A program made the position numbers and the translations under genes. A model generated the notes under the pieces. The model was not told the DNA's origin. It saw only the letters and a program-made list of their open reading frames with translations, and ran no database searches. Positions 1 to 64,000 of a stretch of DNA of 64,000 nucleotides are shown here, one piece after another (position 1 is the stretch's first letter; each line of letters opens with the position of its first letter). Source of the DNA: Phycisphaerae bacterium (GTDB taxonomy: Bacteria > Planctomycetota > Phycisphaerae > SM23-33); assembly GCA_018335035.1 (NCBI GenBank), contig JAGXKT010000001.1, forward strand, positions 1 through 64,000. Direction: 5' to 3'.

Positions 1-37
1 GCGGACCGCCGCCGATGAATTCAAGGCAGCGTGTGGG

Positions 38-820
38 TTAGCGTCTGCGGCGTCGCAGCAGCACGCCCAGCCCGCCGAGGCCCAGAAGCGTCATCGTCGC
101 CGGTTCGGGCACCTGGCTGAAGGTCTGGGTGAACTCGCTGAGGTGGGCGACGCCTGTGGTCAGATCGCCGCCGTTGGCGACGACATCCTTGATGATCCAG
201 ATCTTGGGCACCGGGGCGAACTCGGCCTCGTCAAAGAGGTCCTTGTCGTCGTCGGTCCGGTAGTAGGCAAACTTGTTGGCGACCGGTTCGTTGTCCGGCG
301 AGCCGGGTTGGACTAGAGCAGGATCGGCCACGTAGACGTTTTCCGAGACGCTGACAATCCCGCCGTTGGTCGTGTCCGAGACGGCGTAGGCCGATAGCCC
401 CAAACTGTTGTCGTGAATCAGCCAGCCGTCGCTGAGTTCGGGTTCGATGATCTCGACGCTAAAGTGCAGCGTGGTGTCAGCGATCTCCAGTCCGCCGGCT
501 GACCAGCCGCCATTGAACTGCAGGCCGTATTCCCAGCCGTCGGGCCCGACGCCGGCGTAGCGTATGCCGCGCACGTTGATTGCGTCGGCGCCCGGCGCCA
601 CCGTGCCCTGCGTCTTGGCCGTGGTGACCTCCGAAAACTGGATCAGCTTGTCCCCGACGATGATGCCGTCTTCCAGCATCACCGTATCAACCGTGTAACC
701 GTTCGTTGGGTTGTTATCTGAATTGTCGAAGTCCCACGTAACGGCTGCGGGAGCGACAGAGACAAGACCGAGAACCAAACCGCACGTGACGATAAGCCGA
801 ATCCTTCGACCGATGAGCAT
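38..820 (-). CDS. PEP-CTERM sorting domain protein
   Basis: A 260-aa exported protein. An N-terminal signal peptide (GRRIRLIVTCGLVLGLVSVAPAA) is followed by a Thr/Asp/Gly-rich body without a recognised enzymatic domain. It ends in a PEP-CTERM tail: the VPEPATM motif, a short hydrophobic stretch (LLGLGGLGVLL) and a poly-Arg cap. Such tails are recognised by exosortase in exopolysaccharide-producing bacteria, but no exosortase gene lies in this window. The start has a GAGAGG ribosome-binding site and an upstream TTGACA promoter. The last ~60 bp and the downstream hairpin closely match those of the next PEP-CTERM gene. Substrate or role of the body is unknown. Confidence 0.88.
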   Translation of the reverse strand: MLIGRRIRLIVTCGLVLGLVSVAPAAVTWDFDNSDNNPTNGYTVDTVMLEDGIIVGDKLIQFSEVTTAKTQGTVAPGADAINVRGIRYAGVGPDGWEYGLQFNGGWSAGGLEIADTTLHFSVEIIEPELSDGWLIHDNSLGLSAYAVSDTTNGGIVSVSENVYVADPALVQPGSPDNEPVANKFAYYRTDDDKDLFDEAEFAPVPKIWIIKDVVANGGDLTTGVAHLSEFTQTFSQVPEPATMTLLGLGGLGVLLRRRRR

Positions 821-928
821 GAGCGCGCCTCTCTTCCTTTGTACCTCTACTGAGCTAATGAAATTGCCCGCCGCACGCGCCTTTGAGCCGATCCGGCGCG
901 CATCGCGGCGTTCCTAAGCTTGAATCAT

Positions 929-956
929 AGTATAGGGGGCAATCGGCATTTGTCAA
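929..956 (-). promoter_or_regulatory. sigma-70-type promoter of the first PEP-CTERM gene
   Basis: On the minus strand TTGACA (956-951) is followed after 16 bp by TATACT (934-929), a near-consensus promoter reading into the gene that starts at 820. The 5' leader would be about 100 nt. I see nothing else in the 821-928 stretch. Confidence 0.7.
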
Positions 957-1038
957 GGGCCAGAAGAGTAGTTTTGCCGGCTTTGCGCTAGTTTAACACG
1001 GGTGTGGCCCCTCAGGACGATTTTTGGCGTGTGCCACC

Positions 1039-1074
1039 AAAAAACGGCGGCGGCCCGAAAGCGGACCGCCGCCG
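1039..1074 (-). terminator. intrinsic terminator of the second PEP-CTERM gene
   Basis: Read on the minus strand this is a 12-bp stem (CGGCGGCGGTCC / GGGCCGCCGCCG, with one T-G wobble), a six-base loop (GCTTTC) and six T residues. It lies just after the stop of the gene ending at 1098. The first 17 bases of the window carry one arm of the same hairpin, so the first gene probably had an identical terminator cut off by the window edge. Confidence 0.85.
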
Positions 1075-1097
1075 AGGAATTCGAAGCAGCGTGCGGC

Positions 1098-2039
1098 TTA
1101 GCGTCTGCGGCGTCGCAGCAGCACGCCCAGCCCGCCGAGTGCCAGGAGGGACATCGTGGCCGGTTCCGGTACGGCGCCCCCGGCGCCGGTCTCGCCCGAG
1201 ATCGCGCCGTACTTGCGATCGAGATCGAAATCCGAGAGCGGATGGTAGTTGGCGCCCGCGATCTGGGGGAACAACTCGTCCTCGTCATCCGGCAGCATGA
1301 ACTTGAAGAACGTCACGGCCGTCAGGTCCTCCGGGCTGTCCACGTCGTCCAGCAAGTCAATCAACTCGTCGGCCGTGTAGCCCATCGCGTGGGTGACCTG
1401 CCCGACGCCCTCGACCAGGTCGGCCGTTTCGTGCCCCGCGCGCGCCAGCAGCGTGACTTTCGAGAACTCAATCTCGAACAGGGGCACCAGGTCGGTTGCG
1501 TCGTTGGGGTAGAGCGCCCCGGCGCCGAGTCCCTGCTGGCCGATGCCGCCGGAGATTCGCAGCAAGCCGACGGGGTCGGTGGCGGACTGGCCTTCCAGAG
1601 AGATTTCGAACTGGTCGCCTGCGGGGTTGGTGTAGGGCCCGTCGGCCGCGTCGAAGCTCATCTCCAATTCGAGCTTCCCGTCCCACTGGCCGGAGTAGAA
1701 CACGGGGTAGAGCCACTGGCTCGCCGTCGGCGGGGTGTTCAACGGCGCCAGGCCGGGCGGCACTTGCGAACTGTTGCCGGCGTAGCTGTAGCTGCCGACG
1801 TTGTGCGTGCCGGCGACCTGCTCACCCCGGTTCAGGTTAGAAGTCAGGCGGATCGTGTCCGGGTTGGCGCCGTTGAATTCGTAGACGGCGCTGGCGACGT
1901 TGCCCGTTTCCGGATCGAGGAAATACGGGACGTGGAACGTAAAGTCGTGGTCCTCAATGCTGACGCTGAGGGGTTCTGCGTGAGCGGCGAACGCCAGAAC
2001 TGCGATCGTCATGCCGATGCACATCGCGAAGCGCTGCAT
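1098..2039 (-). CDS. PEP-CTERM sorting domain protein
   Basis: A 313-aa exported protein. The track ORF is longer, but ATG at 2039 is preceded by a good GGAG site (gGGAGaatacacc spacing) and opens a signal peptide, MQRFAMCIGMTIAVLAFAAHA. The body is Asp-rich with no domain I recognise. The C-terminus is a PEP-CTERM module: AVPEPATMSLLALGGLGVLL plus arginines. It is a family member of the neighbour at 38-820 mainly through the tail; the mature regions show little obvious similarity. It has its own promoter and terminator, so it is probably monocistronic. Likely a surface or extracellular matrix protein; the specific role is unknown. Confidence 0.88.
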   Translation of the reverse strand: MQRFAMCIGMTIAVLAFAAHAEPLSVSIEDHDFTFHVPYFLDPETGNVASAVYEFNGANPDTIRLTSNLNRGEQVAGTHNVGSYSYAGNSSQVPPGLAPLNTPPTASQWLYPVFYSGQWDGKLELEMSFDAADGPYTNPAGDQFEISLEGQSATDPVGLLRISGGIGQQGLGAGALYPNDATDLVPLFEIEFSKVTLLARAGHETADLVEGVGQVTHAMGYTADELIDLLDDVDSPEDLTAVTFFKFMLPDDEDELFPQIAGANYHPLSDFDLDRKYGAISGETGAGGAVPEPATMSLLALGGLGVLLRRRRR

Positions 2040-2158
2040 GGTGTATTCTCCTTCATAAGCTATGAACGGCGCGACAGGCGCGACCGTTCCCACCCGTTCT
2101 GCGAGCCCGGGCACGAACGGAGACCCCACGTTGGAGCCAAGCGTCCTCTACTTCTTCC

Positions 2159-2182
2159 GTACAAGCAAACGTACAAGCAAAT
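2159..2182. repeat. 12-bp tandem direct repeat in a gene leader
   Basis: GTACAAGCAAAC followed directly by GTACAAGCAAAT. It lies just downstream of the minus-strand promoter at 2198-2226, so it falls in the 5' leader of the PEP-CTERM gene that starts at 2039. It could be an operator or RNA-binding site; only the repeat itself is seen. Confidence 0.6.
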
Positions 2183-2197
2183 CAGCATGCTCACTAC

Positions 2198-2226
2198 ATT
2201 AATGCGCCGCATATCGGATTTGTCAA
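2198..2226 (-). promoter_or_regulatory. sigma-70-type promoter of the second PEP-CTERM gene
   Basis: On the minus strand TTGACA (2226-2221), 17-bp spacer, ATTAAT (2203-2198). The sequence just after the -35 (TTGACAAATCCGAT) resembles that of the first PEP-CTERM promoter (TTGACAAATGCCGAT), so the two genes share promoter sequence as well as 3' ends. The leader would be about 150 nt. Confidence 0.65.
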
Positions 2227-2315
2227 GCACTTACCGCCTCAAAATGCCGAAATATCGCGCATCCTGCCGTCGCAGCGCCTTTCCCCCGCGGTAGCCAGCC
2301 CGTAGCATACGTGCG

Positions 2316-3380
2316 ATGGTCCGTCCGGAAACACTCGACATTCTCAGCAAACGTCGCCGCGGGCCGATGGCGCTGGTGACCCGCACGCTGCTGCACGCTC
2401 CGGCGTTGGCCTACGCGGCGGCGATGCGGGCCCGTCGGCGTCTGTACCGCTGGGGCGTGTTGCCGAGCCGCCGGGCGCCGCTGCCGGTGATCTGCGTGGG
2501 CAATCTGACCACGGGGGGCACGGGCAAGACGCCCATGGTCGCCTGGGTGGCAGCCCGGCTGCGCGAGGCGGGGCACCGCCCGGCCGTGCTCATACGCGGC
2601 TACAAGCCCGTCGCGGGTCGATCCGACGAGGCCGAGCTGCTCGCCGAGCTGACCGGCGCGCCGGTCGTGACCAACGCCGACCGCCTCGCCGGCGCCGCCG
2701 AGGCCGCCCGCCGCGGCGCGGATGTGGCCGTGATGGACGACGGCTTCCAGCACCGGCGCTTGCGGCGCGACATGGACATTGTCCTGATCGACGCGATGAA
2801 CCCGTTCGGCTACGGGCACTGCCTGCCGCGCGGGTTGCTGCGCGAGCCCGCCTCGGCGCTGATCGACGCCGACGCTGTGGTCATCACGCGCAGCAACGCG
2901 CTGGATGCCGACGCGCTGGGCGCGCTGAAGACGCGCCTGAGCCGCCTCGCCCCGGCCGCGACGATTCACGCCGCCGTGCACAGGCCCACCGCCGTGATCG
3001 ACGGCAACGGCGCCGAGCGCCCGGCGCACGCGATCGAGGGCAAACGCGTGTTGGCGTTCTGCGGACTGGGCAATCCGGACGGATTCTTCGACACGGTCGA
3101 GCGGATGGGCGCGACGGTCGTGGCGCGCCGGCGCTTTGCCGACCACGCCGCCTATCCGCCGCGGCGGCTGGCGGCGTTGCGTGCCGCAGCGGACGCCGCC
3201 GGCGCTGAGCTGCTCGTGACCACCGCTAAGGACGCCGTCAAACTCCCGCATGGCGCGACGGACGCTGAGGCGGCGCCCATCTGGCGGGTGGTCGTGGAGA
3301 TGCATCTCGTCGAGGGCGCCCGCGCGCTGAGCGAGGCGATCGCGGGCGCTCTGCGGGGCGATTCGGCCCAAGTGCCGTAA
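2316..3380 (+). CDS. lpxK: tetraacyldisaccharide 4'-kinase LpxK
   Basis: LpxK phosphorylates the 4' position of the tetraacyl disaccharide to give lipid IVA in lipid A synthesis at the inner membrane. The 354-aa length fits the family. Visible signatures are the P-loop region VGNLTTGGTGKTP near residue 60, IRGY soon after, and the DDGFQHR motif around residue 140. The N-terminal segment (LLHAPALAYAAAMRARR) would be the membrane-associating helix. The gene stands alone, divergent from the PEP-CTERM genes. With kdtA at 17.7 kb it implies an LPS-type outer membrane. Confidence 0.93.
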   Translation: MVRPETLDILSKRRRGPMALVTRTLLHAPALAYAAAMRARRRLYRWGVLPSRRAPLPVICVGNLTTGGTGKTPMVAWVAARLREAGHRPAVLIRGYKPVAGRSDEAELLAELTGAPVVTNADRLAGAAEAARRGADVAVMDDGFQHRRLRRDMDIVLIDAMNPFGYGHCLPRGLLREPASALIDADAVVITRSNALDADALGALKTRLSRLAPAATIHAAVHRPTAVIDGNGAERPAHAIEGKRVLAFCGLGNPDGFFDTVERMGATVVARRRFADHAAYPPRRLAALRAAADAAGAELLVTTAKDAVKLPHGATDAEAAPIWRVVVEMHLVEGARALSEAIAGALRGDSAQVP

Positions 3381-3394
3381 AGGTTGCCAAAGAC

Positions 3395-3417
3395 GGACCC
3401 GCCGTGCGGCGGCGTCC
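3395..3417. terminator. hairpin after lpxK, possible terminator
   Basis: An imperfect inverted repeat, GGACCCGCC / GGCGGCGTCC with a GTGC loop, lies 15 nt after the lpxK stop. There is no T tract, so termination is uncertain. Confidence 0.3.
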
Positions 3418-3439
3418 GATACAATAGAGGGGAGGACGG

Positions 3440-4588
3440 GTGCACCGCATGCGCGATGAGTTGACGGACATTCTTCACGTGGTGCGGCGGCGGTTTCTGC
3501 GGGCCCGTGCGGCCGAAGCGGCCGCGGTCGGCGCGGCGGTCGCGGCGCTGGCGTCGGTCGGAATCGAGCTGGCATGGCTGGTTGGCGATGCATCCGTCAT
3601 TGCGGGCGGCGCGCTGTGCGGGCTGGCGGCGACGGCGTGCGCCTGGACGGGCTGGTCGGCAAGGCTTCGCCGGCGCATCGGCGCCGAGCGCGTCGTGATG
3701 AACGTTGCCGGGGCGGTTGCCGCCGTTGGTGCGCTGATCGCCTTGGGCGTGCTCGTGTTCGGCCGGGCCGACGCCGTCGATGCGTGGGTCTGGCCGATGA
3801 CGCTCGTACCGGCGACGGCGCTGATCGAGGTGGCGGCGATGGTGGCGCGCGGCGCGGACGTGCGCCGGGCGGCGACGTGGGTTGATCGCCGTGCCGGATT
3901 GTCCGAGCGGCTGAGCACGGCGGCTGAACTGGTGGGGCAACCGGACGAGCCGGCGGCGCAGTGCGTTCGCCGTCAGGCGCTTCAGGCCGCACGCAGTGAC
4001 GCGGCGCAACGCGTGTCCTTCTGGCGACGAACCCGCGCCACAGCCGGTGCGCTGGGATTGGCGATGCTTCTGGCCGCGGCGGTCGCGCTGCTGCCGGCGG
4101 CGGTGCGAGAGGACGGCGATTCCGCGCCACCCGTGGCGAAGCAGCCGCCGCGTACGCCGGAACCGGCGCGTGTGGTTGCGCCCGAGGCGAAGCTCAGCCG
4201 CGAGCGATTCGCGGGCATGTCAGTGGCCGAGCGGCGAGCGCTGGCGCGCGGCCTGCGGCGCCGCGCAGAGGCCGCTCGCGATCCGAAACGCGCTGCGGCA
4301 TTGCGCCAAGCGGCCAAGGCGGCCGAGCGTGGCGACTACGCCGAACTGGTCCGTCAACTCGAACGCGGCGGCGCGGAGGCCGTGCGTCTGTCCTCCGGGA
4401 CACAAGATGCAGCCGGCGACAACGCCGGTTCACCGACGGTCAAGCCCCCGATGACCGTCGACGACGCGCCGGGCGCCAACTGGCAGGCCGCCCGCCGGCG
4501 GGCCGAACGCGCGCTGCGTGGTACGGGAAACGTACCAGAGGAGTATCGCGCCGTCGTCCGCGCCTTTTACCTTGCGTGGCACCGCTAA
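3440..4588 (+). CDS. membrane protein with DUF4175-like features
   Basis: A 382-aa protein I do not recognise by name. Predicted hydrophobic segments lie at about residues 30-70 (two), 90-130 (two) and 200-220. Between the second and third groups is a cytoplasmic stretch (WVDRRAGLSERLSTAAELV) that resembles the juxtamembrane region of DUF4175-like planctomycete membrane proteins. The rest is an Arg/Ala-rich soluble domain ending VPEEYRAVVRAFYLAWHR. The start is GTG with GGGGAGG close upstream; the ATG nine bases later is also possible. Probably expressed on its own after lpxK. Function unknown. Confidence 0.65.
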   Translation: MHRMRDELTDILHVVRRRFLRARAAEAAAVGAAVAALASVGIELAWLVGDASVIAGGALCGLAATACAWTGWSARLRRRIGAERVVMNVAGAVAAVGALIALGVLVFGRADAVDAWVWPMTLVPATALIEVAAMVARGADVRRAATWVDRRAGLSERLSTAAELVGQPDEPAAQCVRRQALQAARSDAAQRVSFWRRTRATAGALGLAMLLAAAVALLPAAVREDGDSAPPVAKQPPRTPEPARVVAPEAKLSRERFAGMSVAERRALARGLRRRAEAARDPKRAAALRQAAKAAERGDYAELVRQLERGGAEAVRLSSGTQDAAGDNAGSPTVKPPMTVDDAPGANWQAARRRAERALRGTGNVPEEYRAVVRAFYLAWHR

Positions 4589-4606
4589 CGGCCGGCGGGC
4601 TTGACG

Positions 4607-5605
4607 CTACTCTTCGTCGCCTTCGTCTTCCGAAACGGGCGACATCGACGACGACATCACCGTCTTCTGCGAGATCGTCATCTTGTGCGGGTTCCCGGAC
4701 GGGTCTCTAACGGACGCCTCGGCAGCCATGTCCTGCGTCATCGACATCTCTACGGCGATTCCGACTTCCGTGTCCACGACGATTTGCCCGTTCTGTGTGC
4801 CCTCAAGTGTCTTGAAGGTTACGCCTTCGGGCGCTTGACCGCCGTCATCGGTCTCGTCGCGCTCAAAGTTGCCCTGGATGTCGACGATCGCCATCGTATG
4901 TCCGTCGCGCTTCTCTATCTCGGCCAGCTGAGCGGTTGTTGAGACGGACATCTTTCCGACGAATGGGGCGGCAACCTCTTGCCGTGCCTCCCAGCTCTCG
5001 CTCACGGCGACGGGCTCGTCGGGCAGCGCTTCCTGCCCCGGCTGCATCATCTTGCGCAGCGCCTCGTTTCCGAATGACTGCTTGAGCTGCGCCATGATCT
5101 GCTTGCCCTGCGGATTGTCGCCGAACTGCTTCTCGTAGGCCTCCCACAACTCGTCCAGTCCCGCGATTTTGACAACCTCGCCGTCGGCGCTGACCGTAAA
5201 CGTCAACGTCGCGTCCAGCAGCGGCCCGAACGCCTTCTTCATCTGCGGGTTTTGCTGCTTCGGGGGATCGGCGCTGTCGTACTTCATAACGACCCGGTTG
5301 CCTTGACGGTTGACCTGTGCGAAGCGCGTGAACGTCAACTGCATTGTCTGTTGCTCGTCCTCGTCCGGCTTTGAGACGTCCATCCGCATCGTCATGGTCG
5401 TCGTGTTGGCGCTGCGCTGGGTTGGTCCGCCCACGATGTCCAGGGTCTGATCAACATCGTTTTTCGCCACCAACTCGTACAGGCCGGGCTTCGGCGCGAT
5501 CTTCAGCGAGACCTTTTCGTCCGCTGCGCCGTCGGCCCCCTCTCCGGTCGCAGTGGACGCAAACGCCAAGGCCGCCAGAAGAATTGTGGTTGTGACGTGT
5601 TTCAT
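4607..5605 (-). CDS. exported protein, paralogue of the upstream gene (DUF6263-like)
   Basis: A 332-aa exported protein. ATG at 5605 is chosen over the track start because it follows a GGAG site and begins a signal peptide (MKHVTTTILLAALAFASTATG). The body is predicted beta-rich, with KISLK-type strands, VMKYDSADPP, FGPLLDATLTFTVSADGEVV and GQIVVDTEVGIAVEM. These blocks recur in the same order in the gene just upstream (5656-6612), so the two are tandem paralogues. The overall pattern resembles DUF6263 proteins. The C-terminus is acidic (SEDEGDEE). The function is unknown. It is probably co-transcribed with its neighbour, with a 50-bp gap. Confidence 0.75.
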   Translation of the reverse strand: MKHVTTTILLAALAFASTATGEGADGAADEKVSLKIAPKPGLYELVAKNDVDQTLDIVGGPTQRSANTTTMTMRMDVSKPDEDEQQTMQLTFTRFAQVNRQGNRVVMKYDSADPPKQQNPQMKKAFGPLLDATLTFTVSADGEVVKIAGLDELWEAYEKQFGDNPQGKQIMAQLKQSFGNEALRKMMQPGQEALPDEPVAVSESWEARQEVAAPFVGKMSVSTTAQLAEIEKRDGHTMAIVDIQGNFERDETDDGGQAPEGVTFKTLEGTQNGQIVVDTEVGIAVEMSMTQDMAAEASVRDPSGNPHKMTISQKTVMSSSMSPVSEDEGDEE

Positions 5606-5655
5606 CGTTTCGCTCCTCGTCTCGGGGCTCTGCGGCGACCGACGCGCCGCGCGGG

Positions 5656-6612
5656 TCATTCGTCGCTTGCCCCCGGTTGGGGCGGCTGCGCGGTCGGTGT
5701 GACGGTCACGCGGGTCGAGACCGTCTGGTCGATCCGCATCATGACCGGCCCGCCGGGCGTGTCGGCGACGTAAGCCATGTGTCCTTGTTCTTCGACCTGC
5801 ATCTGACGGGCGATGCTACGGACGGTATCCAGTACGATCCGGCCGGTGAGCGTGGAGTCCAGCGCCTTCAGGGAGGCCGCGTTGGGCACGGGCTCGCCGT
5901 CTCCCTCGGCCGAGCGCGTCCCCTCCAGCGAGATCGCCACCTGGGCACCGTCGACGGTAGCGGCGAATTGCAGATCGGTTCTGACGTCTACGCCGGCCAG
6001 CGGCTCCGTGAAGCGTCGCTGCCAGCGCTGACCGGCGGCGTAGGGGCCGGGGGGCAGCAACTCGGCCGTGCGGTCGAACCATGCGGCGAGCTGTGCGTTG
6101 CTCAATTCAGCGGTCAAGCGGTCCAGCAGGGCGGCATCGCCCAGGTGCCGCTCGGACAACTCGCGCCAGTGGGCGTCCAGTCCGCGGGCACGGGCGACGC
6201 GCCCGTCAGCGTTGAGAAGAACCGTCAGTCGCAGCGTTGCCAGGGGGCCCAGCGCGCGTGCCAAGGCCGGATGTTGATCGGCCGCGGGCCCGGCGCTGTC
6301 GTACATGACCGTCTGATCGTCCATCCGGATCTGTTGGCGAACACGCGTGATTCGCGCCGCGAACAAAAGTTGTCCGTCTTGAGCCGGGCGGATGGTAGCG
6401 GCCAATGTCATCTCATGCTCAAGACGTCGAGGCGGCAAGGGCTCATCGGCCAGGTGGAGTTGCCTGTCCGTGGTTCGCTCGATGCGCACTATATACGCGC
6501 CCGGCTTCCAGACTGGCTTGCCCGCGGCCTGCTGTGCCGCAGCAAAACGCACGCCAACACTGAGGGCCACCGCGACCGTGACAATTCGCAATGAAGCGTT
6601 TCGGCGGCTCAT
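5656..6612 (-). CDS. exported protein, paralogue of the downstream gene (DUF6263-like)
   Basis: A 318-aa protein from ATG 6612; an upstream in-frame GTG at 6636 would add eight residues, and neither start has a clear ribosome-binding site. The signal peptide is RIVTVAVALSVGVRFAAAQ. The body aligns with the next gene through VMYDSAGPAADQHPALARALGPLATLRLTVLLNADGRV and GRIVLDTVRSIARQM. Compared with its paralogue it lacks the acidic tail and ends in a Pro/Thr-rich segment. No catalytic motif is visible. It is likely a periplasmic or envelope protein of unknown function, divergent from the ROK kinase gene. Confidence 0.72.
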   Translation of the reverse strand: MSRRNASLRIVTVAVALSVGVRFAAAQQAAGKPVWKPGAYIVRIERTTDRQLHLADEPLPPRRLEHEMTLAATIRPAQDGQLLFAARITRVRQQIRMDDQTVMYDSAGPAADQHPALARALGPLATLRLTVLLNADGRVARARGLDAHWRELSERHLGDAALLDRLTAELSNAQLAAWFDRTAELLPPGPYAAGQRWQRRFTEPLAGVDVRTDLQFAATVDGAQVAISLEGTRSAEGDGEPVPNAASLKALDSTLTGRIVLDTVRSIARQMQVEEQGHMAYVADTPGGPVMMRIDQTVSTRVTVTPTAQPPQPGASDE

Positions 6613-6684
6613 TGTGTGCGCACTGTAGCCGTCCACCTGGTTGCGGACAAGGGCTTTCCGGCCTGGCGCGAGGCGGTGAAGGGT

Positions 6685-6713
6685 TTGACATCGCGTGCGT
6701 CAGTGGCGAGAAT
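6685..6713 (+). promoter_or_regulatory. sigma-70-type promoter of the ROK kinase gene
   Basis: A perfect TTGACA (6685-6690), 17-bp spacer, then GAGAAT (6708-6713). Transcription would begin about 18 nt before the ATG at 6738, leaving a very short leader; this agrees with the absence of a strong ribosome-binding site. Confidence 0.55.
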
Positions 6714-6737
6714 TCCGCCCTTTCATCGAGCACGCTC

Positions 6738-7706
6738 ATGACACAGTACTGCATTGGCATAGATCTCGGCGGAACGTACATAAAGTTCGTCGCGCTCGAC
6801 GCGATGTACGCTCTGGGCGAGGTGATCGCGCTGCCGACACCGGCGGGCGACGGCGCGGAGGCCGTCGCCGACTGCATCGCCGAGGGCGCGCGGCGGGTGA
6901 TGAACGCTCGGGGCATCGCCGCTGAGGCGGTGCTCGGCGTCGGCATCGGCGCGCCGGGACCGTTGCGCATATCCGAGGGCGTTGTGGTCGCCATGCCGAA
7001 TATCCCCGGCATGAAGGACGCGCCGCTTGCGCAGATGGTGTCCGAGCGGCTTGGTCGACCCGCCGTGTTGGAAAACGACGCCAACGCCGCCGCGCTCGGT
7101 GAATTCCTCTGCGGCGCCGGCGAGAAGGCCCGGCTGATGGTCCTGCTGACGCTGGGTACCGGCGTGGGCAGCGGCGTAATCCTTGACGGACAGGTCTTCC
7201 ACGGCGGCGGCGAGCAGGCGCCGGAACTCGGGCACATGATTATCGTGCCCGACGGCGAGCCCTGCAACTGCGGGCAACGCGGCTGCCTCGAACGGTACTG
7301 CTCGGCGACGTTCATGGCCGCCCGAGCTCGCCGCCAGATCGAGCAAGACGGCTGCGACGGGGAGTTGGCCCGTCGACTGAAAGACACCGGGACGATCGGC
7401 TCAAAGGACGTCGAAGACGCAGCCGCCGCCGGTGACGCGCTGGCTGCTCAGCAGTGGGACGAAATGACGCGCTACCTGGCGCTGGGATGTGTCAACATCT
7501 GCCGCATTTACGACCCGGACGAGATCGTCCTCGCCGGCGGCATGGTCAAGGCGGGCGAGGTACTGCTCAGGCCGGTGCGCGAACACTTCGCGAAACTCAC
7601 CTGGACACTGGCGCCGGTGCGGACGGAAATCACGCTGGCCCAACTGGGCAACGATGCCGGCGCCATCGGTGCCGCCGGCGTGGCGTGGCAGAAGTTCGGT
7701 TCGTAG
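6738..7706 (+). CDS. ROK family glucokinase
   Basis: A 322-aa sugar kinase of the ROK family that most likely phosphorylates glucose with ATP. Visible features are the N-terminal phosphate-binding IGIDLGGTYIKF, the catalytic-loop ENDANAAALGEF near residue 115, GTGVGSG, the ROK signature through GGGEQAPELGHM, and the zinc cluster CNCGQRGCLE. ATG at 6738 begins exactly at the conserved N-terminus; the upstream extension of the track ORF is not coding. Glucokinase is the best fit, since the EXGH and CXCGXXGCXE motifs are typical, but other hexoses are possible. It could feed zwf-pgl at 40.3 kb with glucose 6-phosphate. Confidence 0.88.
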   Translation: MTQYCIGIDLGGTYIKFVALDAMYALGEVIALPTPAGDGAEAVADCIAEGARRVMNARGIAAEAVLGVGIGAPGPLRISEGVVVAMPNIPGMKDAPLAQMVSERLGRPAVLENDANAAALGEFLCGAGEKARLMVLLTLGTGVGSGVILDGQVFHGGGEQAPELGHMIIVPDGEPCNCGQRGCLERYCSATFMAARARRQIEQDGCDGELARRLKDTGTIGSKDVEDAAAAGDALAAQQWDEMTRYLALGCVNICRIYDPDEIVLAGGMVKAGEVLLRPVREHFAKLTWTLAPVRTEITLAQLGNDAGAIGAAGVAWQKFGS

Positions 7707-7808
7707 TGCCTCAAATGGCCGCAGGGATCAACGGATGCAGGAGACATAGCAAGACAAGCAGGGCCAGTTTACTGCTCAGGAAGGCGATGACGTTGTCTGT
7801 TGCTCTCT

Positions 7809-8120
7809 TTATCTCTCAGTGGTTCTTCCCATACGGTCCCTGCGGGATGTCGCGCGGCGTGACTGCCGCAGGTTCAGTTCGAACCGCCGCCCGCGGAAGA
7901 ACTCGCGCCAGCGCTGGACTGACCGCGTGGGCTTGCTGTCGAGCACGGTGTTCCAGAACCATCGGCCGACGGACGCGGGGAAGCTTCCGCGCCGCGCGCA
8001 CTTGACGGGCACGGGGATGATCTCATCGGGGTGGCGCAAGTAGTACTCGATGAACACTTCGGTCTCTCGGATCATCCTGCGCCGGTAGGCCTGCCAGCTT
8101 TCTCGTTGAGCGTAGTGCAT
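7809..8120 (-). CDS. hypothetical basic protein
   Basis: A possible 103-aa protein starting at ATG 8120. It is very basic and contains aromatic-rich stretches (WQAYRRRMIRETEVFIEYYLRHP, GRWFWNTVL) that look like real protein rather than a shadow frame. No ribosome-binding site is clear, although TACAAT sits upstream as a possible -10. It lies alone on the minus strand between the ROK kinase and the beta-CASP hydrolase. I do not recognise the family. Confidence 0.45.
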   Translation of the reverse strand: MHYAQRESWQAYRRRMIRETEVFIEYYLRHPDEIIPVPVKCARRGSFPASVGRWFWNTVLDSKPTRSVQRWREFFRGRRFELNLRQSRRATSRRDRMGRTTER

Positions 8121-8175
8121 AAGGCGTGCGGCATTGTACCGCGCTGCGGGGCGGCGACCCAGCCCTTTGGCACGG

Positions 8176-9585
8176 TCAATCGAGCGTGACGGTGTCGCGG
8201 TACTCCGGCACGCTGGCTGACCAGCCGGTCCGCTCGACGAGGTGTTCGCGGAAGTCGGCCGCACTTTCCGGCTCGCCGTGGACGACGAAGGCGTGTCGCG
8301 GCGGGCGGCTGAGCCCGTTGAGCCACTCGAGCAACTCGTCGCGGTCGGCGTGGGCGCTGAAGCCGTGAATCCGCTCGATCTGCGCCCGGACGTCCCACTG
8401 GCGCCCGAGAATCCGGACCTTCTCGGCGCCGTCGAGGATGTGCCGGCCCAGCGTGCCGCGCGCCTGGTAGCCGACGAACAGCACCGTGCTGTCCGGCCGC
8501 TCGATGTTGTGAACCAGATGATGCTTGATCCGTCCTCCGGTGCACATTCCGGACCCGGCGATGACGACGACCGTGCCTTTGATGTGGTTGATCGCCTTGG
8601 ACTGGCTGACGGTACGCGTCATGTGCAGCGTGGGCAGGTCGAACGGTGAATGATTCGCGTTGACCAGCCGGGTCATCTCGCGGTCGAACAACTCCGGGTG
8701 ATTGCGAAACACCTCGGTGATGTGGATCGCCATGGGGCTGTCGAGGAAGGTCGCGAGGTGGGGGATACGATCGGCCAACAGCAGTTCGTTCAGCGCGTAC
8801 AGCAAGTGCTGGGCTCGCTCCAGCGCGAACGAGGGGATGCAGACGTTGCCCCCGGCGGCGTGCGTGCGGTTGATGACGTCGGCCAGGCGGTCGCCGATGT
8901 CCTCGGGGGTCTCGTGCGTGCGGTTGCCGTAGGTGGATTCGACCAGAACGTAGTCGGCGTCGCCGTCGGCCGGCTTCGGGTCCCGCAGGATCGGCATACC
9001 GGGCCGGCCCACGTCGCCGGAGAACAGCACCCGCCGCTGTTGACCGTCCTTCTGCACGCTGAGCGTCACGTTGGTCGAGCCGAACACGTGCCCGGCCTCA
9101 CGGAAGGTCGCGGCCACGTGCTCACCCACGGGAATGGGCGCGTCGTAGTCGACCGGGTCGAAATGCTGGAGGCAGCGTTCGGCGTCCTCCACGGTATACA
9201 GCGGTACGTCCGCATGCGGGCCGCTGCGGCCTTCGGCCTCATGGCGGCGCCGCTTGTACTCGGCGTCTTCCTGCTGGATGTGCGCCGCGTCCAGCAGGAT
9301 ATACCGCGCAATTTCCGCCGTCGCCGGCGAGCAGTAGATGCGCCCCCGAAACCCCTCGCGCACGAGTTTGGGCAGCAGGCCGCAGTGGTCCAGATGCGCG
9401 TGGGTCAGCACGATCGCGTCGATAGATTCCGGCGCGACAACAAAGGGGGCCCAGTTGCGATCGCGCAGGTGCCGCTCCTGGTAGAGCCCGCAGTCCACGA
9501 GTACGCGCGTACCGTTGGCATCGAGCAGATAGCGCGAGCCGGTTACGTTGCTGGCCGCTCCGAGAAACGAAAGCGTTATCTTCAT
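8176..9585 (-). CDS. MBL-fold beta-CASP metallo-hydrolase, RNase-like
   Basis: A 469-aa protein. ATG 9585 follows a strong GGAGG site. The N-terminal metallo-beta-lactamase domain carries the zinc motif LTHAHLDHCG near residue 57 and GHVFGSTN. A beta-CASP insertion begins with VESTYGNRTHE. The C-terminal motifs GSGMCTGGRIKHHL and HGFSAHADRDEL complete the fold. This architecture is that of CPSF/RNase J-like nucleic-acid-processing enzymes of about 450 aa, usually annotated as RNA-processing exonuclease or MBL-fold hydrolase. It lacks N-terminal KH domains. The likely substrate is RNA; this is inferred from family, not shown. Confidence 0.88.
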   Translation of the reverse strand: MKITLSFLGAASNVTGSRYLLDANGTRVLVDCGLYQERHLRDRNWAPFVVAPESIDAIVLTHAHLDHCGLLPKLVREGFRGRIYCSPATAEIARYILLDAAHIQQEDAEYKRRRHEAEGRSGPHADVPLYTVEDAERCLQHFDPVDYDAPIPVGEHVAATFREAGHVFGSTNVTLSVQKDGQQRRVLFSGDVGRPGMPILRDPKPADGDADYVLVESTYGNRTHETPEDIGDRLADVINRTHAAGGNVCIPSFALERAQHLLYALNELLLADRIPHLATFLDSPMAIHITEVFRNHPELFDREMTRLVNANHSPFDLPTLHMTRTVSQSKAINHIKGTVVVIAGSGMCTGGRIKHHLVHNIERPDSTVLFVGYQARGTLGRHILDGAEKVRILGRQWDVRAQIERIHGFSAHADRDELLEWLNGLSRPPRHAFVVHGEPESAADFREHLVERTGWSASVPEYRDTVTLD

Positions 9586-9725
9586 GCTGCCTCCTGGGTC
9601 CGTGCAGGCATTGTGCCGTGCGACGCGGGTAATGTCGAGCGCCGGATGCCCCAACGACGCTTGAGCGCTTGCGACGAGACTGCTATGCTCCGCGCTTTGG
9701 GAATCCGAGGTGAGGAGACGGCCCC

Positions 9726-10904
9726 GTGAGTCAAGACGAACTGGCCTACGCGTTGATCACGCCGTATAGCTTGCTCAAGAGCCGCACCGGCGGCATCATC
9801 GCGCGTCTGTTGGCGAACGCCAACGCCGACTTCGTCGGCGCGCGGATGTTCATCTTCTCGGACGCCTTCGTGGATGCCTACCAGGAGGTCGTCTGTCCGG
9901 CCGGAACCGATCCGGCGATCTGCGAGGCGTGGCACAAATACGTCGACCAGGCCCTGCGGACCGACAACCCCTGGGGCCGCGTTCCGCGGTGCCTGCTGTT
10001 GCTGTTCCGCGGCCCCAACGCCGTACGCCACGTCAAGGAAGACGTTATCGGGGCATTCACCGAGCAGCCGACGGGCGATACGATCCGGGGCACCTACGGC
10101 GATTTCATCCGCGATGAGTCGGGTCGGATTCACTATTTCGAGCCGGCCGTGCTGACCTGCCCGGATCCCCAACTCAACCACGAACACCTACGGTTGTTTG
10201 CCGACTATGCCGACTCCGACGGCGGCCTGCTGATCGGCCGGTGCAGCTATGATGATCCTAACGTGCAGGTCTCGCTGGTGATGCTCAAGCCGGACAATTT
10301 CGAGCGGCGCAGCCGCCGACCGGGCAACATCATTGACACGTTCTCGCTGACGGGGCTGCGGATCGTCGCGGCGAAGCTGTTTCGCATGACCGTGGCGATG
10401 GGTGAGCAGTTCTACGGGCCGTTGCAGGAGATCTTCGCCGACAAGCTCCGCGGGCAGGTCGCGGCTACCGTGCGGCGCGAACTGGGCGACGCGTTTGATT
10501 TTCCGTTCACGGCTGAGGACGCCGACAAGGTTGCCGACATGCTGGCTGAGCGCAATGCGGCCTGCGAATTCAAGAAGATCGTCGAGTACATGACGGGCCT
10601 CCATCCGGATAGCGTGCCTCCCGAACAGAAAGCCGCGGCGGGAAACGCCAAGTGCCTGGCGCTTCTGTACGAAGGTCCGGACGCCATTGAGAAGATCCGT
10701 ACGGTGCTCGGCTCGACCGATCCGGCCAAGGCCCAGCCGGGAACCGTTCGCAGCGACTTCGGACGCGACCTGATGCGCAACGGCGCGCATGCGTCCGACT
10801 CGCCCGAAAACGCCAAGCGCGAGCGGGGAATCGTCGGATTGCTGGATGGCGAGGAACGCCCCTGCGACATCGCGCGACTCATCAATGACACCCTCGGCCG
10901 GTAG
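9726..10904 (+). CDS. fused pseudo-NDK / nucleoside diphosphate kinase protein
   Basis: A 392-aa protein with two nucleoside diphosphate kinase folds in tandem. The first (about 1-155) keeps the fold markers CLLLLFRGPNAVRHVKEDVIG and TIRGTYGDF but has LITPYSL where active enzymes have IKPD, and RIHYFEPAV in place of the NxxHxSDS loop. The second (about 175-392) keeps VMLKPDN (Lys188), CLALLYEGPDAIEKIR, TDPAKAQPGTVRSDFG and NGAHASDS with a phospho-histidine candidate, His355. It also has an insertion of roughly 50 residues before the EYMTG segment. GTG 9726 follows GAGGAGACGG. It is four bases from the next gene, so the two are co-transcribed. The predicted role is a regulated or structural variant of NDK. 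Confidence 0.8.
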   Translation: MSQDELAYALITPYSLLKSRTGGIIARLLANANADFVGARMFIFSDAFVDAYQEVVCPAGTDPAICEAWHKYVDQALRTDNPWGRVPRCLLLLFRGPNAVRHVKEDVIGAFTEQPTGDTIRGTYGDFIRDESGRIHYFEPAVLTCPDPQLNHEHLRLFADYADSDGGLLIGRCSYDDPNVQVSLVMLKPDNFERRSRRPGNIIDTFSLTGLRIVAAKLFRMTVAMGEQFYGPLQEIFADKLRGQVAATVRRELGDAFDFPFTAEDADKVADMLAERNAACEFKKIVEYMTGLHPDSVPPEQKAAAGNAKCLALLYEGPDAIEKIRTVLGSTDPAKAQPGTVRSDFGRDLMRNGAHASDSPENAKRERGIVGLLDGEERPCDIARLINDTLGR

Positions 10905-10908
10905 TCCC

Positions 10909-11541
10909 ATGGACCTGCAGATCACCTCGTTCGTCACGGCGCCGCTGGAGACCAATACGTACGTCGTGGCTTGCAACGGCACTGCGGCTGCTGTCGATCC
11001 CGGCATGGCGCCCGATGCCGTTGTGGAATACTGTCGCGTCCAGGGCTTCTCGCTTCAGACGGTGCTCATCACGCATGGCCACGGGGATCACATCGCGGGG
11101 GCGGGCGACGTGCTGGCGGCGTTTGCGGGCGCCCGCCTGACCTGCCCGGCCGGCGATGCAGACATGCTCACGGACTCCACGCTGAACCTCTCGGGTCCGT
11201 TCGGTATCGACGTGACGAGTCCCTCGCCCGACGATACGGTCATGCCCGGCGATACCGTTGGCATCGGCGACAGCACGTGGTTGGTTCTGGACACGTCCGG
11301 GCACACGCCGGCAGGCGTGAGCTACTACTGCCGCGATGCCGGCGTCGTGCTGACCGGCGACGCGCTGTTCGCCGGGAGCATTGGGCGCTGTGATATCCCG
11401 CGGGCCAGCGAGATGCGCCTGCTGGGCAACATCCGCGACAACCTCCTGTCGCTGCCCGATGACACGCGGGTGCTGCCCGGGCACGGTCCGGAGACGACGA
11501 TCGGCACTGAGCGCCGGTCCAACCCGTTCCTTAAGTTGTAG
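10909..11541 (+). CDS. glyoxalase II-like MBL-fold hydrolase
   Basis: A 210-aa metallo-beta-lactamase-fold hydrolase. The zinc motif THGHGDHIAG is at about residue 52, with SGHTPAG, LTGDALFAGSIGR and LPGHGPETTIGTE giving the remaining ligands. This is the compact hydroxyacylglutathione hydrolase/YcbL-type family, which cleaves thioesters such as S-lactoylglutathione; the exact substrate cannot be told. ATG 10909 starts four bases after the NDK-like stop, and the family N-terminus (ETNTYVV) fits this start. The track ORF extension is not used. Confidence 0.87.
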   Translation: MDLQITSFVTAPLETNTYVVACNGTAAAVDPGMAPDAVVEYCRVQGFSLQTVLITHGHGDHIAGAGDVLAAFAGARLTCPAGDADMLTDSTLNLSGPFGIDVTSPSPDDTVMPGDTVGIGDSTWLVLDTSGHTPAGVSYYCRDAGVVLTGDALFAGSIGRCDIPRASEMRLLGNIRDNLLSLPDDTRVLPGHGPETTIGTERRSNPFLKL

Positions 11542-11551
11542 ATTTTTGAGA

Positions 11552-11580
11552 TTGGCCCTTCCCGAGGTCTCTGGTACCAT
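11552..11580 (+). promoter_or_regulatory. candidate promoter of rpsA
   Basis: TTGGCC (11552-11557), 17-bp spacer, TACCAT (11575-11580). The same TACCAT -10 with 17-bp spacing occurs at the metY promoter. The resulting 5' leader would be about 150 nt. Confidence 0.45.
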
Positions 11581-11588
11581 ACACGGTT

Positions 11589-11641
11589 CGCCCGCTTGGT
11601 GTAGCGTACGCCGCGGGCGACAACGGCTGGAGGGTCCAGCC
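11589..11641 (+). promoter_or_regulatory. structured rpsA leader (two hairpins)
   Basis: Two perfect 7-bp stems lie in the leader: CGCCCGC (11589-11595) with GCGGGCG (11613-11619), and GGCTGGA (11625-11631) with TCCAGCC (11635-11641) around a GGG loop. The ATG at 11739 has only a weak GAGAGC Shine-Dalgarno. Structured leaders with weak Shine-Dalgarno sites are known for autogenous control by S1 in enterobacteria; the same role here is an inference. Confidence 0.4.
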
Positions 11642-11738
11642 GGCCGGCCGCCGGGTCTGTTCGGGCGGTCGCGGCGCCCGGTTCGCTGTGAGTCGGGGCT
11701 TCGCCGCGGAAACCGACATCGCATAGCCGAGAGCAAGC

Positions 11739-13742
11739 ATGGTAGATCGCAATCTGATTGAGTCCCTGGAGGTCAGCGAAGGGGACATCGAGCAGCAACT
11801 AAACGAGTCGCTGGGCGGCGAAGAGGCCCTCAAGGACGTTCTGGCCGAGAAGCCCACGCCGCAGCCGGGGACGATCCTCAGCGGCCACGTGGTCAACGTT
11901 TACGGCAACGACGTGATTGTCGAGGTGGGGCTCAAGAGCGAGGGGGCCGTGCCCATCGAGGAGTTCGAGGGTGACGAGGTCGAGGTTGGCAGCGAGGTCG
12001 AGGTCTATCTCGAAGAGGTCGAATCCGACAGCGAGTTGATCGTGCTGTCCAAACGCAAGGCGGATCGCATCCGCGGCTGGGAGAACATCCGAAACAACAA
12101 GTCCGAAGGCGACGTCATCGGCGGACGCGTCTCCCGCAAGATCAAGGGCGGTCTGTTGGTGGACATCGGCGTGCCGGCATTTTTGCCGGCCAGCCAGGTT
12201 GACGTCCGCCGCCCCGGCGACATCGGCAACTACATTGGCCGCGATATCGACGCCAAGATCCTGAAGATTGACGAGGATCGCCACAACATCGTCATCTCCC
12301 GGCGCAAACTGATCGAGGAACGTCGCGCCGAGGCCAAGAAGAAGCTTCTGGCCGAGTTGGAAGAAGGCCAGCGCCGCACCGGCGTCGTGAAGAACCTCGC
12401 CGATTTCGGGGCGTTTGTGGACCTCGGCGGCTTGGACGGGCTGTTGCACATCACGGATATGAGTTGGGGCCGCGTCGGCCATCCCAGCGAGATGCTCAGC
12501 GTCGACCAGGAGATCGAGGTGGTCATCCTCAACGTGGACCGCGAGAAGGAAAAGGTCGCCCTGGGGCTGAAGCAGAAGACCCCCAGCCCGTGGGAGGACG
12601 TCGAGCAGCGCTACCCGGTCAATACCAAGCTGACCGGTGAGGTCGTCTCGATCATGTCCTACGGAGCGTTCGTCAAGGTTGAGGAAGGTCTCGAAGGTCT
12701 GGTGCACGTTTCGGAAATGAGCTGGACGCGACGGATCAACAATCCTGCCGAGGTAGTCAACGTCGGCGACCAGGTCGAGGTTGTCGTGCTCGATATCGAC
12801 AAGGAAAAGCAGGAAATCTCCCTCGGCATGAAGCAGGCCGAGACGAACCCCTGGACGCTCGTCAAAGAGAAGTACCCCCCGGGGACGGTCGTGACCGGTA
12901 TCGTGCGGAACATGACCAACTACGGTGCCTTTGTCGAGATCGAAGAAGGTATCGACGGGCTGTTGCACATCTCCGACCTGTCGTGGACCAAGAAGATCGG
13001 CCATCCCTCCGAGATGCTCAATAAGGGTCAGGAGCTTCAGTGTGTCGTTCTGGCCGTCGACGAAGAGAAGATGCGCGTCGCCCTGGGGCTCAAGCAGTTG
13101 ACGGAGGACCCGTGGCTGCGCCAGATTCCCGAGCATTATCTGCCTGGGCAGATCGTCAAGGGTAAGGCATCGAAGATCACGAACTTCGGTGTGTTCGTCG
13201 AGCTGGAGGACGGGCTCGAGGGGCTGCTGCACATCTCCGAACTGGCCGACTACAAAGTTGAGAACCCGCAGGAGGTGGTTACGCCCGGCGACGAGGTGGA
13301 GGTCAAAATCCTTCGCGTCGACAGCGACGAACGCAAGATCGGGTTGTCACTCAAGCGCGCCCAATGGGCCGCGGAAGAGGCCGAGGGCGCCCCGGCTCGC
13401 GGCGAAGAGCCGGTCAAACGCCGCGGCGGGCTCGAGGGCGACAGCGGGCTGCTCGGGGATCTGGGCGACAACTATATCGAGGCGGTCCGCGCCGGCGAGC
13501 AGACCGGCGCTGCGGGCGAGAAGCGCCCCAAGCGCGACGTCGCCGGCGAGGTTGCCCAGCAGCAGGACTCTGAGGACGCGGCGATGGAGGCCCTTAACGC
13601 CGACACCGCGGACGAGGCCGATACCGCCGACGAGCAGGACCAGCAGAACGAGAAGGCGTCCGAGTCCGAGAGCGACGCCGACAACGGCGAGGCACAGGCC
13701 GCTGCGGATGAGTCGCCCGAAAGCGACGAGGAAACGACGTAG
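11739..13742 (+). CDS. rpsA: 30S ribosomal protein S1
   Basis: A 667-aa protein with six S1 RNA-binding repeats. They start near GTILSGHVVNVYGND, DVIGGRVSRKIKGG, RRTGVVKNLADFGAF, LTGEVVSIMSYGAF, VTGIVRNMTNYGAF and IVKGKASKITNFGVF. S1 brings mRNA to the 30S subunit during initiation. The final ~110 residues are an acidic, low-complexity tail (many DE, AD, TADEADTADE), longer than in proteobacterial S1. It is followed by a strong hairpin terminator, so it is probably a single-gene unit. Confidence 0.95.
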   Translation: MVDRNLIESLEVSEGDIEQQLNESLGGEEALKDVLAEKPTPQPGTILSGHVVNVYGNDVIVEVGLKSEGAVPIEEFEGDEVEVGSEVEVYLEEVESDSELIVLSKRKADRIRGWENIRNNKSEGDVIGGRVSRKIKGGLLVDIGVPAFLPASQVDVRRPGDIGNYIGRDIDAKILKIDEDRHNIVISRRKLIEERRAEAKKKLLAELEEGQRRTGVVKNLADFGAFVDLGGLDGLLHITDMSWGRVGHPSEMLSVDQEIEVVILNVDREKEKVALGLKQKTPSPWEDVEQRYPVNTKLTGEVVSIMSYGAFVKVEEGLEGLVHVSEMSWTRRINNPAEVVNVGDQVEVVVLDIDKEKQEISLGMKQAETNPWTLVKEKYPPGTVVTGIVRNMTNYGAFVEIEEGIDGLLHISDLSWTKKIGHPSEMLNKGQELQCVVLAVDEEKMRVALGLKQLTEDPWLRQIPEHYLPGQIVKGKASKITNFGVFVELEDGLEGLLHISELADYKVENPQEVVTPGDEVEVKILRVDSDERKIGLSLKRAQWAAEEAEGAPARGEEPVKRRGGLEGDSGLLGDLGDNYIEAVRAGEQTGAAGEKRPKRDVAGEVAQQQDSEDAAMEALNADTADEADTADEQDQQNEKASESESDADNGEAQAAADESPESDEETT

Positions 13743-13776
13743 CGGCTGTCACATCGCGTCAGAAGCACATACGAGC

Positions 13777-13814
13777 CCGGCCCGGCGTTGTGAACGTCGG
13801 GCCGGCGTTGTTTG
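13777..13814 (+). terminator. intrinsic terminator of rpsA
   Basis: A 13-bp stem (CCGGCCCGGCGTT / AACGTCGGGCCGG, one G-T pair) with a GTG loop, 35 nt after the rpsA stop, followed by a weak T run (cgttgtttg). In the rest of the 13743-13997 gap I see nothing further that is clear. Confidence 0.75.
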
Positions 13815-13997
13815 TCGGCCCTCGCCGCCTGAGGTGCGGCCGCTCGTCTGCCGCCCAGTGCTTTTCGCACGTTCATGTTACTTAAGTCGGCCTCCTGTTG
13901 ACCCGAATTCCACTGAGGGCCCGTCGAGGCGTTCTGTGCGCACGGGGGGAGGGTCTCGGCAGATTGCGCCTCACGAGGCAGCAAACAGGAGTAGAGC

Positions 13998-14825
13998 ATG
14001 CGTGCCACGACGTCCCGCGGCGGACTGGGCTGGTATCTTGAGCAGATCAAGTCGACCCCGTTGCTGTCGGCCGAGGAGGAAAAGCAACTCGCCCGACGCG
14101 TGCAGGAGCACGCCGACCCGGTGGCGCGCGAGCGCATGATTCGGTCCAATCTGCGTCTGGTCGTTCGGATCGCAAAGGACTACACCAACGCCGGCATGAC
14201 GCTCAATGATCTGGTCGCCGAAGGTAACCTCGGCCTGATGCGCGCCGTTGAGCAGTTCGATCCGAACGCCGGTGTGCGCTTCAGTACGTACGCGGCCTGG
14301 TGGATCAAACAGAGCATCAAGCGTGCCCTGATCAACGCCGGACAGCCCATTCATATCCCGGCCTATCTGGCGAAGTTGCTTCGAAAGTGGCGGCGGGCCT
14401 CAGCGGAGTTGAACTGCAAACTCGGACGGCCGGCGACCACGGAAGAAATGGCGCGGAAGCTCGGCATCTCCGCCAACAAGGCGCAGATCGTTCGGCAGGG
14501 GCTCACGGCCGTTAACGCTCCCAGCCAGATGGGCGCCGAGGAGACACAAGCGCTGGCCGAAGTGGTCGCCGACGAGCACGTCGCCGCGCCGGACCAGGCG
14601 ATGCTGGAGGCGTCCAACGCGCCGCTGATCCGCTCGCTGCTGGCCCACCTCGAAGCGCGCGAGCAGCAGATTCTGGAGTTGCGGTTCGGTCTGGACGGTC
14701 ACGACGGTCCGCAGCGGACCTACAAGGAGATCGGGGAGATGGTCGGCCTGACGCGCGAGCGCGTTCGTCAACTTGCTCACAAAGCGCTGGAGCAACTTAG
14801 CGCGATCGCCGACGATCTGATGTAA
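13998..14825 (+). CDS. RNA polymerase sigma-70 family factor, primary-like
   Basis: A 275-aa sigma factor. Region 1.2 is GWYLEQIKSTPLLSAEEE, region 2 spans NLRLVVRIAKDY to FSTYAAWWIKQSIKRAL (with the -10-recognition WWI segment), then region 3 and region 4 with AREQQILELRFGL and ERVRQLAHKALEQL for -35 recognition. The acidic region 1.1 is missing and the protein is shorter than SigA. It is therefore a group 1/2 sigma of the short RpoD/SigA-like type common in planctomycetes; it is not an ECF sigma. It would recognise TTGACA-type promoters like those seen in this window. Confidence 0.88.
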   Translation: MRATTSRGGLGWYLEQIKSTPLLSAEEEKQLARRVQEHADPVARERMIRSNLRLVVRIAKDYTNAGMTLNDLVAEGNLGLMRAVEQFDPNAGVRFSTYAAWWIKQSIKRALINAGQPIHIPAYLAKLLRKWRRASAELNCKLGRPATTEEMARKLGISANKAQIVRQGLTAVNAPSQMGAEETQALAEVVADEHVAAPDQAMLEASNAPLIRSLLAHLEAREQQILELRFGLDGHDGPQRTYKEIGEMVGLTRERVRQLAHKALEQLSAIADDLM

Positions 14826-15019
14826 CCCGCGGCGCATCTTTCCGCAGGGTGCCCGGAGGCGCACGACTGCGCTGAGAACGCCGAGCGAAGACGTCCTATC
14901 GGCTTTGGCTGCGTCGGGGCGCTGCGACGTGTCCTGCTCTTGGTGCCACAGTTGCCTGAAGGCGGACATCGGGGTATCCTGCGCCACTCGTTTCGGACTG
15001 CTGTTGCGAGGATATCCCC

Positions 15020-15859
15020 ATGAACGATGCCCTCTTCGACGTATCGCAGAAGCGTGTGGTCATCACCGGCGCGGCCGGCGTGTTGTGCGGTTCGCTGGCG
15101 CGCGGCCTGGCGCGACGCGGCGCGACCCTCGGCGTGTTGGACATCGCTGACGACGCGGCCGCGACACTGTGCGAGCAGATCCGCGCGGATGACGCCACCC
15201 GGCAGGCCGGTGGCGAGGCCCACCCGTTTCACTGTAACGTCCTGGAGGCCGGGTCCATTGAGACGGCCTACGGTAAGGTGCGCGAGCGCCTCGGAGGCGT
15301 GGACGTGCTCATCAACGGCGCCGGCGGCAACAAGGCCGAGGCCACGTGCGTGCCGCCCGACTCGCTGTTTTTCGACCTGTCCGCCGACGCCATCCGCTGG
15401 GTGTTCGACCTGAACTGCATGGGGACGATTCTGCCCTCACAGGTCTTCGGGCGGCACTTGGCCGAGCAGGGCAGTGGCTGCATCGTCAACGTCAGCTCGA
15501 TGAACGCGTTTCGCCCGCTGACACGGATTGCGGCGTACTCGGCGGCGAAGGCGGCGGTGAGCAATTTCACGCAGTGGCTCAGCACGTACATGGCCCAGAG
15601 CCACAACGCCGCCGTTCGCGTCAATGCCATCGCCCCGGGTTTTTTCCTGACCGAGCAGAACCGCTTCCTGCTGACCAACGAAGACGGCTCGCCGACCGCC
15701 CGCGGGCGGCAGATCATCGACCATACCCCCATGGGCCGCTACGGTCACCCGGACGACCTGCTGGGCACGGTCGTCTGGCTGATCTCCGACGCGGCGAGCT
15801 TCGTCACCGGCATCGTCGTCCCCGTCGACGGCGGGTTCAGCGCGTATTCCGGCGTGTGA
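15020..15859 (+). CDS. SDR family oxidoreductase, possible D-mannonate oxidoreductase
   Basis: A 279-aa short-chain dehydrogenase. The NAD(P)-binding motif is VVITGAAGVLCGSLA, followed by INGAGGN, a catalytic Ser in NVSSMNAF, YSAAK for the Tyr/Lys pair, and the C-terminal IAPGFFLTEQNRFLL and VPVDGGFSAYSGV. The PGFFLTEQNR segment is typical of SDR-type fructuronate/mannonate reductases (UxuB/YjmF-like), which act in uronic-acid breakdown. The following HAD gene is 28 bp away with its own GGAG site, so the two probably form an operon for sugar or sugar-acid metabolism. The substrate call is an inference. Confidence 0.78.
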   Translation: MNDALFDVSQKRVVITGAAGVLCGSLARGLARRGATLGVLDIADDAAATLCEQIRADDATRQAGGEAHPFHCNVLEAGSIETAYGKVRERLGGVDVLINGAGGNKAEATCVPPDSLFFDLSADAIRWVFDLNCMGTILPSQVFGRHLAEQGSGCIVNVSSMNAFRPLTRIAAYSAAKAAVSNFTQWLSTYMAQSHNAAVRVNAIAPGFFLTEQNRFLLTNEDGSPTARGRQIIDHTPMGRYGHPDDLLGTVVWLISDAASFVTGIVVPVDGGFSAYSGV

Positions 15860-15887
15860 GAGCGAGAATCGCAAATCGGAGCATAAG

Positions 15888-16775
15888 ATGAGCGACCACA
15901 TCGAGCAGCTTACGGCCTTCGCCAAGACCAAGGACTTCTTCATCGGGATCGACTCGGACGGCTGCGCGTTCGACACGATGGAGCCGAAGCACAAGGCGTG
16001 CTTCTACCCGATGACGGTGGAGCACTGGGATTTGGCCGGCGTGGCGAAATACGCCCGCGACGTGTGGGATTTCGTCAACCTCTACGGGCAGACGCGCGGG
16101 TGCAACCGGTTTTTGGCGCTGCTCGGCACGTTCGACCATCTCGATGTTTGGGACGAAGTCGCCGAGCGGGGCTTTCGCAGCCCCCCCGTCGAGCCGCTCC
16201 GCCAATGGGTCGAGCAGGAGACCAAGCTGGGAAACCCGGCGCTGGAGGCCAAGGTCGCCGAGACGAACGACCCCGTGCTGACCCGCGCGCTGGGCTGGTC
16301 ACGAGCCATTAACGAACAGGTCGCCCGGACCGTTCACGACGTGCCGCCCTTCCCGCACGTCCGCGAGTGCCTCGAGCGGGTCGCCGGGCGGGCGGACGTG
16401 ATGGTGGTCTCGGCCACGCCCAACGAGGCCCTCGAGCGCGAGTGGGCCGAGCACGACATCGCGCGGTATACCTCGATGATCTGCGGGCAGGAGATGGGCA
16501 AGAAGTCCGAACACCTCCGGTACGGCGCCGGCGGCAAGTATGACGCGGACAAGGTGCTGATGATCGGCGACGCGCCGGGCGACATGAAGGCCGCCAAAGC
16601 CAACGACGCGCTGTTCTATCCCATCATGCCCGGCGACGAGGACGCCTCGTGGCAGCGGTTCGGCGCTGAGGCGGCCGAGCGGTTCTTCGCCGGCGATTAC
16701 GCGGGCGACTACGAGCAGCAGCTCATCGACGCGTTCATGGCGCACCTGCCCGCCGAGCCGCCGTGGAAGCGGTAG
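15888..16775 (+). CDS. HAD family hydrolase
   Basis: A 295-aa HAD-superfamily phosphohydrolase-like protein. Motif I is GIDSDGCAFDTM (DxDG with the nucleophilic Asp). VVSATP is motif II, KKSEH a candidate motif III lysine, and MIGDAPGDMKAA motif IV. A helical cap lies between motifs I and II and contains aromatic residues (EHWDLAGVAKYARDVWDFVNLYG). The DSDGC variant and the long cap suggest a small-molecule phosphatase. It is coupled by position to the SDR gene upstream, so a phosphorylated sugar acid is a reasonable guess; the substrate is unknown. Confidence 0.82.
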   Translation: MSDHIEQLTAFAKTKDFFIGIDSDGCAFDTMEPKHKACFYPMTVEHWDLAGVAKYARDVWDFVNLYGQTRGCNRFLALLGTFDHLDVWDEVAERGFRSPPVEPLRQWVEQETKLGNPALEAKVAETNDPVLTRALGWSRAINEQVARTVHDVPPFPHVRECLERVAGRADVMVVSATPNEALEREWAEHDIARYTSMICGQEMGKKSEHLRYGAGGKYDADKVLMIGDAPGDMKAAKANDALFYPIMPGDEDASWQRFGAEAAERFFAGDYAGDYEQQLIDAFMAHLPAEPPWKR

Positions 16776-16784
16776 TTGACGGCT

Positions 16785-16819
16785 CTTTCAACGCAAAGAG
16801 CGCGAAGACCGCAGAGAGA
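16785..16819. repeat. diverged CACAGAG-type intergenic repeat
   Basis: The purine-rich string CTTTCAACGCAAAGAGCGCGAAGACCGCAGAGAG resembles the repeat pair at 20181 and 20349, although it is degenerate. It sits in the HAD-ThuA gap; no function is visible. Confidence 0.3.
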
Positions 16820-16915
16820 CGTGAGCGATTTCTGCTGCTCGGTCAACTTGTGATTGGTTTAAGGGACCGGGCGACCCGTTAGACCTTCGACTGGCCGTCC
16901 GACCGGGATCGGTGC

Positions 16916-17593
16916 ATGGCTTCCGATACGAATGACATCACGGTCGCCGTCATCACCGGCGGGCACGCCTACGACGTGGTGAACTTTCACCGGCTGTTCC
17001 GCGCGCTGGCGGGCGTGGACGCGTATATCCAGCCGCTGGATGACTTCGCTGCCTCGCCGCAGCCCGTGCGCGACGCGTACGATGCCGTCGTGCTCTACTT
17101 CATGCCAAGCCGCACGCCGCGGGCGGCCGACGAGCTGGCGTGGTGGCAGGGCGACCATCGGGCCGCCCTGGAGCATCTCGGGCGGCCGGATCAGGGCCTC
17201 GTCGTGCTGCACCACGCGGTGCTGGCCTACAACGACTGGCCGCTGTGGGACGAGGTCGTCGGCATCGAACACCGCCGCAGCGAGCCGTTCGCCTACGAGC
17301 ACGACCAGCGGCTTCGGGTCCACGTGGCCGACGGCGAACACCCGATCACGCGCGGTCTGGACGACTGGGAGATGGTCGACGAGACGTACGTCATGCCCGA
17401 CGCGGGCGCCGGCAGCCGTGTGCTGCTGACCTGCGATCAGTCGCACAGCATCCGCACGCTCGGCTGGACGCGATCGTGGCGGCAGGCCCGCGTGTTCTGC
17501 ACGCCCTGCGGGCACGACAACCAGACCTGGGTGAACGCGAGCTTCCGCGAACTGCTCCGCCGGGGCATTTTCTGGGCGGCCGGGCGGCTGTGA
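16916..17593 (+). CDS. ThuA-like domain protein
   Basis: A 225-aa protein with the class I glutamine-amidotransferase-like fold of ThuA proteins: TVAVITGGHAYDVVNF at the start, YDAVVLYFMPS, GLVVLHHAVLAYNDWPLWDEVVG, then HPITRGLDDWEMVDETYVM and VFCTPCGHDNQTW near the end. ThuA proteins are linked to sugar (trehalose, glucoside) use and are amplified in planctomycetes; their chemistry is not well defined. It follows the SDR-HAD pair by 140 bp and may belong with them. The start lacks a clear ribosome-binding site. Confidence 0.82.
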   Translation: MASDTNDITVAVITGGHAYDVVNFHRLFRALAGVDAYIQPLDDFAASPQPVRDAYDAVVLYFMPSRTPRAADELAWWQGDHRAALEHLGRPDQGLVVLHHAVLAYNDWPLWDEVVGIEHRRSEPFAYEHDQRLRVHVADGEHPITRGLDDWEMVDETYVMPDAGAGSRVLLTCDQSHSIRTLGWTRSWRQARVFCTPCGHDNQTWVNASFRELLRRGIFWAAGRL

Positions 17594-17720
17594 CGCCCTC
17601 GGGGAAGGGGCGTCTCGCCCGTGTGCATCGCGCGCGTACGGAGCCGCGACGCCGGCTGCCCGCACCCGAGCCAAGGCCGCATTGGACAATTCCGCTTTGC
17701 CAACGTACCCTTCGCAAAGC

Positions 17721-19064
17721 ATGGGCATCCTACTGGACATCCTTTACGCCGCCGGTCTGGCTGTGCTGAGCCCTGTCTGGGGCTACCGCATGATCCGTCA
17801 TGGGCGTTATCGCGAGGACATCGCCCAGCGTTTCGGCGCCGTGCCGGCTCGCTATGGGCTCCAGCCGACGATCTGGGTCCATGGTGTCAGCTTGGGCGAG
17901 GTCAATGCCGCACGCACGCTGATCGACGCGCTACATGCGCAGTTGCCGGACTACCGGGTGGTCGTCTCGACGACGACCGAGACAGGCATGGCGCAGGCGC
18001 AGAAGCTCTACGCGCCGGATCACATGGTCTTCCGCTGGCCTCTGGACTTTACCTGGGCGGTCGGCCGCGCGCTGAGGCGCATCCGTCCGGAGCTGGTTGT
18101 GCTGATGGAGGGGGAGATCTGGCCGAACTTTCTCGCCGCGTGCAATCGCAGCCGCGTGCCGGTTGTACTGGTCAACGGGCGGATGAGCGCCGACAAGGGC
18201 TACCCGCGGTATCGCCGGCTGGGCCCGCTGGCCGGACGCCTGTTTAACCGCCTCACGGCCGTCGGCGTGCAGCACGAGCGCTACGCCGAGCGGTTCGCCT
18301 CCCTGGGCGCCGCGCCAGAGAAGCTACGCGTGACGGGGATGATGAAGTTCGACACGGCCGAGGTCGTTGACCGCATTGACGGGCAGGACGCTCTGGCCGC
18401 GGCGCTGGGGATCGACGGCGATGAGCCGCTCGTCGTGGCCGGCGGCACGGGCAGCGACGAAGAGGCGCTCGTTCTGGACGCCTTCGCCGAGGTGCTCTCG
18501 CGTCATGAAACGGCACGGCTGGCGCTGGTGCCGCGCAAGCCCGAACGCTTCGATGAGGTCGCCCGTCTGGTGCGCGACCGCAATTTCGCCCTAGCCCGAC
18601 GCCGCGATCACGCCGACGGCGCCGCGTCGCCGCACGGGCGCCCGCCGGTCATCCTGGGCGATACGATGGGCGAACTACGCAAGTTTTACGCCCTGGCCGA
18701 CGCCGTCTTCGTCGGGCGCTCGCTGGTACCCGCTGGCGGCTCGGACATGATCGAGGCGGCCGCGCTGGGAAAAGCCGTCTGCTTCGGCCCCCACACCTTC
18801 AACTTTCCACAGGCCGATGACATGGTCGCGCACGGCTGCGTCCGCGTCACCGACGCCGATGGGTTGGCGCGGCGGCTGTCCGCCTGGCTGGACGACCCGA
18901 CCGCCGCCGCAGCCGCCGGTGCGGCCGCGCGTGAGTACGTACGCTCCCAACAGGGCGCCACCCGCCGCACCGTGGCGATGATATGCGACGTGCTCGGCCG
19001 GGAGCCCGCCGTCGCCGATGGCGCGATGGCCACGCCGCGAATCAGGGAGGACCATGATGCCTGA
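17721..19064 (+). CDS. kdtA: 3-deoxy-D-manno-octulosonic acid transferase
   Basis: A 447-aa Kdo transferase (WaaA/KdtA, GT30), which adds Kdo to lipid IVA on the cytoplasmic face of the inner membrane. An N-terminal membrane helix (GILLDILYAAGLAVLSPVWGY) precedes WVHGVSLGEVNAAR (the acidic catalytic residue), VVSTTTETGMAQA, VLMEGEIWPNF, VNGRMSADKGYPRY and a C-terminal GT-B domain with VGRSLVPAGGSDMIEAA. ATG 17721 is preferred to the track TTG because it begins at the membrane helix. The last bases overlap proB by 11 nt. Together with lpxK it shows Kdo-lipid A synthesis. Confidence 0.92.
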   Translation: MGILLDILYAAGLAVLSPVWGYRMIRHGRYREDIAQRFGAVPARYGLQPTIWVHGVSLGEVNAARTLIDALHAQLPDYRVVVSTTTETGMAQAQKLYAPDHMVFRWPLDFTWAVGRALRRIRPELVVLMEGEIWPNFLAACNRSRVPVVLVNGRMSADKGYPRYRRLGPLAGRLFNRLTAVGVQHERYAERFASLGAAPEKLRVTGMMKFDTAEVVDRIDGQDALAAALGIDGDEPLVVAGGTGSDEEALVLDAFAEVLSRHETARLALVPRKPERFDEVARLVRDRNFALARRRDHADGAASPHGRPPVILGDTMGELRKFYALADAVFVGRSLVPAGGSDMIEAAALGKAVCFGPHTFNFPQADDMVAHGCVRVTDADGLARRLSAWLDDPTAAAAAGAAAREYVRSQQGATRRTVAMICDVLGREPAVADGAMATPRIREDHDA

Positions 19065-20175
19065 CAGAGACGTGCGACAGAGGATTCTTTGCGCTGCGAA
19101 AAGCATTGTCGTCAAAGTTGGCACGAACGGCATCTGTGACGAGGCCGGTCGGCCGGACCGCAAGGCGCTCTCGGCGCTGGTCGCTCAGGTGGCCGCACTG
19201 CGCAACGACGGCGTGACGGTCACGCTGGTCGCCAGCGGCGCCATCGGCGCCGGCGTCGGCGAGTTGGGCTGGCCCGCCCGGCCGAAGGCGATGCCGGACC
19301 TCCAGGCCGCCGCCGCCGTCGGGCAGGGGCAGCTCATGCGCCAGTTTCACGACGCCTTTGCCCGCCGGCAGTTGCGCGTGGGGCAGGTGCTCGTGACGCG
19401 GGACGACTTCGAGGATCGCACGCGGTATCTCAACATTCGCAACACGCTGCGGGCGCTCGACGCGGCCGGCGTCGTGCCCATCATCAACGAGAACGACACC
19501 GTCGCCGTTGACGAAATCCGCTTCGGCGAGAACGACGTGCTGGCCGCGCTCGTCGCCAGCGTCACGGACACCGACGCGCTGATCCTGCTGACCAGCACTG
19601 CCGGCGTGATCGGACGCGACGGCGAGGTGCTCGATGTGATCGAGAAGGTCGACGAAGGCGCCCTCGCACTGGATAACGGCGCCCGCAGCGCGCGCGGCTC
19701 GGGTGGCATGACCACCAAGCTCCAGGCCGCCGGCATGGTCACCCGCGCCGGCGAGGTCGCCGTCATCGCCGATGCCCGCCAGCCGAAGATCCTCCATCGC
19801 GTTCTCGCCGGCGAGCGGGTCGGAACGGTGGTGCTTCCGGCGCGGCGGCGGATGTCCAGCCGCCGGCGGTGGATCGGCCAGGCGTCGCGCCCGACCGGCA
19901 AGATCGTTGTGGATTCCGGCGCCGCGGCCGCCCTGAGCCGTCGCGGCAAGAGTTTGCTCCCGTCCGGCATTACCGGGTTGGTCGGTCGGTTCGCCAAGGG
20001 CGCGACGGTCGCCGTGCTCGACCCCGACGGGCGCGAGATCGCTCGCGGACTGACGAACTACTCGGCCGAGCAGATCGAGCACATTCGCGGGCTTAAGACG
20101 TCGCAGATCGCCGTCGCGCTGGGCGACAAGCCCTACGACGAGGTCATCCACCGCGACAACCTGATGCTGCGGTAA
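19054..20175 (+). CDS. proB: glutamate 5-kinase
   Basis: A 373-aa glutamate 5-kinase, the first step of proline synthesis. The amino-acid-kinase domain shows IVVKVGTNGI, VTLVASGAIGAGV, PIINENDTVAVDEIRFGENDVLAALVA and GSGGMTTKLQAA. The C-terminal PUA domain starts near GKIVVDSGAAAALSRRGKSLLPSGI. ATG 19054 has GGGAGG just upstream and lies inside the end of kdtA, so translation is probably coupled. proA is not adjacent. The link between an LPS gene and a proline gene looks like chance operon packing. Confidence 0.94.
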   Translation: MMPDRDVRQRILCAAKSIVVKVGTNGICDEAGRPDRKALSALVAQVAALRNDGVTVTLVASGAIGAGVGELGWPARPKAMPDLQAAAAVGQGQLMRQFHDAFARRQLRVGQVLVTRDDFEDRTRYLNIRNTLRALDAAGVVPIINENDTVAVDEIRFGENDVLAALVASVTDTDALILLTSTAGVIGRDGEVLDVIEKVDEGALALDNGARSARGSGGMTTKLQAAGMVTRAGEVAVIADARQPKILHRVLAGERVGTVVLPARRRMSSRRRWIGQASRPTGKIVVDSGAAAALSRRGKSLLPSGITGLVGRFAKGATVAVLDPDGREIARGLTNYSAEQIEHIRGLKTSQIAVALGDKPYDEVIHRDNLMLR

Positions 20176-20180
20176 TTCGT

Positions 20181-20204
20181 TTACCACAGACGGCACGGAG
20201 GACA
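20181..20204 (+). repeat. CCACAGA intergenic repeat, copy A
   Basis: TTACCACAGACGGCACGGAGGACA directly follows proB. It matches, in inverted orientation, the sequence at 20349-20372 at about 18 of 22 positions. Strings of this CCACAGAG...CACGGAG type are found scattered in many bacterial genomes. Confidence 0.55.
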
Positions 20205-20348
20205 CCGAGGGAGACGAACTTCCTGTGCTTCCGGCGAGCCGTCCATCCGTAACGAGGCGCCCAAGTGCGAGGTGCGCTCCGGCCTTTTGGTGGCATCATT
20301 GAGGCAATGTGTCTTCGCTTGCTGGATGCTCAGACATGGATTTGCTTG

Positions 20349-20372
20349 CCTTCTCCGTGCGCTCTGTGGTTA
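20349..20372 (-). repeat. CCACAGA intergenic repeat, copy B (inverted)
   Basis: On the minus strand this reads TAACCACAGAGCGCACGGAGAAGG, the inverted partner of copy A. The pair flanks the 145-bp core of the proB-comEC convergent gap; the core itself (20205-20348) shows no other feature. Confidence 0.55.
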
Positions 20373-20382
20373 GAAAAGGACG

Positions 20383-22947
20383 TCACCGCATGGAGCGCAC
20401 GCGAATGCCGCCGGCGCCGAAGCGCGTGGCGACCCACCCGTCGCGGGCCGTGTGGTAGTAGCGATAGTGCGTTCGCAGGCGGCTGTAAAACGCCCGCCGG
20501 TCCGGCGCCACGCCGGGTGGCACATGCGTCTCGTGCGAGCCGCTGATGAGCACCACCTCCGGGGCGACCGCCTCGACGAACACCGGCAGCGTCTGGGCCC
20601 AGCCGCCGTGGTGGGGAACCACCAGCACGTCGCAGCGCAGCTTGCCGCGCAGCGCCGCGTCGTCCAGCAGTGCCTGTTGCCCGACCGGTCCCAGGTCGCC
20701 CGTCAGAAGCACGCGTCGCCCGTCGCACGTAATCCGCAGCACCAGCGACGTCTCGTTGGCGTCGGCGGCCAGCTCGCCCGAGCGCCCCCGGCGCGGCCAG
20801 AGCACCTCGACGCGCGTCCGCGTATCGAGGTCCAGCCGGTCGCCGGCGGCGAGGCGGCGGACGTCCACGCCGGCGGCGTCCAGTTGGCGGAGGAACTCGC
20901 CGGCGGCCGGGCCTTCGGCGCGGTCGCCGTCGCCTCCGAGCCCGAAGTACGCGTTGAGATAGACGCGCTCGACGCGCGCGTCTGCGCGCTCGCCGAAGCC
21001 GGGAACGAGCGGCGCGAGGGCGTTGAAGTGGTCCGTGTTGGCGTGGCTGACGATTGCTATACGCGGCGCGGGCAGGCGCTGGTCGCGCAGGAAGGGCAGC
21101 AGCGTCGCGCGCCCGGCGTCGTAGCCGCTTTGCGTTCCGGCGTCTAACAGGATTGTTTGCCCGTCGGGCGTGTGCAGGACGGCACACTGACCGGCGCCGA
21201 CGTGGAGCAGGTGCAGTTCGGCCGCCGGCGGCGTCGCGGCGGGGCGTTGCGTCCAGGCCGTCACGCCCGCCAGCAGGATCACGCCCGCTATTGCCCACGC
21301 CCGACCTCGCGGCAACCGGCGATGCGACGCGACCAGCACGATGACGGCGAAGACGCCGACGACCCAGACCGCCGGGACTGGCCGTAGCGGCAGCGACGCG
21401 CCGGGCAGGCGCTCGATTAGGCCCACGGCGCCGGCCAGCACGTCGGCCGCCGCGGCAGCGATGCGCCCAACGGCGTAGGCGAGGTTCGGCATCGGCCAGG
21501 CCAGTGCCAGCGAGAGGTAGCCGGGAACGAGCACGGCCGCGACGAGTGGCAGCAGCACAATGCTCAGCAGGGGCGCATAGGGACTGAACAGGCCGAAGTG
21601 ATATGCCACCAGCGGTGCCGCCACGAGATACGCCGTCAGCGACACGGCCACCAGGTCCATCAATCGATCGGCGACGGTGTAGTGCATCCAGCGCGCGACG
21701 CGCTGGTCGCCGCGAAAGACCAGTAGCCCGCGCCGCTGCAGGAATCGCCCGAACAACGCACCGCGCATGGGGCGATACAACAGGATAATCCCTGTGACGA
21801 TGGCGAAGCTCAACTGGAAGCCCGCGCGGAACAGGCGCATTGGATCAAGCACCAGCAGCACAATGGCCGCCAGCGCCAGGGCGTTGAGCACGCTGAGGCG
21901 CCGACGCAGGAGCACGGCGGCGCAGAGCGACGCGCCCATGATCGCCGACCGCAGCAGCGGCGCCCGCGGCGTGGCGAGCAGCACGTACACGGTCAGCACG
22001 ACGAGCACGGCAACCGCGGCGCGCCGCGGCGGCAGGGCGGCCAGGCGGCACAGGACGTAGATGAAGCCGAGGAAGATGCCCAGGTGCAGCCCGGAGATGC
22101 TCAGCAGGTGGGCAACGCCGACGCGGCGCATCGTGCGGCTCATCGACGCCAGTGCCCCCGAGCGCTCACCGACGACCAGCGCGGTCAGGATCGGCCTGCT
22201 GCGTTGGTCGCCACAGTCGGCCAGGTGCTGCCGTGCCGCGGCTCGCACGTGCCAGATCGCGCGGGCGACGGGCGATTGGGTCGCGCCGGCGCAAATCGTG
22301 ACGCCGTCGGCGCCCGGGACGCTCAGATGCGTGTGGAGGCCGCGGTTTCGGTCTACGCTCGCCCAGTCGCGGGCGCCGGGGTTCGCCGGCGGGCGGGGAC
22401 GCCGTAGCCAGCCGGCCAACTCAACGCGCTGTCCGGCCGCAAGGCGCCACGCCGGCTCGCGAACCCGGACGCGGACCTTCCCGCTGACAGCTCGCCATCG
22501 GTCACTCGTGCGAATTGCCGTCGCACGCAGCACGAAGCTCGTCTGCTTGCTCGGGCGGTAGCCGAAAGCCACGTCCTTACCCGGTGCCTGGATCGCCGGC
22601 GCGGTCACGATGGTGCCGCGCAACGTGCTCAGTTGCGACGCGCCGCGGGGCGTGTAGGTGACGACGCTATCCGCCGCGACGTGTCGGGCCCGCAGATCGG
22701 CCAGCAGGGCGCCGCCGGTCGCGACGGCAACCAACAGGCAACCCGCGGCCAAGGCGTCAAAACGCCCGGCCGCCAGCGCCGCGACCGCGGCGAGACTGGC
22801 CGCTCCGGCAGCGACGCCCCACGCCGTTGCCGGTAGCGCCAGGTAGCACCCCGCCGCGATCCCGCAGGCCAGCGCTATCGCGACCGGCACCAACGGCGCG
22901 CGAATCAACTGCCGTGGTCGTAGGTGCCCCGTACCCGATGTGTCCAT
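20383..22947 (-). CDS. comEC: ComEC/Rec2 family competence protein
   Basis: An 854-aa full-length ComEC, the inner-membrane channel for single-stranded DNA uptake. N-terminal hydrophobic segments and a DUF4131/OB-like region (GTIVTAPAIQAPGKDVAFG) come first. The Competence domain follows (VGERSGALASMSRTMRRVGVAHLLSISGLHLGIFLGFIYVL, then about eight membrane segments). A C-terminal MBL domain has LLHVGAGQCAVLHTPDGQT, VSHANTDHFNAL, LLTGDLG and VVPHHGG. The zinc motif reads HANTDH rather than HxDxDH, as one Asp is Asn. Other competence genes are not nearby. Confidence 0.93.
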   Translation of the reverse strand: MDTSGTGHLRPRQLIRAPLVPVAIALACGIAAGCYLALPATAWGVAAGAASLAAVAALAAGRFDALAAGCLLVAVATGGALLADLRARHVAADSVVTYTPRGASQLSTLRGTIVTAPAIQAPGKDVAFGYRPSKQTSFVLRATAIRTSDRWRAVSGKVRVRVREPAWRLAAGQRVELAGWLRRPRPPANPGARDWASVDRNRGLHTHLSVPGADGVTICAGATQSPVARAIWHVRAAARQHLADCGDQRSRPILTALVVGERSGALASMSRTMRRVGVAHLLSISGLHLGIFLGFIYVLCRLAALPPRRAAVAVLVVLTVYVLLATPRAPLLRSAIMGASLCAAVLLRRRLSVLNALALAAIVLLVLDPMRLFRAGFQLSFAIVTGIILLYRPMRGALFGRFLQRRGLLVFRGDQRVARWMHYTVADRLMDLVAVSLTAYLVAAPLVAYHFGLFSPYAPLLSIVLLPLVAAVLVPGYLSLALAWPMPNLAYAVGRIAAAAADVLAGAVGLIERLPGASLPLRPVPAVWVVGVFAVIVLVASHRRLPRGRAWAIAGVILLAGVTAWTQRPAATPPAAELHLLHVGAGQCAVLHTPDGQTILLDAGTQSGYDAGRATLLPFLRDQRLPAPRIAIVSHANTDHFNALAPLVPGFGERADARVERVYLNAYFGLGGDGDRAEGPAAGEFLRQLDAAGVDVRRLAAGDRLDLDTRTRVEVLWPRRGRSGELAADANETSLVLRITCDGRRVLLTGDLGPVGQQALLDDAALRGKLRCDVLVVPHHGGWAQTLPVFVEAVAPEVVLISGSHETHVPPGVAPDRRAFYSRLRTHYRYYHTARDGWVATRFGAGGIRVRSMR

Positions 22948-23015
22948 GGCGGGATTCTACGCGCCGCTAGAGCGCCCGTCGAGTGTTACCCACAACGCGC
23001 CATGGTGGTACCAAC

Positions 23016-23045
23016 CGCAGAGGAATCCTCAGCAGTTCCTCTGCG
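23016..23045. terminator. perfect 10-bp hairpin between aroF and comEC
   Basis: CGCAGAGGAA and TTCCTCTGCG form a perfect 10-bp inverted repeat around a 10-base loop, 14 bp after the aroF stop on the minus strand. There is no T tract on either side, so it may be a terminator, a processing site or a protein-binding palindrome. Confidence 0.5.
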
Positions 23046-23058
23046 CCGCAGGCCGGCG

Positions 23059-24078
23059 CTACAGTTCACGTCCGACGGCGTCGGCGATGTGGCGCAGCAC
23101 GCCCGTCAAATCACGCAGCGCCGCGGGCGTCAGCGATTGCGCGCCGTCGGACAGCGCGTGCTCCGGGTCCGGGTGGCATTCCACGAGCAGCCCGTCGGCG
23201 CCGGCGGCGATCGCCGCCTTGCACATCGCCGGCACCATGTAGGCGTGCCCCGTTCCGTGAGACGGATCGATCACGACGGGCAGGTGCGTCTTGTCGTTGA
23301 GTTCCGGAATGCTCGCCAGCGGAAGCGTGTTGCGGACGTGCGTCTCGAACGTGCGGATGCCCCGCTCGCAGAGGATGACCTGCTTGTTGCCCGCGTTGAT
23401 GATGTACTCGGCCGCCAGGAGAAACTCCTCCAGCGTCGCGCTCATGCCGCGCTTGAGCAGGACGGGCTTGCCGGTTTCGCCGACGGCCTCGAGCAGGGGA
23501 TAGTGCTGCATGTTCCGCGCGCCGATCTGGAGCACGTCGGCGTATTCGGCGACGGCATCGATCTGCTCAAGGCCGATGACCTCGGTGACGACCGTCAGGC
23601 CGGTCCGCTCGCGTGCCTCGGCGAGCAGTTGGAGCCCCTCGACGCCAAGCCCCTGGAAGCTGTACGGGCTGGTGCGCGGCTTGTAGGCCCCGCCGCGGAG
23701 GCCCACGGCGCCGGCGGCCTTGACGGCGTCGGCGGCGCGGAGGAGCTGCTCGCGACTCTCGACGGCGCAGGGCCCGGCGATGATGCCGACCTTGCGCCCG
23801 CCTATCGGGAACCCGGCCGGTCCGATGGCGATCTGCGACCGCTCCCGCTTGACCTCCGTGGAGGCCATCTTGTACGGCGCGAGGATCGGCACGATGCGTT
23901 CGACGCCGGGGGCGGTCTCGATCGCGCCCTTGTCGACGGCGCGCTTGTCGCCGATGCAGGCGACAACGGTCCGGTCGCTGCCGTAGATGGGATGGTCCTT
24001 GAGCCCGTAGTCCCGCACCAGATCGATCACGTGTTGGACCTGCTCGTCCGTCGCGCCGGGTTTCATCACGACAATCAT
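23059..24078 (-). CDS. aroF: 3-deoxy-7-phosphoheptulonate synthase (DAHP synthase)
   Basis: A 339-aa DAHP synthase of the type with an N-terminal regulatory ferredoxin-like/ACT-type domain ([21 protein letters not shown], about residues 1-70). It catalyses the first step of the shikimate pathway. The catalytic barrel shows [81 protein letters not shown] and [15 protein letters not shown]. The start overlaps the upstream small gene by an ATGA, indicating translational coupling. Confidence 0.95.
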
Positions 24079-24365
24079 GGGTCGGCGTCCTCGTTCGTTG
24101 GTGGGGCGGGCTTGGCGGCGGGATCAGTGGCGCTCGGCGCGCGCGGCTCGGCGGGCGGCGCTTCCAAGGCGTCGGGTGCCTGTTGCGGCCGGACGACCTC
24201 CGCGGGCGGAACCTTGCCTGCCTCGGGCGCCGTTGCGTCATGTACGTGTGTCTCCGTGTCGCCCGAGAGCCAATACACGAAGCCCGCCGCCGGCAAAAGG
24301 ACCCGCCCCGCCGGCGGGAACAGGAGCGTGCCCACAAGAACGATGCCCGTGCCGAAACTGGTCAT
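24075..24365 (-). CDS. small membrane-anchored Pro/Ala-rich protein
   Basis: A 96-aa protein from ATG 24365, which follows AAAGGA; the track start is too far upstream. The first ~35 residues hold one or two hydrophobic segments ([31 protein letters not shown]). The rest is disordered, rich in Pro, Ala and Glu ([13 protein letters not shown]...). It lies between serS (31 bp upstream) and aroF (ATGA overlap), so all three are one transcription unit. I do not recognise the family. Confidence 0.6.
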
Positions 24366-24396
24366 TGTGCTGTTCCTTTCCGCCTGCGCCGTTGTG

Positions 24397-25686
24397 TCAT
24401 TCGGCGCCGGCACGCGCCGGCGGCTCAATGCGTTCCAGTCCACCCATGTACGGCCGCAGCGCGGGCGGAACCGTCACTGACCCGTCGGCGTTCTGGTAGA
24501 TCTCCAGAAGCGGAATCAGGATTCGCGGGCTGGCGACAACGGTATTGTTCAGCGTGTGGCAGTGGTGCAGTGCGCCGTCGGCGTCGCGGTAGCGCAGATT
24601 CAGCCGCCGGGCCTGGAAGTCGCCGAACCGGCTGGCCGAGTGCGTCTCGCCGTAGCCGTCGCGCGAGGGCATCCACGTCTCGATGTCGAACTTCTGGACC
24701 TGCCCGAGCCCCAGGTCGCCCGTGCAGACGTTCACCACACGATAGGGCAGCTCCAGCGCCTGCATCACGTCCTCGGCGTTGGCGAGGATCTCCCCGTGGA
24801 ACTGCTTCGACGCCTCGTCGTCGGCCTCGGCGACGATGACCTGCTCGACCTTGTCGAAGTAGTGAATGCGGTACAGCCCACGGGTGTCCTTCCCGGCCGC
24901 CCCGGCCTCGCGACGGAAACACGTGCTCACGGCGCAGTACTTCTTCGGAAGTTCGTCCGCATCGAGGATTTCGTCGCCGTGGTAGGCCGTCAGGGACACC
25001 TCGCTGGTGCCCACGAGGGCCTGGTCGTCCCGCTCGCAGAGGTAGGCCTCGTCGCGGCCGATGGGGAAGTAACCGGTCCCGTACATGACCGCCTCGTTGA
25101 CCAGGATGGGGACGTTGAGCAGCGTGTAGCCCTTGGCGGTCATGCGATCCTGGGCCAGGCGGATCACGGCGTAGTGGAGCATCGCGCCGGCGCCTTTGAG
25201 AATGTAGTTCCGGCTGCCGGCGAGCTTGACGCCGCGGGGGATGTCGATGATGTCCAGCGCCTCGCCGAGCGCGACGTGGTCGGCCGGGGCGAACTCGAGG
25301 TCCGGTGGCTCGCCCTCGCGCCGCAGCTCGACGTTTTCGCTCTCGTCGGCGCCGACGGGCACATCGGGGGCGGGAATCTTCGGCACGCGGAGCATCAACT
25401 CGTTGACCTGCGGCTCAAGCTGCTGGATCTGCTTGTCCAGTTCCTTGAGGCGGCCTTTGAGTTCGGCCATGCGGGCGATGGCGGCCTGTTTTGTGTCGCC
25501 TTTTAGCTTGGCGATTTCCTTTCCCGAACGGTTCTGTTCGGTGCGGATCTCCTGAAGCTCGCGTTGGGCGTCGAGCAGCTGCTTGTCGGCATCCAGTAAC
25601 GCGTCGATGTCGACGTCGATGTTCTTGAGGCGCGCGGCTTCGGCGTAGCGTTCGGGCGTGGCGCGGATCTGTTTGATATCGATCAT
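24397..25686 (-). CDS. serS: seryl-tRNA synthetase
   Basis: A 429-aa class II aminoacyl-tRNA synthetase that charges tRNA-Ser. The N-terminal antiparallel coiled-coil arm is evident (LLDAQRELQEIRTEQNRSGKEIAKLKGDTKQAAIARMAELKGRLKELDKQIQQLE), followed by the catalytic core with TSEVSLTAYHGDEIL, motif 2 around TCFRREAGAAGKDTRGLYRIHYFDKVEQV and motif 3 with LNNTVVASPRILIPLLEIYQNADGSV. ATG 25686 matches the family N-terminus MIDIKQIRATPE; the longer track start is rejected. Confidence 0.95.
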   Translation of the reverse strand: MIDIKQIRATPERYAEAARLKNIDVDIDALLDADKQLLDAQRELQEIRTEQNRSGKEIAKLKGDTKQAAIARMAELKGRLKELDKQIQQLEPQVNELMLRVPKIPAPDVPVGADESENVELRREGEPPDLEFAPADHVALGEALDIIDIPRGVKLAGSRNYILKGAGAMLHYAVIRLAQDRMTAKGYTLLNVPILVNEAVMYGTGYFPIGRDEAYLCERDDQALVGTSEVSLTAYHGDEILDADELPKKYCAVSTCFRREAGAAGKDTRGLYRIHYFDKVEQVIVAEADDEASKQFHGEILANAEDVMQALELPYRVVNVCTGDLGLGQVQKFDIETWMPSRDGYGETHSASRFGDFQARRLNLRYRDADGALHHCHTLNNTVVASPRILIPLLEIYQNADGSVTVPPALRPYMGGLERIEPPARAGAE

Positions 25687-25842
25687 CGTGGCATCCGTTC
25701 GTGTTGCACGGGCTCGGGCAAGAGGGGGACGATACGGCATTCACGCCGCGCAGGCAAGGCCGGGATGTCTTCGGGACGGGCCTGCGGGTTTCGGCCGGCA
25801 TGGCATGGCGATTTCAGCCACGGTTTACAAGACGTTTTTTGT

Positions 25843-25870
25843 TTGACTGTTGTCTGCGGTCTTTTGTAAT
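25843..25870 (+). promoter_or_regulatory. strong sigma-70-type promoter upstream of nusA
   Basis: TTGACT (25843-25848), 16-bp spacer, TGTAAT (25865-25870). Both hexamers differ from consensus at one position. Transcription would start near 25877, about 390 nt before the nusA ATG, and read through a hairpin-rich region. Confidence 0.7.
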
Positions 25871-25876
25871 CTGCTG

Positions 25877-26191
25877 AACGGTAACGTATTGAATGCCCGT
25901 CGGGCGGGTCCGCCAGAGGCGGATTACGCCGCCTGTCGGGCGGTTTGTGTATTCGGACGTGTACGAATAGGCCGGGAGTCGCAACGGTGATGCAGCGCCT
26001 GCATCAGGATTGTGCCGGTGTTTGCCGCTAGAGGCATGCTGGCTGCGTGTCGCACATGGACCGGGTTGGGACCGGGTCCGCCCGGAGCGTTCCGGGGCGG
26101 CACACCGACTCGTGCTGCAAGCATCGGTCGGTGAGCCGTCTGGCAACGTCGGCGGCACGAGGCGAAGTGGGCGCAGCGACCCACTTTTTTT
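25877..26191 (+). ncRNA. hairpin-rich untranslated RNA ahead of nusA (leader or small RNA)
   Basis: No plausible gene lies here, but the stretch between the promoter and the terminator is full of good stems. These include TCCGCC/GGCGGA (25909-25923), CCGCC/GGCGG (25929-25943), TATTCG/CGAATA (25950-25969), GATGCAG/CTGCATC with a CGC loop (25989-26005), CCGCCCGGA/TCCGGGGCGG (26078-26100) and CACCGAC/GTCGGTG with an inner TGCT/AGCA (26103-26133). A T-tract terminator closes it. I looked for RNase P, tmRNA, SRP and tRNA hallmarks and found none. It is either the nusA leader, regulated by attenuation, or a free ~315-nt RNA. Confidence 0.6.
26165..26191 (+). terminator. intrinsic terminator / attenuator before nusA
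   Basis: AAGTGGG and CCCACTT form a perfect 7-bp stem around CGCAGCGA, followed by an unbroken run so that seven T residues occur in a row (26185-26191). It is 75 nt ahead of the nusA ATG on the same strand, with no promoter visible in between. Confidence 0.8.
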
Positions 26192-26265
26192 GTGGCCTCG
26201 GACAGACAATCTGGCATACCGGCGGGCGCCTGTTGCGAGCGGCCGGCGGGCATGGTGAGAAGGCG

Positions 26266-27717
26266 ATGAATCAGGACCTGCTACGTTTGGTGGACGGTCT
26301 GGCGCGGGACAAGAACATCGACCGCGAGACCGTACTGGAGGACCTCGAGGCGGCGGTGTACTCCGCCATTCGCAAATCGCACGTCGATACTGAGGACATT
26401 ACGGTTCGCATCGATCGTCAGTCGGGCGAGATGACGGCTACGGTCGACGGTAAGACGATGAGCATTAGGGACTTGGGGCGGATTGCGGCCCAGACGGCCA
26501 AGCAGGTCATCATTCAGCGGATTCGCGAGGCCGAGCGCGACAGCATCTACGAGGAGTTCGTGGAACGTCGCGGCGAGATCGTCACGGGCGTCGTCGCCCG
26601 GCGTGAGAGCGGCGCGCTGATCGCGGAGTTGGGGCGGACGGACGCGATCCTCCCGCGAAGCGAGCAGATTCCCGGCGATTCCCACGAGAAAGGCGACCGC
26701 GTCCGCGCGATGGTGCTGGACGCGCGCGAGCAGCCCGGGCAGGTTCGCGTCGTCCTGAGTCGTTCGCACCCGGACTTCATCCGGGCGCTGTTCGAATTGG
26801 AGGTGCCCGAGGTCGCTGAGGGTGTTATCGAGCTCAAGGCGCTGGCACGCGAGGCGGGCTACCGCACGAAGGTCGCGGTCGACAGTCTGGATACGAAGGT
26901 CGACGCCGTCGGCGCATGCGTGGGCATCCGGGGCAGCCGCATCCGCAACATCGTTGACGAGCTCGGCGGCGAGAAAATCGACATCGTCCGCTGGAACGAT
27001 TCATCGAAGGTTCTGATCGCCAATGCGTTGAAACCGGCCGAGGTCGCCGAGATCGCCCTGTGCTTCGAGTTGGGGCGGGCGACGGTGGTGGTCAATGACG
27101 ATCAGTTGTCCTTGGCGATCGGCAAGCGCGGTCAGAACGTGCGCCTCGCGGCGCGCCTGACCGGTTGGGATATCGACATCCTCACGCCGGCGGAGTTCAA
27201 CCAGGCGCTGGACGTGCTGGAGAAGGCCCTGCGCGACGTCGAGGGAGTGGATTCGACAGTGGTCGACCAGGTCGTGGCGATGGGAATGGTCAGTGTTCTG
27301 GACGTCGAGGAAGTCGGTCCGGTGCCGCTGGTCAACGAACTTCAACTGGACGAACAGACCGCCCAGCGGATTGTGCTGCGCTGCGCGGAAGAGGCCAAAC
27401 GCGTCGCCGAGGAGCAGGCCAAGGCGCAGGAAGAGAAGCGCCGTTTGGCCGAACAAGAGAGCGACGAAGCGTCGGCGACGCCCGTGACGAGCGGGCAGGG
27501 CGCCACGGCGGACGAGGCATCCACCGAAACGTCGGAAACCCCGCCTGGCGAGGCGGATGCTCCGGAGCCGCCGAGCGATTCGGCACCGGCGCCCCAGACG
27601 TCCGAAGTGCCGGAGCAGCCCGAGTCGTCGCAACCGGCCGGGCCTGCAGCGTCGCAGACATCCGAGGCATCGCAGGGCGAGCCGCCGTCCGACGGCGACA
27701 AGCAGACAGCAGTGTAA
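26266..27717 (+). CDS. nusA: transcription termination/antitermination protein NusA
   Basis: A 483-aa NusA. The N-terminal RNAP-binding domain (MNQDLLRLVDGLARDKNIDRETVLEDLEAAVYSAIRK) is followed by an S1 domain (RGEIVTGVVARRESGALIAEL) and KH1/KH2 (VGACVGIRGSRIRNIVDELGGEKIDIVRW; LAIGKRGQNVRLAARLTGWDIDI). A long Pro/Ser/Glu tail after residue ~380 is probably disordered. ATG 26266 has GAGAAGG upstream and fits the family start. No rimP gene lies upstream, unlike the usual rimP-nusA-infB order. It is probably co-transcribed with infB, ylxP and rbfA. Confidence 0.95.
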   Translation: MNQDLLRLVDGLARDKNIDRETVLEDLEAAVYSAIRKSHVDTEDITVRIDRQSGEMTATVDGKTMSIRDLGRIAAQTAKQVIIQRIREAERDSIYEEFVERRGEIVTGVVARRESGALIAELGRTDAILPRSEQIPGDSHEKGDRVRAMVLDAREQPGQVRVVLSRSHPDFIRALFELEVPEVAEGVIELKALAREAGYRTKVAVDSLDTKVDAVGACVGIRGSRIRNIVDELGGEKIDIVRWNDSSKVLIANALKPAEVAEIALCFELGRATVVVNDDQLSLAIGKRGQNVRLAARLTGWDIDILTPAEFNQALDVLEKALRDVEGVDSTVVDQVVAMGMVSVLDVEEVGPVPLVNELQLDEQTAQRIVLRCAEEAKRVAEEQAKAQEEKRRLAEQESDEASATPVTSGQGATADEASTETSETPPGEADAPEPPSDSAPAPQTSEVPEQPESSQPAGPAASQTSEASQGEPPSDGDKQTAV

Positions 27718-27719
27718 CC

Positions 27720-27736
27720 GGCGCCGGTCCGGCGCC
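27720..27736 (+). other. short hairpin between nusA and infB
   Basis: GGCGCCG and CGGCGCC form a perfect 7-bp stem with a GTC loop directly after the nusA stop. No T tract follows, so it is more likely an mRNA stability or processing element than a terminator. Confidence 0.4.
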
Positions 27737-27774
27737 GTTCAAGCAGTTGCAGCGGAAGCTGCCGGGAGGCCGTT

Positions 27775-30453
27775 TTGGCGAAACGCGTATTTGAGTTGGC
27801 CCGTGAAATCGGCGTGACGAGCAAGACCGTGCTCGAGAAGTGCCGCGCCGAGGGGCTGGACATCAAGAACCACATGTCGACCGTCTCGGCCGGTCTGGAA
27901 GCGACGCTGCGCGAATGGTTCAGCGAGGCGGTTGAAGGCACCGCCGTTGAGACGAGCGAGCATGTGGATCTGGAGCGGGCGCGGAAGGAGGCGGCGCGCC
28001 AGCGTCGCCGTCGCAAGAAGCGCGCTGCCGAAGAGGCCGCTGAGAATCCGCCTGAGCCCGCCGAGGCCGAGCTGCAGCAGACGCCGGAAGCCGAGCCGGC
28101 TGCCGAACCCTCCGAGCCGCCCGCCGGTGAGCCGGAGTCGCCAGTCGAAGCCGCCGTCGCCGAAGCGCCCGAAGCGCCCGAAGCGCCGCCCGATGAAGAC
28201 GAAGTGACCAGCGAGGCCGAATCGGCCGAGGTCGAATCCGACGAGCGCCCGGTCGAAGCCCCGCCGGCCGAGGAAGGCGAGCAGCCGGAAGAAGAACCGG
28301 AAGCCAATGAGTCGGTCATGCCCGCCGGGCCGAAAGTCGTGCCCAAGCCCGCGACATTGCAGGGCCCGCGCGTGGTTCGGATGGAGCGCCCGGAATCGAC
28401 GCCTGCGCCGCGGCGCCGCACGCCTCCGCCGCGCGGCCCGCGCGTCGTGCCGTCTGGGGAGCCGGATCGCACGCGGCGCGGCCGCGAGGACGACCAGCGG
28501 CGCAAACGTAAGCGTCGCAGCCCGCGCCGGCGCAGCGGCGGACGCAGCGCCGACAGCGGGGAGAAGCTCAAGGAATGGCGCAATCAGGATCTGATGGAGC
28601 GCCAGGAGCGCCTGGCGGCCGCCAGCGGAGGCCTACGGCGCCACCGAACTCGTGTCGGCAACAAGGGCGGAAGCGGCGGACCTGCCGTCCAGGCCGGAAC
28701 AGTCGAAATCGAAGAGCCGATTACGGTCAAAAGTTTGTCAGCCGCGACGGGGCTCAAGGCCGGGCTTATCATCAAGAAACTGATGGCCGAAGGGATCATG
28801 GCGACGGTCAACCAAGGCGTGGATCGTGCTCTGGCCGAGAGCGTCGCCGCCGAATACGACATCGAGTTGGTCGTCAAGGAGGCCAAGACGGCCGAGCAGG
28901 AGTTGATGGAGCGCATCGACCGGCGCGAGAAGGGCGCCACCGAGGCGCGGCCGCCGGTCGTGACGTTCCTGGGCCACGTGGACCACGGCAAGACCTCGCT
29001 GCTGGATTACATCCGCAAGACGGGTGTCGCCGGGGGCGAGGCCGGGGGTATCACCCAGCACATCGGCGCTTCGCGCTACGAGTTGGAAGGCGGGCGCCGT
29101 GTGGTGTTTCTGGACACGCCGGGCCATGAGGCCTTCACGGCGATGCGGGCCCGCGGCGCAAACATGACCGACGTGGTGGTGCTGGTCGTGGCCGCCGATG
29201 ACGGGGTCATGCCGCAGACGATCGAGGCGATCAGTCATGCGAAGGCGGCCCAGGTGCCGATCGTTGTGGCGTTGAACAAGATCGACGTTCCCAACGCCAA
29301 CCCCCAGCGGGCGCTGGCGCAGCTTGCCGAGCAAGGGCTCCAACCGCGCGAGTGGGGCGGCGATACCGAGGTGATCCAGACGAGCGCCGAGACCGGGGCG
29401 GGCATCGACACGCTCGTCGAGACGCTCTCGCTGGAAGCGGAGTTGTTGGAGCTTGCTGCCGAGACTGGCGCTCCGGCCGGCGGGTTTGTCATCGAGGCGG
29501 AGGTCGATCCCGGCCGTGGCGTACTGGCCCGGCTGCTGGTGCGCAACGGCACCCTGCGCACGGGCGACGTATTGCTGGCCGGAGGCGGCTACGGGCGCGT
29601 GCGGCAAATGATCGACGACCGCGGCAAGCAGGTCGAGGAGGCGGGCCCCTCGACGGCGGTGGAGGTTGCCGGGCTGGACGAGGTCCCCGATGCGGGCGAT
29701 CGATTCTATGCGGTTGCATCCCAAGACGAGGCCCGCGCCGTCGCAGAGGACCGCCGCCAGCGCAGCAGGGCCGAATCCCTGGCAGCCAACCGGGTCAGCG
29801 TCGAGTCGCTTCTGGCGCAGATGGGCGGCGAGGAGACGCAGGAACTGAAGCTCGTCGTCAAGGCGGACGTTCAGGGCTCGGTCGAGGCGCTTGTCGCTTC
29901 GCTGGAGAAGCTGGCGACCGACGAGGCGCCCTTGAGCGTGCTCCATGCGGGCGTCGGCGGCGTGACCACGGGCGATGTGACGCTGGCCGAAGCGTCCGGC
30001 GCGCTGATTATCGCGTTCAGCGTTGTCGCCGGCGCCCCGGCGCGGCAGTTGGCCGATGAGAAGGATGTGGACATCCGCCAGTACCGGGTGATCTACGATG
30101 TAATCGAGGATGTGCGGCGGGCCCTGGCTGAGGGGTTGGCGCCGGAGATTCGCACCGAGACCCTGGGCCGGGCCGAGGTCCGAGAGGTGTTCAAGGTCTC
30201 GCGCGTGGGCACGGTGGCCGGCTGCTTCGTCCACGACGGCGTGGCGGCGCGCAACGCGAAGGTGCGCGTGACGCGGAACGACGTTATCGTCGTCGACGAG
30301 CGGGACGTGGCGTCTCTCAAGCGTTTCAAGGACGATGCCCGCGAAGTCCGCGCGGGCATGGAATGCGGCGTCCGGATCGCGGGCTTCGACGACGTCAAAG
30401 AAGGCGACATGCTGGAGTTCTACCGGCAGGTCGAAGTCGCCCGGACGCTGTAA
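27775..30453 (+). CDS. infB: translation initiation factor IF-2
   Basis: An 892-aa IF-2, the GTPase that places initiator tRNA on the 30S subunit. The start is TTG, supported by GGGAGG upstream and by the conserved IF2_N beginning [23 protein letters not shown] Pro/Glu/Ala-rich and then Arg-rich linker (about 60-300) precedes the second IF2_N-like module and the G domain: [41 protein letters not shown]. Domains II-IV follow, ending in [18 protein letters not shown]. The long linker is typical of high-GC bacteria. Confidence 0.96.
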
Positions 30454-30504
30454 CGAGACGACACCGCAGCGCGTGGCTGTGTGACGTGACCCGCCTGACG
30501 GGCG

Positions 30505-30520
30505 GGGCGGCTTGCCGCCC
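30505..30520 (+). other. hairpin between infB and ylxP
   Basis: GGGCGG and CCGCCC enclose CTTG. An alternative stem CCGCC/GGCGG at 30491-30505 shares one arm, so the two structures exclude each other. No T tract. Confidence 0.3.
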
Positions 30521-30542
30521 GGACGGGCGCAAGGACGCGACA

Positions 30543-30830
30543 ATGGCGACCATAGCAGGGCTGGTTCACCTGCGACTGCACGTGCACCAGGCCAACAGTC
30601 TGAAGGACAAGCGGCGAATCGTCAAAAGCTTCAAGACGCGCCTGTCCAACGCCTTCAACGTCAGCGTCGCCGAAGTGGACGGACTGGACAGCCACCGCAC
30701 CGTGGTTCTGGCCGTGGCCATGGTGGGAAACGACAAACGCTACGTGGAGGGTTCCCTCCAGCGAATCGTCAATGTAGCGGCCGACGAGCGCGATATGGTC
30801 CTGGCGGACCACGAGATCGCGTGGCTGTGA
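30543..30830 (+). CDS. ylxP: DUF503 protein (YlxP-like)
   Basis: A 95-aa member of the DUF503 family, which is often found beside rbfA in the nusA-infB operon. The typical start is MATIAGLVHLRLHVHQANSLKDKRRIVKS, with a beta-alpha-beta fold and VSVAEVDGLDSHRTVVLAVAMVG. The family is thought to assist translation or ribosome maturation, but the molecular role is not settled. ATG 30543 gives the family length; the upstream extension in the track is rejected. It is eight bases ahead of rbfA. Confidence 0.88.
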   Translation: MATIAGLVHLRLHVHQANSLKDKRRIVKSFKTRLSNAFNVSVAEVDGLDSHRTVVLAVAMVGNDKRYVEGSLQRIVNVAADERDMVLADHEIAWL

Positions 30831-30838
30831 TTGCAGCG

Positions 30839-31246
30839 ATGAGCCGACGCACGGAACGCCTCAACAGTTTGATCCGTCAGGTGATCGGGGAGTTGATGCT
30901 CTCGAAGCTGTCGGATCCGCGGATCGACCCGGCACGAACTGCCGTGACACGCGTCGAGGTGCCGGAAGACCTGCTGACCGCCAAGGTGTACGTGTCCGTC
31001 ATGGGCAGCGAGAGCGAGCAGCGAACGACGATCCGCGCTTTGCGGCACGCGGCCGGGCATATTCAGGAACTAATGCGGCGACAGGTTCGGCTGCGGCATA
31101 CGCCGGTGCTCCGGTTCGAGCCGGACGAGCAATACAAGAAGACACTCGAGACGCTGGCGAAGATCGACGAGGCAATGAAAGACGTTCGACGCAGGCAGCC
31201 GCACGACGCCGACGACGAACCGCCGCAAGGTGGACGGGACGGGTGA
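30839..31246 (+). CDS. rbfA: ribosome-binding factor A
   Basis: A 135-aa RbfA, needed for late maturation of the 16S rRNA 5' end, particularly in the cold. The KH-like fold shows LNSLIRQVIGELMLSKLSDPRI, TRVEVPEDLLTAKVYVSVMG and VRLRHTPVLRFEPDEQYK. ATG 30839 is the family start. The C-terminal 20 residues are charged. Its TGA stop shares one base with the ATG of the next gene (TGATG), so translation is coupled to the H1-tailed protein. Confidence 0.93.
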   Translation: MSRRTERLNSLIRQVIGELMLSKLSDPRIDPARTAVTRVEVPEDLLTAKVYVSVMGSESEQRTTIRALRHAAGHIQELMRRQVRLRHTPVLRFEPDEQYKKTLETLAKIDEAMKDVRRRQPHDADDEPPQGGRDG

Positions 31247-32295
31247 TGAAGAACGCTACGGCATATCGCAAGAAGCTCAAATCGCTTTTGAAGCCCTTGC
31301 CGAAGGACGCGGGCCTTCCGGCTGCGGATGAACGCGAAGAGCCCATCCGGGTGTTCGTTCGAGCGGTCCTGGAGGCCGATGCGGCGGACAAACACGCGAA
31401 TAAGGCCGTGGTCGCGCTCGAAGAGGAGTTCGTGGACTACAACGATATGCGCGTCGCGCTGCCCCGAGAGCTGATCGAGTGTATCGGGAAGGACTACCCC
31501 GACGCGCGGGCCAGGGCCGAGCACATTCATGCCGTGTTGACCAACATCTTCCAACGGTTCAATCTCGTCTCATTGGATGCGGTGGCCGATCTGCCCAAAA
31601 CGGAACTGCGACGCCGCCTTCGGGAACTTGGCATGACGCCATATGAAGAGGGCGTCGTCTCCGCGTTGTCGTTCGGCATGGCGACGATACCGACCGACGA
31701 AACGCTCGCCGAATGCCTTGCGATGGACGGCTACGTCGAAGCGGGCAGTGACAGCGACGAGGTGCAGAAGTTCCTGGAGAGGAGCGTAGCCGCCAAGAAC
31801 ATGCCGGGCGCCCATCAAGTGCTCCGTGGCTACGTGCGCAAGCGTGCCAAGCCCCTCGCTCAGAAGCGCAAAAGAGAAGCCGAAGCCGCCCGCGCCGAGG
31901 CCGAGCGCCAAGCTGCTGAGGCCGAAGAAGCTCGCAAGGAGGCGGAAGCGAAAGAGGCCAAGAAGGCCAAGAAGACGAAGAAGGCGAAGAAGACAAAGAG
32001 GGCCAAGAAGGCGAAGAAAGCTACGAAGGCGAAGAAGGCCGCGAAGCGGACGAAAAAGACCGCCAAGCGCAGAACCAGAACCGGTGCGAAGACGTCCAAG
32101 AAGACGGCGCGAAAGACATCGAAAAGAGCATCCGTCGCCACGCACAAGCGCACGAAGGGCGGGAGAAGGTCGTCGAAAAAGGCGAAGAAGAAGGCGACGA
32201 AGAGGGCATCGAAGAAGTCCTCCTCGAAGTCGTCGCGACGTGCGAAGTCTCGCGGGGGCAAGAAGACAGGCGGCAAGGGCGGCCGAAAGAGCTAG
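31246..32295 (+). CDS. endonuclease III-like (HhH-GPD fold) domain with histone H1-like lysine tail
   Basis: A 349-aa protein in two parts. Residues 1 to about 200 look like the helical endonuclease III fold (VVALEEEFVDYNDMRVALP, RAEHIHAVLTNIFQRFNLVSLDAVADL, EEGVVSALSFGMATIPTDETLAECL). However, I see no helix-hairpin-helix LPGVG motif, no catalytic Lys/Asp and no 4Fe-4S cysteine set, so it is probably not an active glycosylase. After an Ala/Glu/Lys coiled-coil stretch (200-240) comes a ~110-residue tail almost entirely of K, R, A, S and T (KKAKKTKKAKK repeats), as in bacterial H1-like proteins. It overlaps rbfA by one base. Likely a DNA- or RNA-binding chromatin-type protein. Confidence 0.7.
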   Translation: MKNATAYRKKLKSLLKPLPKDAGLPAADEREEPIRVFVRAVLEADAADKHANKAVVALEEEFVDYNDMRVALPRELIECIGKDYPDARARAEHIHAVLTNIFQRFNLVSLDAVADLPKTELRRRLRELGMTPYEEGVVSALSFGMATIPTDETLAECLAMDGYVEAGSDSDEVQKFLERSVAAKNMPGAHQVLRGYVRKRAKPLAQKRKREAEAARAEAERQAAEAEEARKEAEAKEAKKAKKTKKAKKTKRAKKAKKATKAKKAAKRTKKTAKRRTRTGAKTSKKTARKTSKRASVATHKRTKGGRRSSKKAKKKATKRASKKSSSKSSRRAKSRGGKKTGGKGGRKS

Positions 32296-32353
32296 TCCGG
32301 TCGGCGGTGCGCTTTCGGGCGGACCGACGGCGCCGGTGAGATAAGGAAGCTTC

Positions 32354-33250
32354 ATGGTTCACAAATCGCGAGAAGACAAACTGGTTCTCGGCATTCCCAA
32401 GGGCTCGTTGCAGGAAGCCACGGTCGACCTTTTTGATCGTGCGGGCTATCGCATTACGGTGTCGTCTCGCAGCTATTACCCGACGATCGATGACGACGAG
32501 ATCGACGCGATCATCCTGCGCCCGCAGGAGATGAGCCGCTTCGTCGAGGCCGGCACGATCGATGTGGGCCTGACCGGTCACGACTGGATCTGCGAGAACG
32601 ACTCGGACGTGGCCGAGGTCGCCGAGTTGGTATACGCCAAGCAGCGGCTGGCGCCCGTGCGGTGGGTGCTGGCCGTTCCGGAAGACAGCCCCGTCCGCGA
32701 CCCGTCGGACCTGGCCGGCGGAATGGTCTCGACGGAACTGGTCAACGTGACCCGCCAGTATTTCGCCGACAAGGGCGTCGACGTGGAAGTGGAGTTCAGC
32801 CACGGCGCGACGGAGGTCAAGGCGAACCTGGGCGAACTCTATGACGCGATCGTGGACGTGACGGAGACGGGCAGTTCGCTGCGCGCCAACCGCCTGCGCG
32901 TCGTAGATACCGTCCTGGCGTCCTCGACCCGCCTGGTCGCCAACCGCGACGCGATGCAGAATGATTGGAAACGCGGCAAGATCGAGAACATCGCCCTGTT
33001 GCTGACGGCCGCCATTCAGGCGAGGGAAAAGGTCGGGCTCAAGCTCAACGTCCCCCGCGCGAAGCTTGACGAGGTGGCCGACGTACTGCCGGCCGAGAAG
33101 AGCCCGACCGTCTCCGACCTCGCCGACCGCGACTGGGTGGCTGTGGAGGTCATTCTCGATGAGGCCGTCGAACGCGAGTTGATCCCGCAGCTCAAACGCG
33201 CCGGGGCGACGGGCATCATTACCTATCCGCTCAACAAGGTCATTCCCTGA
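32354..33250 (+). CDS. hisG: ATP phosphoribosyltransferase
   Basis: A 298-aa HisG of the long form, the first enzyme of histidine synthesis. The catalytic part has LVLGIPKGSLQEATVDLF, YYPTIDDDEIDAIILRPQEM, AGTIDVGLTGHDWI and DAIVDVTETGSSLRANRLRVV (the PRPP-binding region). The last ~75 residues form the ACT-like regulatory domain that binds histidine, ending TGIITYPLNKVIP. AAGGAAG precedes the ATG. No other his genes are adjacent. Confidence 0.94.
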   Translation: MVHKSREDKLVLGIPKGSLQEATVDLFDRAGYRITVSSRSYYPTIDDDEIDAIILRPQEMSRFVEAGTIDVGLTGHDWICENDSDVAEVAELVYAKQRLAPVRWVLAVPEDSPVRDPSDLAGGMVSTELVNVTRQYFADKGVDVEVEFSHGATEVKANLGELYDAIVDVTETGSSLRANRLRVVDTVLASSTRLVANRDAMQNDWKRGKIENIALLLTAAIQAREKVGLKLNVPRAKLDEVADVLPAEKSPTVSDLADRDWVAVEVILDEAVERELIPQLKRAGATGIITYPLNKVIP

Positions 33251-33275
33251 GGTCGGCGCATTGGAGACGAGGCCC

Positions 33276-36200
33276 ATGGCAGCGCCGCGACGGCAGAGAG
33301 GTGCTTCGACGGAGCCGACCGCACGCCACACACGGCGCTGCGCCACCGGGGCGCTCGTGCTGACGGCGGCGCTGTGCTGCACCTTGTGCGGTTCGTGCGC
33401 GCCGCCGGGCACGCCGAGCGGCCCATCGGCCACGACGCGGCCGGCGAGCCGACCGGCGACGCAACCGGCGCCACTTCCGCCTGAGGCGCGTGTGGCGCTT
33501 GCAGATCTGACGCCGGACATCGCCGCCCCCGTGCGGGCACCGGCCGATGTCGAGCTTCCCGAGCGTGCGAGCGAACTGACGCAGCGGGGAGAGAAGCTGC
33601 TGGCTGAGGGCGATTACGACGCCGCCCGGCGTGTGCTGGAGCGCGCCGTCGGCTTCGCGCCGGATCACCCCCGCATCCGCCACGCGCTGGGGTTGGCCTA
33701 CGCCGGCCTGGACAACGCCGGAAAAGCCGCTGCCAATCTGCGGCGCAGCACGTCCGCGGCGCCGGACGACCTGCCAGGGCAGGTCATCCTCGGCTGGGCG
33801 GCGCTGTCGGAGGACAAGACCGATGAGGCGCTACGGCACTTTCGCACGGCCCGCAAATGCTCAGGGTTCGAGCCCGGAAACCCGTGGGCGGCCGAGGCGC
33901 TGTTGGGACTGACGCACGCCCTGGCCGAGACGGGTCGCTGGCAGGCGGCACTGGATGCTGCCGCAACGCTGAACGTGTGGATCGACCAGCACGGACGAGC
34001 GTATATCGACCGCGAGCGACTTGAATCGCTGGTGCTCGCCCCAGCTCAGTTGATGCGTCTGCGCGGCGGCTTGCTGTTGCGCCTGCGCCGATACGAGGAG
34101 GCGGCGGAGGTGTTGGAGCGGGCCTTCGGGCGGGATCGTCTGGACGAGCGAACGCAACGCATGCTGACGGCGGCGCTTGTGAAGATGGAGGCCTACGAGC
34201 GGGCTGAGGCGCTGTTGAGCGAGCTGGCCTCGGAACCGGCCCAGCGCGGGCAGGTCGCCGCGCTGACGGCACAGGTCTGTCGCGCCGCCGGGGATGCCGC
34301 CGTTGCCCGGCGCATCTGGCAAGCATACCGGCGTGCCAACCCCACCAAGCTGGATGCATCTTTGGCTGCGGCGCTGGCCGAAACGGCCGTGGAGGTCGGC
34401 GGGCACGGCGAGGCGATGGCGATTCTGCGCGGCGTGGCCGAGGAAATGCCCGCCAGCGCGCGCATCGCGCAATCCTTGGCGCGGCTGTACGCCGAGAAAG
34501 GCGAGATCAAACGGGGGCTGGAGGTGCTGGTCGCGGCGCTGGCCGGCGGTGCCGAGAACGCCGATCGCATCGCCCAGGCGGCTCGCGAGGTGGCGGTGCA
34601 CGCCCGTAGCGGGCTGCCGCGACGGCTGATCGATTGGGCTGCGGCCGACGAGCGGGCACCGGCCGCGGCATACTACATCGCCGGCGTAGTCGCCTGGCAG
34701 GCGGGCAAGCCCTACCTTGCGGCAACGACGTTCGACAAAGCCGCGGCGGCACAGGCGGACTTCCTGCCGGCATACGAGGCCTGGGTGGACGTGCTGCTGG
34801 CGACGGAGCGGTACGACCAGACGCGCACCGTGCTGAAGCGCCTGCGCGACGCCCTCGGTGACGAAGCGGTCTTCACGCATTTTCTGGAAGGCAAGGCCCT
34901 GCTGGCGTCGCGCAAGTGCCGATCTGCCGAGGCCGCGCTGAATCGCGCGCTTCAGATCAACGCCCGCCATACGCCGTCTTTGCTTCTGCTGGCGTGGGCG
35001 ATGGAGCGACAGGGGCGCAGCGACGAGGCCAGCGGCCGCCTGATGCAGGAGCTGCGCCAGCGTCCGGAGGACGCGGCGCTCATGCGAGGACTGTTCAGGC
35101 GGCTTCTGGAGCGAGGCGGCACAGACAGCGCGCTGAAGCTGCTCAGCGTATTGCGGAAGTCGAGTGCGCCTCAAGCAGTCGTCGCCGAGATGACGGCCGC
35201 GGTGTATTTGCGTCGTGGCGCCATCGAGCAGGCGGTCGAGGCCATTGAGCACTTTGCCGCCGCCGGCGGCGATGCGCGCGATCAGGCCGTGCTCGAACTG
35301 TGGGCGAGAGCCAACCCGACGCATTGGTTGGTTGCCAAGGACGAGTGGGTGCTGCTGCGGCGTGGTCTCGGCGAGTTGCTGGACGCAAGGCCTGCCGATC
35401 GGCGGGGGGGGCGCCTGTTGACCACGTTGCTGTTGCTCGGGGGACAGTTCGAGCAGGCCGCCGACGTTATGGAGCGGCTTCACCGCCGCTGCCCGGAAGA
35501 CCTGTACATCGAGCGGCGATACGTCACGGCGCTGGCGGCAGCCGAGCGATATGAGCAGGTGGTGCGCCATGCCGAGGGTTTGCTTTCCGAAAACGCGCAA
35601 AACATGTGGGCGCTGGAGCAGGCACTGGGGGCCCTGGACGAACTGAAGCGCACCGACCGCGCCGTTGCGTTGGTCCGCAGTGTGATCGAGCGAGCCGACA
35701 GCGAGGCAGTGCGCAACGAGTGCCGAATGCGCCTGTTGGGCGTTTATGAACAGGCCGAGCGTCCCCAAGAGGCCCTGGAGGCCGTTGAGGAGTGGTTGCC
35801 AACGGCTACGCAGAATCTTGGCCGCGCGCTGCGCGCGATGCGGCTCGTTCTGCTGGTCGAGGCGGGGCGATACGACGATGCACAGGCCGCCGCCGACGAC
35901 TGGCAGAAGACGGGCAGGAGCGACGGGCGAGTGGCGTGGCACATCCTCGCCGATGCGCTCATTGAGGCCGAGCAGTACGACCGCGCCGTCGCGCTGCTGC
36001 GCGAGCGGATCGAGAAGACGGACCGCGAGGAGGACAAGGACGTACTCTCGCAGAAGTTGCTGCTGGCGCTGGGGGCGGCGGGGCATTTCAACGAGGCCGA
36101 CGCCCTCGCCGAAACGTGGTTCACCGACCAACGGTACGCCCGCCAGCCGCGTGAGCTTCTGGTGGCGGCGTACGTCCAGGGGGACAAGCCCGACGAGGCG

Positions 36201-36926
36201 TTGGCGCATGTGGACGCCTGGTTGGAGACACTGTCCGGCCCGGCGCCCGAGACGCGCCCCGCCGGCCGGGACGAGTTGCGCGCGTCCCTGCGTGTTCTGG
36301 CGACACGCCTTCTGGTGATGCAGCATCGCTACGCCGAGGCCGCCGCCCGAGCCGAGCAGTATCTGGCCGACGATGCCGACCAGGTGGACTTGTGGGTTCT
36401 GCGGTCGACGGCCTTGGGCGAGTTGGGCAAGGTCGATCCGGGCATGTCGGCCTTGGAGAAGGCCTACGAGCTGGACGCAGATGACGCGATGCTGAACAAC
36501 AACCTCGGGTACTACTACGCCGACCGCGGCGTGAAGCTGGACAGGGCCGAGGCGATGATTCGAAAGGCCTTGGCGGCCCGACCGGATGAGGCGTCGTTTC
36601 AGGATTCGCTGGGGTGGGCACTCTACAAGCAGGGCAAGCTCCGTCCGTCCGGGAGAATCTTCTATGCCCTGATTGCCTCCGGACGCGGCGGGGATCATCC
36701 GGTGATGCTGGACCACGCCGGTGACGTGTACTACCGGCTTGGGTGGCGCCAGCGGGCGGAACGCATGTGGCGCCGCGCGGTAGAAGCCGCTGACGACGAG
36801 GACGAGCCCATGCGCGAGGTGCGTGTGACGCGGGAGGCGGCCGGACGCAAGCTTGAGGCATTACGGGCGGGACGCCCCGTCGAAGTGGCCCCGCTCGGCG
36901 AGGGTATCGAGACGCGGGCCGACTGA
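33276..36926 (+). CDS. large TPR-repeat lipoprotein
   Basis: A 1216-aa protein. ATG 33276 has GGAG/GAGG upstream and starts an Arg-rich signal peptide (RHTRRCATGALVLTAALCCTLCGSC) that ends in a plausible lipobox cysteine. After a Pro/Thr/Ala linker, the whole protein consists of tetratricopeptide repeats, e.g. LLAEGDYDAARRVLERAVGFAPDHPRIRHALGLAYAGLDN and DDAMLNNNLGYYYADRGVKLDRAEAMIRKALAARPDEASFQDSLGWALYKQGKL. TPRs are protein-protein scaffolds. A lipid anchor would place it in the periplasm facing either membrane. Its partner is unknown. Neighbours hisG and yebC give no functional clue. Confidence 0.85.
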   Translation: MAAPRRQRGASTEPTARHTRRCATGALVLTAALCCTLCGSCAPPGTPSGPSATTRPASRPATQPAPLPPEARVALADLTPDIAAPVRAPADVELPERASELTQRGEKLLAEGDYDAARRVLERAVGFAPDHPRIRHALGLAYAGLDNAGKAAANLRRSTSAAPDDLPGQVILGWAALSEDKTDEALRHFRTARKCSGFEPGNPWAAEALLGLTHALAETGRWQAALDAAATLNVWIDQHGRAYIDRERLESLVLAPAQLMRLRGGLLLRLRRYEEAAEVLERAFGRDRLDERTQRMLTAALVKMEAYERAEALLSELASEPAQRGQVAALTAQVCRAAGDAAVARRIWQAYRRANPTKLDASLAAALAETAVEVGGHGEAMAILRGVAEEMPASARIAQSLARLYAEKGEIKRGLEVLVAALAGGAENADRIAQAAREVAVHARSGLPRRLIDWAAADERAPAAAYYIAGVVAWQAGKPYLAATTFDKAAAAQADFLPAYEAWVDVLLATERYDQTRTVLKRLRDALGDEAVFTHFLEGKALLASRKCRSAEAALNRALQINARHTPSLLLLAWAMERQGRSDEASGRLMQELRQRPEDAALMRGLFRRLLERGGTDSALKLLSVLRKSSAPQAVVAEMTAAVYLRRGAIEQAVEAIEHFAAAGGDARDQAVLELWARANPTHWLVAKDEWVLLRRGLGELLDARPADRRGGRLLTTLLLLGGQFEQAADVMERLHRRCPEDLYIERRYVTALAAAERYEQVVRHAEGLLSENAQNMWALEQALGALDELKRTDRAVALVRSVIERADSEAVRNECRMRLLGVYEQAERPQEALEAVEEWLPTATQNLGRALRAMRLVLLVEAGRYDDAQAAADDWQKTGRSDGRVAWHILADALIEAEQYDRAVALLRERIEKTDREEDKDVLSQKLLLALGAAGHFNEADALAETWFTDQRYARQPRELLVAAYVQGDKPDEALAHVDAWLETLSGPAPETRPAGRDELRASLRVLATRLLVMQHRYAEAAARAEQYLADDADQVDLWVLRSTALGELGKVDPGMSALEKAYELDADDAMLNNNLGYYYADRGVKLDRAEAMIRKALAARPDEASFQDSLGWALYKQGKLRPSGRIFYALIASGRGGDHPVMLDHAGDVYYRLGWRQRAERMWRRAVEAADDEDEPMREVRVTREAAGRKLEALRAGRPVEVAPLGEGIETRAD

Positions 36927-36955
36927 CTCCCGGCCGACAGCAACGGAGCACGACG

Positions 36956-37702
36956 ATGGCAGGGCATTCCCACTGGGCACGGATCAAGCGGCAGAAGGCC
37001 GCTAACGACGCCAAACGCGGGCGTGCGTGGAGCAAGTTGGCGCGGCGGATCATCGTCGCTGCGCGTAGCGGCGGCGATCCCGAGGACAACCTGACGCTGC
37101 GATATGCTATCGACGACGCCAAGGCGGCCAACATGCCCAAGGATACCATCGACCGGGCCATCAAGAAGGGCACGGGCGAACTGGGCGGCGCCGAATACGA
37201 ACAGGTGATCTACGAGGGCTACGGGCCCGGCGGGGTGGCGTTTCTGGTCGACTGCCTGACCGACAATCGCAATCGCACCGGTGCGGAGGTTCGCAAGATC
37301 TTCGAGCGCGCCGGCGGGCAACTTGGCGCCACCAACTGCGTCGCGTGGATGTTCGCTCAGAAGGGAACGTTTCTCGTATCGTCCGAGGTGACCGACGAAG
37401 ACACGCTCATGGAGATTGCTCTCGAGGCCGGCGCCGATGACATCCAGCGCGATGGGGACTTCTTCGAGATCACTTGCGACGTCAGCGCCTACGGCAGCGT
37501 CAAGGACGTCCTGGCCGAACGCGAGATTCCAGTGGACTCGTCCGAACTGGCGATGGTGCCCAATAACACCGTCGAGGCCGCGGGCGACAAGGCCCGCCAC
37601 ATCGTGACGCTTATGGAGGCCTTTGAGGATCACGACGACGTGCAGAACGTCTATACGAACGCGGATATCGCTGACGACGTGCTCGCCGAGGCCGGCGGGT
37701 AA
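36956..37702 (+). CDS. yebC: YebC/PmpR family regulatory protein
   Basis: A 248-aa YebC/PmpR family protein, known as a transcription regulator and more recently linked to relief of ribosome stalling (TACO1 relatives). The full family pattern is present: MAGHSHWARIKRQKAANDAKRGRAWSKLARRIIVAAR, NMPKDTIDRAIKKGTG, YEGYGPGGVAFLVDCLTDNRNRT, AWMFAQKGTF, then MVPNNTV. CGGAG precedes the start. ruvC/ruvA, common partners elsewhere, are not nearby. Confidence 0.94.
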   Translation: MAGHSHWARIKRQKAANDAKRGRAWSKLARRIIVAARSGGDPEDNLTLRYAIDDAKAANMPKDTIDRAIKKGTGELGGAEYEQVIYEGYGPGGVAFLVDCLTDNRNRTGAEVRKIFERAGGQLGATNCVAWMFAQKGTFLVSSEVTDEDTLMEIALEAGADDIQRDGDFFEITCDVSAYGSVKDVLAEREIPVDSSELAMVPNNTVEAAGDKARHIVTLMEAFEDHDDVQNVYTNADIADDVLAEAGG

Positions 37703-37789
37703 GCGGGAAACTGACGACTGGCGAGAGCAGAACGGCGAAAGGCATGGCGCGGCGCATTCGTCATTCAAGTCTCTGCGTGTGAGCTTTCG

Positions 37790-38911
37790 TTACTTGAGTT
37801 TCAACTCGACACCGTCGGCCTTCCACTTCTCAAGCAGTTTGTTGAACTGCGCCAGCGTCTCGGTCAGTTGTTTCGAGGCGGTTACGAGGTTTTCGTATAG
37901 TTCCGTGTCGTGAAGCATTTTGCCGGCCGTGCCTTCGCCGCGATCGAGCCGCGCCGCCGAGCGCTGAAGCGTCTCGACGAGCGTGCTGATCTTCTCAGCG
38001 CTTGCGATGAGTTTCTGCATCAGCTTGTGCGAATCGCTGCGGACGGAGCCGACCATCTCGCGGGCATCTTCCGAGAACGTCTGGAGCTGCTTCAGTGAGG
38101 CGACGGCGTGTTGCGAGGCGCGGTCGAGATTGTCGAGCGTACGGCTCATCTTCTCCCGGGACTCCGGGTCGCCGAACAGCCCGTCCAGCCCGTCGAGTAT
38201 GCGGCTGATCTTCGCCATGGGGGTCCGGGGGGCGGGTCGTGTCGTTGTCGCGGCCGGTGCGGTCGCCGGAGACGTCGAGGGGGCGGCCTCGCCCGTCGCG
38301 AAAAGCGCGTTGATGTTCTCGGCCAGGCGCGTCAATTCGCGTAGAGCCGGTCCGGCGTCGTCGGCGAGTTGCCCGAGCTTGGCCGCGGCGTCCATCGCCG
38401 GACGGGCGTCGGACAGGAAGCTCTCAATGCGCCGTCCGACGTCGCGTGCCTCCTGGGCTAAGTTCGTCGCTTCGTGCTTTGCGCGGATCGTCACGGCACG
38501 ATCTGTCGGAAGGAGTTCATACGGTTGTCCGGTCGTCTCGTTGATCAGCGCTTTGCCATCGGCTTGCAGGGCGACGTAGGGCTGGCCGGACAGGCCCTGC
38601 GTGTACATGTGGGCCTGTGTGTTTCCGGGCAGGCGAATGTTCCCGTCGATCCGCGCGGTCATCGTCACGCCCGCGCCGGGTTTGCCCGGCTGGGCGAAGC
38701 GCACGTCGGTGATCTGGCCGATCTGCATGCCCGACATGTGCACGGCATCACCGGCGCGAACGCCGCCGCTGTGATCGAAGCGGATATGAATCACGTAACC
38801 GGTCTGGAACACTTGCGGCAGCCCGGTGAACATCACCACAAGCACGCCCAGAAGGACCAAAGCCAGAACCACCGTCAGGCCAACGATTACGTTTCGGGTG
38901 CGCTCCTGCAT
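37790..38911 (-). CDS. mlaD: MlaD family MCE lipid transport protein
   Basis: A 373-aa MCE-domain protein, the periplasmic substrate-binding part of an Mla-type phospholipid transporter. It has one N-terminal membrane helix (VIVGLTVVLALVLLGVLVVMFTGL), the MCE domain (YVIHIRFDHSGGVRAGDAVHMSGMQIGQITDVRF ... NIRLPGNTQAHMYTQGLSGQPYVALQADG) and a long helical region (about 180-373) with heptad-like repeats that could form a bridge across the periplasm. It overlaps mlaF by one base (TGATG), with AGGAGAG as ribosome-binding site. Confidence 0.88.
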   Translation of the reverse strand: MQERTRNVIVGLTVVLALVLLGVLVVMFTGLPQVFQTGYVIHIRFDHSGGVRAGDAVHMSGMQIGQITDVRFAQPGKPGAGVTMTARIDGNIRLPGNTQAHMYTQGLSGQPYVALQADGKALINETTGQPYELLPTDRAVTIRAKHEATNLAQEARDVGRRIESFLSDARPAMDAAAKLGQLADDAGPALRELTRLAENINALFATGEAAPSTSPATAPAATTTRPAPRTPMAKISRILDGLDGLFGDPESREKMSRTLDNLDRASQHAVASLKQLQTFSEDAREMVGSVRSDSHKLMQKLIASAEKISTLVETLQRSAARLDRGEGTAGKMLHDTELYENLVTASKQLTETLAQFNKLLEKWKADGVELKLK

Positions 38912-39723
38912 CAGCCGCTCTCCTGTCCGGCGGGGGACATCCGTCCCAGCGGGCCGGTCTCGATCCGGGCCAGTTCATCGGGGCTGGCTCGGCCCTGGAC
39001 GAATCGGGCCACTACCTCGTTGTCCACGCGGTCCAGCTTCTCTGCGGATGTGTCGGCGATGAAGTGCCCGTTGTAGAGCATCAACACGCGGTCACCGACG
39101 CGCCGCGCCGAGTGCAGGTCATGCGTGACGACGACGGCCGTGGCGTCCAGCGCCGCTTTCAGCCGCAGGATCAACTCGTTGATCAGGTCCGCGCGAATCG
39201 GATCCAATCCGGTCGTCGGCTCATCATAGAAGATCACGTCAGGGCCGATGGCGATCGCCCGCGCCAGGGCGACGCGCTTCTTCTCCCCGCCGGACAAATC
39301 CTCCGGCCAGCGGTCTTGGAAGCCGTCCAGCCCGACCAGCGCCAACACGTGTTGGCAGCGGCGGCGCCGCTCCTCCGCTGTGCCGACTTCGTGCTCGATC
39401 AGCGGGAAGCATACGTTCGCGCCCACAGTCAGCGAATCGAACAATGCCGCTCCCTGAAAGAGAAACCCCATCCGCCGGCGCAGGACGGCAAGCTCTCGAC
39501 CCTTCATGGCGGAGATGGGGCGTCCGGCGAACTGCACCGTGCCGCTATCCGGGCGGATCAGCCCGGCCATGTGCTTGAGCAGCACGCTCTTGCCGCAGCC
39601 CGAGGGACCGATCACAACCGTCGTCTGTCCGGCGTGGACGTCGAGGTCCACGCCGCGCAGTACGGACGTGGTGTCGAAGGTCTTGTGCACATCGCGGAGG
39701 CGGATGATCGGTTCGGTATCCAC
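38911..39723 (-). CDS. mlaF: MlaF-type ABC transporter ATP-binding protein
   Basis: A 270-aa ABC ATPase. Walker A is GPSGCGKSVLLKHMAG, the signature LSGGEKKRVALARA, Walker B VIFYDEPTTGLDP and the switch His in VVVTHDLHSA. The close fit to MlaF/TtgA proteins and the MCE partner directly downstream indicate lipid transport between membranes. The permease MlaE is not in this cluster, and the gene upstream is an acetyltransferase. MlaE must be elsewhere if the complex is complete. Confidence 0.9.
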   Translation of the reverse strand: MDTEPIIRLRDVHKTFDTTSVLRGVDLDVHAGQTTVVIGPSGCGKSVLLKHMAGLIRPDSGTVQFAGRPISAMKGRELAVLRRRMGFLFQGAALFDSLTVGANVCFPLIEHEVGTAEERRRRCQHVLALVGLDGFQDRWPEDLSGGEKKRVALARAIAIGPDVIFYDEPTTGLDPIRADLINELILRLKAALDATAVVVTHDLHSARRVGDRVLMLYNGHFIADTSAEKLDRVDNEVVARFVQGRASPDELARIETGPLGRMSPAGQESG

Positions 39724-39745
39724 GGTTCGGCTCGCAGTGCACGGT

Positions 39746-40219
39746 TTACCGTTCGGAATCGGACGTGTCCAGCATTCGTACCATCGCGGTTTCGTCGCAG
39801 GCGTCGAATTTGGGACACGCGATGCATTCGCGCCAGACTTTCTCCGGCAGCGCGTCGCGCTCCATCGGCTCGAAGCCCATTTGTGCGAAGAATGCCACCT
39901 CGTACGTCAAGGCAAACAGCTTGTCCACGCCCAGTGCGCGGGCGTCGGCGACGGCGGCCGATACCAGCGCGCGTCCCACACCGCGCCCGCGGTCCTTTGT
40001 CGCCACGGCCAGCGATTTTATCTCCGCCAGGTCGGACCAGAACACGTGCGTCGCCACGCAGCCGATGACGCGGCCGTCCTGCTCGGCGACGTGGAAGTCC
40101 CGCAGCGATGTATAGACGCTTTCGAGCGAGCGGTGTAGCATCAGGCCGCGTTCGGCGTATTCGTTGATCAGCTCACAGATCGCGGGTCCGTCGACAATCA
40201 TGGCACGTCGAATTCGCAT
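39746..40219 (-). CDS. N-acetylglutamate synthase-like GNAT acetyltransferase
   Basis: A 157-aa GNAT acetyltransferase starting at ATG 40219 (MRIRRAMIVDGPAI). The acetyl-CoA-binding motif is SLAVATKDRGRGVGRALVSAAV, and LRDFHVAEQDGRVIGCVATHVFWSDLAEIKS precedes it. The C-terminal ALPEKVWRECIACPKFDACDE is typical of short NAGS-like enzymes that make N-acetylglutamate for arginine synthesis. The four cysteines could bind metal. It is 22 bp upstream of mlaF on the same strand; no ribosome-binding site is obvious. The arginine role is inferred from the family. Confidence 0.78.
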   Translation of the reverse strand: MRIRRAMIVDGPAICELINEYAERGLMLHRSLESVYTSLRDFHVAEQDGRVIGCVATHVFWSDLAEIKSLAVATKDRGRGVGRALVSAAVADARALGVDKLFALTYEVAFFAQMGFEPMERDALPEKVWRECIACPKFDACDETAMVRMLDTSDSER

Positions 40220-40325
40220 AGCGCCATTGTAACGCTGCGGCGCTGCGCCGCCAGCCGGGTTGTCCGCCGACTGATGCCCGGTGGGCATACAATGAACTAC
40301 GTGTGTCACTCGGAGCGAGAAAGAG

Positions 40326-41855
40326 ATGGCTCAATTGACCCCCGGTCTGGACGCTGCCGTTGCCGAGCCGCCGAAGTCCCCGCCGTGTGTGATCGTGCTG
40401 TTCGGCATCACAGGCGACCTGGCGGCGCGGAAGATCGTCCCGGCCCTGTACAACCTCGCACGGCAGGGCCTTCTGGATGAGCGTACGGCCGTGCTGGGCG
40501 TGGGACGGCGCGAGATCACATCCGAGCAATTGCGGCAGCGTTTGGGTGAGGCCCTGCGCGCCGGGTCGGGCAAGCGGCCGGTCGACGAGAAGGTCTGGTC
40601 CGACTTGTCCGAACGCATAGAGTACGTGATCGCCCACGCCGATCGGGCCGACCAGTACGACGAACTTGCCGAGCGCGTCGCTGAGCTGGATGCCGACATC
40701 GGCGCCGGCGGCAACCGTCTGCATTATGTGGCTACGAGCCCGGAAGCGTTTGACGCCGTAGTCGAGAACATCGGCCAGGCGGGCATGCACCGCCCCGGCG
40801 CCGAGGGCGCTTTCGCGCGGCTCGTCGTGGAGAAGCCCTTCGGGTCGGATCTTTCCAGCGCCCAGGCGCTCAACGCGACCATCGCTGAGCGATTCGACGA
40901 GCGAGACGTGTTTCGCATCGACCACTACTTGGGCAAGGAGACGGTGCAGAACATCCTTGTGCTGCGGTTTGCCAATGCCGTGTTCGACCCTCTACTGAAC
41001 AACCGGTTCGTGGAGCGGGTGGAGATCACGACGGCCGAGGGCGAGGGAATGGAAGGCCGGCGCGGGCGCTACTACGACCGTACGGGCGCGCTGCGGGACA
41101 TGGTACAGAACCACATGCTGCAACTTCTGGCGCTGGTGACGATGGAACGGCCCGAGTGCATCGGTTGCGAGCCGGTTCGCGACCGGAAGGTCGAGCTGCT
41201 ACGCGCCGTCCGGCCGCCGACGGGACAGGACGTGGCCGCGCGGACCGTCCGCGGGCAGTACGAGGCGGGTGACGGCGCCTGCGACTATCGCGAGGAGGAG
41301 GGCGTTGCGCCCGATTCGCAGACCGAGACGTACGCGGCCGTGCGCTTGGGTATCGACAACGACCGTTGGCGAGGCGTGGGCTTCTACCTGCGGACGGGCA
41401 AACGCCTGGCGCGCAAGGCCGCTCACATCGTTGTGGTCTTCCGTCGGGAAGCGTCAGGACCTTTCACGGATGAGGCCTGCGACCTGCGCTCGCCGAATCG
41501 GCTGGTGATCCGGCTGTACCCCGACGAGGGCATTTCGCTTGTATTCGATGCGAAAGTCCCCGGGATGCGCCCGTTGTTGCGTCCGGTGCGGATGGACTTC
41601 CCGTATGAGGCGGCGTTCGACGGGGGCTCGCCGGAGGCCTACGAGCACTTGTTGCTGGATGCCTTGCGCGGTGAGCCGCTGAGTTTCATTCGAAGTGACG
41701 AGGTCGAGGCCGCGTGGCGGATAATTGACCCGATCAAAATTCAATGGAACAAGACCGGATTGCCGACGTTGAATAGGTATGCCTCCGGCTCCTGGGGGCC
41801 GGCCGAGTCCGATGGGTTACTCGGCGATGCATATACGCACTGGCAAAGTCCGTGA
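40326..41855 (+). CDS. zwf: glucose-6-phosphate 1-dehydrogenase
   Basis: A 509-aa G6PDH, which oxidises glucose 6-phosphate to 6-phosphogluconolactone with NAD(P)+. The coenzyme site is FGITGDLAARKIVPALYNL and the active-site signature is FRIDHYLGKETVQNIL near residue 200. Further markers are MVQNHMLQLLALVTMERP, YLRTGKRLARKAAHI and the C-terminal region with WRIIDPI. A TACAAT -10-like box lies at 40288. pgl follows 42 bp later, so the two make the oxidative pentose phosphate entry. Confidence 0.95.
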   Translation: MAQLTPGLDAAVAEPPKSPPCVIVLFGITGDLAARKIVPALYNLARQGLLDERTAVLGVGRREITSEQLRQRLGEALRAGSGKRPVDEKVWSDLSERIEYVIAHADRADQYDELAERVAELDADIGAGGNRLHYVATSPEAFDAVVENIGQAGMHRPGAEGAFARLVVEKPFGSDLSSAQALNATIAERFDERDVFRIDHYLGKETVQNILVLRFANAVFDPLLNNRFVERVEITTAEGEGMEGRRGRYYDRTGALRDMVQNHMLQLLALVTMERPECIGCEPVRDRKVELLRAVRPPTGQDVAARTVRGQYEAGDGACDYREEEGVAPDSQTETYAAVRLGIDNDRWRGVGFYLRTGKRLARKAAHIVVVFRREASGPFTDEACDLRSPNRLVIRLYPDEGISLVFDAKVPGMRPLLRPVRMDFPYEAAFDGGSPEAYEHLLLDALRGEPLSFIRSDEVEAAWRIIDPIKIQWNKTGLPTLNRYASGSWGPAESDGLLGDAYTHWQSP

Positions 41856-41897
41856 GGCCTAAGGGCACGTTGCGACGGGTTACTGTTCGGGCCGAAG

Positions 41898-42677
41898 ATG
41901 ATGAGCGACGAGCGAACAAGTCGACAGGTCGTAATCAAACCCTCGGCCGACGGGGCATGCAAATACGTGGCTGATTTGCTGTGTGGCATCCTTCGCGACG
42001 CCGTCGAGCAGCGCGGCGCGTGTTGGCTGGCGCTGGCCGGCGGCACGACGCCGCGGTCGCTGTATCGCACGCTGGCCGACCGCGCTCTTGCCGAAGACCT
42101 GCCCTGGTCGCGGGCGGAGTTCTTCTTCACCGATGAGCGAGACGTACCGCACGACGACGTAGACAGCAATTACGGCATGGCCCAGCGCCTGCTTCTGGAC
42201 CATGTGCCGGTTCCCGGCCATCAGGTCCACCCGATGCCGGCTGACGCGCCTGACCTGGCTGCCGCGGCGGCCGAGTACGAACAGACCCTGCGGCGGCATG
42301 TCCCCCCCGGACCCAACGGGCTACCGCAGTTCGATGTTGTGTTGTTGGGCATGGGTGCCGACGGGCACGTGGCGAGCTTGTTTCCCGACCTCAACGTGCT
42401 CAACGAACGCGAGCGGCTCGTGGCGGCGGATTTCATCCCGCAACTCGGTCGCAATCGCATGACCCTGACGTTCCCCGTCATCAATGCGGCGCGGAACGTG
42501 ATTCTGCTGGTCACGGGCGAAGATAAGGCCGACGCCGTGGCGGGTGTGCTCAGCGATGATGCCCTGAGCCGCCGGCGTTTCCCGGCCTCGGGGGTAGGCC
42601 CGGTCGGCGGGGGGCTCTACGTCGCCGTCGACGCACCGGCGGCGCGCAAGGCGAACTTGCGTGGGCAGACGGCGTAA
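41898..42677 (+). CDS. pgl: 6-phosphogluconolactonase
   Basis: A 259-aa 6-phosphogluconolactonase of the SugarP_isomerase type, which hydrolyses the G6PDH product. Family motifs are LALAGGTTPRSLYRTLAD, FFTDERDVPHDDVDSNYGMAQRLLLD, VVLLGMGADGHVASLFPDL and LTFPVINAARNVILLVTGEDKA. It directly follows zwf. 6-phosphogluconate dehydrogenase or edd/eda is not in the window. Confidence 0.94.
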   Translation: MMSDERTSRQVVIKPSADGACKYVADLLCGILRDAVEQRGACWLALAGGTTPRSLYRTLADRALAEDLPWSRAEFFFTDERDVPHDDVDSNYGMAQRLLLDHVPVPGHQVHPMPADAPDLAAAAAEYEQTLRRHVPPGPNGLPQFDVVLLGMGADGHVASLFPDLNVLNERERLVAADFIPQLGRNRMTLTFPVINAARNVILLVTGEDKADAVAGVLSDDALSRRRFPASGVGPVGGGLYVAVDAPAARKANLRGQTA

Positions 42678-42678
42678 C

Positions 42679-42696
42679 GGCGGGCTGGGACCCGCC
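42679..42696. terminator. hairpin between convergent pgl and pseudo-receiver gene
   Basis: GGCGGG and CCCGCC pair around CTGGGA, one base after the pgl stop. No T tract; it may serve both directions. Confidence 0.4.
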
Positions 42697-42715
42697 GCAC
42701 TTCAGCGAAGCGGTC

Positions 42716-43114
42716 TCAGGCCGAGGCCGCAACCTGCCGGCGATGGGGACGCGTTCCGGAGGCGGCGTTTTCCATGGCGGCCAGGATCGCGTCGGGAAGG
42801 TCGTCGCGGTGAAGCAGGGGTTTGAGCAGCAATTCGTCGCCGCCGCGCTGCCAGGCGCGCCAGGCGCGATCGTAGCGGTCCATCTGCTCGGTCAGGAGGA
42901 CGGCCGGGCGGCTCGGCAACGCGGCGATCCGTTCCAAAATGCCCGAGGCGGTCAACTCGGCCGAGACGATTATCAAGTCCGGCTGCCAGTGATCGATACG
43001 CTCCAGCGCCGCCCAGGGACTGGGCTGATGGACCACGTTGTGGGCGTGGGACTCGAGATGACGCGTTGCCTGGTCGGCGAAACGCCCGTCCGGATCGGCA
43101 ATGAGTACCTTCAT
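42716..43114 (-). CDS. stand-alone pseudo-receiver domain protein
   Basis: A 132-aa protein from ATG 43114 (MKVLIADPDGRF). The layout is that of a CheY-like receiver: the acidic pair in LIADPDGRF, then PDLIIVSAELTASGI, the TE/T switch region in VLLTEQMDRY, and a conserved Lys in ELLLKPLL. Where active receivers have the phospho-accepting Asp (DLIILDxxMP), this has Ser (VSAEL), so phosphorylation is unlikely. There is no output domain, no kinase nearby, and the C-terminus is basic. It may act by protein binding. It is on the minus strand downstream of nadA. Confidence 0.65.
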   Translation of the reverse strand: MKVLIADPDGRFADQATRHLESHAHNVVHQPSPWAALERIDHWQPDLIIVSAELTASGILERIAALPSRPAVLLTEQMDRYDRAWRAWQRGGDELLLKPLLHRDDLPDAILAAMENAASGTRPHRRQVAASA

Positions 43115-43322
43115 GGTGCTGCCTTTTCGCCACATGCCGACCCGCCCGATACGAGCCGACCCTCCCCACACGTACTCTATCGGCACGATGCGACGGCGAA
43201 GTGAGCCCGAATTTCCGGTGAATGCCGCAGTCGGCAACCCGCGTGACGCGGCGCAACCGTCAGGCGAAGCCGGATAGCTGCGAGCCGGTGGTCGCGGCGG
43301 GCAATCCACGCCTGCCGTCGTG

Positions 43323-44429
43323 TCAGATTGCGATCATGCGTTGCAGGGCGGTTCGGGCGTCGTCGGCGACGTCGTCGGCCACGCGGATGACGTGGATCGG
43401 CTCGCCGGCGGCGATGGCGTCCAGCGTCCACAGCAGGTGCGGCAGGTCGATGCGCGCCATCTGCACGCACGTGGCGCGACCGGCCGACAGCACGCGAATC
43501 GACTGGTCCGGATGCTCGCGTGCGAGGCGCTCGACCATGTTGCTCTCGGTGCCGATGACCCAGCGGCTGCCGGGCGCCGCCTCGCCGACGGCCGCGCGGA
43601 TCTGCTCGGTGCTGCCGGCGCGGTCGGCCGCGTCCACCACGGCGCGCGGGCACTCGGGATGGACCATGATCGTCGCCTCGGGCTCGTCCTGGCGGGCGCG
43701 CTCGACGTCGTCCCGGGTGAAAAGCTGGTGAACGTAGCAGTGGCCCTGCCACAGTACGAACGTCGCTCGCTCGACGTCTTCGGCGCTGAGCCCGCCGCCG
43801 GGCTGATGGGGGTCGTAAGTCGCCAGGTCGGCCTCGTCGTAGCCCATCGCCGCGGCCGTGTTCCGCGCCAGGTGCTGGTCCGGGACGGCGAAGACCTTCC
43901 GCCCGCCGGCGCCGCCGTCGGGCGCCGGGCGCAGGGCCCAGTCGAACACTTTCCGCACGTTGGAGGAGGTGCAGCAGGCCCCGCCAGCCCGACCGGTGAG
44001 GGCCTTGATCGCCGCGGTCGAGTTGACGTACGCCACGGGCACGATCGGCGCGTCGGTCATCGCGCGCAATTCGTCCAGCGCCGCGGCCACATCGGCGTAC
44101 TCGGCCATGTCCGCCATCGCGCAGCCCGCCGCGAGGTTCGGCAGGCAGACCCTCTGGTGCGGGGCGGAGAGGATCTCGGCCGACTCGGCCATGAAGTGCA
44201 CGCCGCAGAAGACGATGAACTCGGCGTCGGCCTGCTCGGCGGCCTGGCGGGAAAGCTTCAGGGAGTCTCCGGTGAAATCGGCGAACTGGAACACCTCGTC
44301 TCGCTGGTAGTGATGCCCGAGGATCACGAGCCGGTTGCCCAACTCGCGTTTGCGGAGCGCGATGCGCTGGGTCAGCGTCTGGTGGTCGGCGGCTGCATAC
44401 TCGGCGGGAATCTGATCCGTCTCAGCCAT
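43323..44429 (-). CDS. nadA: quinolinate synthase A
   Basis: A 368-aa quinolinate synthase, which condenses iminoaspartate with dihydroxyacetone phosphate in NAD synthesis. The family pattern is clear: LVILGHHYQRDEVFQFADFTGDSL, FIVFCGVHFMAESAEIL, VAYVNSTAAIKA, CCTSSNV, IMVHPECPR, and IGTESNMVERL. Three conserved cysteines (in CLPNLAAGC, CCTSSN and HPECP contexts) would hold a 4Fe-4S cluster. It overlaps the end of murJ by 8 nt, so it is in the same operon. Confidence 0.94.
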   Translation of the reverse strand: MAETDQIPAEYAAADHQTLTQRIALRKRELGNRLVILGHHYQRDEVFQFADFTGDSLKLSRQAAEQADAEFIVFCGVHFMAESAEILSAPHQRVCLPNLAAGCAMADMAEYADVAAALDELRAMTDAPIVPVAYVNSTAAIKALTGRAGGACCTSSNVRKVFDWALRPAPDGGAGGRKVFAVPDQHLARNTAAAMGYDEADLATYDPHQPGGGLSAEDVERATFVLWQGHCYVHQLFTRDDVERARQDEPEATIMVHPECPRAVVDAADRAGSTEQIRAAVGEAAPGSRWVIGTESNMVERLAREHPDQSIRVLSAGRATCVQMARIDLPHLLWTLDAIAAGEPIHVIRVADDVADDARTALQRMIAI

Positions 44430-46122
44430 CGTTGGCGTTCTCTGTCTCGTCGCGGTCCATTGTAGCGGCGTCCTGTGGCGGCACCGGGGCCGGCGCCCGT
44501 CTGCGAAGCTCGCCCAATTCCGCGCACCGCATTAGCACGGCGGCCAGCAGGTAGGCGGCCGCTCCGGCGACGATCGCTCCGGCGACGACGACGGCCGATG
44601 CGATCCACGCCGGGCCCAGTGCGGCGGCCAGCGCCTTCCCCGGCCCGGCTAGCCCATGGCGTGCGGCAATGACGGCCGCGGCCATGACAGCCGTTGCCAG
44701 GGCGGTCCGTACGGTGGCGGCGATGATCCGCCGCAGCCCCAGTCGTCCCCAGCGGTGGCGCAGGCGCCACGTCAGCAGTCCGGCGGTGGTTGCGGCGGTC
44801 GCCGCCGTGGCTACACCGATCCCGGCTGCGCCGAGCGGGAAGATCAGCACAATGACCAACAGCATATTGCACACCGCCAGTGTGCCTGTGACGAGCAGCG
44901 GCGTGCGGGTGTCCTGCTGGGCGTAGTAGGCGCGCAGCAGGATGTGATTGGCGAAGTAGGCGGGCATCGCCAGGCAGTACATCCGCAGGATCGCCGCCGG
45001 GCGTGTCGCGTCGGTGAACTGCCCGTGTCGGTAGATGAGCGTTACGATCGGCTCGGCCAGTAGAATCAGCCCCACGCCGGCCGGCACGCCGAGAAAAATG
45101 CTCAGCCGCAGCGCCCTGTTCGTGGCGCCGCGGAGCCCGTCCAGGTCGTTCCGCGCCGCATAGCGGCTCAGCAGGGGGAAGATCGCCGTCGCCAGCGACA
45201 GCGCCAGAATGCCCAGCGGGAACATGTACAGGCGTGTCGCGGCGTACAGGCAGGTGACCACGCCGGGCTGTAGCGGGCGGCGGATCGACCAGCCGAACAG
45301 TTCGAGCATGGGCTCGCCGGGCGTGGCCGTCATCCACCAGGCATACAGCCGGTCGAACAGCGCGCTGAACTGCAGAATGCCCAGCGGGATCATCATCGGC
45401 AGCATGAGCCGCGCGATCCGTCGCACCGGCGCCAGCACGGGACGCAGCCGCATCGCCGCCGACAAGCCCGTCCGGCGCAGCAGCCACGCCACGCCGGCCA
45501 GTTGAACGGCGCCGCCGATCACGACGGCCAGCGCCAGGAGCGTCAGTTGCCGCTCGCCCTGCCCGGGCAGGAGGGTATGGGCCGCCGCGGCCGCGGCGAT
45601 TAGAAAGATGTTCAGTACGACCGGCGCGAAGGCGGGATAGCTGAACCGCCCCTTGCACTGCAGCGCCGCCGAGCCCAGCGCCAACAGGCAGATCGTGAAC
45701 ATGAACGGCAGCATCACCGCCACCAGCCGCAGCAGCAGGGCGGTGTCCCACCGGGCGGCGCCGAGGGCGAGCCAGCCGAGAATCGCCAGCTCGCCGACGA
45801 CGACCAATCCGCCGAGCAGCAGCGCCAGCAGCCCGGCCGTGTTCGCCAGCACGAGACGGGCCTTGTCCCAGCCGTCCGCTTCAGCAACATCGGTGAACAC
45901 GGGCACGAACGCGGCCGAGAGGGCCCCCTCGCCGAACAGCCGCCGCAGAAGATTCGGGATGGCGAACGCCGTCCAGAACGCGTCGGTGGCGCGGGTCGCG
46001 CCGAGGGCGACGATGGCGATGTCGCGGGACATCCCCAGCAGGCGCGACAGGACGGTCAGCCCGGCGACCCGCCTGGCCGCGCCGAAGAACCGCTCCCGCT
46101 CGTGATGGGCCTCGTCGCTCAT
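44422..46122 (-). CDS. murJ: lipid II flippase MurJ
   Basis: A 566-aa MurJ/MviN of the MOP superfamily, with about 14 predicted membrane segments. It moves lipid II across the inner membrane for peptidoglycan synthesis. Family features are LTVLSRLLGMSRDIAIVALGAT, FWTAFAIPNLLRRLFGEGALSAAFVPVF, RLMLPMMIPLGILQFSALFDRL and LSRYAARNDLDGLRGATNRALRL. A charged cytoplasmic tail (RRRAPAPVPPQDAAT) ends it. Presence of MurJ argues for peptidoglycan in this organism. It is divergent from the metY riboswitch region. Confidence 0.94.
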   Translation of the reverse strand: MSDEAHHERERFFGAARRVAGLTVLSRLLGMSRDIAIVALGATRATDAFWTAFAIPNLLRRLFGEGALSAAFVPVFTDVAEADGWDKARLVLANTAGLLALLLGGLVVVGELAILGWLALGAARWDTALLLRLVAVMLPFMFTICLLALGSAALQCKGRFSYPAFAPVVLNIFLIAAAAAAHTLLPGQGERQLTLLALAVVIGGAVQLAGVAWLLRRTGLSAAMRLRPVLAPVRRIARLMLPMMIPLGILQFSALFDRLYAWWMTATPGEPMLELFGWSIRRPLQPGVVTCLYAATRLYMFPLGILALSLATAIFPLLSRYAARNDLDGLRGATNRALRLSIFLGVPAGVGLILLAEPIVTLIYRHGQFTDATRPAAILRMYCLAMPAYFANHILLRAYYAQQDTRTPLLVTGTLAVCNMLLVIVLIFPLGAAGIGVATAATAATTAGLLTWRLRHRWGRLGLRRIIAATVRTALATAVMAAAVIAARHGLAGPGKALAAALGPAWIASAVVVAGAIVAGAAAYLLAAVLMRCAELGELRRRAPAPVPPQDAATMDRDETENANDG

Positions 46123-46233
46123 GGGGTGCGATTATGCCGTAACCAACGGCAAAGCACGAAGCTCGAAATTCGAAATGCGTCGATACGTGCGGCCGGCCGG
46201 GCAACGGTCGGCTGTCGCATTTTCCGTTGCGCC

Positions 46234-46262
46234 TTGACCGGTTGGCGGGTTGCGCCTACCAT
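46234..46262 (+). promoter_or_regulatory. promoter of the metY-metXW operon
   Basis: TTGACC (46234-46239), 17-bp spacer, TACCAT (46257-46262). Transcription would start near 46269, exactly at the 5' arm of the SAM riboswitch stem P1, which supports both calls. Confidence 0.65.
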
Positions 46263-46267
46263 AACAC

Positions 46268-46408
46268 ATGCATTGAGAGTGCGCGAGGGTTCTGGCCCGA
46301 TGACCGCACGGCAACCTGCCCCGGCGGCACGTCCGCGCCGGGGGAAGGTGCCGCAGCCAGCCCCGTCCGGCGGAGCGAACTCCGCAGGGCGTGCAGGGAC
46401 CGATGCGG
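46268..46408 (+). promoter_or_regulatory. SAM-I (S-box) riboswitch
   Basis: The S-box core is visible. GAGAG after P1 is followed by P2 (GTGCG/CGCAC) with a kink-turn CGA/TGAC, GAGGG and TGGCCCGATGA, then GGCAACC. P3 is CCCCGGCG/CGCCGGGG. AAGGTGCCGCAGCCAG follows and P4 is GCGGAG/CTCCGC with CGAA. P1 pairs GCATTG (46270-46275) with CGATGC (46401-46406). It precedes methionine genes, as expected. Downstream, CGCGCAG/CTGCGCG (46441-46461) forms a hairpin without T tract, so control may act on the AAGGA start region rather than on termination. Confidence 0.88.
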
Positions 46409-46512
46409 CCCGGAAGGGCAAACCGTTCCCTGAGTCCAGACGCGCAGGGCGCTTCTGCGCGCCGCGCGCCATCTCTCAATGCCGCAAGCGACGCGGTCGA
46501 AAGGAATAACTC

Positions 46513-47820
46513 ATGACGAACGATTATCGCCTGGCCACCAAGGCCCTGCACGCCGGGTACGACCCGCCGACGCCCTCGCGTCCGGCGGCCGTGCCCGTCT
46601 ACGCCACCAGCAGCTATCTCTTCGACGATACCCAGCACGCGGCCGACCTGTTCGCGCTGCGCCGCTTCGGCGACATCTACTCCCGCCTGGGCAACCCCAC
46701 GGTCGACGTGCTGGAGAAGCGTCTGGCCGCACTGGACGGCGGACTGGCGGGGGTGGGGTTCGCTTCCGGGATGGCCGCCATCCACGCGACCGTCATGACG
46801 CTCGCCTCGGCGGGCGAGAACATCGTCACTTCGCGGAGCTTGTACGGCGGCACGTGGACGCTGTTTTCGCAGACGCTCGCCAGGCAGGGCATCGAGGCCC
46901 GCTCGTTCGACCCGCTCGAACCGCAGCGGATCGCGGAGCTGGCTGACGCAAACACGCGGCTGGTCTACGTCGAGACCATCGGCAACCCGAAGAACGATGT
47001 GCCGGACTTCGAGCGGATCGCCGCGACTGCCCGCGAACTGGGTCTGCCGCTGGTCGTGGACAACACCGTCGCCACGCCCGCGCTGTTTCGCCCGCTGGAC
47101 CACGGTGCGGACATCGTGGTCTACTCGACCACGAAGTTCCTCGGCGGTCACGGTGTACACGTTGGCGGAGCGGTCGTCGACGGGGCCACGTTCGACTGGA
47201 CCGCGGCACCGGATCGCTGGGCGCAGTTCTGCCGTCCGGACGAGGCCTATCACGGAGTCGTCTTCACCGAGGCGCTGCGCGACGTGGGTAACGTCGCCTT
47301 CGCCGTACACATGCGAACCCACTGGCTGCGCGATGCCGGGGCGTGCATGAGCCCGTATGCGGCGCACCTGTTCCTGCTCGGGCTGGAGACGCTGCACGTC
47401 CGTATGCCGCGGCACTGCGCCAACGCACAGGGCCTGGCCGAATGGCTTGCCGAGCACCCGAATGTCGAATGGGTCAACTACCCCGGCCTGGACGATCACC
47501 CTTGCCGTGCCAACGCGCGGAAGTACCTGCCCGACGGGGCCGGGGCGATCATCGGCTTCGGCATTCGCGGCGGGCGGGACGCCGGCGAGCGCTTCATCAA
47601 CTGCGTGCGCCTGGCGCGGCACCTGGCCAACATCGGCGACGCCAAGACGCTGGTGATCCATCCGGCGTCGACGACGCATCAGCAGCTCACCGACGACGAG
47701 CAGCGAGCGGCCGGCGTCTCGCCGGAGTACATCCGCCTGTCGGTGGGCATCGAGGACATCGAGGACATCCGTGCCGATCTCGACCAGGCCCTGCGGGCGG
47801 CGGGAGAATCGATCCAATGA
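46513..47820 (+). CDS. metY: O-acetylhomoserine sulfhydrylase
   Basis: A 435-aa PLP enzyme of the Cys/Met metabolism family that makes homocysteine from O-acetylhomoserine and sulfide. Visible sites are IYSRLGNPTVDVLEKRLAALDGG, FASGMAAIHATVM, SLYGGTW, YVETIGNPKNDVPDFERI, LPLVVDNTVATPAL and the lysine loop VVYSTTKFLGGHGVHVGG. The acetyl-ester MetY-type is favoured by the length and the metX partner. It is the first gene after the SAM riboswitch, with AAAGGA before the ATG, and overlaps metXW by ATGA. Confidence 0.92.
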   Translation: MTNDYRLATKALHAGYDPPTPSRPAAVPVYATSSYLFDDTQHAADLFALRRFGDIYSRLGNPTVDVLEKRLAALDGGLAGVGFASGMAAIHATVMTLASAGENIVTSRSLYGGTWTLFSQTLARQGIEARSFDPLEPQRIAELADANTRLVYVETIGNPKNDVPDFERIAATARELGLPLVVDNTVATPALFRPLDHGADIVVYSTTKFLGGHGVHVGGAVVDGATFDWTAAPDRWAQFCRPDEAYHGVVFTEALRDVGNVAFAVHMRTHWLRDAGACMSPYAAHLFLLGLETLHVRMPRHCANAQGLAEWLAEHPNVEWVNYPGLDDHPCRANARKYLPDGAGAIIGFGIRGGRDAGERFINCVRLARHLANIGDAKTLVIHPASTTHQQLTDDEQRAAGVSPEYIRLSVGIEDIEDIRADLDQALRAAGESIQ

Positions 47821-49607
47821 CCGACGCCTTTGGTGACAGCAGCGACGCCGTCCGGTCGGCCCGGCCGCTGGTTCACGCACAGCGCGTGACGTTCGACGGC
47901 CCGTGGGAGCTGGAACTCGGCGGCACACTCGACGAGGTCACGGTCGTCTATGAGACCTACGGCGAGCTGACGACCGCCCGCGATAATGCCGTGCTGGTCT
48001 GCCACGCGCTGAGCGGCGACTCGCACGTCGCGCGCCATGACGCGGACGACGATCCGGGTTGGTGGGATATCGTCGTCGGTCCGGGCAAGCCGATCGACAC
48101 GGACCGCTATTTCGTGATCTGTCCGAACGTGCTGGGCGGTTGTCGGGGCACGACCGGGCCCAGCGAAGTCAACCCGCGCAGCGGTAGGCCTTTCGGGCGG
48201 GATTTCCCGTCCATTACGATCGCCGACATGGTCGCGGTCCAGCGGCGGCTGGTGACCGAGTTGGGCATCGAGACGCTGCTCGCCGTTGTCGGCGGATCGA
48301 TGGGCGGGCTGATGGTGCTTGAATGGGCGCGGCGATATCCCGACGCGGCGCGCGGGCTGGTGCCGCTGGGCACGGCGGCGCGCCTCTCGAGCCAGGCGCT
48401 GGCGTTCGATGTCGTCGCGCGAAACGCGATCCTCCACGACCCGGACTTCCACGCCGGGCAGTATTATGGGCAGGCGAGTAAGCCGAACACCGGCTTGGCC
48501 ATCGCGCGGATGATCGGGCACATCACCTACCTGTCGCGCGAGGCGATGGCCGAGAAATTCGGCGCCGACCGCCTCAGCCCGCGGGAGGTGTCGGCGGAAT
48601 TCGAGAAGACGTTTTCCGTCGGTTCGTACCTGGGTTACCAGGGCACGAAGTTCGTGGAACGCTTCGACGCCAACAGCTACATCACGCTGTCGATGGCGAT
48701 GGACCTGTTCGACCTGGGCGGCTCGTCGTGGCAGCTTGCGTCCGTCTTCAAGCCGTGCGACGCGCGCTGGCTCGTCGTGAGCTTCTCCAGCGACTGGCTG
48801 TTCCCGCCGGAGCAGTCACGGCAGATCGTCGACGCCCTGGCCGGAACGAACAAGCCCGTCAGCTACTGCAACGTGGAAAGTTCGTGCGGACACGACGCAC
48901 TGCTGCTGCCGCACGACGTGGACATGTACGGCGGGCTGATACGCGGTTTCTTGGCGAACCTCGATGGTCTCGACGACGCCGATGACGGCGAGCACGCGCC
49001 CACGGGCATCTTCCGAAAGCACCGCCTGGACTATGACCGCATGCTGGAGCTGATTCCGCTGTCGGCCAGCGTGTTGGACCTCGGCTGCGGAGAAGGCGAG
49101 CTCCTGCGGTTGCTGACGGACCGTGATTGCGCGCGCGTTTGCGGTGTAGACGCCGACCAGCACGCCGTGCGCACCTGCGTGGGACGCGGGCTGGACGTGA
49201 TTCACGCGGACCTCAACGAGGGCCTGCCCGAGTTCGCCGACCGTCAGTTCGATTACGTCGTGCTGTCCCGCACGCTCCAGGCGGTTCGCGACGTCGAGCG
49301 GATCGTCGACGAGATGCTCCGCGTCGGACGCCGCTGCGTGGTGACGTTTCCGAATTTCGCCTATCACAAGCTGCGGCGGATGCTCGCCGAGAAGGGCCGG
49401 GCGCCGCAAAGCACCGGCCAGCTTCCCCACGCGTGGTACGAAACGCCCAACATCCGGTTTTTCAGCATCGCCGACTTTGAGCAGTTCTGCGCCGACAAGA
49501 ACATCACCGTCCAGCGGCGGATCACGCTGGATACCGAAGCCGGCCGTGAGGTCAACGACGAACCCAACCGGAACGCCGACCTCGCAATCTTCGTCGTGAG
49601 CCGGTAA
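47817..49607 (+). CDS. metXW: fused homoserine O-acetyltransferase / MetW methyltransferase-like protein
   Basis: A 596-aa fusion. Residues 1 to ~385 are MetX, an alpha/beta-hydrolase acyltransferase: HALSGDSHVA, PNVLGGCRGTTGPSEVNP, the nucleophile Ser161 in VVGGSMGGL, Asp326 in FSSDWLFP and His359 in SSCGHDALLL. After a short Asp-rich linker, residues from ~404 are MetW: DLGCGEGELLRLLTD, VDADQHAVRTCVGRGLDVIHADLNEGLPEF, SRTLQAVRDVERIVDEMLRVGRRCVVTFPNFAYHKLR and FFSIADFEQFCADKNI. MetX and MetW are usually two adjacent genes; here they are one reading frame. It is ATGA-coupled to metY. MetW's exact reaction is not settled. Confidence 0.92.
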   Translation: MTDAFGDSSDAVRSARPLVHAQRVTFDGPWELELGGTLDEVTVVYETYGELTTARDNAVLVCHALSGDSHVARHDADDDPGWWDIVVGPGKPIDTDRYFVICPNVLGGCRGTTGPSEVNPRSGRPFGRDFPSITIADMVAVQRRLVTELGIETLLAVVGGSMGGLMVLEWARRYPDAARGLVPLGTAARLSSQALAFDVVARNAILHDPDFHAGQYYGQASKPNTGLAIARMIGHITYLSREAMAEKFGADRLSPREVSAEFEKTFSVGSYLGYQGTKFVERFDANSYITLSMAMDLFDLGGSSWQLASVFKPCDARWLVVSFSSDWLFPPEQSRQIVDALAGTNKPVSYCNVESSCGHDALLLPHDVDMYGGLIRGFLANLDGLDDADDGEHAPTGIFRKHRLDYDRMLELIPLSASVLDLGCGEGELLRLLTDRDCARVCGVDADQHAVRTCVGRGLDVIHADLNEGLPEFADRQFDYVVLSRTLQAVRDVERIVDEMLRVGRRCVVTFPNFAYHKLRRMLAEKGRAPQSTGQLPHAWYETPNIRFFSIADFEQFCADKNITVQRRITLDTEAGREVNDEPNRNADLAIFVVSR

Positions 49608-49618
49608 CCCGGCCGCGT

Positions 49619-50377
49619 TCATTCTCGCGGAGGTTTCGCACGGCGACGCAGGCCGTACTTGAGGATGCACCAGATCGCCTTCAACCCGTCGCGCCAGCCG
49701 ATCTTCTTACCGGCCGCGTGCGTCCGCGGGTCGTAGCTGATCGGCACCTCGTGGATCCGGATGCCGCGTTTGCTGAGCTTGGCCGTGACCTCCGGCTCGA
49801 AGCCGAACCGGTTCTGCTCCAGAAGGACCGACTGGATTACCTCCCGGCGGAAGACCTTGTAGCAGGTCTCCATGTCCGTCAGCGTCGCCCCGGTCGTCAG
49901 GTTGGATAACCCCGTGAGGAATCGATTGGCTAGGTAGTTCTTGATGTAGCCCCGGCCCGAGCTTCTGACGGCGAAGCGGCTGCCATAGACGACGTCCGCC
50001 TGTCCGGTCGCCAGCGGCGCCAGCAGACGGGGATAATCGTTCGGGTCATATTCCAGGTCGGCGTCCTGGATAATGACGACGTCACCCTCGGCCGCGGCGA
50101 AGCCCGTGCGAAGCGCCGCGCCCTTTCCGGCGTTTTGTTCGTGGAAGACAACCTTGAAGGCCGTGCCGTTTTCGGCGGGCGGGGACTCCTCCAGCTCGCG
50201 AAGCTGCTCGCGCGTCCCGTCGGTCGAGCCGTCATCGACCAGGACGAGTTGCCGGTTCCAGCCATGCAAGTCTACGGCCAGCACGCGATCCATCAGATTG
50301 CGCCAGGTGTCGCGTTCGTTGTAGACGGGAATCACGACCGACAGTGTCCGGTGTGTCTTCGACGCGCAAGGGCTCAT
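49619..50377 (-). CDS. family 2 glycosyltransferase, DPM/GtrB-like
   Basis: A 252-aa GT-A glycosyltransferase from ATG 50377. Motifs are [76 protein letters not shown] (the DxD) and [11 protein letters not shown]. It resembles polyprenyl-phosphate mannosyl/glucosyl transferases but has no C-terminal membrane helices; it ends in a basic segment. The ATGA overlap with the kinase upstream shows coupling, so it may use an activated sugar linked to that kinase. Confidence 0.88.
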
Positions 50378-51465
50378 GGCGTCAAGGGCTCTGTAACGTC
50401 GCCGGCGACTGGCGCGATCGTCAGGGGGAAGCATTGCATGGTTTCATGGGTTTCGGTGATGTGCTTCATGGCTGCCATGCGGTCTTCACAGCTTCGCGCG
50501 ACGAACTGCGCTGTACCGTCGCCCTGGCTGCCGACGCCCTTGCCGCCGTAGATGTGCCCGGCCAGCACATCGTCATTCAGCAATTCGTGCAGCAGCGGGC
50601 TGCTGAGTTCATAGGTCGAGTGGGGGGCGACCTTCTCGTCGAAGGTGCCCTGGGCCTCTGTCATCAATTTCCCGAGCCCCTCGGCGTCGCCGGCGCCGAC
50701 CGTGCGGTAGGCCGTGCGGACGATTCGTTCGTTATCGGCCCCGAGTGCCTCCTGGAGGGGCCGGCTTGTCAGGTACGCTCCCTGAAGATCGCCGAGAATG
50801 CGGACGGTATCCTTGCGCCCGGCGAGATCCACAATGAACATGGGAATTTCGCCACCGGGGCTGACCGGCTCGACGCGGATGTCGTCGGCCTTGGCGAACG
50901 TCAGCAGCACGGGCGTCTTGCCGTAGATGCACGCCTGGTCCATTCGCCCGCACTGGCTGCCGGTGAGCTTCTCGCCGAGGTATGCCAGTTCCATCAACTC
51001 ATGAGGAAACAGCCCCAGCTTGTAGACGGCGTCGAACGCCCGCGCGACCAGAATGCACACGGCAGCCGAACTGGACACGCCCTTGCGGAGCGGCAGATCC
51101 ATAGACGTGATCTGCAGGTTCAGTCCGCCAGGGCTCCTGGGATGTTGCATCATCTGATGCGCTACGCCGGCGCAGTAGCGGAAGAACTCCTCACGATCGT
51201 GTGCGGCTGACAGCAGCACGTCGCTGTCCCAGTGGCATTCCATGCGGCGGGCTCGCCCGGTGGGGCGTCCGTTCTCGTCCGGTATCTGCGATTCGACGAC
51301 GAAATTGTCGGCGGGCCGCGCCGTTGCTGTTAGCCCCTGGTCTGTTCCGACAATCAGGCAGAAGCCCCGGTGCAGCCCGAACTCCGCCGCCCAGTCGCTG
51401 TGCTCGCCGAACAGGCACAGCCGCCCCGGCACGAACAAATCGACCGATTCATTTGGTTCGCTCAT
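50374..51465 (-). CDS. GHMP family sugar kinase
   Basis: A 363-aa GHMP kinase. The N-terminal motif is [19 protein letters not shown], the ATP loop is [21 protein letters not shown], and motif 3 is [18 protein letters not shown]. The GEHSDW sequence resembles GEHTDY of galactokinase, and the rest resembles glucuronokinase-like or galactokinase-type enzymes. The sugar is unknown. A GGGAGA site precedes the ATG. The product could supply the GT2 partner, which overlaps it by four bases. Confidence 0.84.
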
Positions 51466-51545
51466 GGTGATGTCTCCCGGTGGGCTTCTTGTATACGACG
51501 CAGGACTCGCAATGTCCAGCCCCGCCCGCGCCCTAGAATGTGGTG

Positions 51546-52163
51546 ATGAATGCCAGAGGACACATTCCGATCCCGGTTGTTGTCGCCGGCGCCGCCATAC
51601 TGCTGCTGGCCCACGCCGGGTGCGAACGCCAGAGGAGCCGAGGGATGCGGACCGACGAACAGGCCAACGCCGCCCACGACAAAGCCGTACGCAATGCCGT
51701 CAACGGTCGTTACCAGCGAGCGACCTTTGCGGCCGGGTGCTTCTGGGGCGTTGAGCAGACGTTTCGGGGTGTCGACGGCGTGGTTTCGACGGCCGTGGGG
51801 TACAGCGGCGGGACGGCGGAAGACCCGAGTTACAAACAGGTCTGCGCCGGCGGGACGGGCCACGCCGAGGCGGTCGAGGTGGTCTACGACCCCCGACAGA
51901 TCAGTTACGGGGAGCTTCTCGAGGTATTCTGGGGCGCCCATGATCCGACGCAGCACAACCGCCAGGGCCCGGACGTCGGGGCGCAGTACCGCTCGGCGAT
52001 CTTCTACCACGACGACGCCCAGCGTGCTGCGGCCGAGGCATCACGCGAGCGGCTCGAGCAATGCCTCGGTCGGGCGGTGGCCACGGAAATCGCGCCGGCC
52101 GAGACCTTCTGGCGGGCCGAGGCGTATCACCAGAGGTACCTGGCAAAGCAACGCGGCGAGTAA
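51546..52163 (+). CDS. msrA: exported peptide methionine sulfoxide reductase MsrA
   Basis: A 205-aa MsrA that reduces methionine-S-sulfoxide in proteins. The catalytic motif is [73 protein letters not shown]-like and YHQRYL follow. An N-terminal hydrophobic segment ([18 protein letters not shown]) ends in a Cys and suggests export and perhaps lipid attachment, so the enzyme would repair envelope proteins. The ATG at 51546 lies two codons after GTG GTG; any of them is possible. Confidence 0.93.
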
Positions 52164-52327
52164 CTTATCGATCCAGTGGTCTTACGCAAGTCCTTAGCGG
52201 TCATGCTGGCTGCATGCGCCCATGGCTGTCTCGGCTGCATCGAAAATGCTACGGCATTGCCTGCTTCGCCTTCGGGGCGGCGACCAATCCGTCGGCGGCT
52301 GATTACGACATGCCCCCGAGAGACTGC

Positions 52328-53173
52328 TCAGGGCGCCGCTTCGAGAATGCGCAGCACGTAAATGGGGCCGGTTCGCATGTGATGTGTGAGCGTGTCGGGC
52401 AGCGCGTGGACCAATGCCGCGGAGGTCAGCCCCATCGACAGGGCGACGGCATACAAGTTGGGCTTCCGCAGATAGACCCACGTCCAGATCAGCGCGCCAC
52501 TGCCTGTGGCAACCATCGCCACGGGGTTGGGCCAGTGGATCAGTGCGAACAGGCCGGCGGCGGCGACGACGACTTGCGCATGGCTGCGAGAAAGACGGTG
52601 CAAACGGGGGACCAGGAAGAACTGGAACAAGCCCATTTGCGCAATGCCGTATAGCGGATACGTGACGGCGGAGATCGCTACGGCCGTCGGGCGGACGGGC
52701 GTTTCCATCGCGATGCCGATTGCGATAAGGCCAAGAATGAGCGCACCTGTCGGCAATGCGAGCAGGCGCGTCGCGGCCGGGAAATTGCGTCCGGTGAGCC
52801 CCAGCCGCCCCACGTGCCGCCGCTGACGCCAGACGAACGTGACGCACAGGACAATCAGGGCGGCAGGGATGGCCCAGTCGCCCCAGTTCCGCTCGTCGGG
52901 ATGGGCGGGCAATGCCAGCCATTCGTAGGCGAAGAACACCGGAAACGTAACGAGAAGTTCGCCCAGCGCGCGGCGAGCGGCGGCACGCTTCAACGCGCGG
53001 CGCGCGCAGAACGCTCCCGCGACGGCCAGCGCGGCGGATGCCGCAGCCAGGGCGGGCCAGCTTGTCGGCGGCGCCGCCCACAGGCCCGGCGAGTCCGGCA
53101 GCTGCGTTCCGTAGCGAACGGACGTGGCCGCCAGGACGATCGCGACGTTCACCAACAGGTAGGCCAGGGGCAT
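52328..53173 (-). CDS. CPBP (CAAX protease-like) family membrane protein with changed active site
   Basis: A 281-aa polytopic protein with about eight hydrophobic segments, starting at ATG 53173 after GGAGAG. The second half follows the CPBP/Abi fold: YGIAQMGLFQFFLVPRL, AAAGLFALIHWPNPVAM, then LYAVALSMGLTSAALVHALP. CPBP proteases have EExxxR in the first motif; here it reads as Gln (QMGLFQ), while the His motifs remain. It may be a CPBP-related scaffold or an altered protease. It is convergent with msrA. Confidence 0.72.
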   Translation of the reverse strand: MPLAYLLVNVAIVLAATSVRYGTQLPDSPGLWAAPPTSWPALAAASAALAVAGAFCARRALKRAAARRALGELLVTFPVFFAYEWLALPAHPDERNWGDWAIPAALIVLCVTFVWRQRRHVGRLGLTGRNFPAATRLLALPTGALILGLIAIGIAMETPVRPTAVAISAVTYPLYGIAQMGLFQFFLVPRLHRLSRSHAQVVVAAAGLFALIHWPNPVAMVATGSGALIWTWVYLRKPNLYAVALSMGLTSAALVHALPDTLTHHMRTGPIYVLRILEAAP

Positions 53174-53334
53174 GGTTCTCTCCGAATGCGACGCCAGTAT
53201 CTCCGCGAGACGGCACAGTCGCAATCCCGATGCGCCACGGCTGCTGTGACGCATAGAATAGCGCAGGCGCGAGATGCCCGTGGCAGGGCGAAGCGGGACG
53301 GCAATTGAGACCGCGCCGGTTAGGAGAGATCGCA

Positions 53335-53667
53335 ATGAGTTCACACTTGGCGCAGAAGCAATGCACCCCTTGCGAGGGGGGCACGCCGCCGCTGGAACAC
53401 GACGACATCATGGAATTGAAGCAGAACCTTGGCGGCGGATGGGAGGTCGTCGACGATCATCACCTCCACAGACGCTACACGTTCGACGATTTCGGCGGGG
53501 CGCTGGCGTTTACCAACACGATCGGCGAGATCGCCGAGCAGCAGGGCCATCATCCAGACATCACGTTGACTTATGGCAAGGTGGACGTGACGCTCTGCAC
53601 GCATAAGATTGATGGGCTGACAGAAAGCGATTTCATTCTGGCGGCAAAGATTGACCAGGCGCAGTAG
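53335..53667 (+). CDS. phhB: 4a-hydroxytetrahydrobiopterin dehydratase
   Basis: A 110-aa pterin-4a-carbinolamine dehydratase. The family motif GHHPDITLTYGKVDVTLCTHKIDGLTESDF is present with the paired histidines, and RRYTFDDFGGALAFTNTIGEIAEQQ precedes it. It recycles 4a-hydroxy-tetrahydropterin. ATG 53335 follows AGGAGA. Phenylalanine hydroxylase is not in the window; the enzyme lies 156 bp before a folate-type cluster, so it might serve a wider pterin role. In folate-limited species PCD-like proteins also help in other reactions. Confidence 0.9.
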   Translation: MSSHLAQKQCTPCEGGTPPLEHDDIMELKQNLGGGWEVVDDHHLHRRYTFDDFGGALAFTNTIGEIAEQQGHHPDITLTYGKVDVTLCTHKIDGLTESDFILAAKIDQAQ

Positions 53668-53823
53668 CGCATGCGTCGAGTCCGGTATCGGGTGGTGGGC
53701 ATCGAGGCCTGTGACATGCGTGACGGCGCTGCACGTGCCGACAATGCCCGTGGCAGCGGCGCGGGCGCTGCGCTATAGTGTTCACGCGCGCTGGACGTCA
53801 GGATGCCGCGCGGGAGACCCCCC

Positions 53824-54576
53824 ATGGACGGAGACGTCTTGCCGTTAGCAAACAAGACGGCGCTGGTTACCGGCGCGGCGCGACGTATCGGGCGGGCCAC
53901 GGCGCTGGCGCTGGCCGAGGCGGGCGCAGACGTCGTTGTGCATTACAACCGCTCGGCCGCGGCTGCCGAGCGGACCGCCGCCGAGGTGCGCGACGCCGGG
54001 CGCAAAGCGTGGACGATCGCGTGCGACCTGTCGGAGCCGGCCGATGCGGCGGAGTTGATGAGCCGCGTGCGGGATGAGGCCGGGGCAGTGGACGTCCTCG
54101 TCAACAACGCATCGGTATTCGAGGCCGACGGGATCATCTCGACCGGAGTGGCGGAGATCGAGGCGAGCATCCGCCTGCACGCGGAGGCGCCGCTGCTGCT
54201 GGCGCGCGGTCTGGCCGGGCAGGGGCGCGACGGGCACGTGGTGAATGTACTTGACACACGCGTGGTGGACTACGACCGCGCACACGCGTCGTATCATCTG
54301 GGCAAACGGATGCTACTGACGCTGACGCGGATGCTGGCGGTGGAGTTGGCGCCGCGTGTGGCGGTCAATGCCGTCGCGCCGGGGGCGATCCTGCCGCCGG
54401 CGGGTGCCGACGAGGCGTATCTGGCCACGCTGGCCGAGGCCAACCCGTTGCGGCGCATCGGTAGCGTTGCGGCCGTTACCGACGCGATCCGCTTCCTACT
54501 GGGCAGTGATTTCATCACGGGACAGGTTGTCTACGTTGACGGCGGCAGACATATGATGGGGCGTATGTATGAATAG
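53824..54576 (+). CDS. SDR family pteridine reductase-like (FolM-like) protein
   Basis: A 250-aa SDR. The nucleotide loop is LVTGAARRIGRATALALAEAG; the TGxxxRxG form (instead of TGxxxGxG) is typical of pteridine/dihydrofolate reductases such as PTR1 and FolM. VHYNRS fits NADPH use, NNAS follows, then YHLGK as the Tyr/Lys pair, and PGAILPP and VVYVDGGRHM. It overlaps folB by eight bases and folB overlaps folK, so a role as dihydromonapterin or dihydrofolate reductase is likely. The function is inferred from motif plus context. TATAGT at 53774 could be its -10 box. Confidence 0.8.
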   Translation: MDGDVLPLANKTALVTGAARRIGRATALALAEAGADVVVHYNRSAAAAERTAAEVRDAGRKAWTIACDLSEPADAAELMSRVRDEAGAVDVLVNNASVFEADGIISTGVAEIEASIRLHAEAPLLLARGLAGQGRDGHVVNVLDTRVVDYDRAHASYHLGKRMLLTLTRMLAVELAPRVAVNAVAPGAILPPAGADEAYLATLAEANPLRRIGSVAAVTDAIRFLLGSDFITGQVVYVDGGRHMMGRMYE

Positions 54577-54949
54577 CAGAGAACGTGACCGCATCCACAT
54601 CCGCGATCTGCGGCTGCGTTGCGTCATCGGCGTCAATCCCGAGGAACGCCGCGTCAGGCAGGACGTGGTGGTCGATATCACGTTGCATGCCGACCTGCGG
54701 CAGGCGGGGCAGTCTGATCGCATGTCCGACACCGTTGACTACAAGGCGATCAAACTGGCCGTTGTGGACCTCGTTGAGGCCTCGCAGTGTCACCTGGTCG
54801 AGCGACTTGCTGAGCAGATCGCCCAATTGTGTCTCGAGCGCCCGCGGGTTCGTCGCGTTCGAGTTCTCGTCGAGAAGCCCGGCGCCCTGCGCTACGCGCG
54901 GACGGTCGGCGTCGAGATTGTTCGCGGCGGTGAGGGCGATGAGCTCTGA
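54569..54949 (+). CDS. folB: dihydroneopterin aldolase
   Basis: A 126-aa dihydroneopterin aldolase, which makes 6-hydroxymethyl-dihydropterin. IHIRDLRLRCVIGVNPEERRVRQDVVVDITL at the N-terminus (with the catalytic Tyr position as part of the fold), DYKAIKLAVVDLVEASQCHLVERLAEQIAQLCLE and VRVLVEKPGALRYARTVGVEI fit the family. It starts inside the FolM-like gene (8-nt overlap), and folK starts inside its end (11-nt overlap). Confidence 0.9.
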   Translation: MNSRERDRIHIRDLRLRCVIGVNPEERRVRQDVVVDITLHADLRQAGQSDRMSDTVDYKAIKLAVVDLVEASQCHLVERLAEQIAQLCLERPRVRRVRVLVEKPGALRYARTVGVEIVRGGEGDEL

Positions 54950-55481
54950 CGGCGCAGGCGCGGAGGCGTTTGTCGCCGTCGGCTCGAACGTTGCGCCGTG
55001 GCGGAATGTCCCGATTGCCCTGAAGCTGCTTGAGCAACGGACGACCGTGACCGCCAGTTCGACGTTCTACCGTACCGCACCGATCGGTCCGCCGGGCCAG
55101 CCGCCGTTCGTCAACGGCGTCTGGCGGCTCTTCGCGGCCGATGTCGATACCGCGCGGCGACACCTTCAGGAGGTCGAGCGGGCCTGCGGGCGGCTTCGGA
55201 CGCGCAATAGGTATGCGCCGCGCCCGATTGATCTGGATCTAGTGCTGTTTGGCGATCTGGTGGCCGATCAGCCGGATTTGAAGCTTCCGCACGATGATTT
55301 ATGGCGTCCGTTCGTGGGTGTGTGCGTCCTGGAGCTGGTGCCGGAACTGCGCGTGCCGGGCCTCGGCCGCCGGCTGCGCGACGTGCTCGGCGAGCGACAC
55401 GGCAAAACGGTCGCGGCGATGACGCCGTCGCAGATCGATCAACCTCTCACCGATGCCGTCCACAGGATCCTTGCCGGCTGA
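54939..55481 (+). CDS. folK: 2-amino-4-hydroxy-6-hydroxymethyldihydropteridine diphosphokinase
   Basis: A 180-aa HPPK, which pyrophosphorylates the FolB product. Motifs are AFVAVGSNVAPWRNVPIALKLL, FYRTAPIGPPGQPPFVNGVWRL, and the metal/ATP signature RNRYAPRPIDLDLVLFGDLV, followed by LKLPHDDLWRPFVGVCVLELVPEL. ATG 54939 is chosen inside the end of folB, since the track ORF extension is a shadow. folP is not adjacent. The C-terminal extension after residue 155 is not conserved. Confidence 0.93.
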   Translation: MSSDGAGAEAFVAVGSNVAPWRNVPIALKLLEQRTTVTASSTFYRTAPIGPPGQPPFVNGVWRLFAADVDTARRHLQEVERACGRLRTRNRYAPRPIDLDLVLFGDLVADQPDLKLPHDDLWRPFVGVCVLELVPELRVPGLGRRLRDVLGERHGKTVAAMTPSQIDQPLTDAVHRILAG

Positions 55482-55579
55482 GTGCCGCCGCGGGCAGTTT
55501 TCTTTGCAAAATCTCGGCACGCGCGTTGCCTCCGCCGGACGGGGGGCTATGGTGAGCGGCAGGTCTGCGAGGTTCGGTC

Positions 55580-57247
55580 GTGCTGGGCAAGAGGAAATCT
55601 TACGACGAGCTTCCCGCTCTGAGCGTTCGCCGCGCCGAGTTGCGGGTGTCGCTGCGCCATGTGACGCTGGGCTGGCTGCTGTGCATTGTCTTCATCGTCT
55701 TCTGCCTGCAGGCCAGCCATCGCATCGTCTTCTTCCGCATGGTGGGCTTCACGGATTTTCACTTCGGTTTGCTCGGGGCGTTGCTGTTCCTTCCGCGTCT
55801 TGGGCAGTTTGTCGCGACGGTGCTCGTCGAGCGCACCGGCCTGCGGAAGTACCTGTTCATTCATTCGCTGTTGATCTCTCGTCTGTTGTGGCTTGCGATC
55901 GCGGCCGTGCCCTTGGTGATACCGGTGCCCTCGGGCTCGGCCGTGACGGCGCTTCTGGTGATCTTCGGCGTCAGCCAGTTGTTCCAGGCACTCGGCGAGC
56001 CGGCGTGGATGACGTGGATGGGCGACTTGATCCCGCGACGGATTCGCGGGCGCTTTCTCGCCACGCGCGAGCGGTTGGGCACGATCGTGCGCCTTGCGGC
56101 GTTCACGGGCGTCGGGTTGCTGGTCGACACGGTGACGGCGCAGGGCCTTCCGGAGACTGCCGGCGCTCAGCCAACGCTTCTGTGGGTGCTCTGTACGATC
56201 CTCGCCGTAGGGGGGCTGTTCGGCGCGGGCGACATCCTGATGTTCCGGCGCATTCGCGAGATTCGCCGTTCCAGCGACGAGACGTTCGAGCCGCGCGTGC
56301 TGCAGTTCGATCTGCCGCCGCGGCGGGCGGGTCCGGTGGCCGCGGTCGGGCGGGGTATGCGGTGGCTGGGCAAGGCCGGCGGGGAGTTGCTGGTTGAACC
56401 GTTGCGGGACCCGTATTTCCGCCGATTCGCGCTGTACGCCGCCGCGGGAATCGCCCTGCCGATGTCCGTCGGGGCGTTCGTGATGATCAACGCGCTGGAG
56501 AATCTGGGCTACAGCACGTTTGGCGCGAACGTGTTGTTCATCGGCGTCGGCGGGTTGTCGGGGATCGCCACGGCCCGGCTGTGGGGGCGAGCGATCGACC
56601 GCTGGGGACGCCGCCCCGTGCTGTTCCTCGCGAGTGCCGGGACGATATGTTCGGCGATGCCGTGGTTCTTTGTGACGCACCAAACGCCTGCGCCCGCACC
56701 GCTGGTTGCGGGGCTCAACGTTGCCGGCGGCTGGCTGGGCGAGCTATTCGGCGTACCCGGCTGGCAGCCGGTCGGGCCCGACGTGCCGCTGGGCGCCTAT
56801 CTAGGCGGCGCGCTGGCGTGCACGATCGGCGGGACGTGTTGGGCGGGCGTGCATCTGGCACGGCACGGCATGGTGTTGGGCTTTGCGGACGGGCCCGGGC
56901 GTAGCCGTTACGTTGCGGCCATGAGCGTCCTGTTCGGTATCGGCGGGACAGTAGGCGGGCTGGCCGCCGGTGGGATCGCCTCGGCGCTGAAGGGCTATGA
57001 CGTCACGCTCGGCCCGTTCTACTGGCGCAACTGGCACGCCGTGCTCGTGATGTCGGTTCTGGCACGGCTGGTGGCGCTGGCGATCGTCGCGCGCATGCCG
57101 GACCCCGGCGCGCGCCCGCTGCGTCAGATGGTCCGCAGCATCCGTGCCCAGGTTCGCAGCGGCATTGCCAACGGGTTGTTCTATCCGTGGCGGGTGGTGA
57201 TCGGCCGGCCGCGCAACGCCCGTCGCGGGCGGCGCCGACGGCGCTGA
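55580..57247 (+). CDS. MFS-type transporter
   Basis: A 555-aa membrane protein with about 11-12 predicted segments, including VTLGWLLCIVFIVFCLQASHRIVFF, FGLLGALLFLPRLGQFVATVLVERTGLRKYLF, DLIPRRIRGRFLATRERLGTIVRLAAF and TARLWGRAIDRWGRRPVLFLASAG. The RxxxDRWGRRPVL-type loop is the MFS signature. The central loop is long. The start is GTG. The substrate is unknown; its C-terminus is basic (RRGRRRRR). It reads toward the CYTH gene, 40 bp away. Confidence 0.78.
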   Translation: MLGKRKSYDELPALSVRRAELRVSLRHVTLGWLLCIVFIVFCLQASHRIVFFRMVGFTDFHFGLLGALLFLPRLGQFVATVLVERTGLRKYLFIHSLLISRLLWLAIAAVPLVIPVPSGSAVTALLVIFGVSQLFQALGEPAWMTWMGDLIPRRIRGRFLATRERLGTIVRLAAFTGVGLLVDTVTAQGLPETAGAQPTLLWVLCTILAVGGLFGAGDILMFRRIREIRRSSDETFEPRVLQFDLPPRRAGPVAAVGRGMRWLGKAGGELLVEPLRDPYFRRFALYAAAGIALPMSVGAFVMINALENLGYSTFGANVLFIGVGGLSGIATARLWGRAIDRWGRRPVLFLASAGTICSAMPWFFVTHQTPAPAPLVAGLNVAGGWLGELFGVPGWQPVGPDVPLGAYLGGALACTIGGTCWAGVHLARHGMVLGFADGPGRSRYVAAMSVLFGIGGTVGGLAAGGIASALKGYDVTLGPFYWRNWHAVLVMSVLARLVALAIVARMPDPGARPLRQMVRSIRAQVRSGIANGLFYPWRVVIGRPRNARRGRRRRR

Positions 57248-57287
57248 CGGGCGATTTGGCGTTTCGCCCGTTGTGGTGGCGCGTACA

Positions 57288-57902
57288 ATGGCGGCCGTGT
57301 CGCACGAGATCGAGGCCAAGTTCGACGTCGATGACTTCCGTGCGGTTCGCCGGGTGCTCCGGCAGGCGGCCGCGCGCTATATCGCCACTGTGGTTCAGAC
57401 GGACACGTATTACGATACGTCGACCGGAATGTTGCGCGGGCGCAACTGCGGGCTTCGGATTCGCGAGGTTCACTGTTTGCGGCGGGGCGATGCGCCCGTG
57501 GACACGCGCCCTGTGCTGACGGCCAAGGGACCGCCCCGGCTGCCGGCGTCCTCCCGCGACCGTTCAAGCGGCGTCCGACGGGCCAAGGTGCGCCGCGAAT
57601 TGCAAACCCACTTGGACGATCCCGAGGCCGTGTGCGAGTTGTTCGAGGCGATGGGCTTGCGACGGACCATGACGGTTCAGAAGCGGCGGGCGACGTATCG
57701 CCTGCGGCGGTGCATGATCGAGCTGGACGAACTGCCCGTCATCGGACGCTACGTTGAGATCGAGGCGCCGAGCGAACGCAAGCTGGACGCCATGCGCCGG
57801 CGACTGAATCTGCCGGGTGAGCCGATCACCGACCACTATCTGAACCTGTTGGCACGTGCAGCCAACGATTCGAGACGTCGGACTTTCCTGCTCGAGAGCT
57901 AG
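57288..57902 (+). CDS. CYTH domain protein
   Basis: A 204-aa CYTH-domain protein. The signature HEIEAKFDVDDFRAV opens it, followed by DTYYDTSTGMLRGRNCGLRIRE, VLTAKGP, VRRELQTHL, KRRATYRLRRCMIELDELPVIGRYVEIEAPSE. The family includes thiamine triphosphatases, class IV adenylate cyclases (CyaB) and inorganic triphosphatases; acidic and basic tunnel residues are kept, so it probably binds a triphosphate substrate. ATG 57288 is taken over the track start. Its TAG stop lies at the left boundary of the inverted-repeat element. Confidence 0.82.
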   Translation: MAAVSHEIEAKFDVDDFRAVRRVLRQAAARYIATVVQTDTYYDTSTGMLRGRNCGLRIREVHCLRRGDAPVDTRPVLTAKGPPRLPASSRDRSSGVRRAKVRRELQTHLDDPEAVCELFEAMGLRRTMTVQKRRATYRLRRCMIELDELPVIGRYVEIEAPSERKLDAMRRRLNLPGEPITDHYLNLLARAANDSRRRTFLLES

Positions 57903-58059
57903 AGCAGCTTAACTTTTTCTGAAACGTTCGGCCTGCTTGCGGCGTCGCCATGCTTCGTCCCCCTGGCCGTACGGCCTGAGGCATCGGCTGCTTCGGCGTC
58001 CTTGCCTGGCTCGTCCTCGGCGACGGCCGATCCGCTACATAAAAAGTTAAACTGCTCTA
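57900..58059. mobile_element. MITE-like element with 19-bp terminal inverted repeats
   Basis: The left end TAGAGCAGCTTAACTTTTT (57900-57918) and the right end AAAAAGTTAAACTGCTCTA (58041-58059) are inverted repeats matching at 18 of 19 positions. They enclose 122 bp that has imperfect inverted symmetry and a perfect palindrome GGCCGTACGGCC. The ends begin and finish with TA, the target of Tc1/IS630-type elements. There is no transposase ORF. The other half of the 57903-58213 gap is described in the next entry. Confidence 0.7.
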
Positions 58060-58065
58060 ATCGCG

Positions 58066-58094
58066 TTGCACGTCTCACGGCGCGAACGTATAAA
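58066..58094 (+). promoter_or_regulatory. candidate promoter of the P-type ATPase gene
   Basis: TTGCAC (58066-58071), 17-bp spacer, TATAAA (58089-58094), directly outside the right end of the inverted-repeat element. The leader to the ATG at 58214 would be about 110 nt. Confidence 0.5.
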
Positions 58095-58213
58095 AAGCCC
58101 CTCACGGAGAACCCGACGCGTTCGGGTCGCGTACAAGCGGTAAACAAGCCCCGTTGGCGTGTGGCGGGTGTGCTCGCCGGCCGCGACGGGCGGCGTGCAT
58201 TTCGGAGCGGCAG

Positions 58214-60193
58214 ATGGCTCACGACATTTTGAAGGACTCAGTCGCCAAGCAGACCGGGCGCGCGAGCGTGTTGATTGTCGGCATCCTGTTCGGCGGGGTG
58301 CTGGTGGTGGCGTCGTACGTCGCCCGGCTGGTCTTCGCCGATCAGACGGTCACCGGCGACGGGCGCAGCTTCAACTTCTACAGCGACGTGCTTGCGCTGG
58401 CCGGGGCGGTGTTGCTGGCGGCGCCCATCGTCATCCACGCCGCGAAGGGGCTCTTTCACGGGCACATGCACATGGACGAGTTGGTCGCCCTGGCGATTGT
58501 GGCGGCGATCGCGGCGATGGACTACCAGACGGCCGGCGTCGTGGCGTTCTTCCTGTTGCTGGCGAACCTGATTGAGCAGCGAACGGCGCTGGGAGCTCGC
58601 GCGAGCATCGAGTCACTGGTCCGCCTGGCGCCGAAGAAGGCCCACCGCGTTGAGTCCGACGGCCGCGAAGCGCTCGTCGACCCGCGCGAGTTGCGGCCCG
58701 GCGAGACGGTGCGCGTCCGCCCGGGGGATAACATTCCGGCCGACGGGGAGATCCTTTCCGGCCAGACGACGGTCAACCAGGCCAACGTCACCGGCGAGTC
58801 GATTCCGGTGGACAAGACAGCGGGCGATGAGGTTTTTGCCGGGACCAGCAATGTCTCCGGCGCCGTGGACGTCCGCGTGACCCGTGCGGGCGAGGATACC
58901 ACCCTTGGCAAGGTACGTAAGCTGATCCTTCGTGCGGAGCAGACCCGCATCCCGATCATGCGTCTTATCGACCGCTATGCGGGCTTCTACACGCCGACGA
59001 TCCTGATTCTGGCCGGCGCCGTGCTGTTCTTCACGCGCGACATGGAGCGAACCGTCACGATGCTCGTGGTCGCTTGCCCTTGTGCGCTGATCCTGGCTGT
59101 GCCGACGGCGATGGTCGCGGCGCTGTCGTGTGCGGCCCGGCTGGGCATTCTCGTCAAAGACGTCTCGAACCTGGAACAGGCGCGCAACCTGACGGCCATC
59201 GTGTTAGACAAGACCGGCACGCTGACCACCGGCGAACTGTCCGTTACCCGAATGATGCCTGCTGAGGGCATCGATGGTGCCGAGTTGCTCCGCGTCGGCG
59301 CCTCGGCCGAGCACCGCTCCAGGCATCCTGTCGCCACGGCCGTTGTCGCCGTCGCCGAGAGGGCCAAGGTGATGCTCGACGACCCGGAGCAGTTCGAGGA
59401 AATCTCCGGACGCGGCGTCCGCGCGCGGCTGGACGGGCAGGAGGTTCTGGTCGGTCGACGTAGTTGGCTGGAGGCCGAAGGCGTGGACTTCGCGACGATG
59501 GCCGACGAGAAGTACGCCGAGCCGGAGGGTATCAGCACGCTGTACGTGGCGCAGGGTCGGCGGCTTCTGGGCTGGATCGGCCTGGAGGACCGTACCCGCG
59601 ACGAGGCGCGGCAGGCGATGGGCGAGTTGGAGCAACTGGGTCTGCGGGAGCGCGTCATGGTCACGGGTGACCGCTGGTCCGTCGCACGCCGTGTCGCTCG
59701 CGAGATGGGTTGCACGGAGGTCCAGGCCGAGGTCCTGCCCGCCGACAAGCTCGAACTCGTCGGCGCGCTGCGCGAGCAGGGGCACCGCGTGGCCGTCGTG
59801 GGCGACGGCGTCAACGACGCTCCCGCGCTGGCGGCCGGCGACCTGTCCATCGCCATGGGTGCGGCCGGCAGCGACGTGGCGATCAACTCCGCGACCATCG
59901 CTCTGCTGAACAACGACCTGAGGCGTCTGCCCTTCCTGTTGCGTCTGAGCCGACGGACGGTGCAGGTGATCCATCAGAACCTGCTGTTTGGTGTCGTATT
60001 CATCGTGGCTTTTGAGATTCTCGCGGCGCTGGGGCTCTTGCCGCCGGTGGTGGGGGCTGTGCTGCATACGCTGGCGGCGACGTTCGTGATCTTCAACAGC
60101 GCGCGGATCGTTCGCTTCGGCGAGGAACTGCACGAGGAACCCGAGCAGCGGCGACGGTTTAATCCCCGCGTCGAGCCCGTCGCGGCGGCATGA
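58214..60193 (+). CDS. heavy-metal P1B-type ATPase, substrate uncertain
   Basis: A 659-aa cation pump from ATG 58214 (GGAG site). It has no N-terminal metal-binding domain. MHMDELVALAIVAA is the early membrane region; the actuator is NVTGESIPVDK. The metal site is VACPCALI (Cys288-Pro-Cys290). DKTGTLTTGEL contains the phosphorylated Asp332, SRHPVATAVV the HP motif, and VGDGVNDAPALAAGD the hinge. The last membrane segment reads GAVLHTLAATFVIFNSARI; it lacks the DxG of Zn/Cd pumps and the MSxSS of Cu pumps. The metal specificity is therefore open. It stands alone. Confidence 0.86.
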   Translation: MAHDILKDSVAKQTGRASVLIVGILFGGVLVVASYVARLVFADQTVTGDGRSFNFYSDVLALAGAVLLAAPIVIHAAKGLFHGHMHMDELVALAIVAAIAAMDYQTAGVVAFFLLLANLIEQRTALGARASIESLVRLAPKKAHRVESDGREALVDPRELRPGETVRVRPGDNIPADGEILSGQTTVNQANVTGESIPVDKTAGDEVFAGTSNVSGAVDVRVTRAGEDTTLGKVRKLILRAEQTRIPIMRLIDRYAGFYTPTILILAGAVLFFTRDMERTVTMLVVACPCALILAVPTAMVAALSCAARLGILVKDVSNLEQARNLTAIVLDKTGTLTTGELSVTRMMPAEGIDGAELLRVGASAEHRSRHPVATAVVAVAERAKVMLDDPEQFEEISGRGVRARLDGQEVLVGRRSWLEAEGVDFATMADEKYAEPEGISTLYVAQGRRLLGWIGLEDRTRDEARQAMGELEQLGLRERVMVTGDRWSVARRVAREMGCTEVQAEVLPADKLELVGALREQGHRVAVVGDGVNDAPALAAGDLSIAMGAAGSDVAINSATIALLNNDLRRLPFLLRLSRRTVQVIHQNLLFGVVFIVAFEILAALGLLPPVVGAVLHTLAATFVIFNSARIVRFGEELHEEPEQRRRFNPRVEPVAAA

Positions 60194-60379
60194 CGGCGAC
60201 GGCCTGCGGATTGTACGAAAAGAACGAGCGGCGAAAGGCCTGGCTCATAGGTTGGATGCGTGAGACGGCACATGGATGAGCATATGACGACGGCATGGGA
60301 TTGCGGAGCATGCATCGCAGTGGGCCAAGGGGGCAAGCGGCTCGTGCGTTCTCAGCGCTCGTTGCGTTGAGGGCTGATG

Positions 60380-61783
60380 TCAGCCGGTGAAGAAATGACG
60401 ACGCGTCTTAGGCAACACAATCAGAGCCACGATACCTGCGGCGATCAGCGCCACGGTCAATGTGTCGGTCGCACTGAGCCCGTGGCGAACCGTCTCGGCG
60501 GCGGGGTCAGGCAGTACGAGCCCCGTCGCGGCCGTGGCGAGAATCGCCGCCGACAGCGCAAGGACCAGCCAGTAGGCCCAGCGCGCCCCGTGGGAGAAGT
60601 GCCCCCACAGCATCCAGGCGGCAGGGGCGACGACCAACGCTGCCGCCCACGAGGGCCCCAGCAGGGGCAGGAAGGTCGGGTTGATCATCTTCCACAGTCC
60701 GGACAGCGCGCCTTCCAACCCCAGCAGTGCCGTGACGATTGCGGCGATGCGGCCGACGCCGCCCAGCAGGCCGACCGGACCCGGCAACGTGGTGGCCGAG
60801 TCCTGGGCCTCCAGTGGGCGACGCTGAAACAGCGCCATGCCGATGGTCAGAACGGCTGCGATGTACAGCCCGGCGTAAGCGGCCGCCAGGGCTACGAACC
60901 GCCCCGGAATCGCTCGGTCAGTGCTCAGCGCGTCAAGCGGATAGAAGTAGGTCAGGTTCGCCAGTACCCCCCCGGCCAGGCGTGGCAAGACGAGCCGATG
61001 GGCCCAGCGCTCGGCCAGGAACGGGTACATCGACCCCAGCACCAACGCCGCCAAGCAGATCAAGAGGGTCATTACCTGTCCGCCCCGCGTGCTGGCCGCG
61101 ACGGCGACGGCGACAAGTATGATGACCGCCAGCCAGATCAGCAGCAGCCCCAGAAGTATCTGCGGGTCGATGCCCTCGCCGAAGGGGATGACCTGCCAGC
61201 CCTTCCCGACGAAGCCGACGACACCCACGACCAGCGACAACAGCACCGCTGCGATGGCGACACTGACGGATGTGAACGTCCAGTTGAACAGCAGGTTGCC
61301 GCCCACGGAAACCAGCAGCGAGATAACGAACGCCGCGATGCCGAGGACGATGACGGGCCAGTCGTAGGGATCGCTGGCGGCCGACATCACACGATGGCGA
61401 ACTGTCAGCAGGAACACCAGCGCACAGACGTAGAACGCGACTGTGACGGCGGCGGCGACGCCGGCGAACTTGCCGATCACGAACAGGCCGCGCGGAACGG
61501 GCTTTGCGATGACAGTCAGCGCGGTCCGGCTGTCGATTTCGCGCGACAGCACGCCGGAGGCGCTGAATGCCGCGACCAGAAGCCCGGACAGCAGCAGCGC
61601 GCTGAGATTAAGGTTCACGAGCATCTTCTGGTCGGTGTCGTGATAATCGATGCCCATGGTCCAGCCGGCCAGGAAGATGTTCAGGACCAGCACGGCGAAC
61701 GTCACGGCGATCAGTACGGTGAAGACCGGCTGGCGGACTGTCTGCACGAACGTGTTACGGAAAATGGCCCAGAATCTCGTCAT
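60380..61783 (-). CDS. ABC-2-type transporter permease-like protein
   Basis: A 467-aa protein with about 11 hydrophobic segments. The N-terminus (MTRFWAIFRNTFVQTVRQPVFTVLIAVTFAVLVLNIFL) and the following SREIDSRTALTVIAKPVPRGLFVIGKFAGV are typical of ABC-2 permeases, where the SR/T-x-x-L-x-x-x-P segment follows the second membrane helix. No ATPase gene is beside it, so its partner is elsewhere. Substrate unknown. The 60194-60379 gap after the ATPase gene holds nothing I can name. Confidence 0.75.
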   Translation of the reverse strand: MTRFWAIFRNTFVQTVRQPVFTVLIAVTFAVLVLNIFLAGWTMGIDYHDTDQKMLVNLNLSALLLSGLLVAAFSASGVLSREIDSRTALTVIAKPVPRGLFVIGKFAGVAAAVTVAFYVCALVFLLTVRHRVMSAASDPYDWPVIVLGIAAFVISLLVSVGGNLLFNWTFTSVSVAIAAVLLSLVVGVVGFVGKGWQVIPFGEGIDPQILLGLLLIWLAVIILVAVAVAASTRGGQVMTLLICLAALVLGSMYPFLAERWAHRLVLPRLAGGVLANLTYFYPLDALSTDRAIPGRFVALAAAYAGLYIAAVLTIGMALFQRRPLEAQDSATTLPGPVGLLGGVGRIAAIVTALLGLEGALSGLWKMINPTFLPLLGPSWAAALVVAPAAWMLWGHFSHGARWAYWLVLALSAAILATAATGLVLPDPAAETVRHGLSATDTLTVALIAAGIVALIVLPKTRRHFFTG

Positions 61784-61936
61784 TGTTTGTCCAGTGGCAA
61801 CGGCGCCGGACGGAACGTAAGCGGCGATGCGGCGCTGCCGGTATCATACTTCTCTACGCCGCGTCGGCGAAGGATGTTTCCGCCGGCGCAAGCCCATAGG
61901 CCCGGCGCATCGATGCGTCCGGGCGAGGTCTGATGC

Positions 61937-64000
61937 ATGGAACCCCTTCGACGCGGTAAAAACGTAGCGCTTGCCGGGGCGGGCTTCCAGGTCGTCCTGA
62001 GCGTGTTGATGCTGCTGCTGTGGTTGTGGATCGGCTCGCTGACGGCGATGTCTGCGATGGGACTGTTGGTCGTTGGTGCCGGTGTGTGGCTGATGGCGGC
62101 CGTTCTGATGTATTGCCGCCAACTCGAATCTCGCGAAGAGGTCGAGTTGGACGAATTGGCGGCCGGACGCGGCGAAAGCGTTTTTGCCGGCGACGAGACG
62201 GACCGCCCCGCGGCCGAACGGCGGCGCTGGTTCGACAAATGGGTTTCCCCCGCATTCACCCTTCTGTGGGCGATCTTGCACGCGTTGATCGCTGTTGTGG
62301 TGATCCGCTCGCTGATCGGTCGCGAGGCGGCGAATGTCACCGATCCGCTGCCGGGAGTCGTCTTTCTGGCCGTGGCGTCCTTCGCCGCGTTTCTCTTCGG
62401 GCGCTACGTTATCGGCATGAGCCGTGACCGGCGCTGGCATCTGTTGCGTGCGCCGGCCAGCTACCTGCTGGGTAACGTCATCGTGATGGTAACGACGATG
62501 GCCGCCCTCGCCGCATCGCACTGGGCCTACGCCGAGTTGGACAGGTACCTCGCTTTCGTGGCGCCGGCGCTTCAGGTGCTGCTGGCGGTCGAGTTGGCGC
62601 TCAACTTCGTGCTGGATCGCTACCGGCCGCGCGTGCCGGGGCAGGAGCAACGGCCCAGCTTCGACTCGCGCCTGTTGAACATCGCGGCCGAGCCGGACAA
62701 GATCGGGCATTCGCTCGCCGAGGCGCTGAATTACCAGTTCGGGTTCGAGGTCTCCGGTACATGGTTCTATCAGCTTCTCCAGCGGGCGTTCGTGCCGCTG
62801 CTGCTGTCGGGCGTGGCTGTGCTGGTCGCCGTCAGCTCCGTGGTCATCGTCCCTGCCGGCGAGGTCGGCATCGTCAAGCGCTGGGGACGGCTGGATCGGC
62901 AGAAGCGCACTCTGAACCCGGGCGTGCACATGAAGTGGTTCTGGCCGGTCGAGACGGTGCAGCGCCTCGAGACGGCGAAGCTGCAAGACATCCAGCTTGG
63001 GACGGGCGCGCCACGGACGGCAGAAGACCGGGAGAAAATGGTCGTCAAGGGCGTTGAGCTGTACCTCTGGACGGAAGAGCACGGGCGACGAAAAGAGCGG
63101 GATTTCCTCCTGGCCGCCAGCCCGAAGCAAGGGGAGCGACAGGACGAGCAGCACGGTGTGACGATCATCAAGCTTGTCGTATCCGTGAAGTATAGAATTG
63201 TGAAACCCTATGCCTATGCCTACGGGTTCGTCGATGCTCACGGGCTGCTGGAGTCCATCGCGTATCGCGAAATGACACACTACGCCTCGCGGGCGACGCT
63301 GGATGAGCCGGTCGGCGCCGGCGAGGCGAATCGCCCGGAGGCCATTATGACCTACGGGCGGGCCCGCGCCGCTGATGCACTGCAGCATCGGATTCAAGAC
63401 GCCGTGGACGCGTTGGACATGGGCGTGGCGATCGAGCGCGTTCAGATTATCTCCGCTCACCCGCCGAAGGAAGTGGCCCCGGCCTTCGAGAAGGTTCTTC
63501 AGGCGGAGCGCGGGCGCGAGCAGCAACGCTATCAGGCCCAGGCCGACGCAAATCGTACGCTGTCAGCCGCGGCCGGAAGGCCACAGCTGGCTCTGGAGTT
63601 GGCACATCAGATTCGCACCGTGACGGATTTGGAGGGCCTGAGCGTTGTGCGGAACCAGCCGAAGCAGTTCGCCGCGCGGCTCCAGACGTATATTGCGCAG
63701 GTGACCGAGGAGATCGCGCAGCTGGACAAGGAGATCGCGTATCGTCGGCAGCGCGGCCGCGTCGGCGAAGGCATCGAGGGCAAGCGGGATCTTCGCAAGC
63801 AATACGATGAGTACAAGCAGTTTCTCGATGGCATTGCGGATCCTCAAACGTTCGATTTCAACGCGGAGATCGCCGATCGCCGCGCGACGGCCGAGGCGAT
63901 GCTCGCCACGGCCGGCGGCGAGCTGGTGCAGATCATCGAAGAGGCAAAGGTGTACCGTTGGACCAAGGAGCTGACCGTTCGCTCGCAGGTGGACGAGATC
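61937..64000 (+). CDS. polytopic SPFH/HflK-like protein, partial (runs off window)
   Basis: An open frame of 688 codons without a stop before the window ends; it is absent from the ORF track for that reason. I translated it from ATG 61937 (MEPLRRGKNVALAGAGF). About six membrane segments lie in the first ~200 residues. Another follows at ~290 (LLLSGVAVLVAVSSVVIV), then an SPFH/Band-7 domain (VPAGEVGIVKRWGRLDRQKRTLNPGVHMKWFWPVETVQRLE, SVKYRIVKP, ALDMGVAIERVQIISAHPPKEVAPAFEKVLQAERGREQQ) and a long coiled-coil. HflK has only one membrane helix, so the N-terminal polytopic part is an addition. Divergent from the permease gene. Confidence 0.8.
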   Translation, partial: MEPLRRGKNVALAGAGFQVVLSVLMLLLWLWIGSLTAMSAMGLLVVGAGVWLMAAVLMYCRQLESREEVELDELAAGRGESVFAGDETDRPAAERRRWFDKWVSPAFTLLWAILHALIAVVVIRSLIGREAANVTDPLPGVVFLAVASFAAFLFGRYVIGMSRDRRWHLLRAPASYLLGNVIVMVTTMAALAASHWAYAELDRYLAFVAPALQVLLAVELALNFVLDRYRPRVPGQEQRPSFDSRLLNIAAEPDKIGHSLAEALNYQFGFEVSGTWFYQLLQRAFVPLLLSGVAVLVAVSSVVIVPAGEVGIVKRWGRLDRQKRTLNPGVHMKWFWPVETVQRLETAKLQDIQLGTGAPRTAEDREKMVVKGVELYLWTEEHGRRKERDFLLAASPKQGERQDEQHGVTIIKLVVSVKYRIVKPYAYAYGFVDAHGLLESIAYREMTHYASRATLDEPVGAGEANRPEAIMTYGRARAADALQHRIQDAVDALDMGVAIERVQIISAHPPKEVAPAFEKVLQAERGREQQRYQAQADANRTLSAAAGRPQLALELAHQIRTVTDLEGLSVVRNQPKQFAARLQTYIAQVTEEIAQLDKEIAYRRQRGRVGEGIEGKRDLRKQYDEYKQFLDGIADPQTFDFNAEIADRRATAEAMLATAGGELVQIIEEAKVYRWTKELTVRSQVDEI

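Follow-up and report, generated by a model that had tools for sequence, protein, structure and literature searches.

The rbfA-linked gene and its neighborhood

The window analyzed here, a stretch of 64,000 nucleotides from a Phycisphaerae bacterium (contig JAGXKT010000001.1), contains a translation-related gene cluster in which Pfam matches identify the order nusA, infB, ylxP (DUF503) and rbfA, followed by the gene that is the subject of this report and then by hisG (Table 1). This gene starts with the ATG at 31246, ends with the stop codon at 32293-32295 and encodes a product of 349 aa. The last base of the rbfA stop codon is the A of its ATG, and this overlap, along with the Pfam assignments, bears out the placement made in the initial annotation, where the gene was described as the last of the nusA-infB-ylxP-rbfA cluster and as coupled to rbfA. 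Absence from close relatives, which the same annotation had named as grounds for abandoning its proposal, is contradicted by the presence of a homolog in 53 of 60 related genomes, including 38 of the 39 that are of good quality. This conservation, combined with the predicted structure of the encoded protein (AlphaFold2 pLDDT of 94.9), rules out a spurious open reading frame at this position. The truB gene of the source genome is found elsewhere, on contig C44; the TruB_N domain was detected in 42 of the 60 relatives (26 of the 39 good genomes) and in 14 of 14 control genomes.

Table 1. Genes of the nusA-hisG region and features of the rbfA-linked protein, in positions of the window
Feature	Position	Strand	Evidence or remark
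nusA	26266..27717	+	Pfam KH_5 6e-26, NusA_N 2.2e-17
infB (IF2)	27775..30453	+	Pfam IF-2 2.3e-36
ylxP (DUF503)	30543..30830	+	Pfam 3.6e-27
rbfA	30839..31246	+	Pfam RBFA 8.2e-25; stop overlaps next ATG by one base
EndoIII-fold protein linked to rbfA, with a basic tail; 349 aa	31246..32295	+	Object of this report
EndoIII/HhH-GPD-fold core, residues 1-200	31246..31845	+	AlphaFold2 model, DrEndoIII-3 match, profile A4
Signature motif at residues 64-70: DYNDMRV in this protein (family consensus D-x-N-E-[LV]-R-V)	31435..31455	+	Alignment
Degenerate helix-hairpin-helix, residues 129-133 (GMTPY)	31630..31644	+	Tyr133 at catalytic Lys position
Asp151 codon, catalytic Asp position, kept here	31696..31698	+	Alignment
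Tail rich in K/R/A/T/S (residues 201-349; net charge +56)	31846..32292	+	Composition
hisG, next gene downstream	32354..33250	+	Pfam HisG 8.4e-43

Structure and evolutionary affinities of the core

The N-terminal core of the protein is predicted to adopt the two-domain, all-helical fold of endonuclease III (EndoIII) in an AlphaFold2 model built on an alignment of 59 sequences (pTM 0.89). Its best match in the PDB is Deinococcus radiodurans endonuclease III-3 (DrEndoIII-3; 4uob), with a Z-score of 19.1 and an rmsd of 3.3 over 203 aligned residues, and endonuclease III structures also occupy the top ranks in a Foldseek search (E 6.3e-8). Together these matches rule out a fold unrelated to HhH-GPD, an outcome for which the initial annotation had proposed structure prediction as the check, and its reading of an endonuclease III-like helical domain stands. 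A distant member of the family, which is linked to rpsP and has the Fe-S cysteines, was modeled with the same fold (pLDDT 88.7) and matches 4uob with a Z-score of 16.2 and an rmsd of 7.2 over 228 aligned residues.

The relationship is also recovered at the sequence level. The family profile A4 matches D. radiodurans EndoIII-1 (8a5f) with an E-value of 5e-18, demonstrating sequence homology to EndoIII, and profile A1 matches EndoIII-like paralogs of the same phylum with a probability of 99.6. Curated models fall short of detecting it: the core scores 22.5 bits against the Pfam HhH-GPD model PF00730 (gathering score 26.2), which matches 2 of 59 family members at E <= 1e-3, and the score against the NCBIfam nth model is 18.3 bits (cut-off 211.7). 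The NCBIfam model for the DR2438 "monofunctional DNA glycosylase" (NF053634) gives weak matches to 39 of the 59 members (best 6.2e-17), with its curated cut-off of 400 bits far above the 54.9 bits of the top member scanned singly (L179), and it has no match to the protein from the window at E <= 1e-3. Searched by sequence against the PDB, the core by itself gave one weak match, to drebrin. The rbfA-linked EndoIII-fold family is unnamed in both Pfam and NCBIfam; our literature searches found no paper on it, and it is not named in the available portions of a study of essential genes in Planctopirus limnophila (PMC10632474) or of a report on the PVC signature (PMC3444138).

In a tree of 114 sequences a single branch (SH-aLRT 99) separates 79 family members from 35 ordinary HhH-GPD proteins, although this was a quick reconstruction with long branches that left 44 of its 106 inner branches open. 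The source genome holds four ordinary HhH-GPD genes besides the gene at 31246-32295, which is thus an extra paralog. Three of these four lie within about 63 kb of one contig (G000:C82:45511-108950). At one locus (L086, G175:C5) an HhH-GPD domain appears, by reading of the sequence, to run in-frame into a cytosine-C5 methyltransferase-like sequence.

The closest solved fold, DrEndoIII-3 (4uob, 8a5g), shares 13% identity with the core. According to the available text of the study that describes it (PMC10523315), this protein has an Fe-S cluster and both the catalytic Asp and Lys, and yet its EndoIII activity was not detectable; it may thus serve as a precedent for an inactive EndoIII. Unlike DrEndoIII-3, the protein from the window has neither the Fe-S cysteines nor the catalytic Lys. 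The same fold is seen in Schizosaccharomyces pombe Mag2 (4b21 and 4hsb; Foldseek E-values of 7.3e-4 and 1.8e-4, respectively). Mag2 is an AlkA-type, eukaryotic DNA glycosylase homolog that is not known to have glycosylase activity, and we know of no basic tail or translation context for it.

Active site and signature motif

We examined the conservation of the active site and of family-specific residues in a set of 143 non-redundant loci, which pools the results of several searches rather than sampling at random; one further locus (L085) was left out of it as its motif, RDWNELRI, escaped the regular expression. The family is unified by a D-x-N-E-[LV]-R-V signature, which is missing from six canonical paralogs in the same alignment. 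Positions equivalent to N66 and R69 are occupied by these residues in all 143 members and D64 in 141, but N66 is not strictly invariant beyond this set, since an additional locus (L228) carries GWMEVRV.

Nth and EndoIII-1 (DR2438, NF053634) have in common with the family the fold and a detectable sequence homology; unlike them, the family lacks the lyase Lys throughout (143 of 143) and scores far under the curated cut-offs. At this position Phe (58) and Tyr (54) predominate, accounting for 112 of the 143, with Tyr133 replacing it in the protein from the window. The second Gly of the helix-hairpin-helix is likewise eroded, being kept in four members and lost in 139, including this protein. The position of the catalytic Asp, which follows a P-V dipeptide, shows a different pattern: it is Asp in 102 of the 143 members, Asn, Ser or Thr in 30 and one of these four residues in 132. 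As all four are helix N-cap residues, the conservation of this position may be in part structural. Accordingly, the description in the initial annotation of a domain without catalytic residues holds for the Lys, and fails for the Asp, which this protein keeps as Asp151. Its description of missing Fe-S residues is correct for this protein, where the C-x6-C-x2-C-x5-C motif is absent, and does not extend to the family as a trait, given that four cysteines of this kind are present in 34 of 144 members, with the exact spacing in 31. Their survival suggests that the ancestor of the family probably had an Fe-S cluster.

These remnants raise the question of whether the family members are still base-excision enzymes, acting on DNA or RNA as monofunctional glycosylases that use the Asp alone in the manner of MutY, perhaps tied to the transcription or translation of damaged templates. 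The retained Asp, including that of the protein from the window, the aromatic residue in place of the Lys, the surviving Fe-S cysteines, the weak affinity to the DR2438 model and the presence of nusA in the same cluster would all be compatible with such an activity. We nevertheless consider it unlikely: the DR2438 scores of members scanned singly reach no more than a fraction of the cut-off, the Asp is replaced by Asn, Ser or Thr in 30 members, the second HhH Gly is nearly always lost, the genome already possesses its four ordinary HhH-GPD genes, and no repair gene is a recurrent neighbor in the loci read.

The basic tail

The core is followed by a tail of 149 residues, among which are 46 Lys, 31 Ala, 20 Arg, 14 Thr and 13 Ser, against 10 acidic residues (Asp or Glu). 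This is a Lys/Ala-rich, basic, low-complexity domain of H1-like composition, and the histone H1-like tail noted in the initial annotation is thus present. Stretches with at least 50% Lys and Arg over 30 residues near the C-terminus occur in 2 of 49 greedily chosen open reading frames of the window. The other K/R-rich frame, at 3597-4130 on the minus strand (177 aa, 50% Lys and Arg in 30 residues), has no Pfam match and may be spurious.

Every one of the 28 near relatives whose 3' end is complete has a K/R-rich tail. In the family as a whole, after members with masked letters or incomplete 3' ends were dropped (143 reduced to 139), it is present in 93 of 139 and missing, by the criterion used, in the remaining 46. 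As the H1-like tail is common but not universal, the conserved unit of the family is the core, and we reject the notion that the tail represents its functional essence.

Bacterial H1-like proteins, such as Hc1/Hc2 and AlgP, resemble the tail in their Lys/Ala-rich, low-complexity, basic composition; unlike them, the tail of this family extends from a folded core, and the family can dispense with it. The resemblance, and the DNA binding known for the EndoIII fold from solved homologs, would be in keeping with a nucleoid protein that compacts DNA through its tail and binds it weakly through the glycosylase fold. However, the core is near neutral, with a median net charge of -1 in the family versus +7 in 35 ordinary HhH-GPD proteins, the core and its genomic context persist in those members that lack the tail, and no chromosome-structure gene was seen as a recurrent neighbor. 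Furthermore, Lys-rich tails are just as typical of RNA-binding proteins. Taken together these points make a nucleoid protein quite improbable.

Conserved gene neighborhoods

Contextual information from gene neighborhoods provides a pointer to the functional sphere of the family. In the neighborhood survey, rbfA occurs within 700 nt upstream of the family gene in 121 of the 143 loci, confirming the coupling to rbfA that was originally noted at a single locus. Another six have rpsP/ffh upstream and five have yebC downstream; two are without upstream sequence, and the remaining nine have other neighbors, none of them from the panel of translation genes searched. Eighteen further loci, of which 12 lie downstream of rpsP and six upstream of yebC, contribute 17 new instances, L217 being identical in the tree to L187. 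Overall, 149 of 158 assessable loci adjoin rbfA (121), rpsP/ffh (17) or yebC (11), the rpsP, ffh and yebC neighbors having been checked with Pfam. In contrast, none of these marker genes is near any of 20 ordinary HhH-GPD loci drawn as controls from about 150 listed HhH-GPD places. The family is therefore recurrently linked to genes of 30S biogenesis and translation. To our knowledge this is a new observation: the family gene is tied to ribosome genes and not to repair genes.

In the rbfA-linked loci the median gap between the rbfA stop and the start of the family gene is 13 nt, and the two genes overlap in 41 of 121. In 62 of these 121 loci the gene is followed by hisG, and since hisG is a metabolic gene, gene order by itself cannot be taken as proof of function. 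The order nusA-infB-rbfA-X-hisG, where X is the family gene, is conserved in Phycisphaerae, and the retention of even hisG in it is what would be expected if a repair gene, or an uncharacterized one, had merely hitch-hiked beside rbfA through frozen gene order. We regard this as very improbable, because the copies that have relocated mostly adjoin other translation genes (rpsP/ffh or yebC), with at least four switches of context being needed on the tree.

Four rbfA-linked loci (L157, L160, L171 and L181) encode members of 422-554 aa, which are far longer than the others.

Phyletic distribution and the near-absence of RimM and RimP

The family is found across much of Planctomycetota. A scan of 84,980 species genomes with one degenerate motif, by which members elsewhere that lack the motif would be missed, matched 134 stretches, of which 106 were confirmed as relatives and 80 were kept. 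The record titles of these 80, on which the taxonomic restriction of the family rests, are nearly all of Planctomycetota, with two of Actinomycetes and a few unlabeled. The two titled Actinomycetes (L118 and L120) have the Phycisphaerae-type rbfA-X-hisG locus and are probably mislabeled metagenome-assembled genomes. The figure of 275 of 292 genomes obtained for the phylum also covers matches of the ordinary HhH-GPD type and should not be read as the number of genomes with the family gene. Applied to 40 genomes of the phylum whose signals were weak or related to RimP, the broader profile A5 found the family gene in 18 and no convincing copy of it in the other 22.

The position of the family gene after rpsP or rbfA is comparable to that of another 30S-related gene, in that rimM follows rpsP in Escherichia coli. 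The folds of RimM and RimP are unrelated to that of EndoIII. We found RimM in none of 292 genomes of the phylum with PF01782; an independent model, TIGR02273, detected it in one of the 292 and in none of the 209 good genomes. RimP was found in 17 of the 292. Among the 60 relatives of the source genome neither was detected, with RbfA, as a positive control, present in 54, and both RimM and RimP were recovered in 10 of 10 bacterial controls. According to the available text of a 2025 survey (PMC12641178), RimM and RimP are conserved in >90% of bacteria outside CPR; Planctomycetes are not mentioned in its main text, as judged by a term search.

The co-occurrence of these proteins with the family gene does not fit a simple replacement. 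A strict replacement of RimP is rejected by the 15 of 17 RimP-bearing genomes that carry the family gene. An obligate replacement of RimM is weakened by the 22 genomes without a convincing family gene in the A5 check, in which RimM is missing too. Likewise, in three families (f57, f78 and f86) the genomes checked have neither the family gene nor RimM. It follows from these three families and the RimP-bearing genomes that the family gene is not a strict stand-in for RimM or RimP.

Functional implications

The initial annotation had left the choice between a nucleoid- and a ribosome-associated nucleic-acid binder, and the three recurring translation contexts (rbfA, rpsP/ffh and yebC) tilt it toward the ribosome. 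We accordingly favor, as reasonably probable, the view that a glycosylase fold has here been put to new use in a factor for translation or 30S assembly, with the tail binding RNA. Such a protein would be a planctomycetal pseudo-glycosylase, that is, an endonuclease III paralog in which the helical two-domain fold persists while the lyase Lys and, in the lineage of the window, the Fe-S cluster are gone, and which was recruited to translation; we infer that it would be devoid of glycosylase activity. It would most likely sit beside RbfA on 16S rRNA that is still immature, or on the 30S subunit, and participate in assembly, with the core docking via what was once its nucleic-acid cleft and via a newly arisen, conserved surface around the D-x-N-E-x-R motif. 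The unstructured Lys/Arg tail might neutralize RNA phosphates, as the tails of ribosomal proteins do, and co-expression with RbfA, S16 or YebC could set a matching dose of the protein. Several observations count against this repurposing: a pure pseudoenzyme need keep neither the Asp, retained in 102 of 143 members, nor the Fe-S cysteines, retained in 34 of 144; nine loci have no translation neighbor in the panel searched; the metabolic gene hisG shares the conserved order; the basic tail is missing from 46 of 139 members; and the family gene is no strict stand-in for RimM or RimP.

A more specific proposal, which we put forward tentatively as possible, is that the family is a phylum-specific 30S maturation factor exapted from a DNA glycosylase, in a phylum that would have lost RimM and nearly all of its RimP and would assemble the small subunit with a distinct set of factors. 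As such it might act together with RbfA, or else at the step involving S16, and the histone-like tail, which most lineages would have gained, might bind RNA. How Planctomycetota mature the 30S subunit with almost no RimM or RimP is a question for which this conserved and uncatalogued gene offers a direct candidate. If the repurposing is true, a base-excision-repair fold would have turned into a translation factor, with the intermediates still to be seen in living lineages, in which the Fe-S cluster is kept or lost, the Asp kept or lost, and the tail present or absent.
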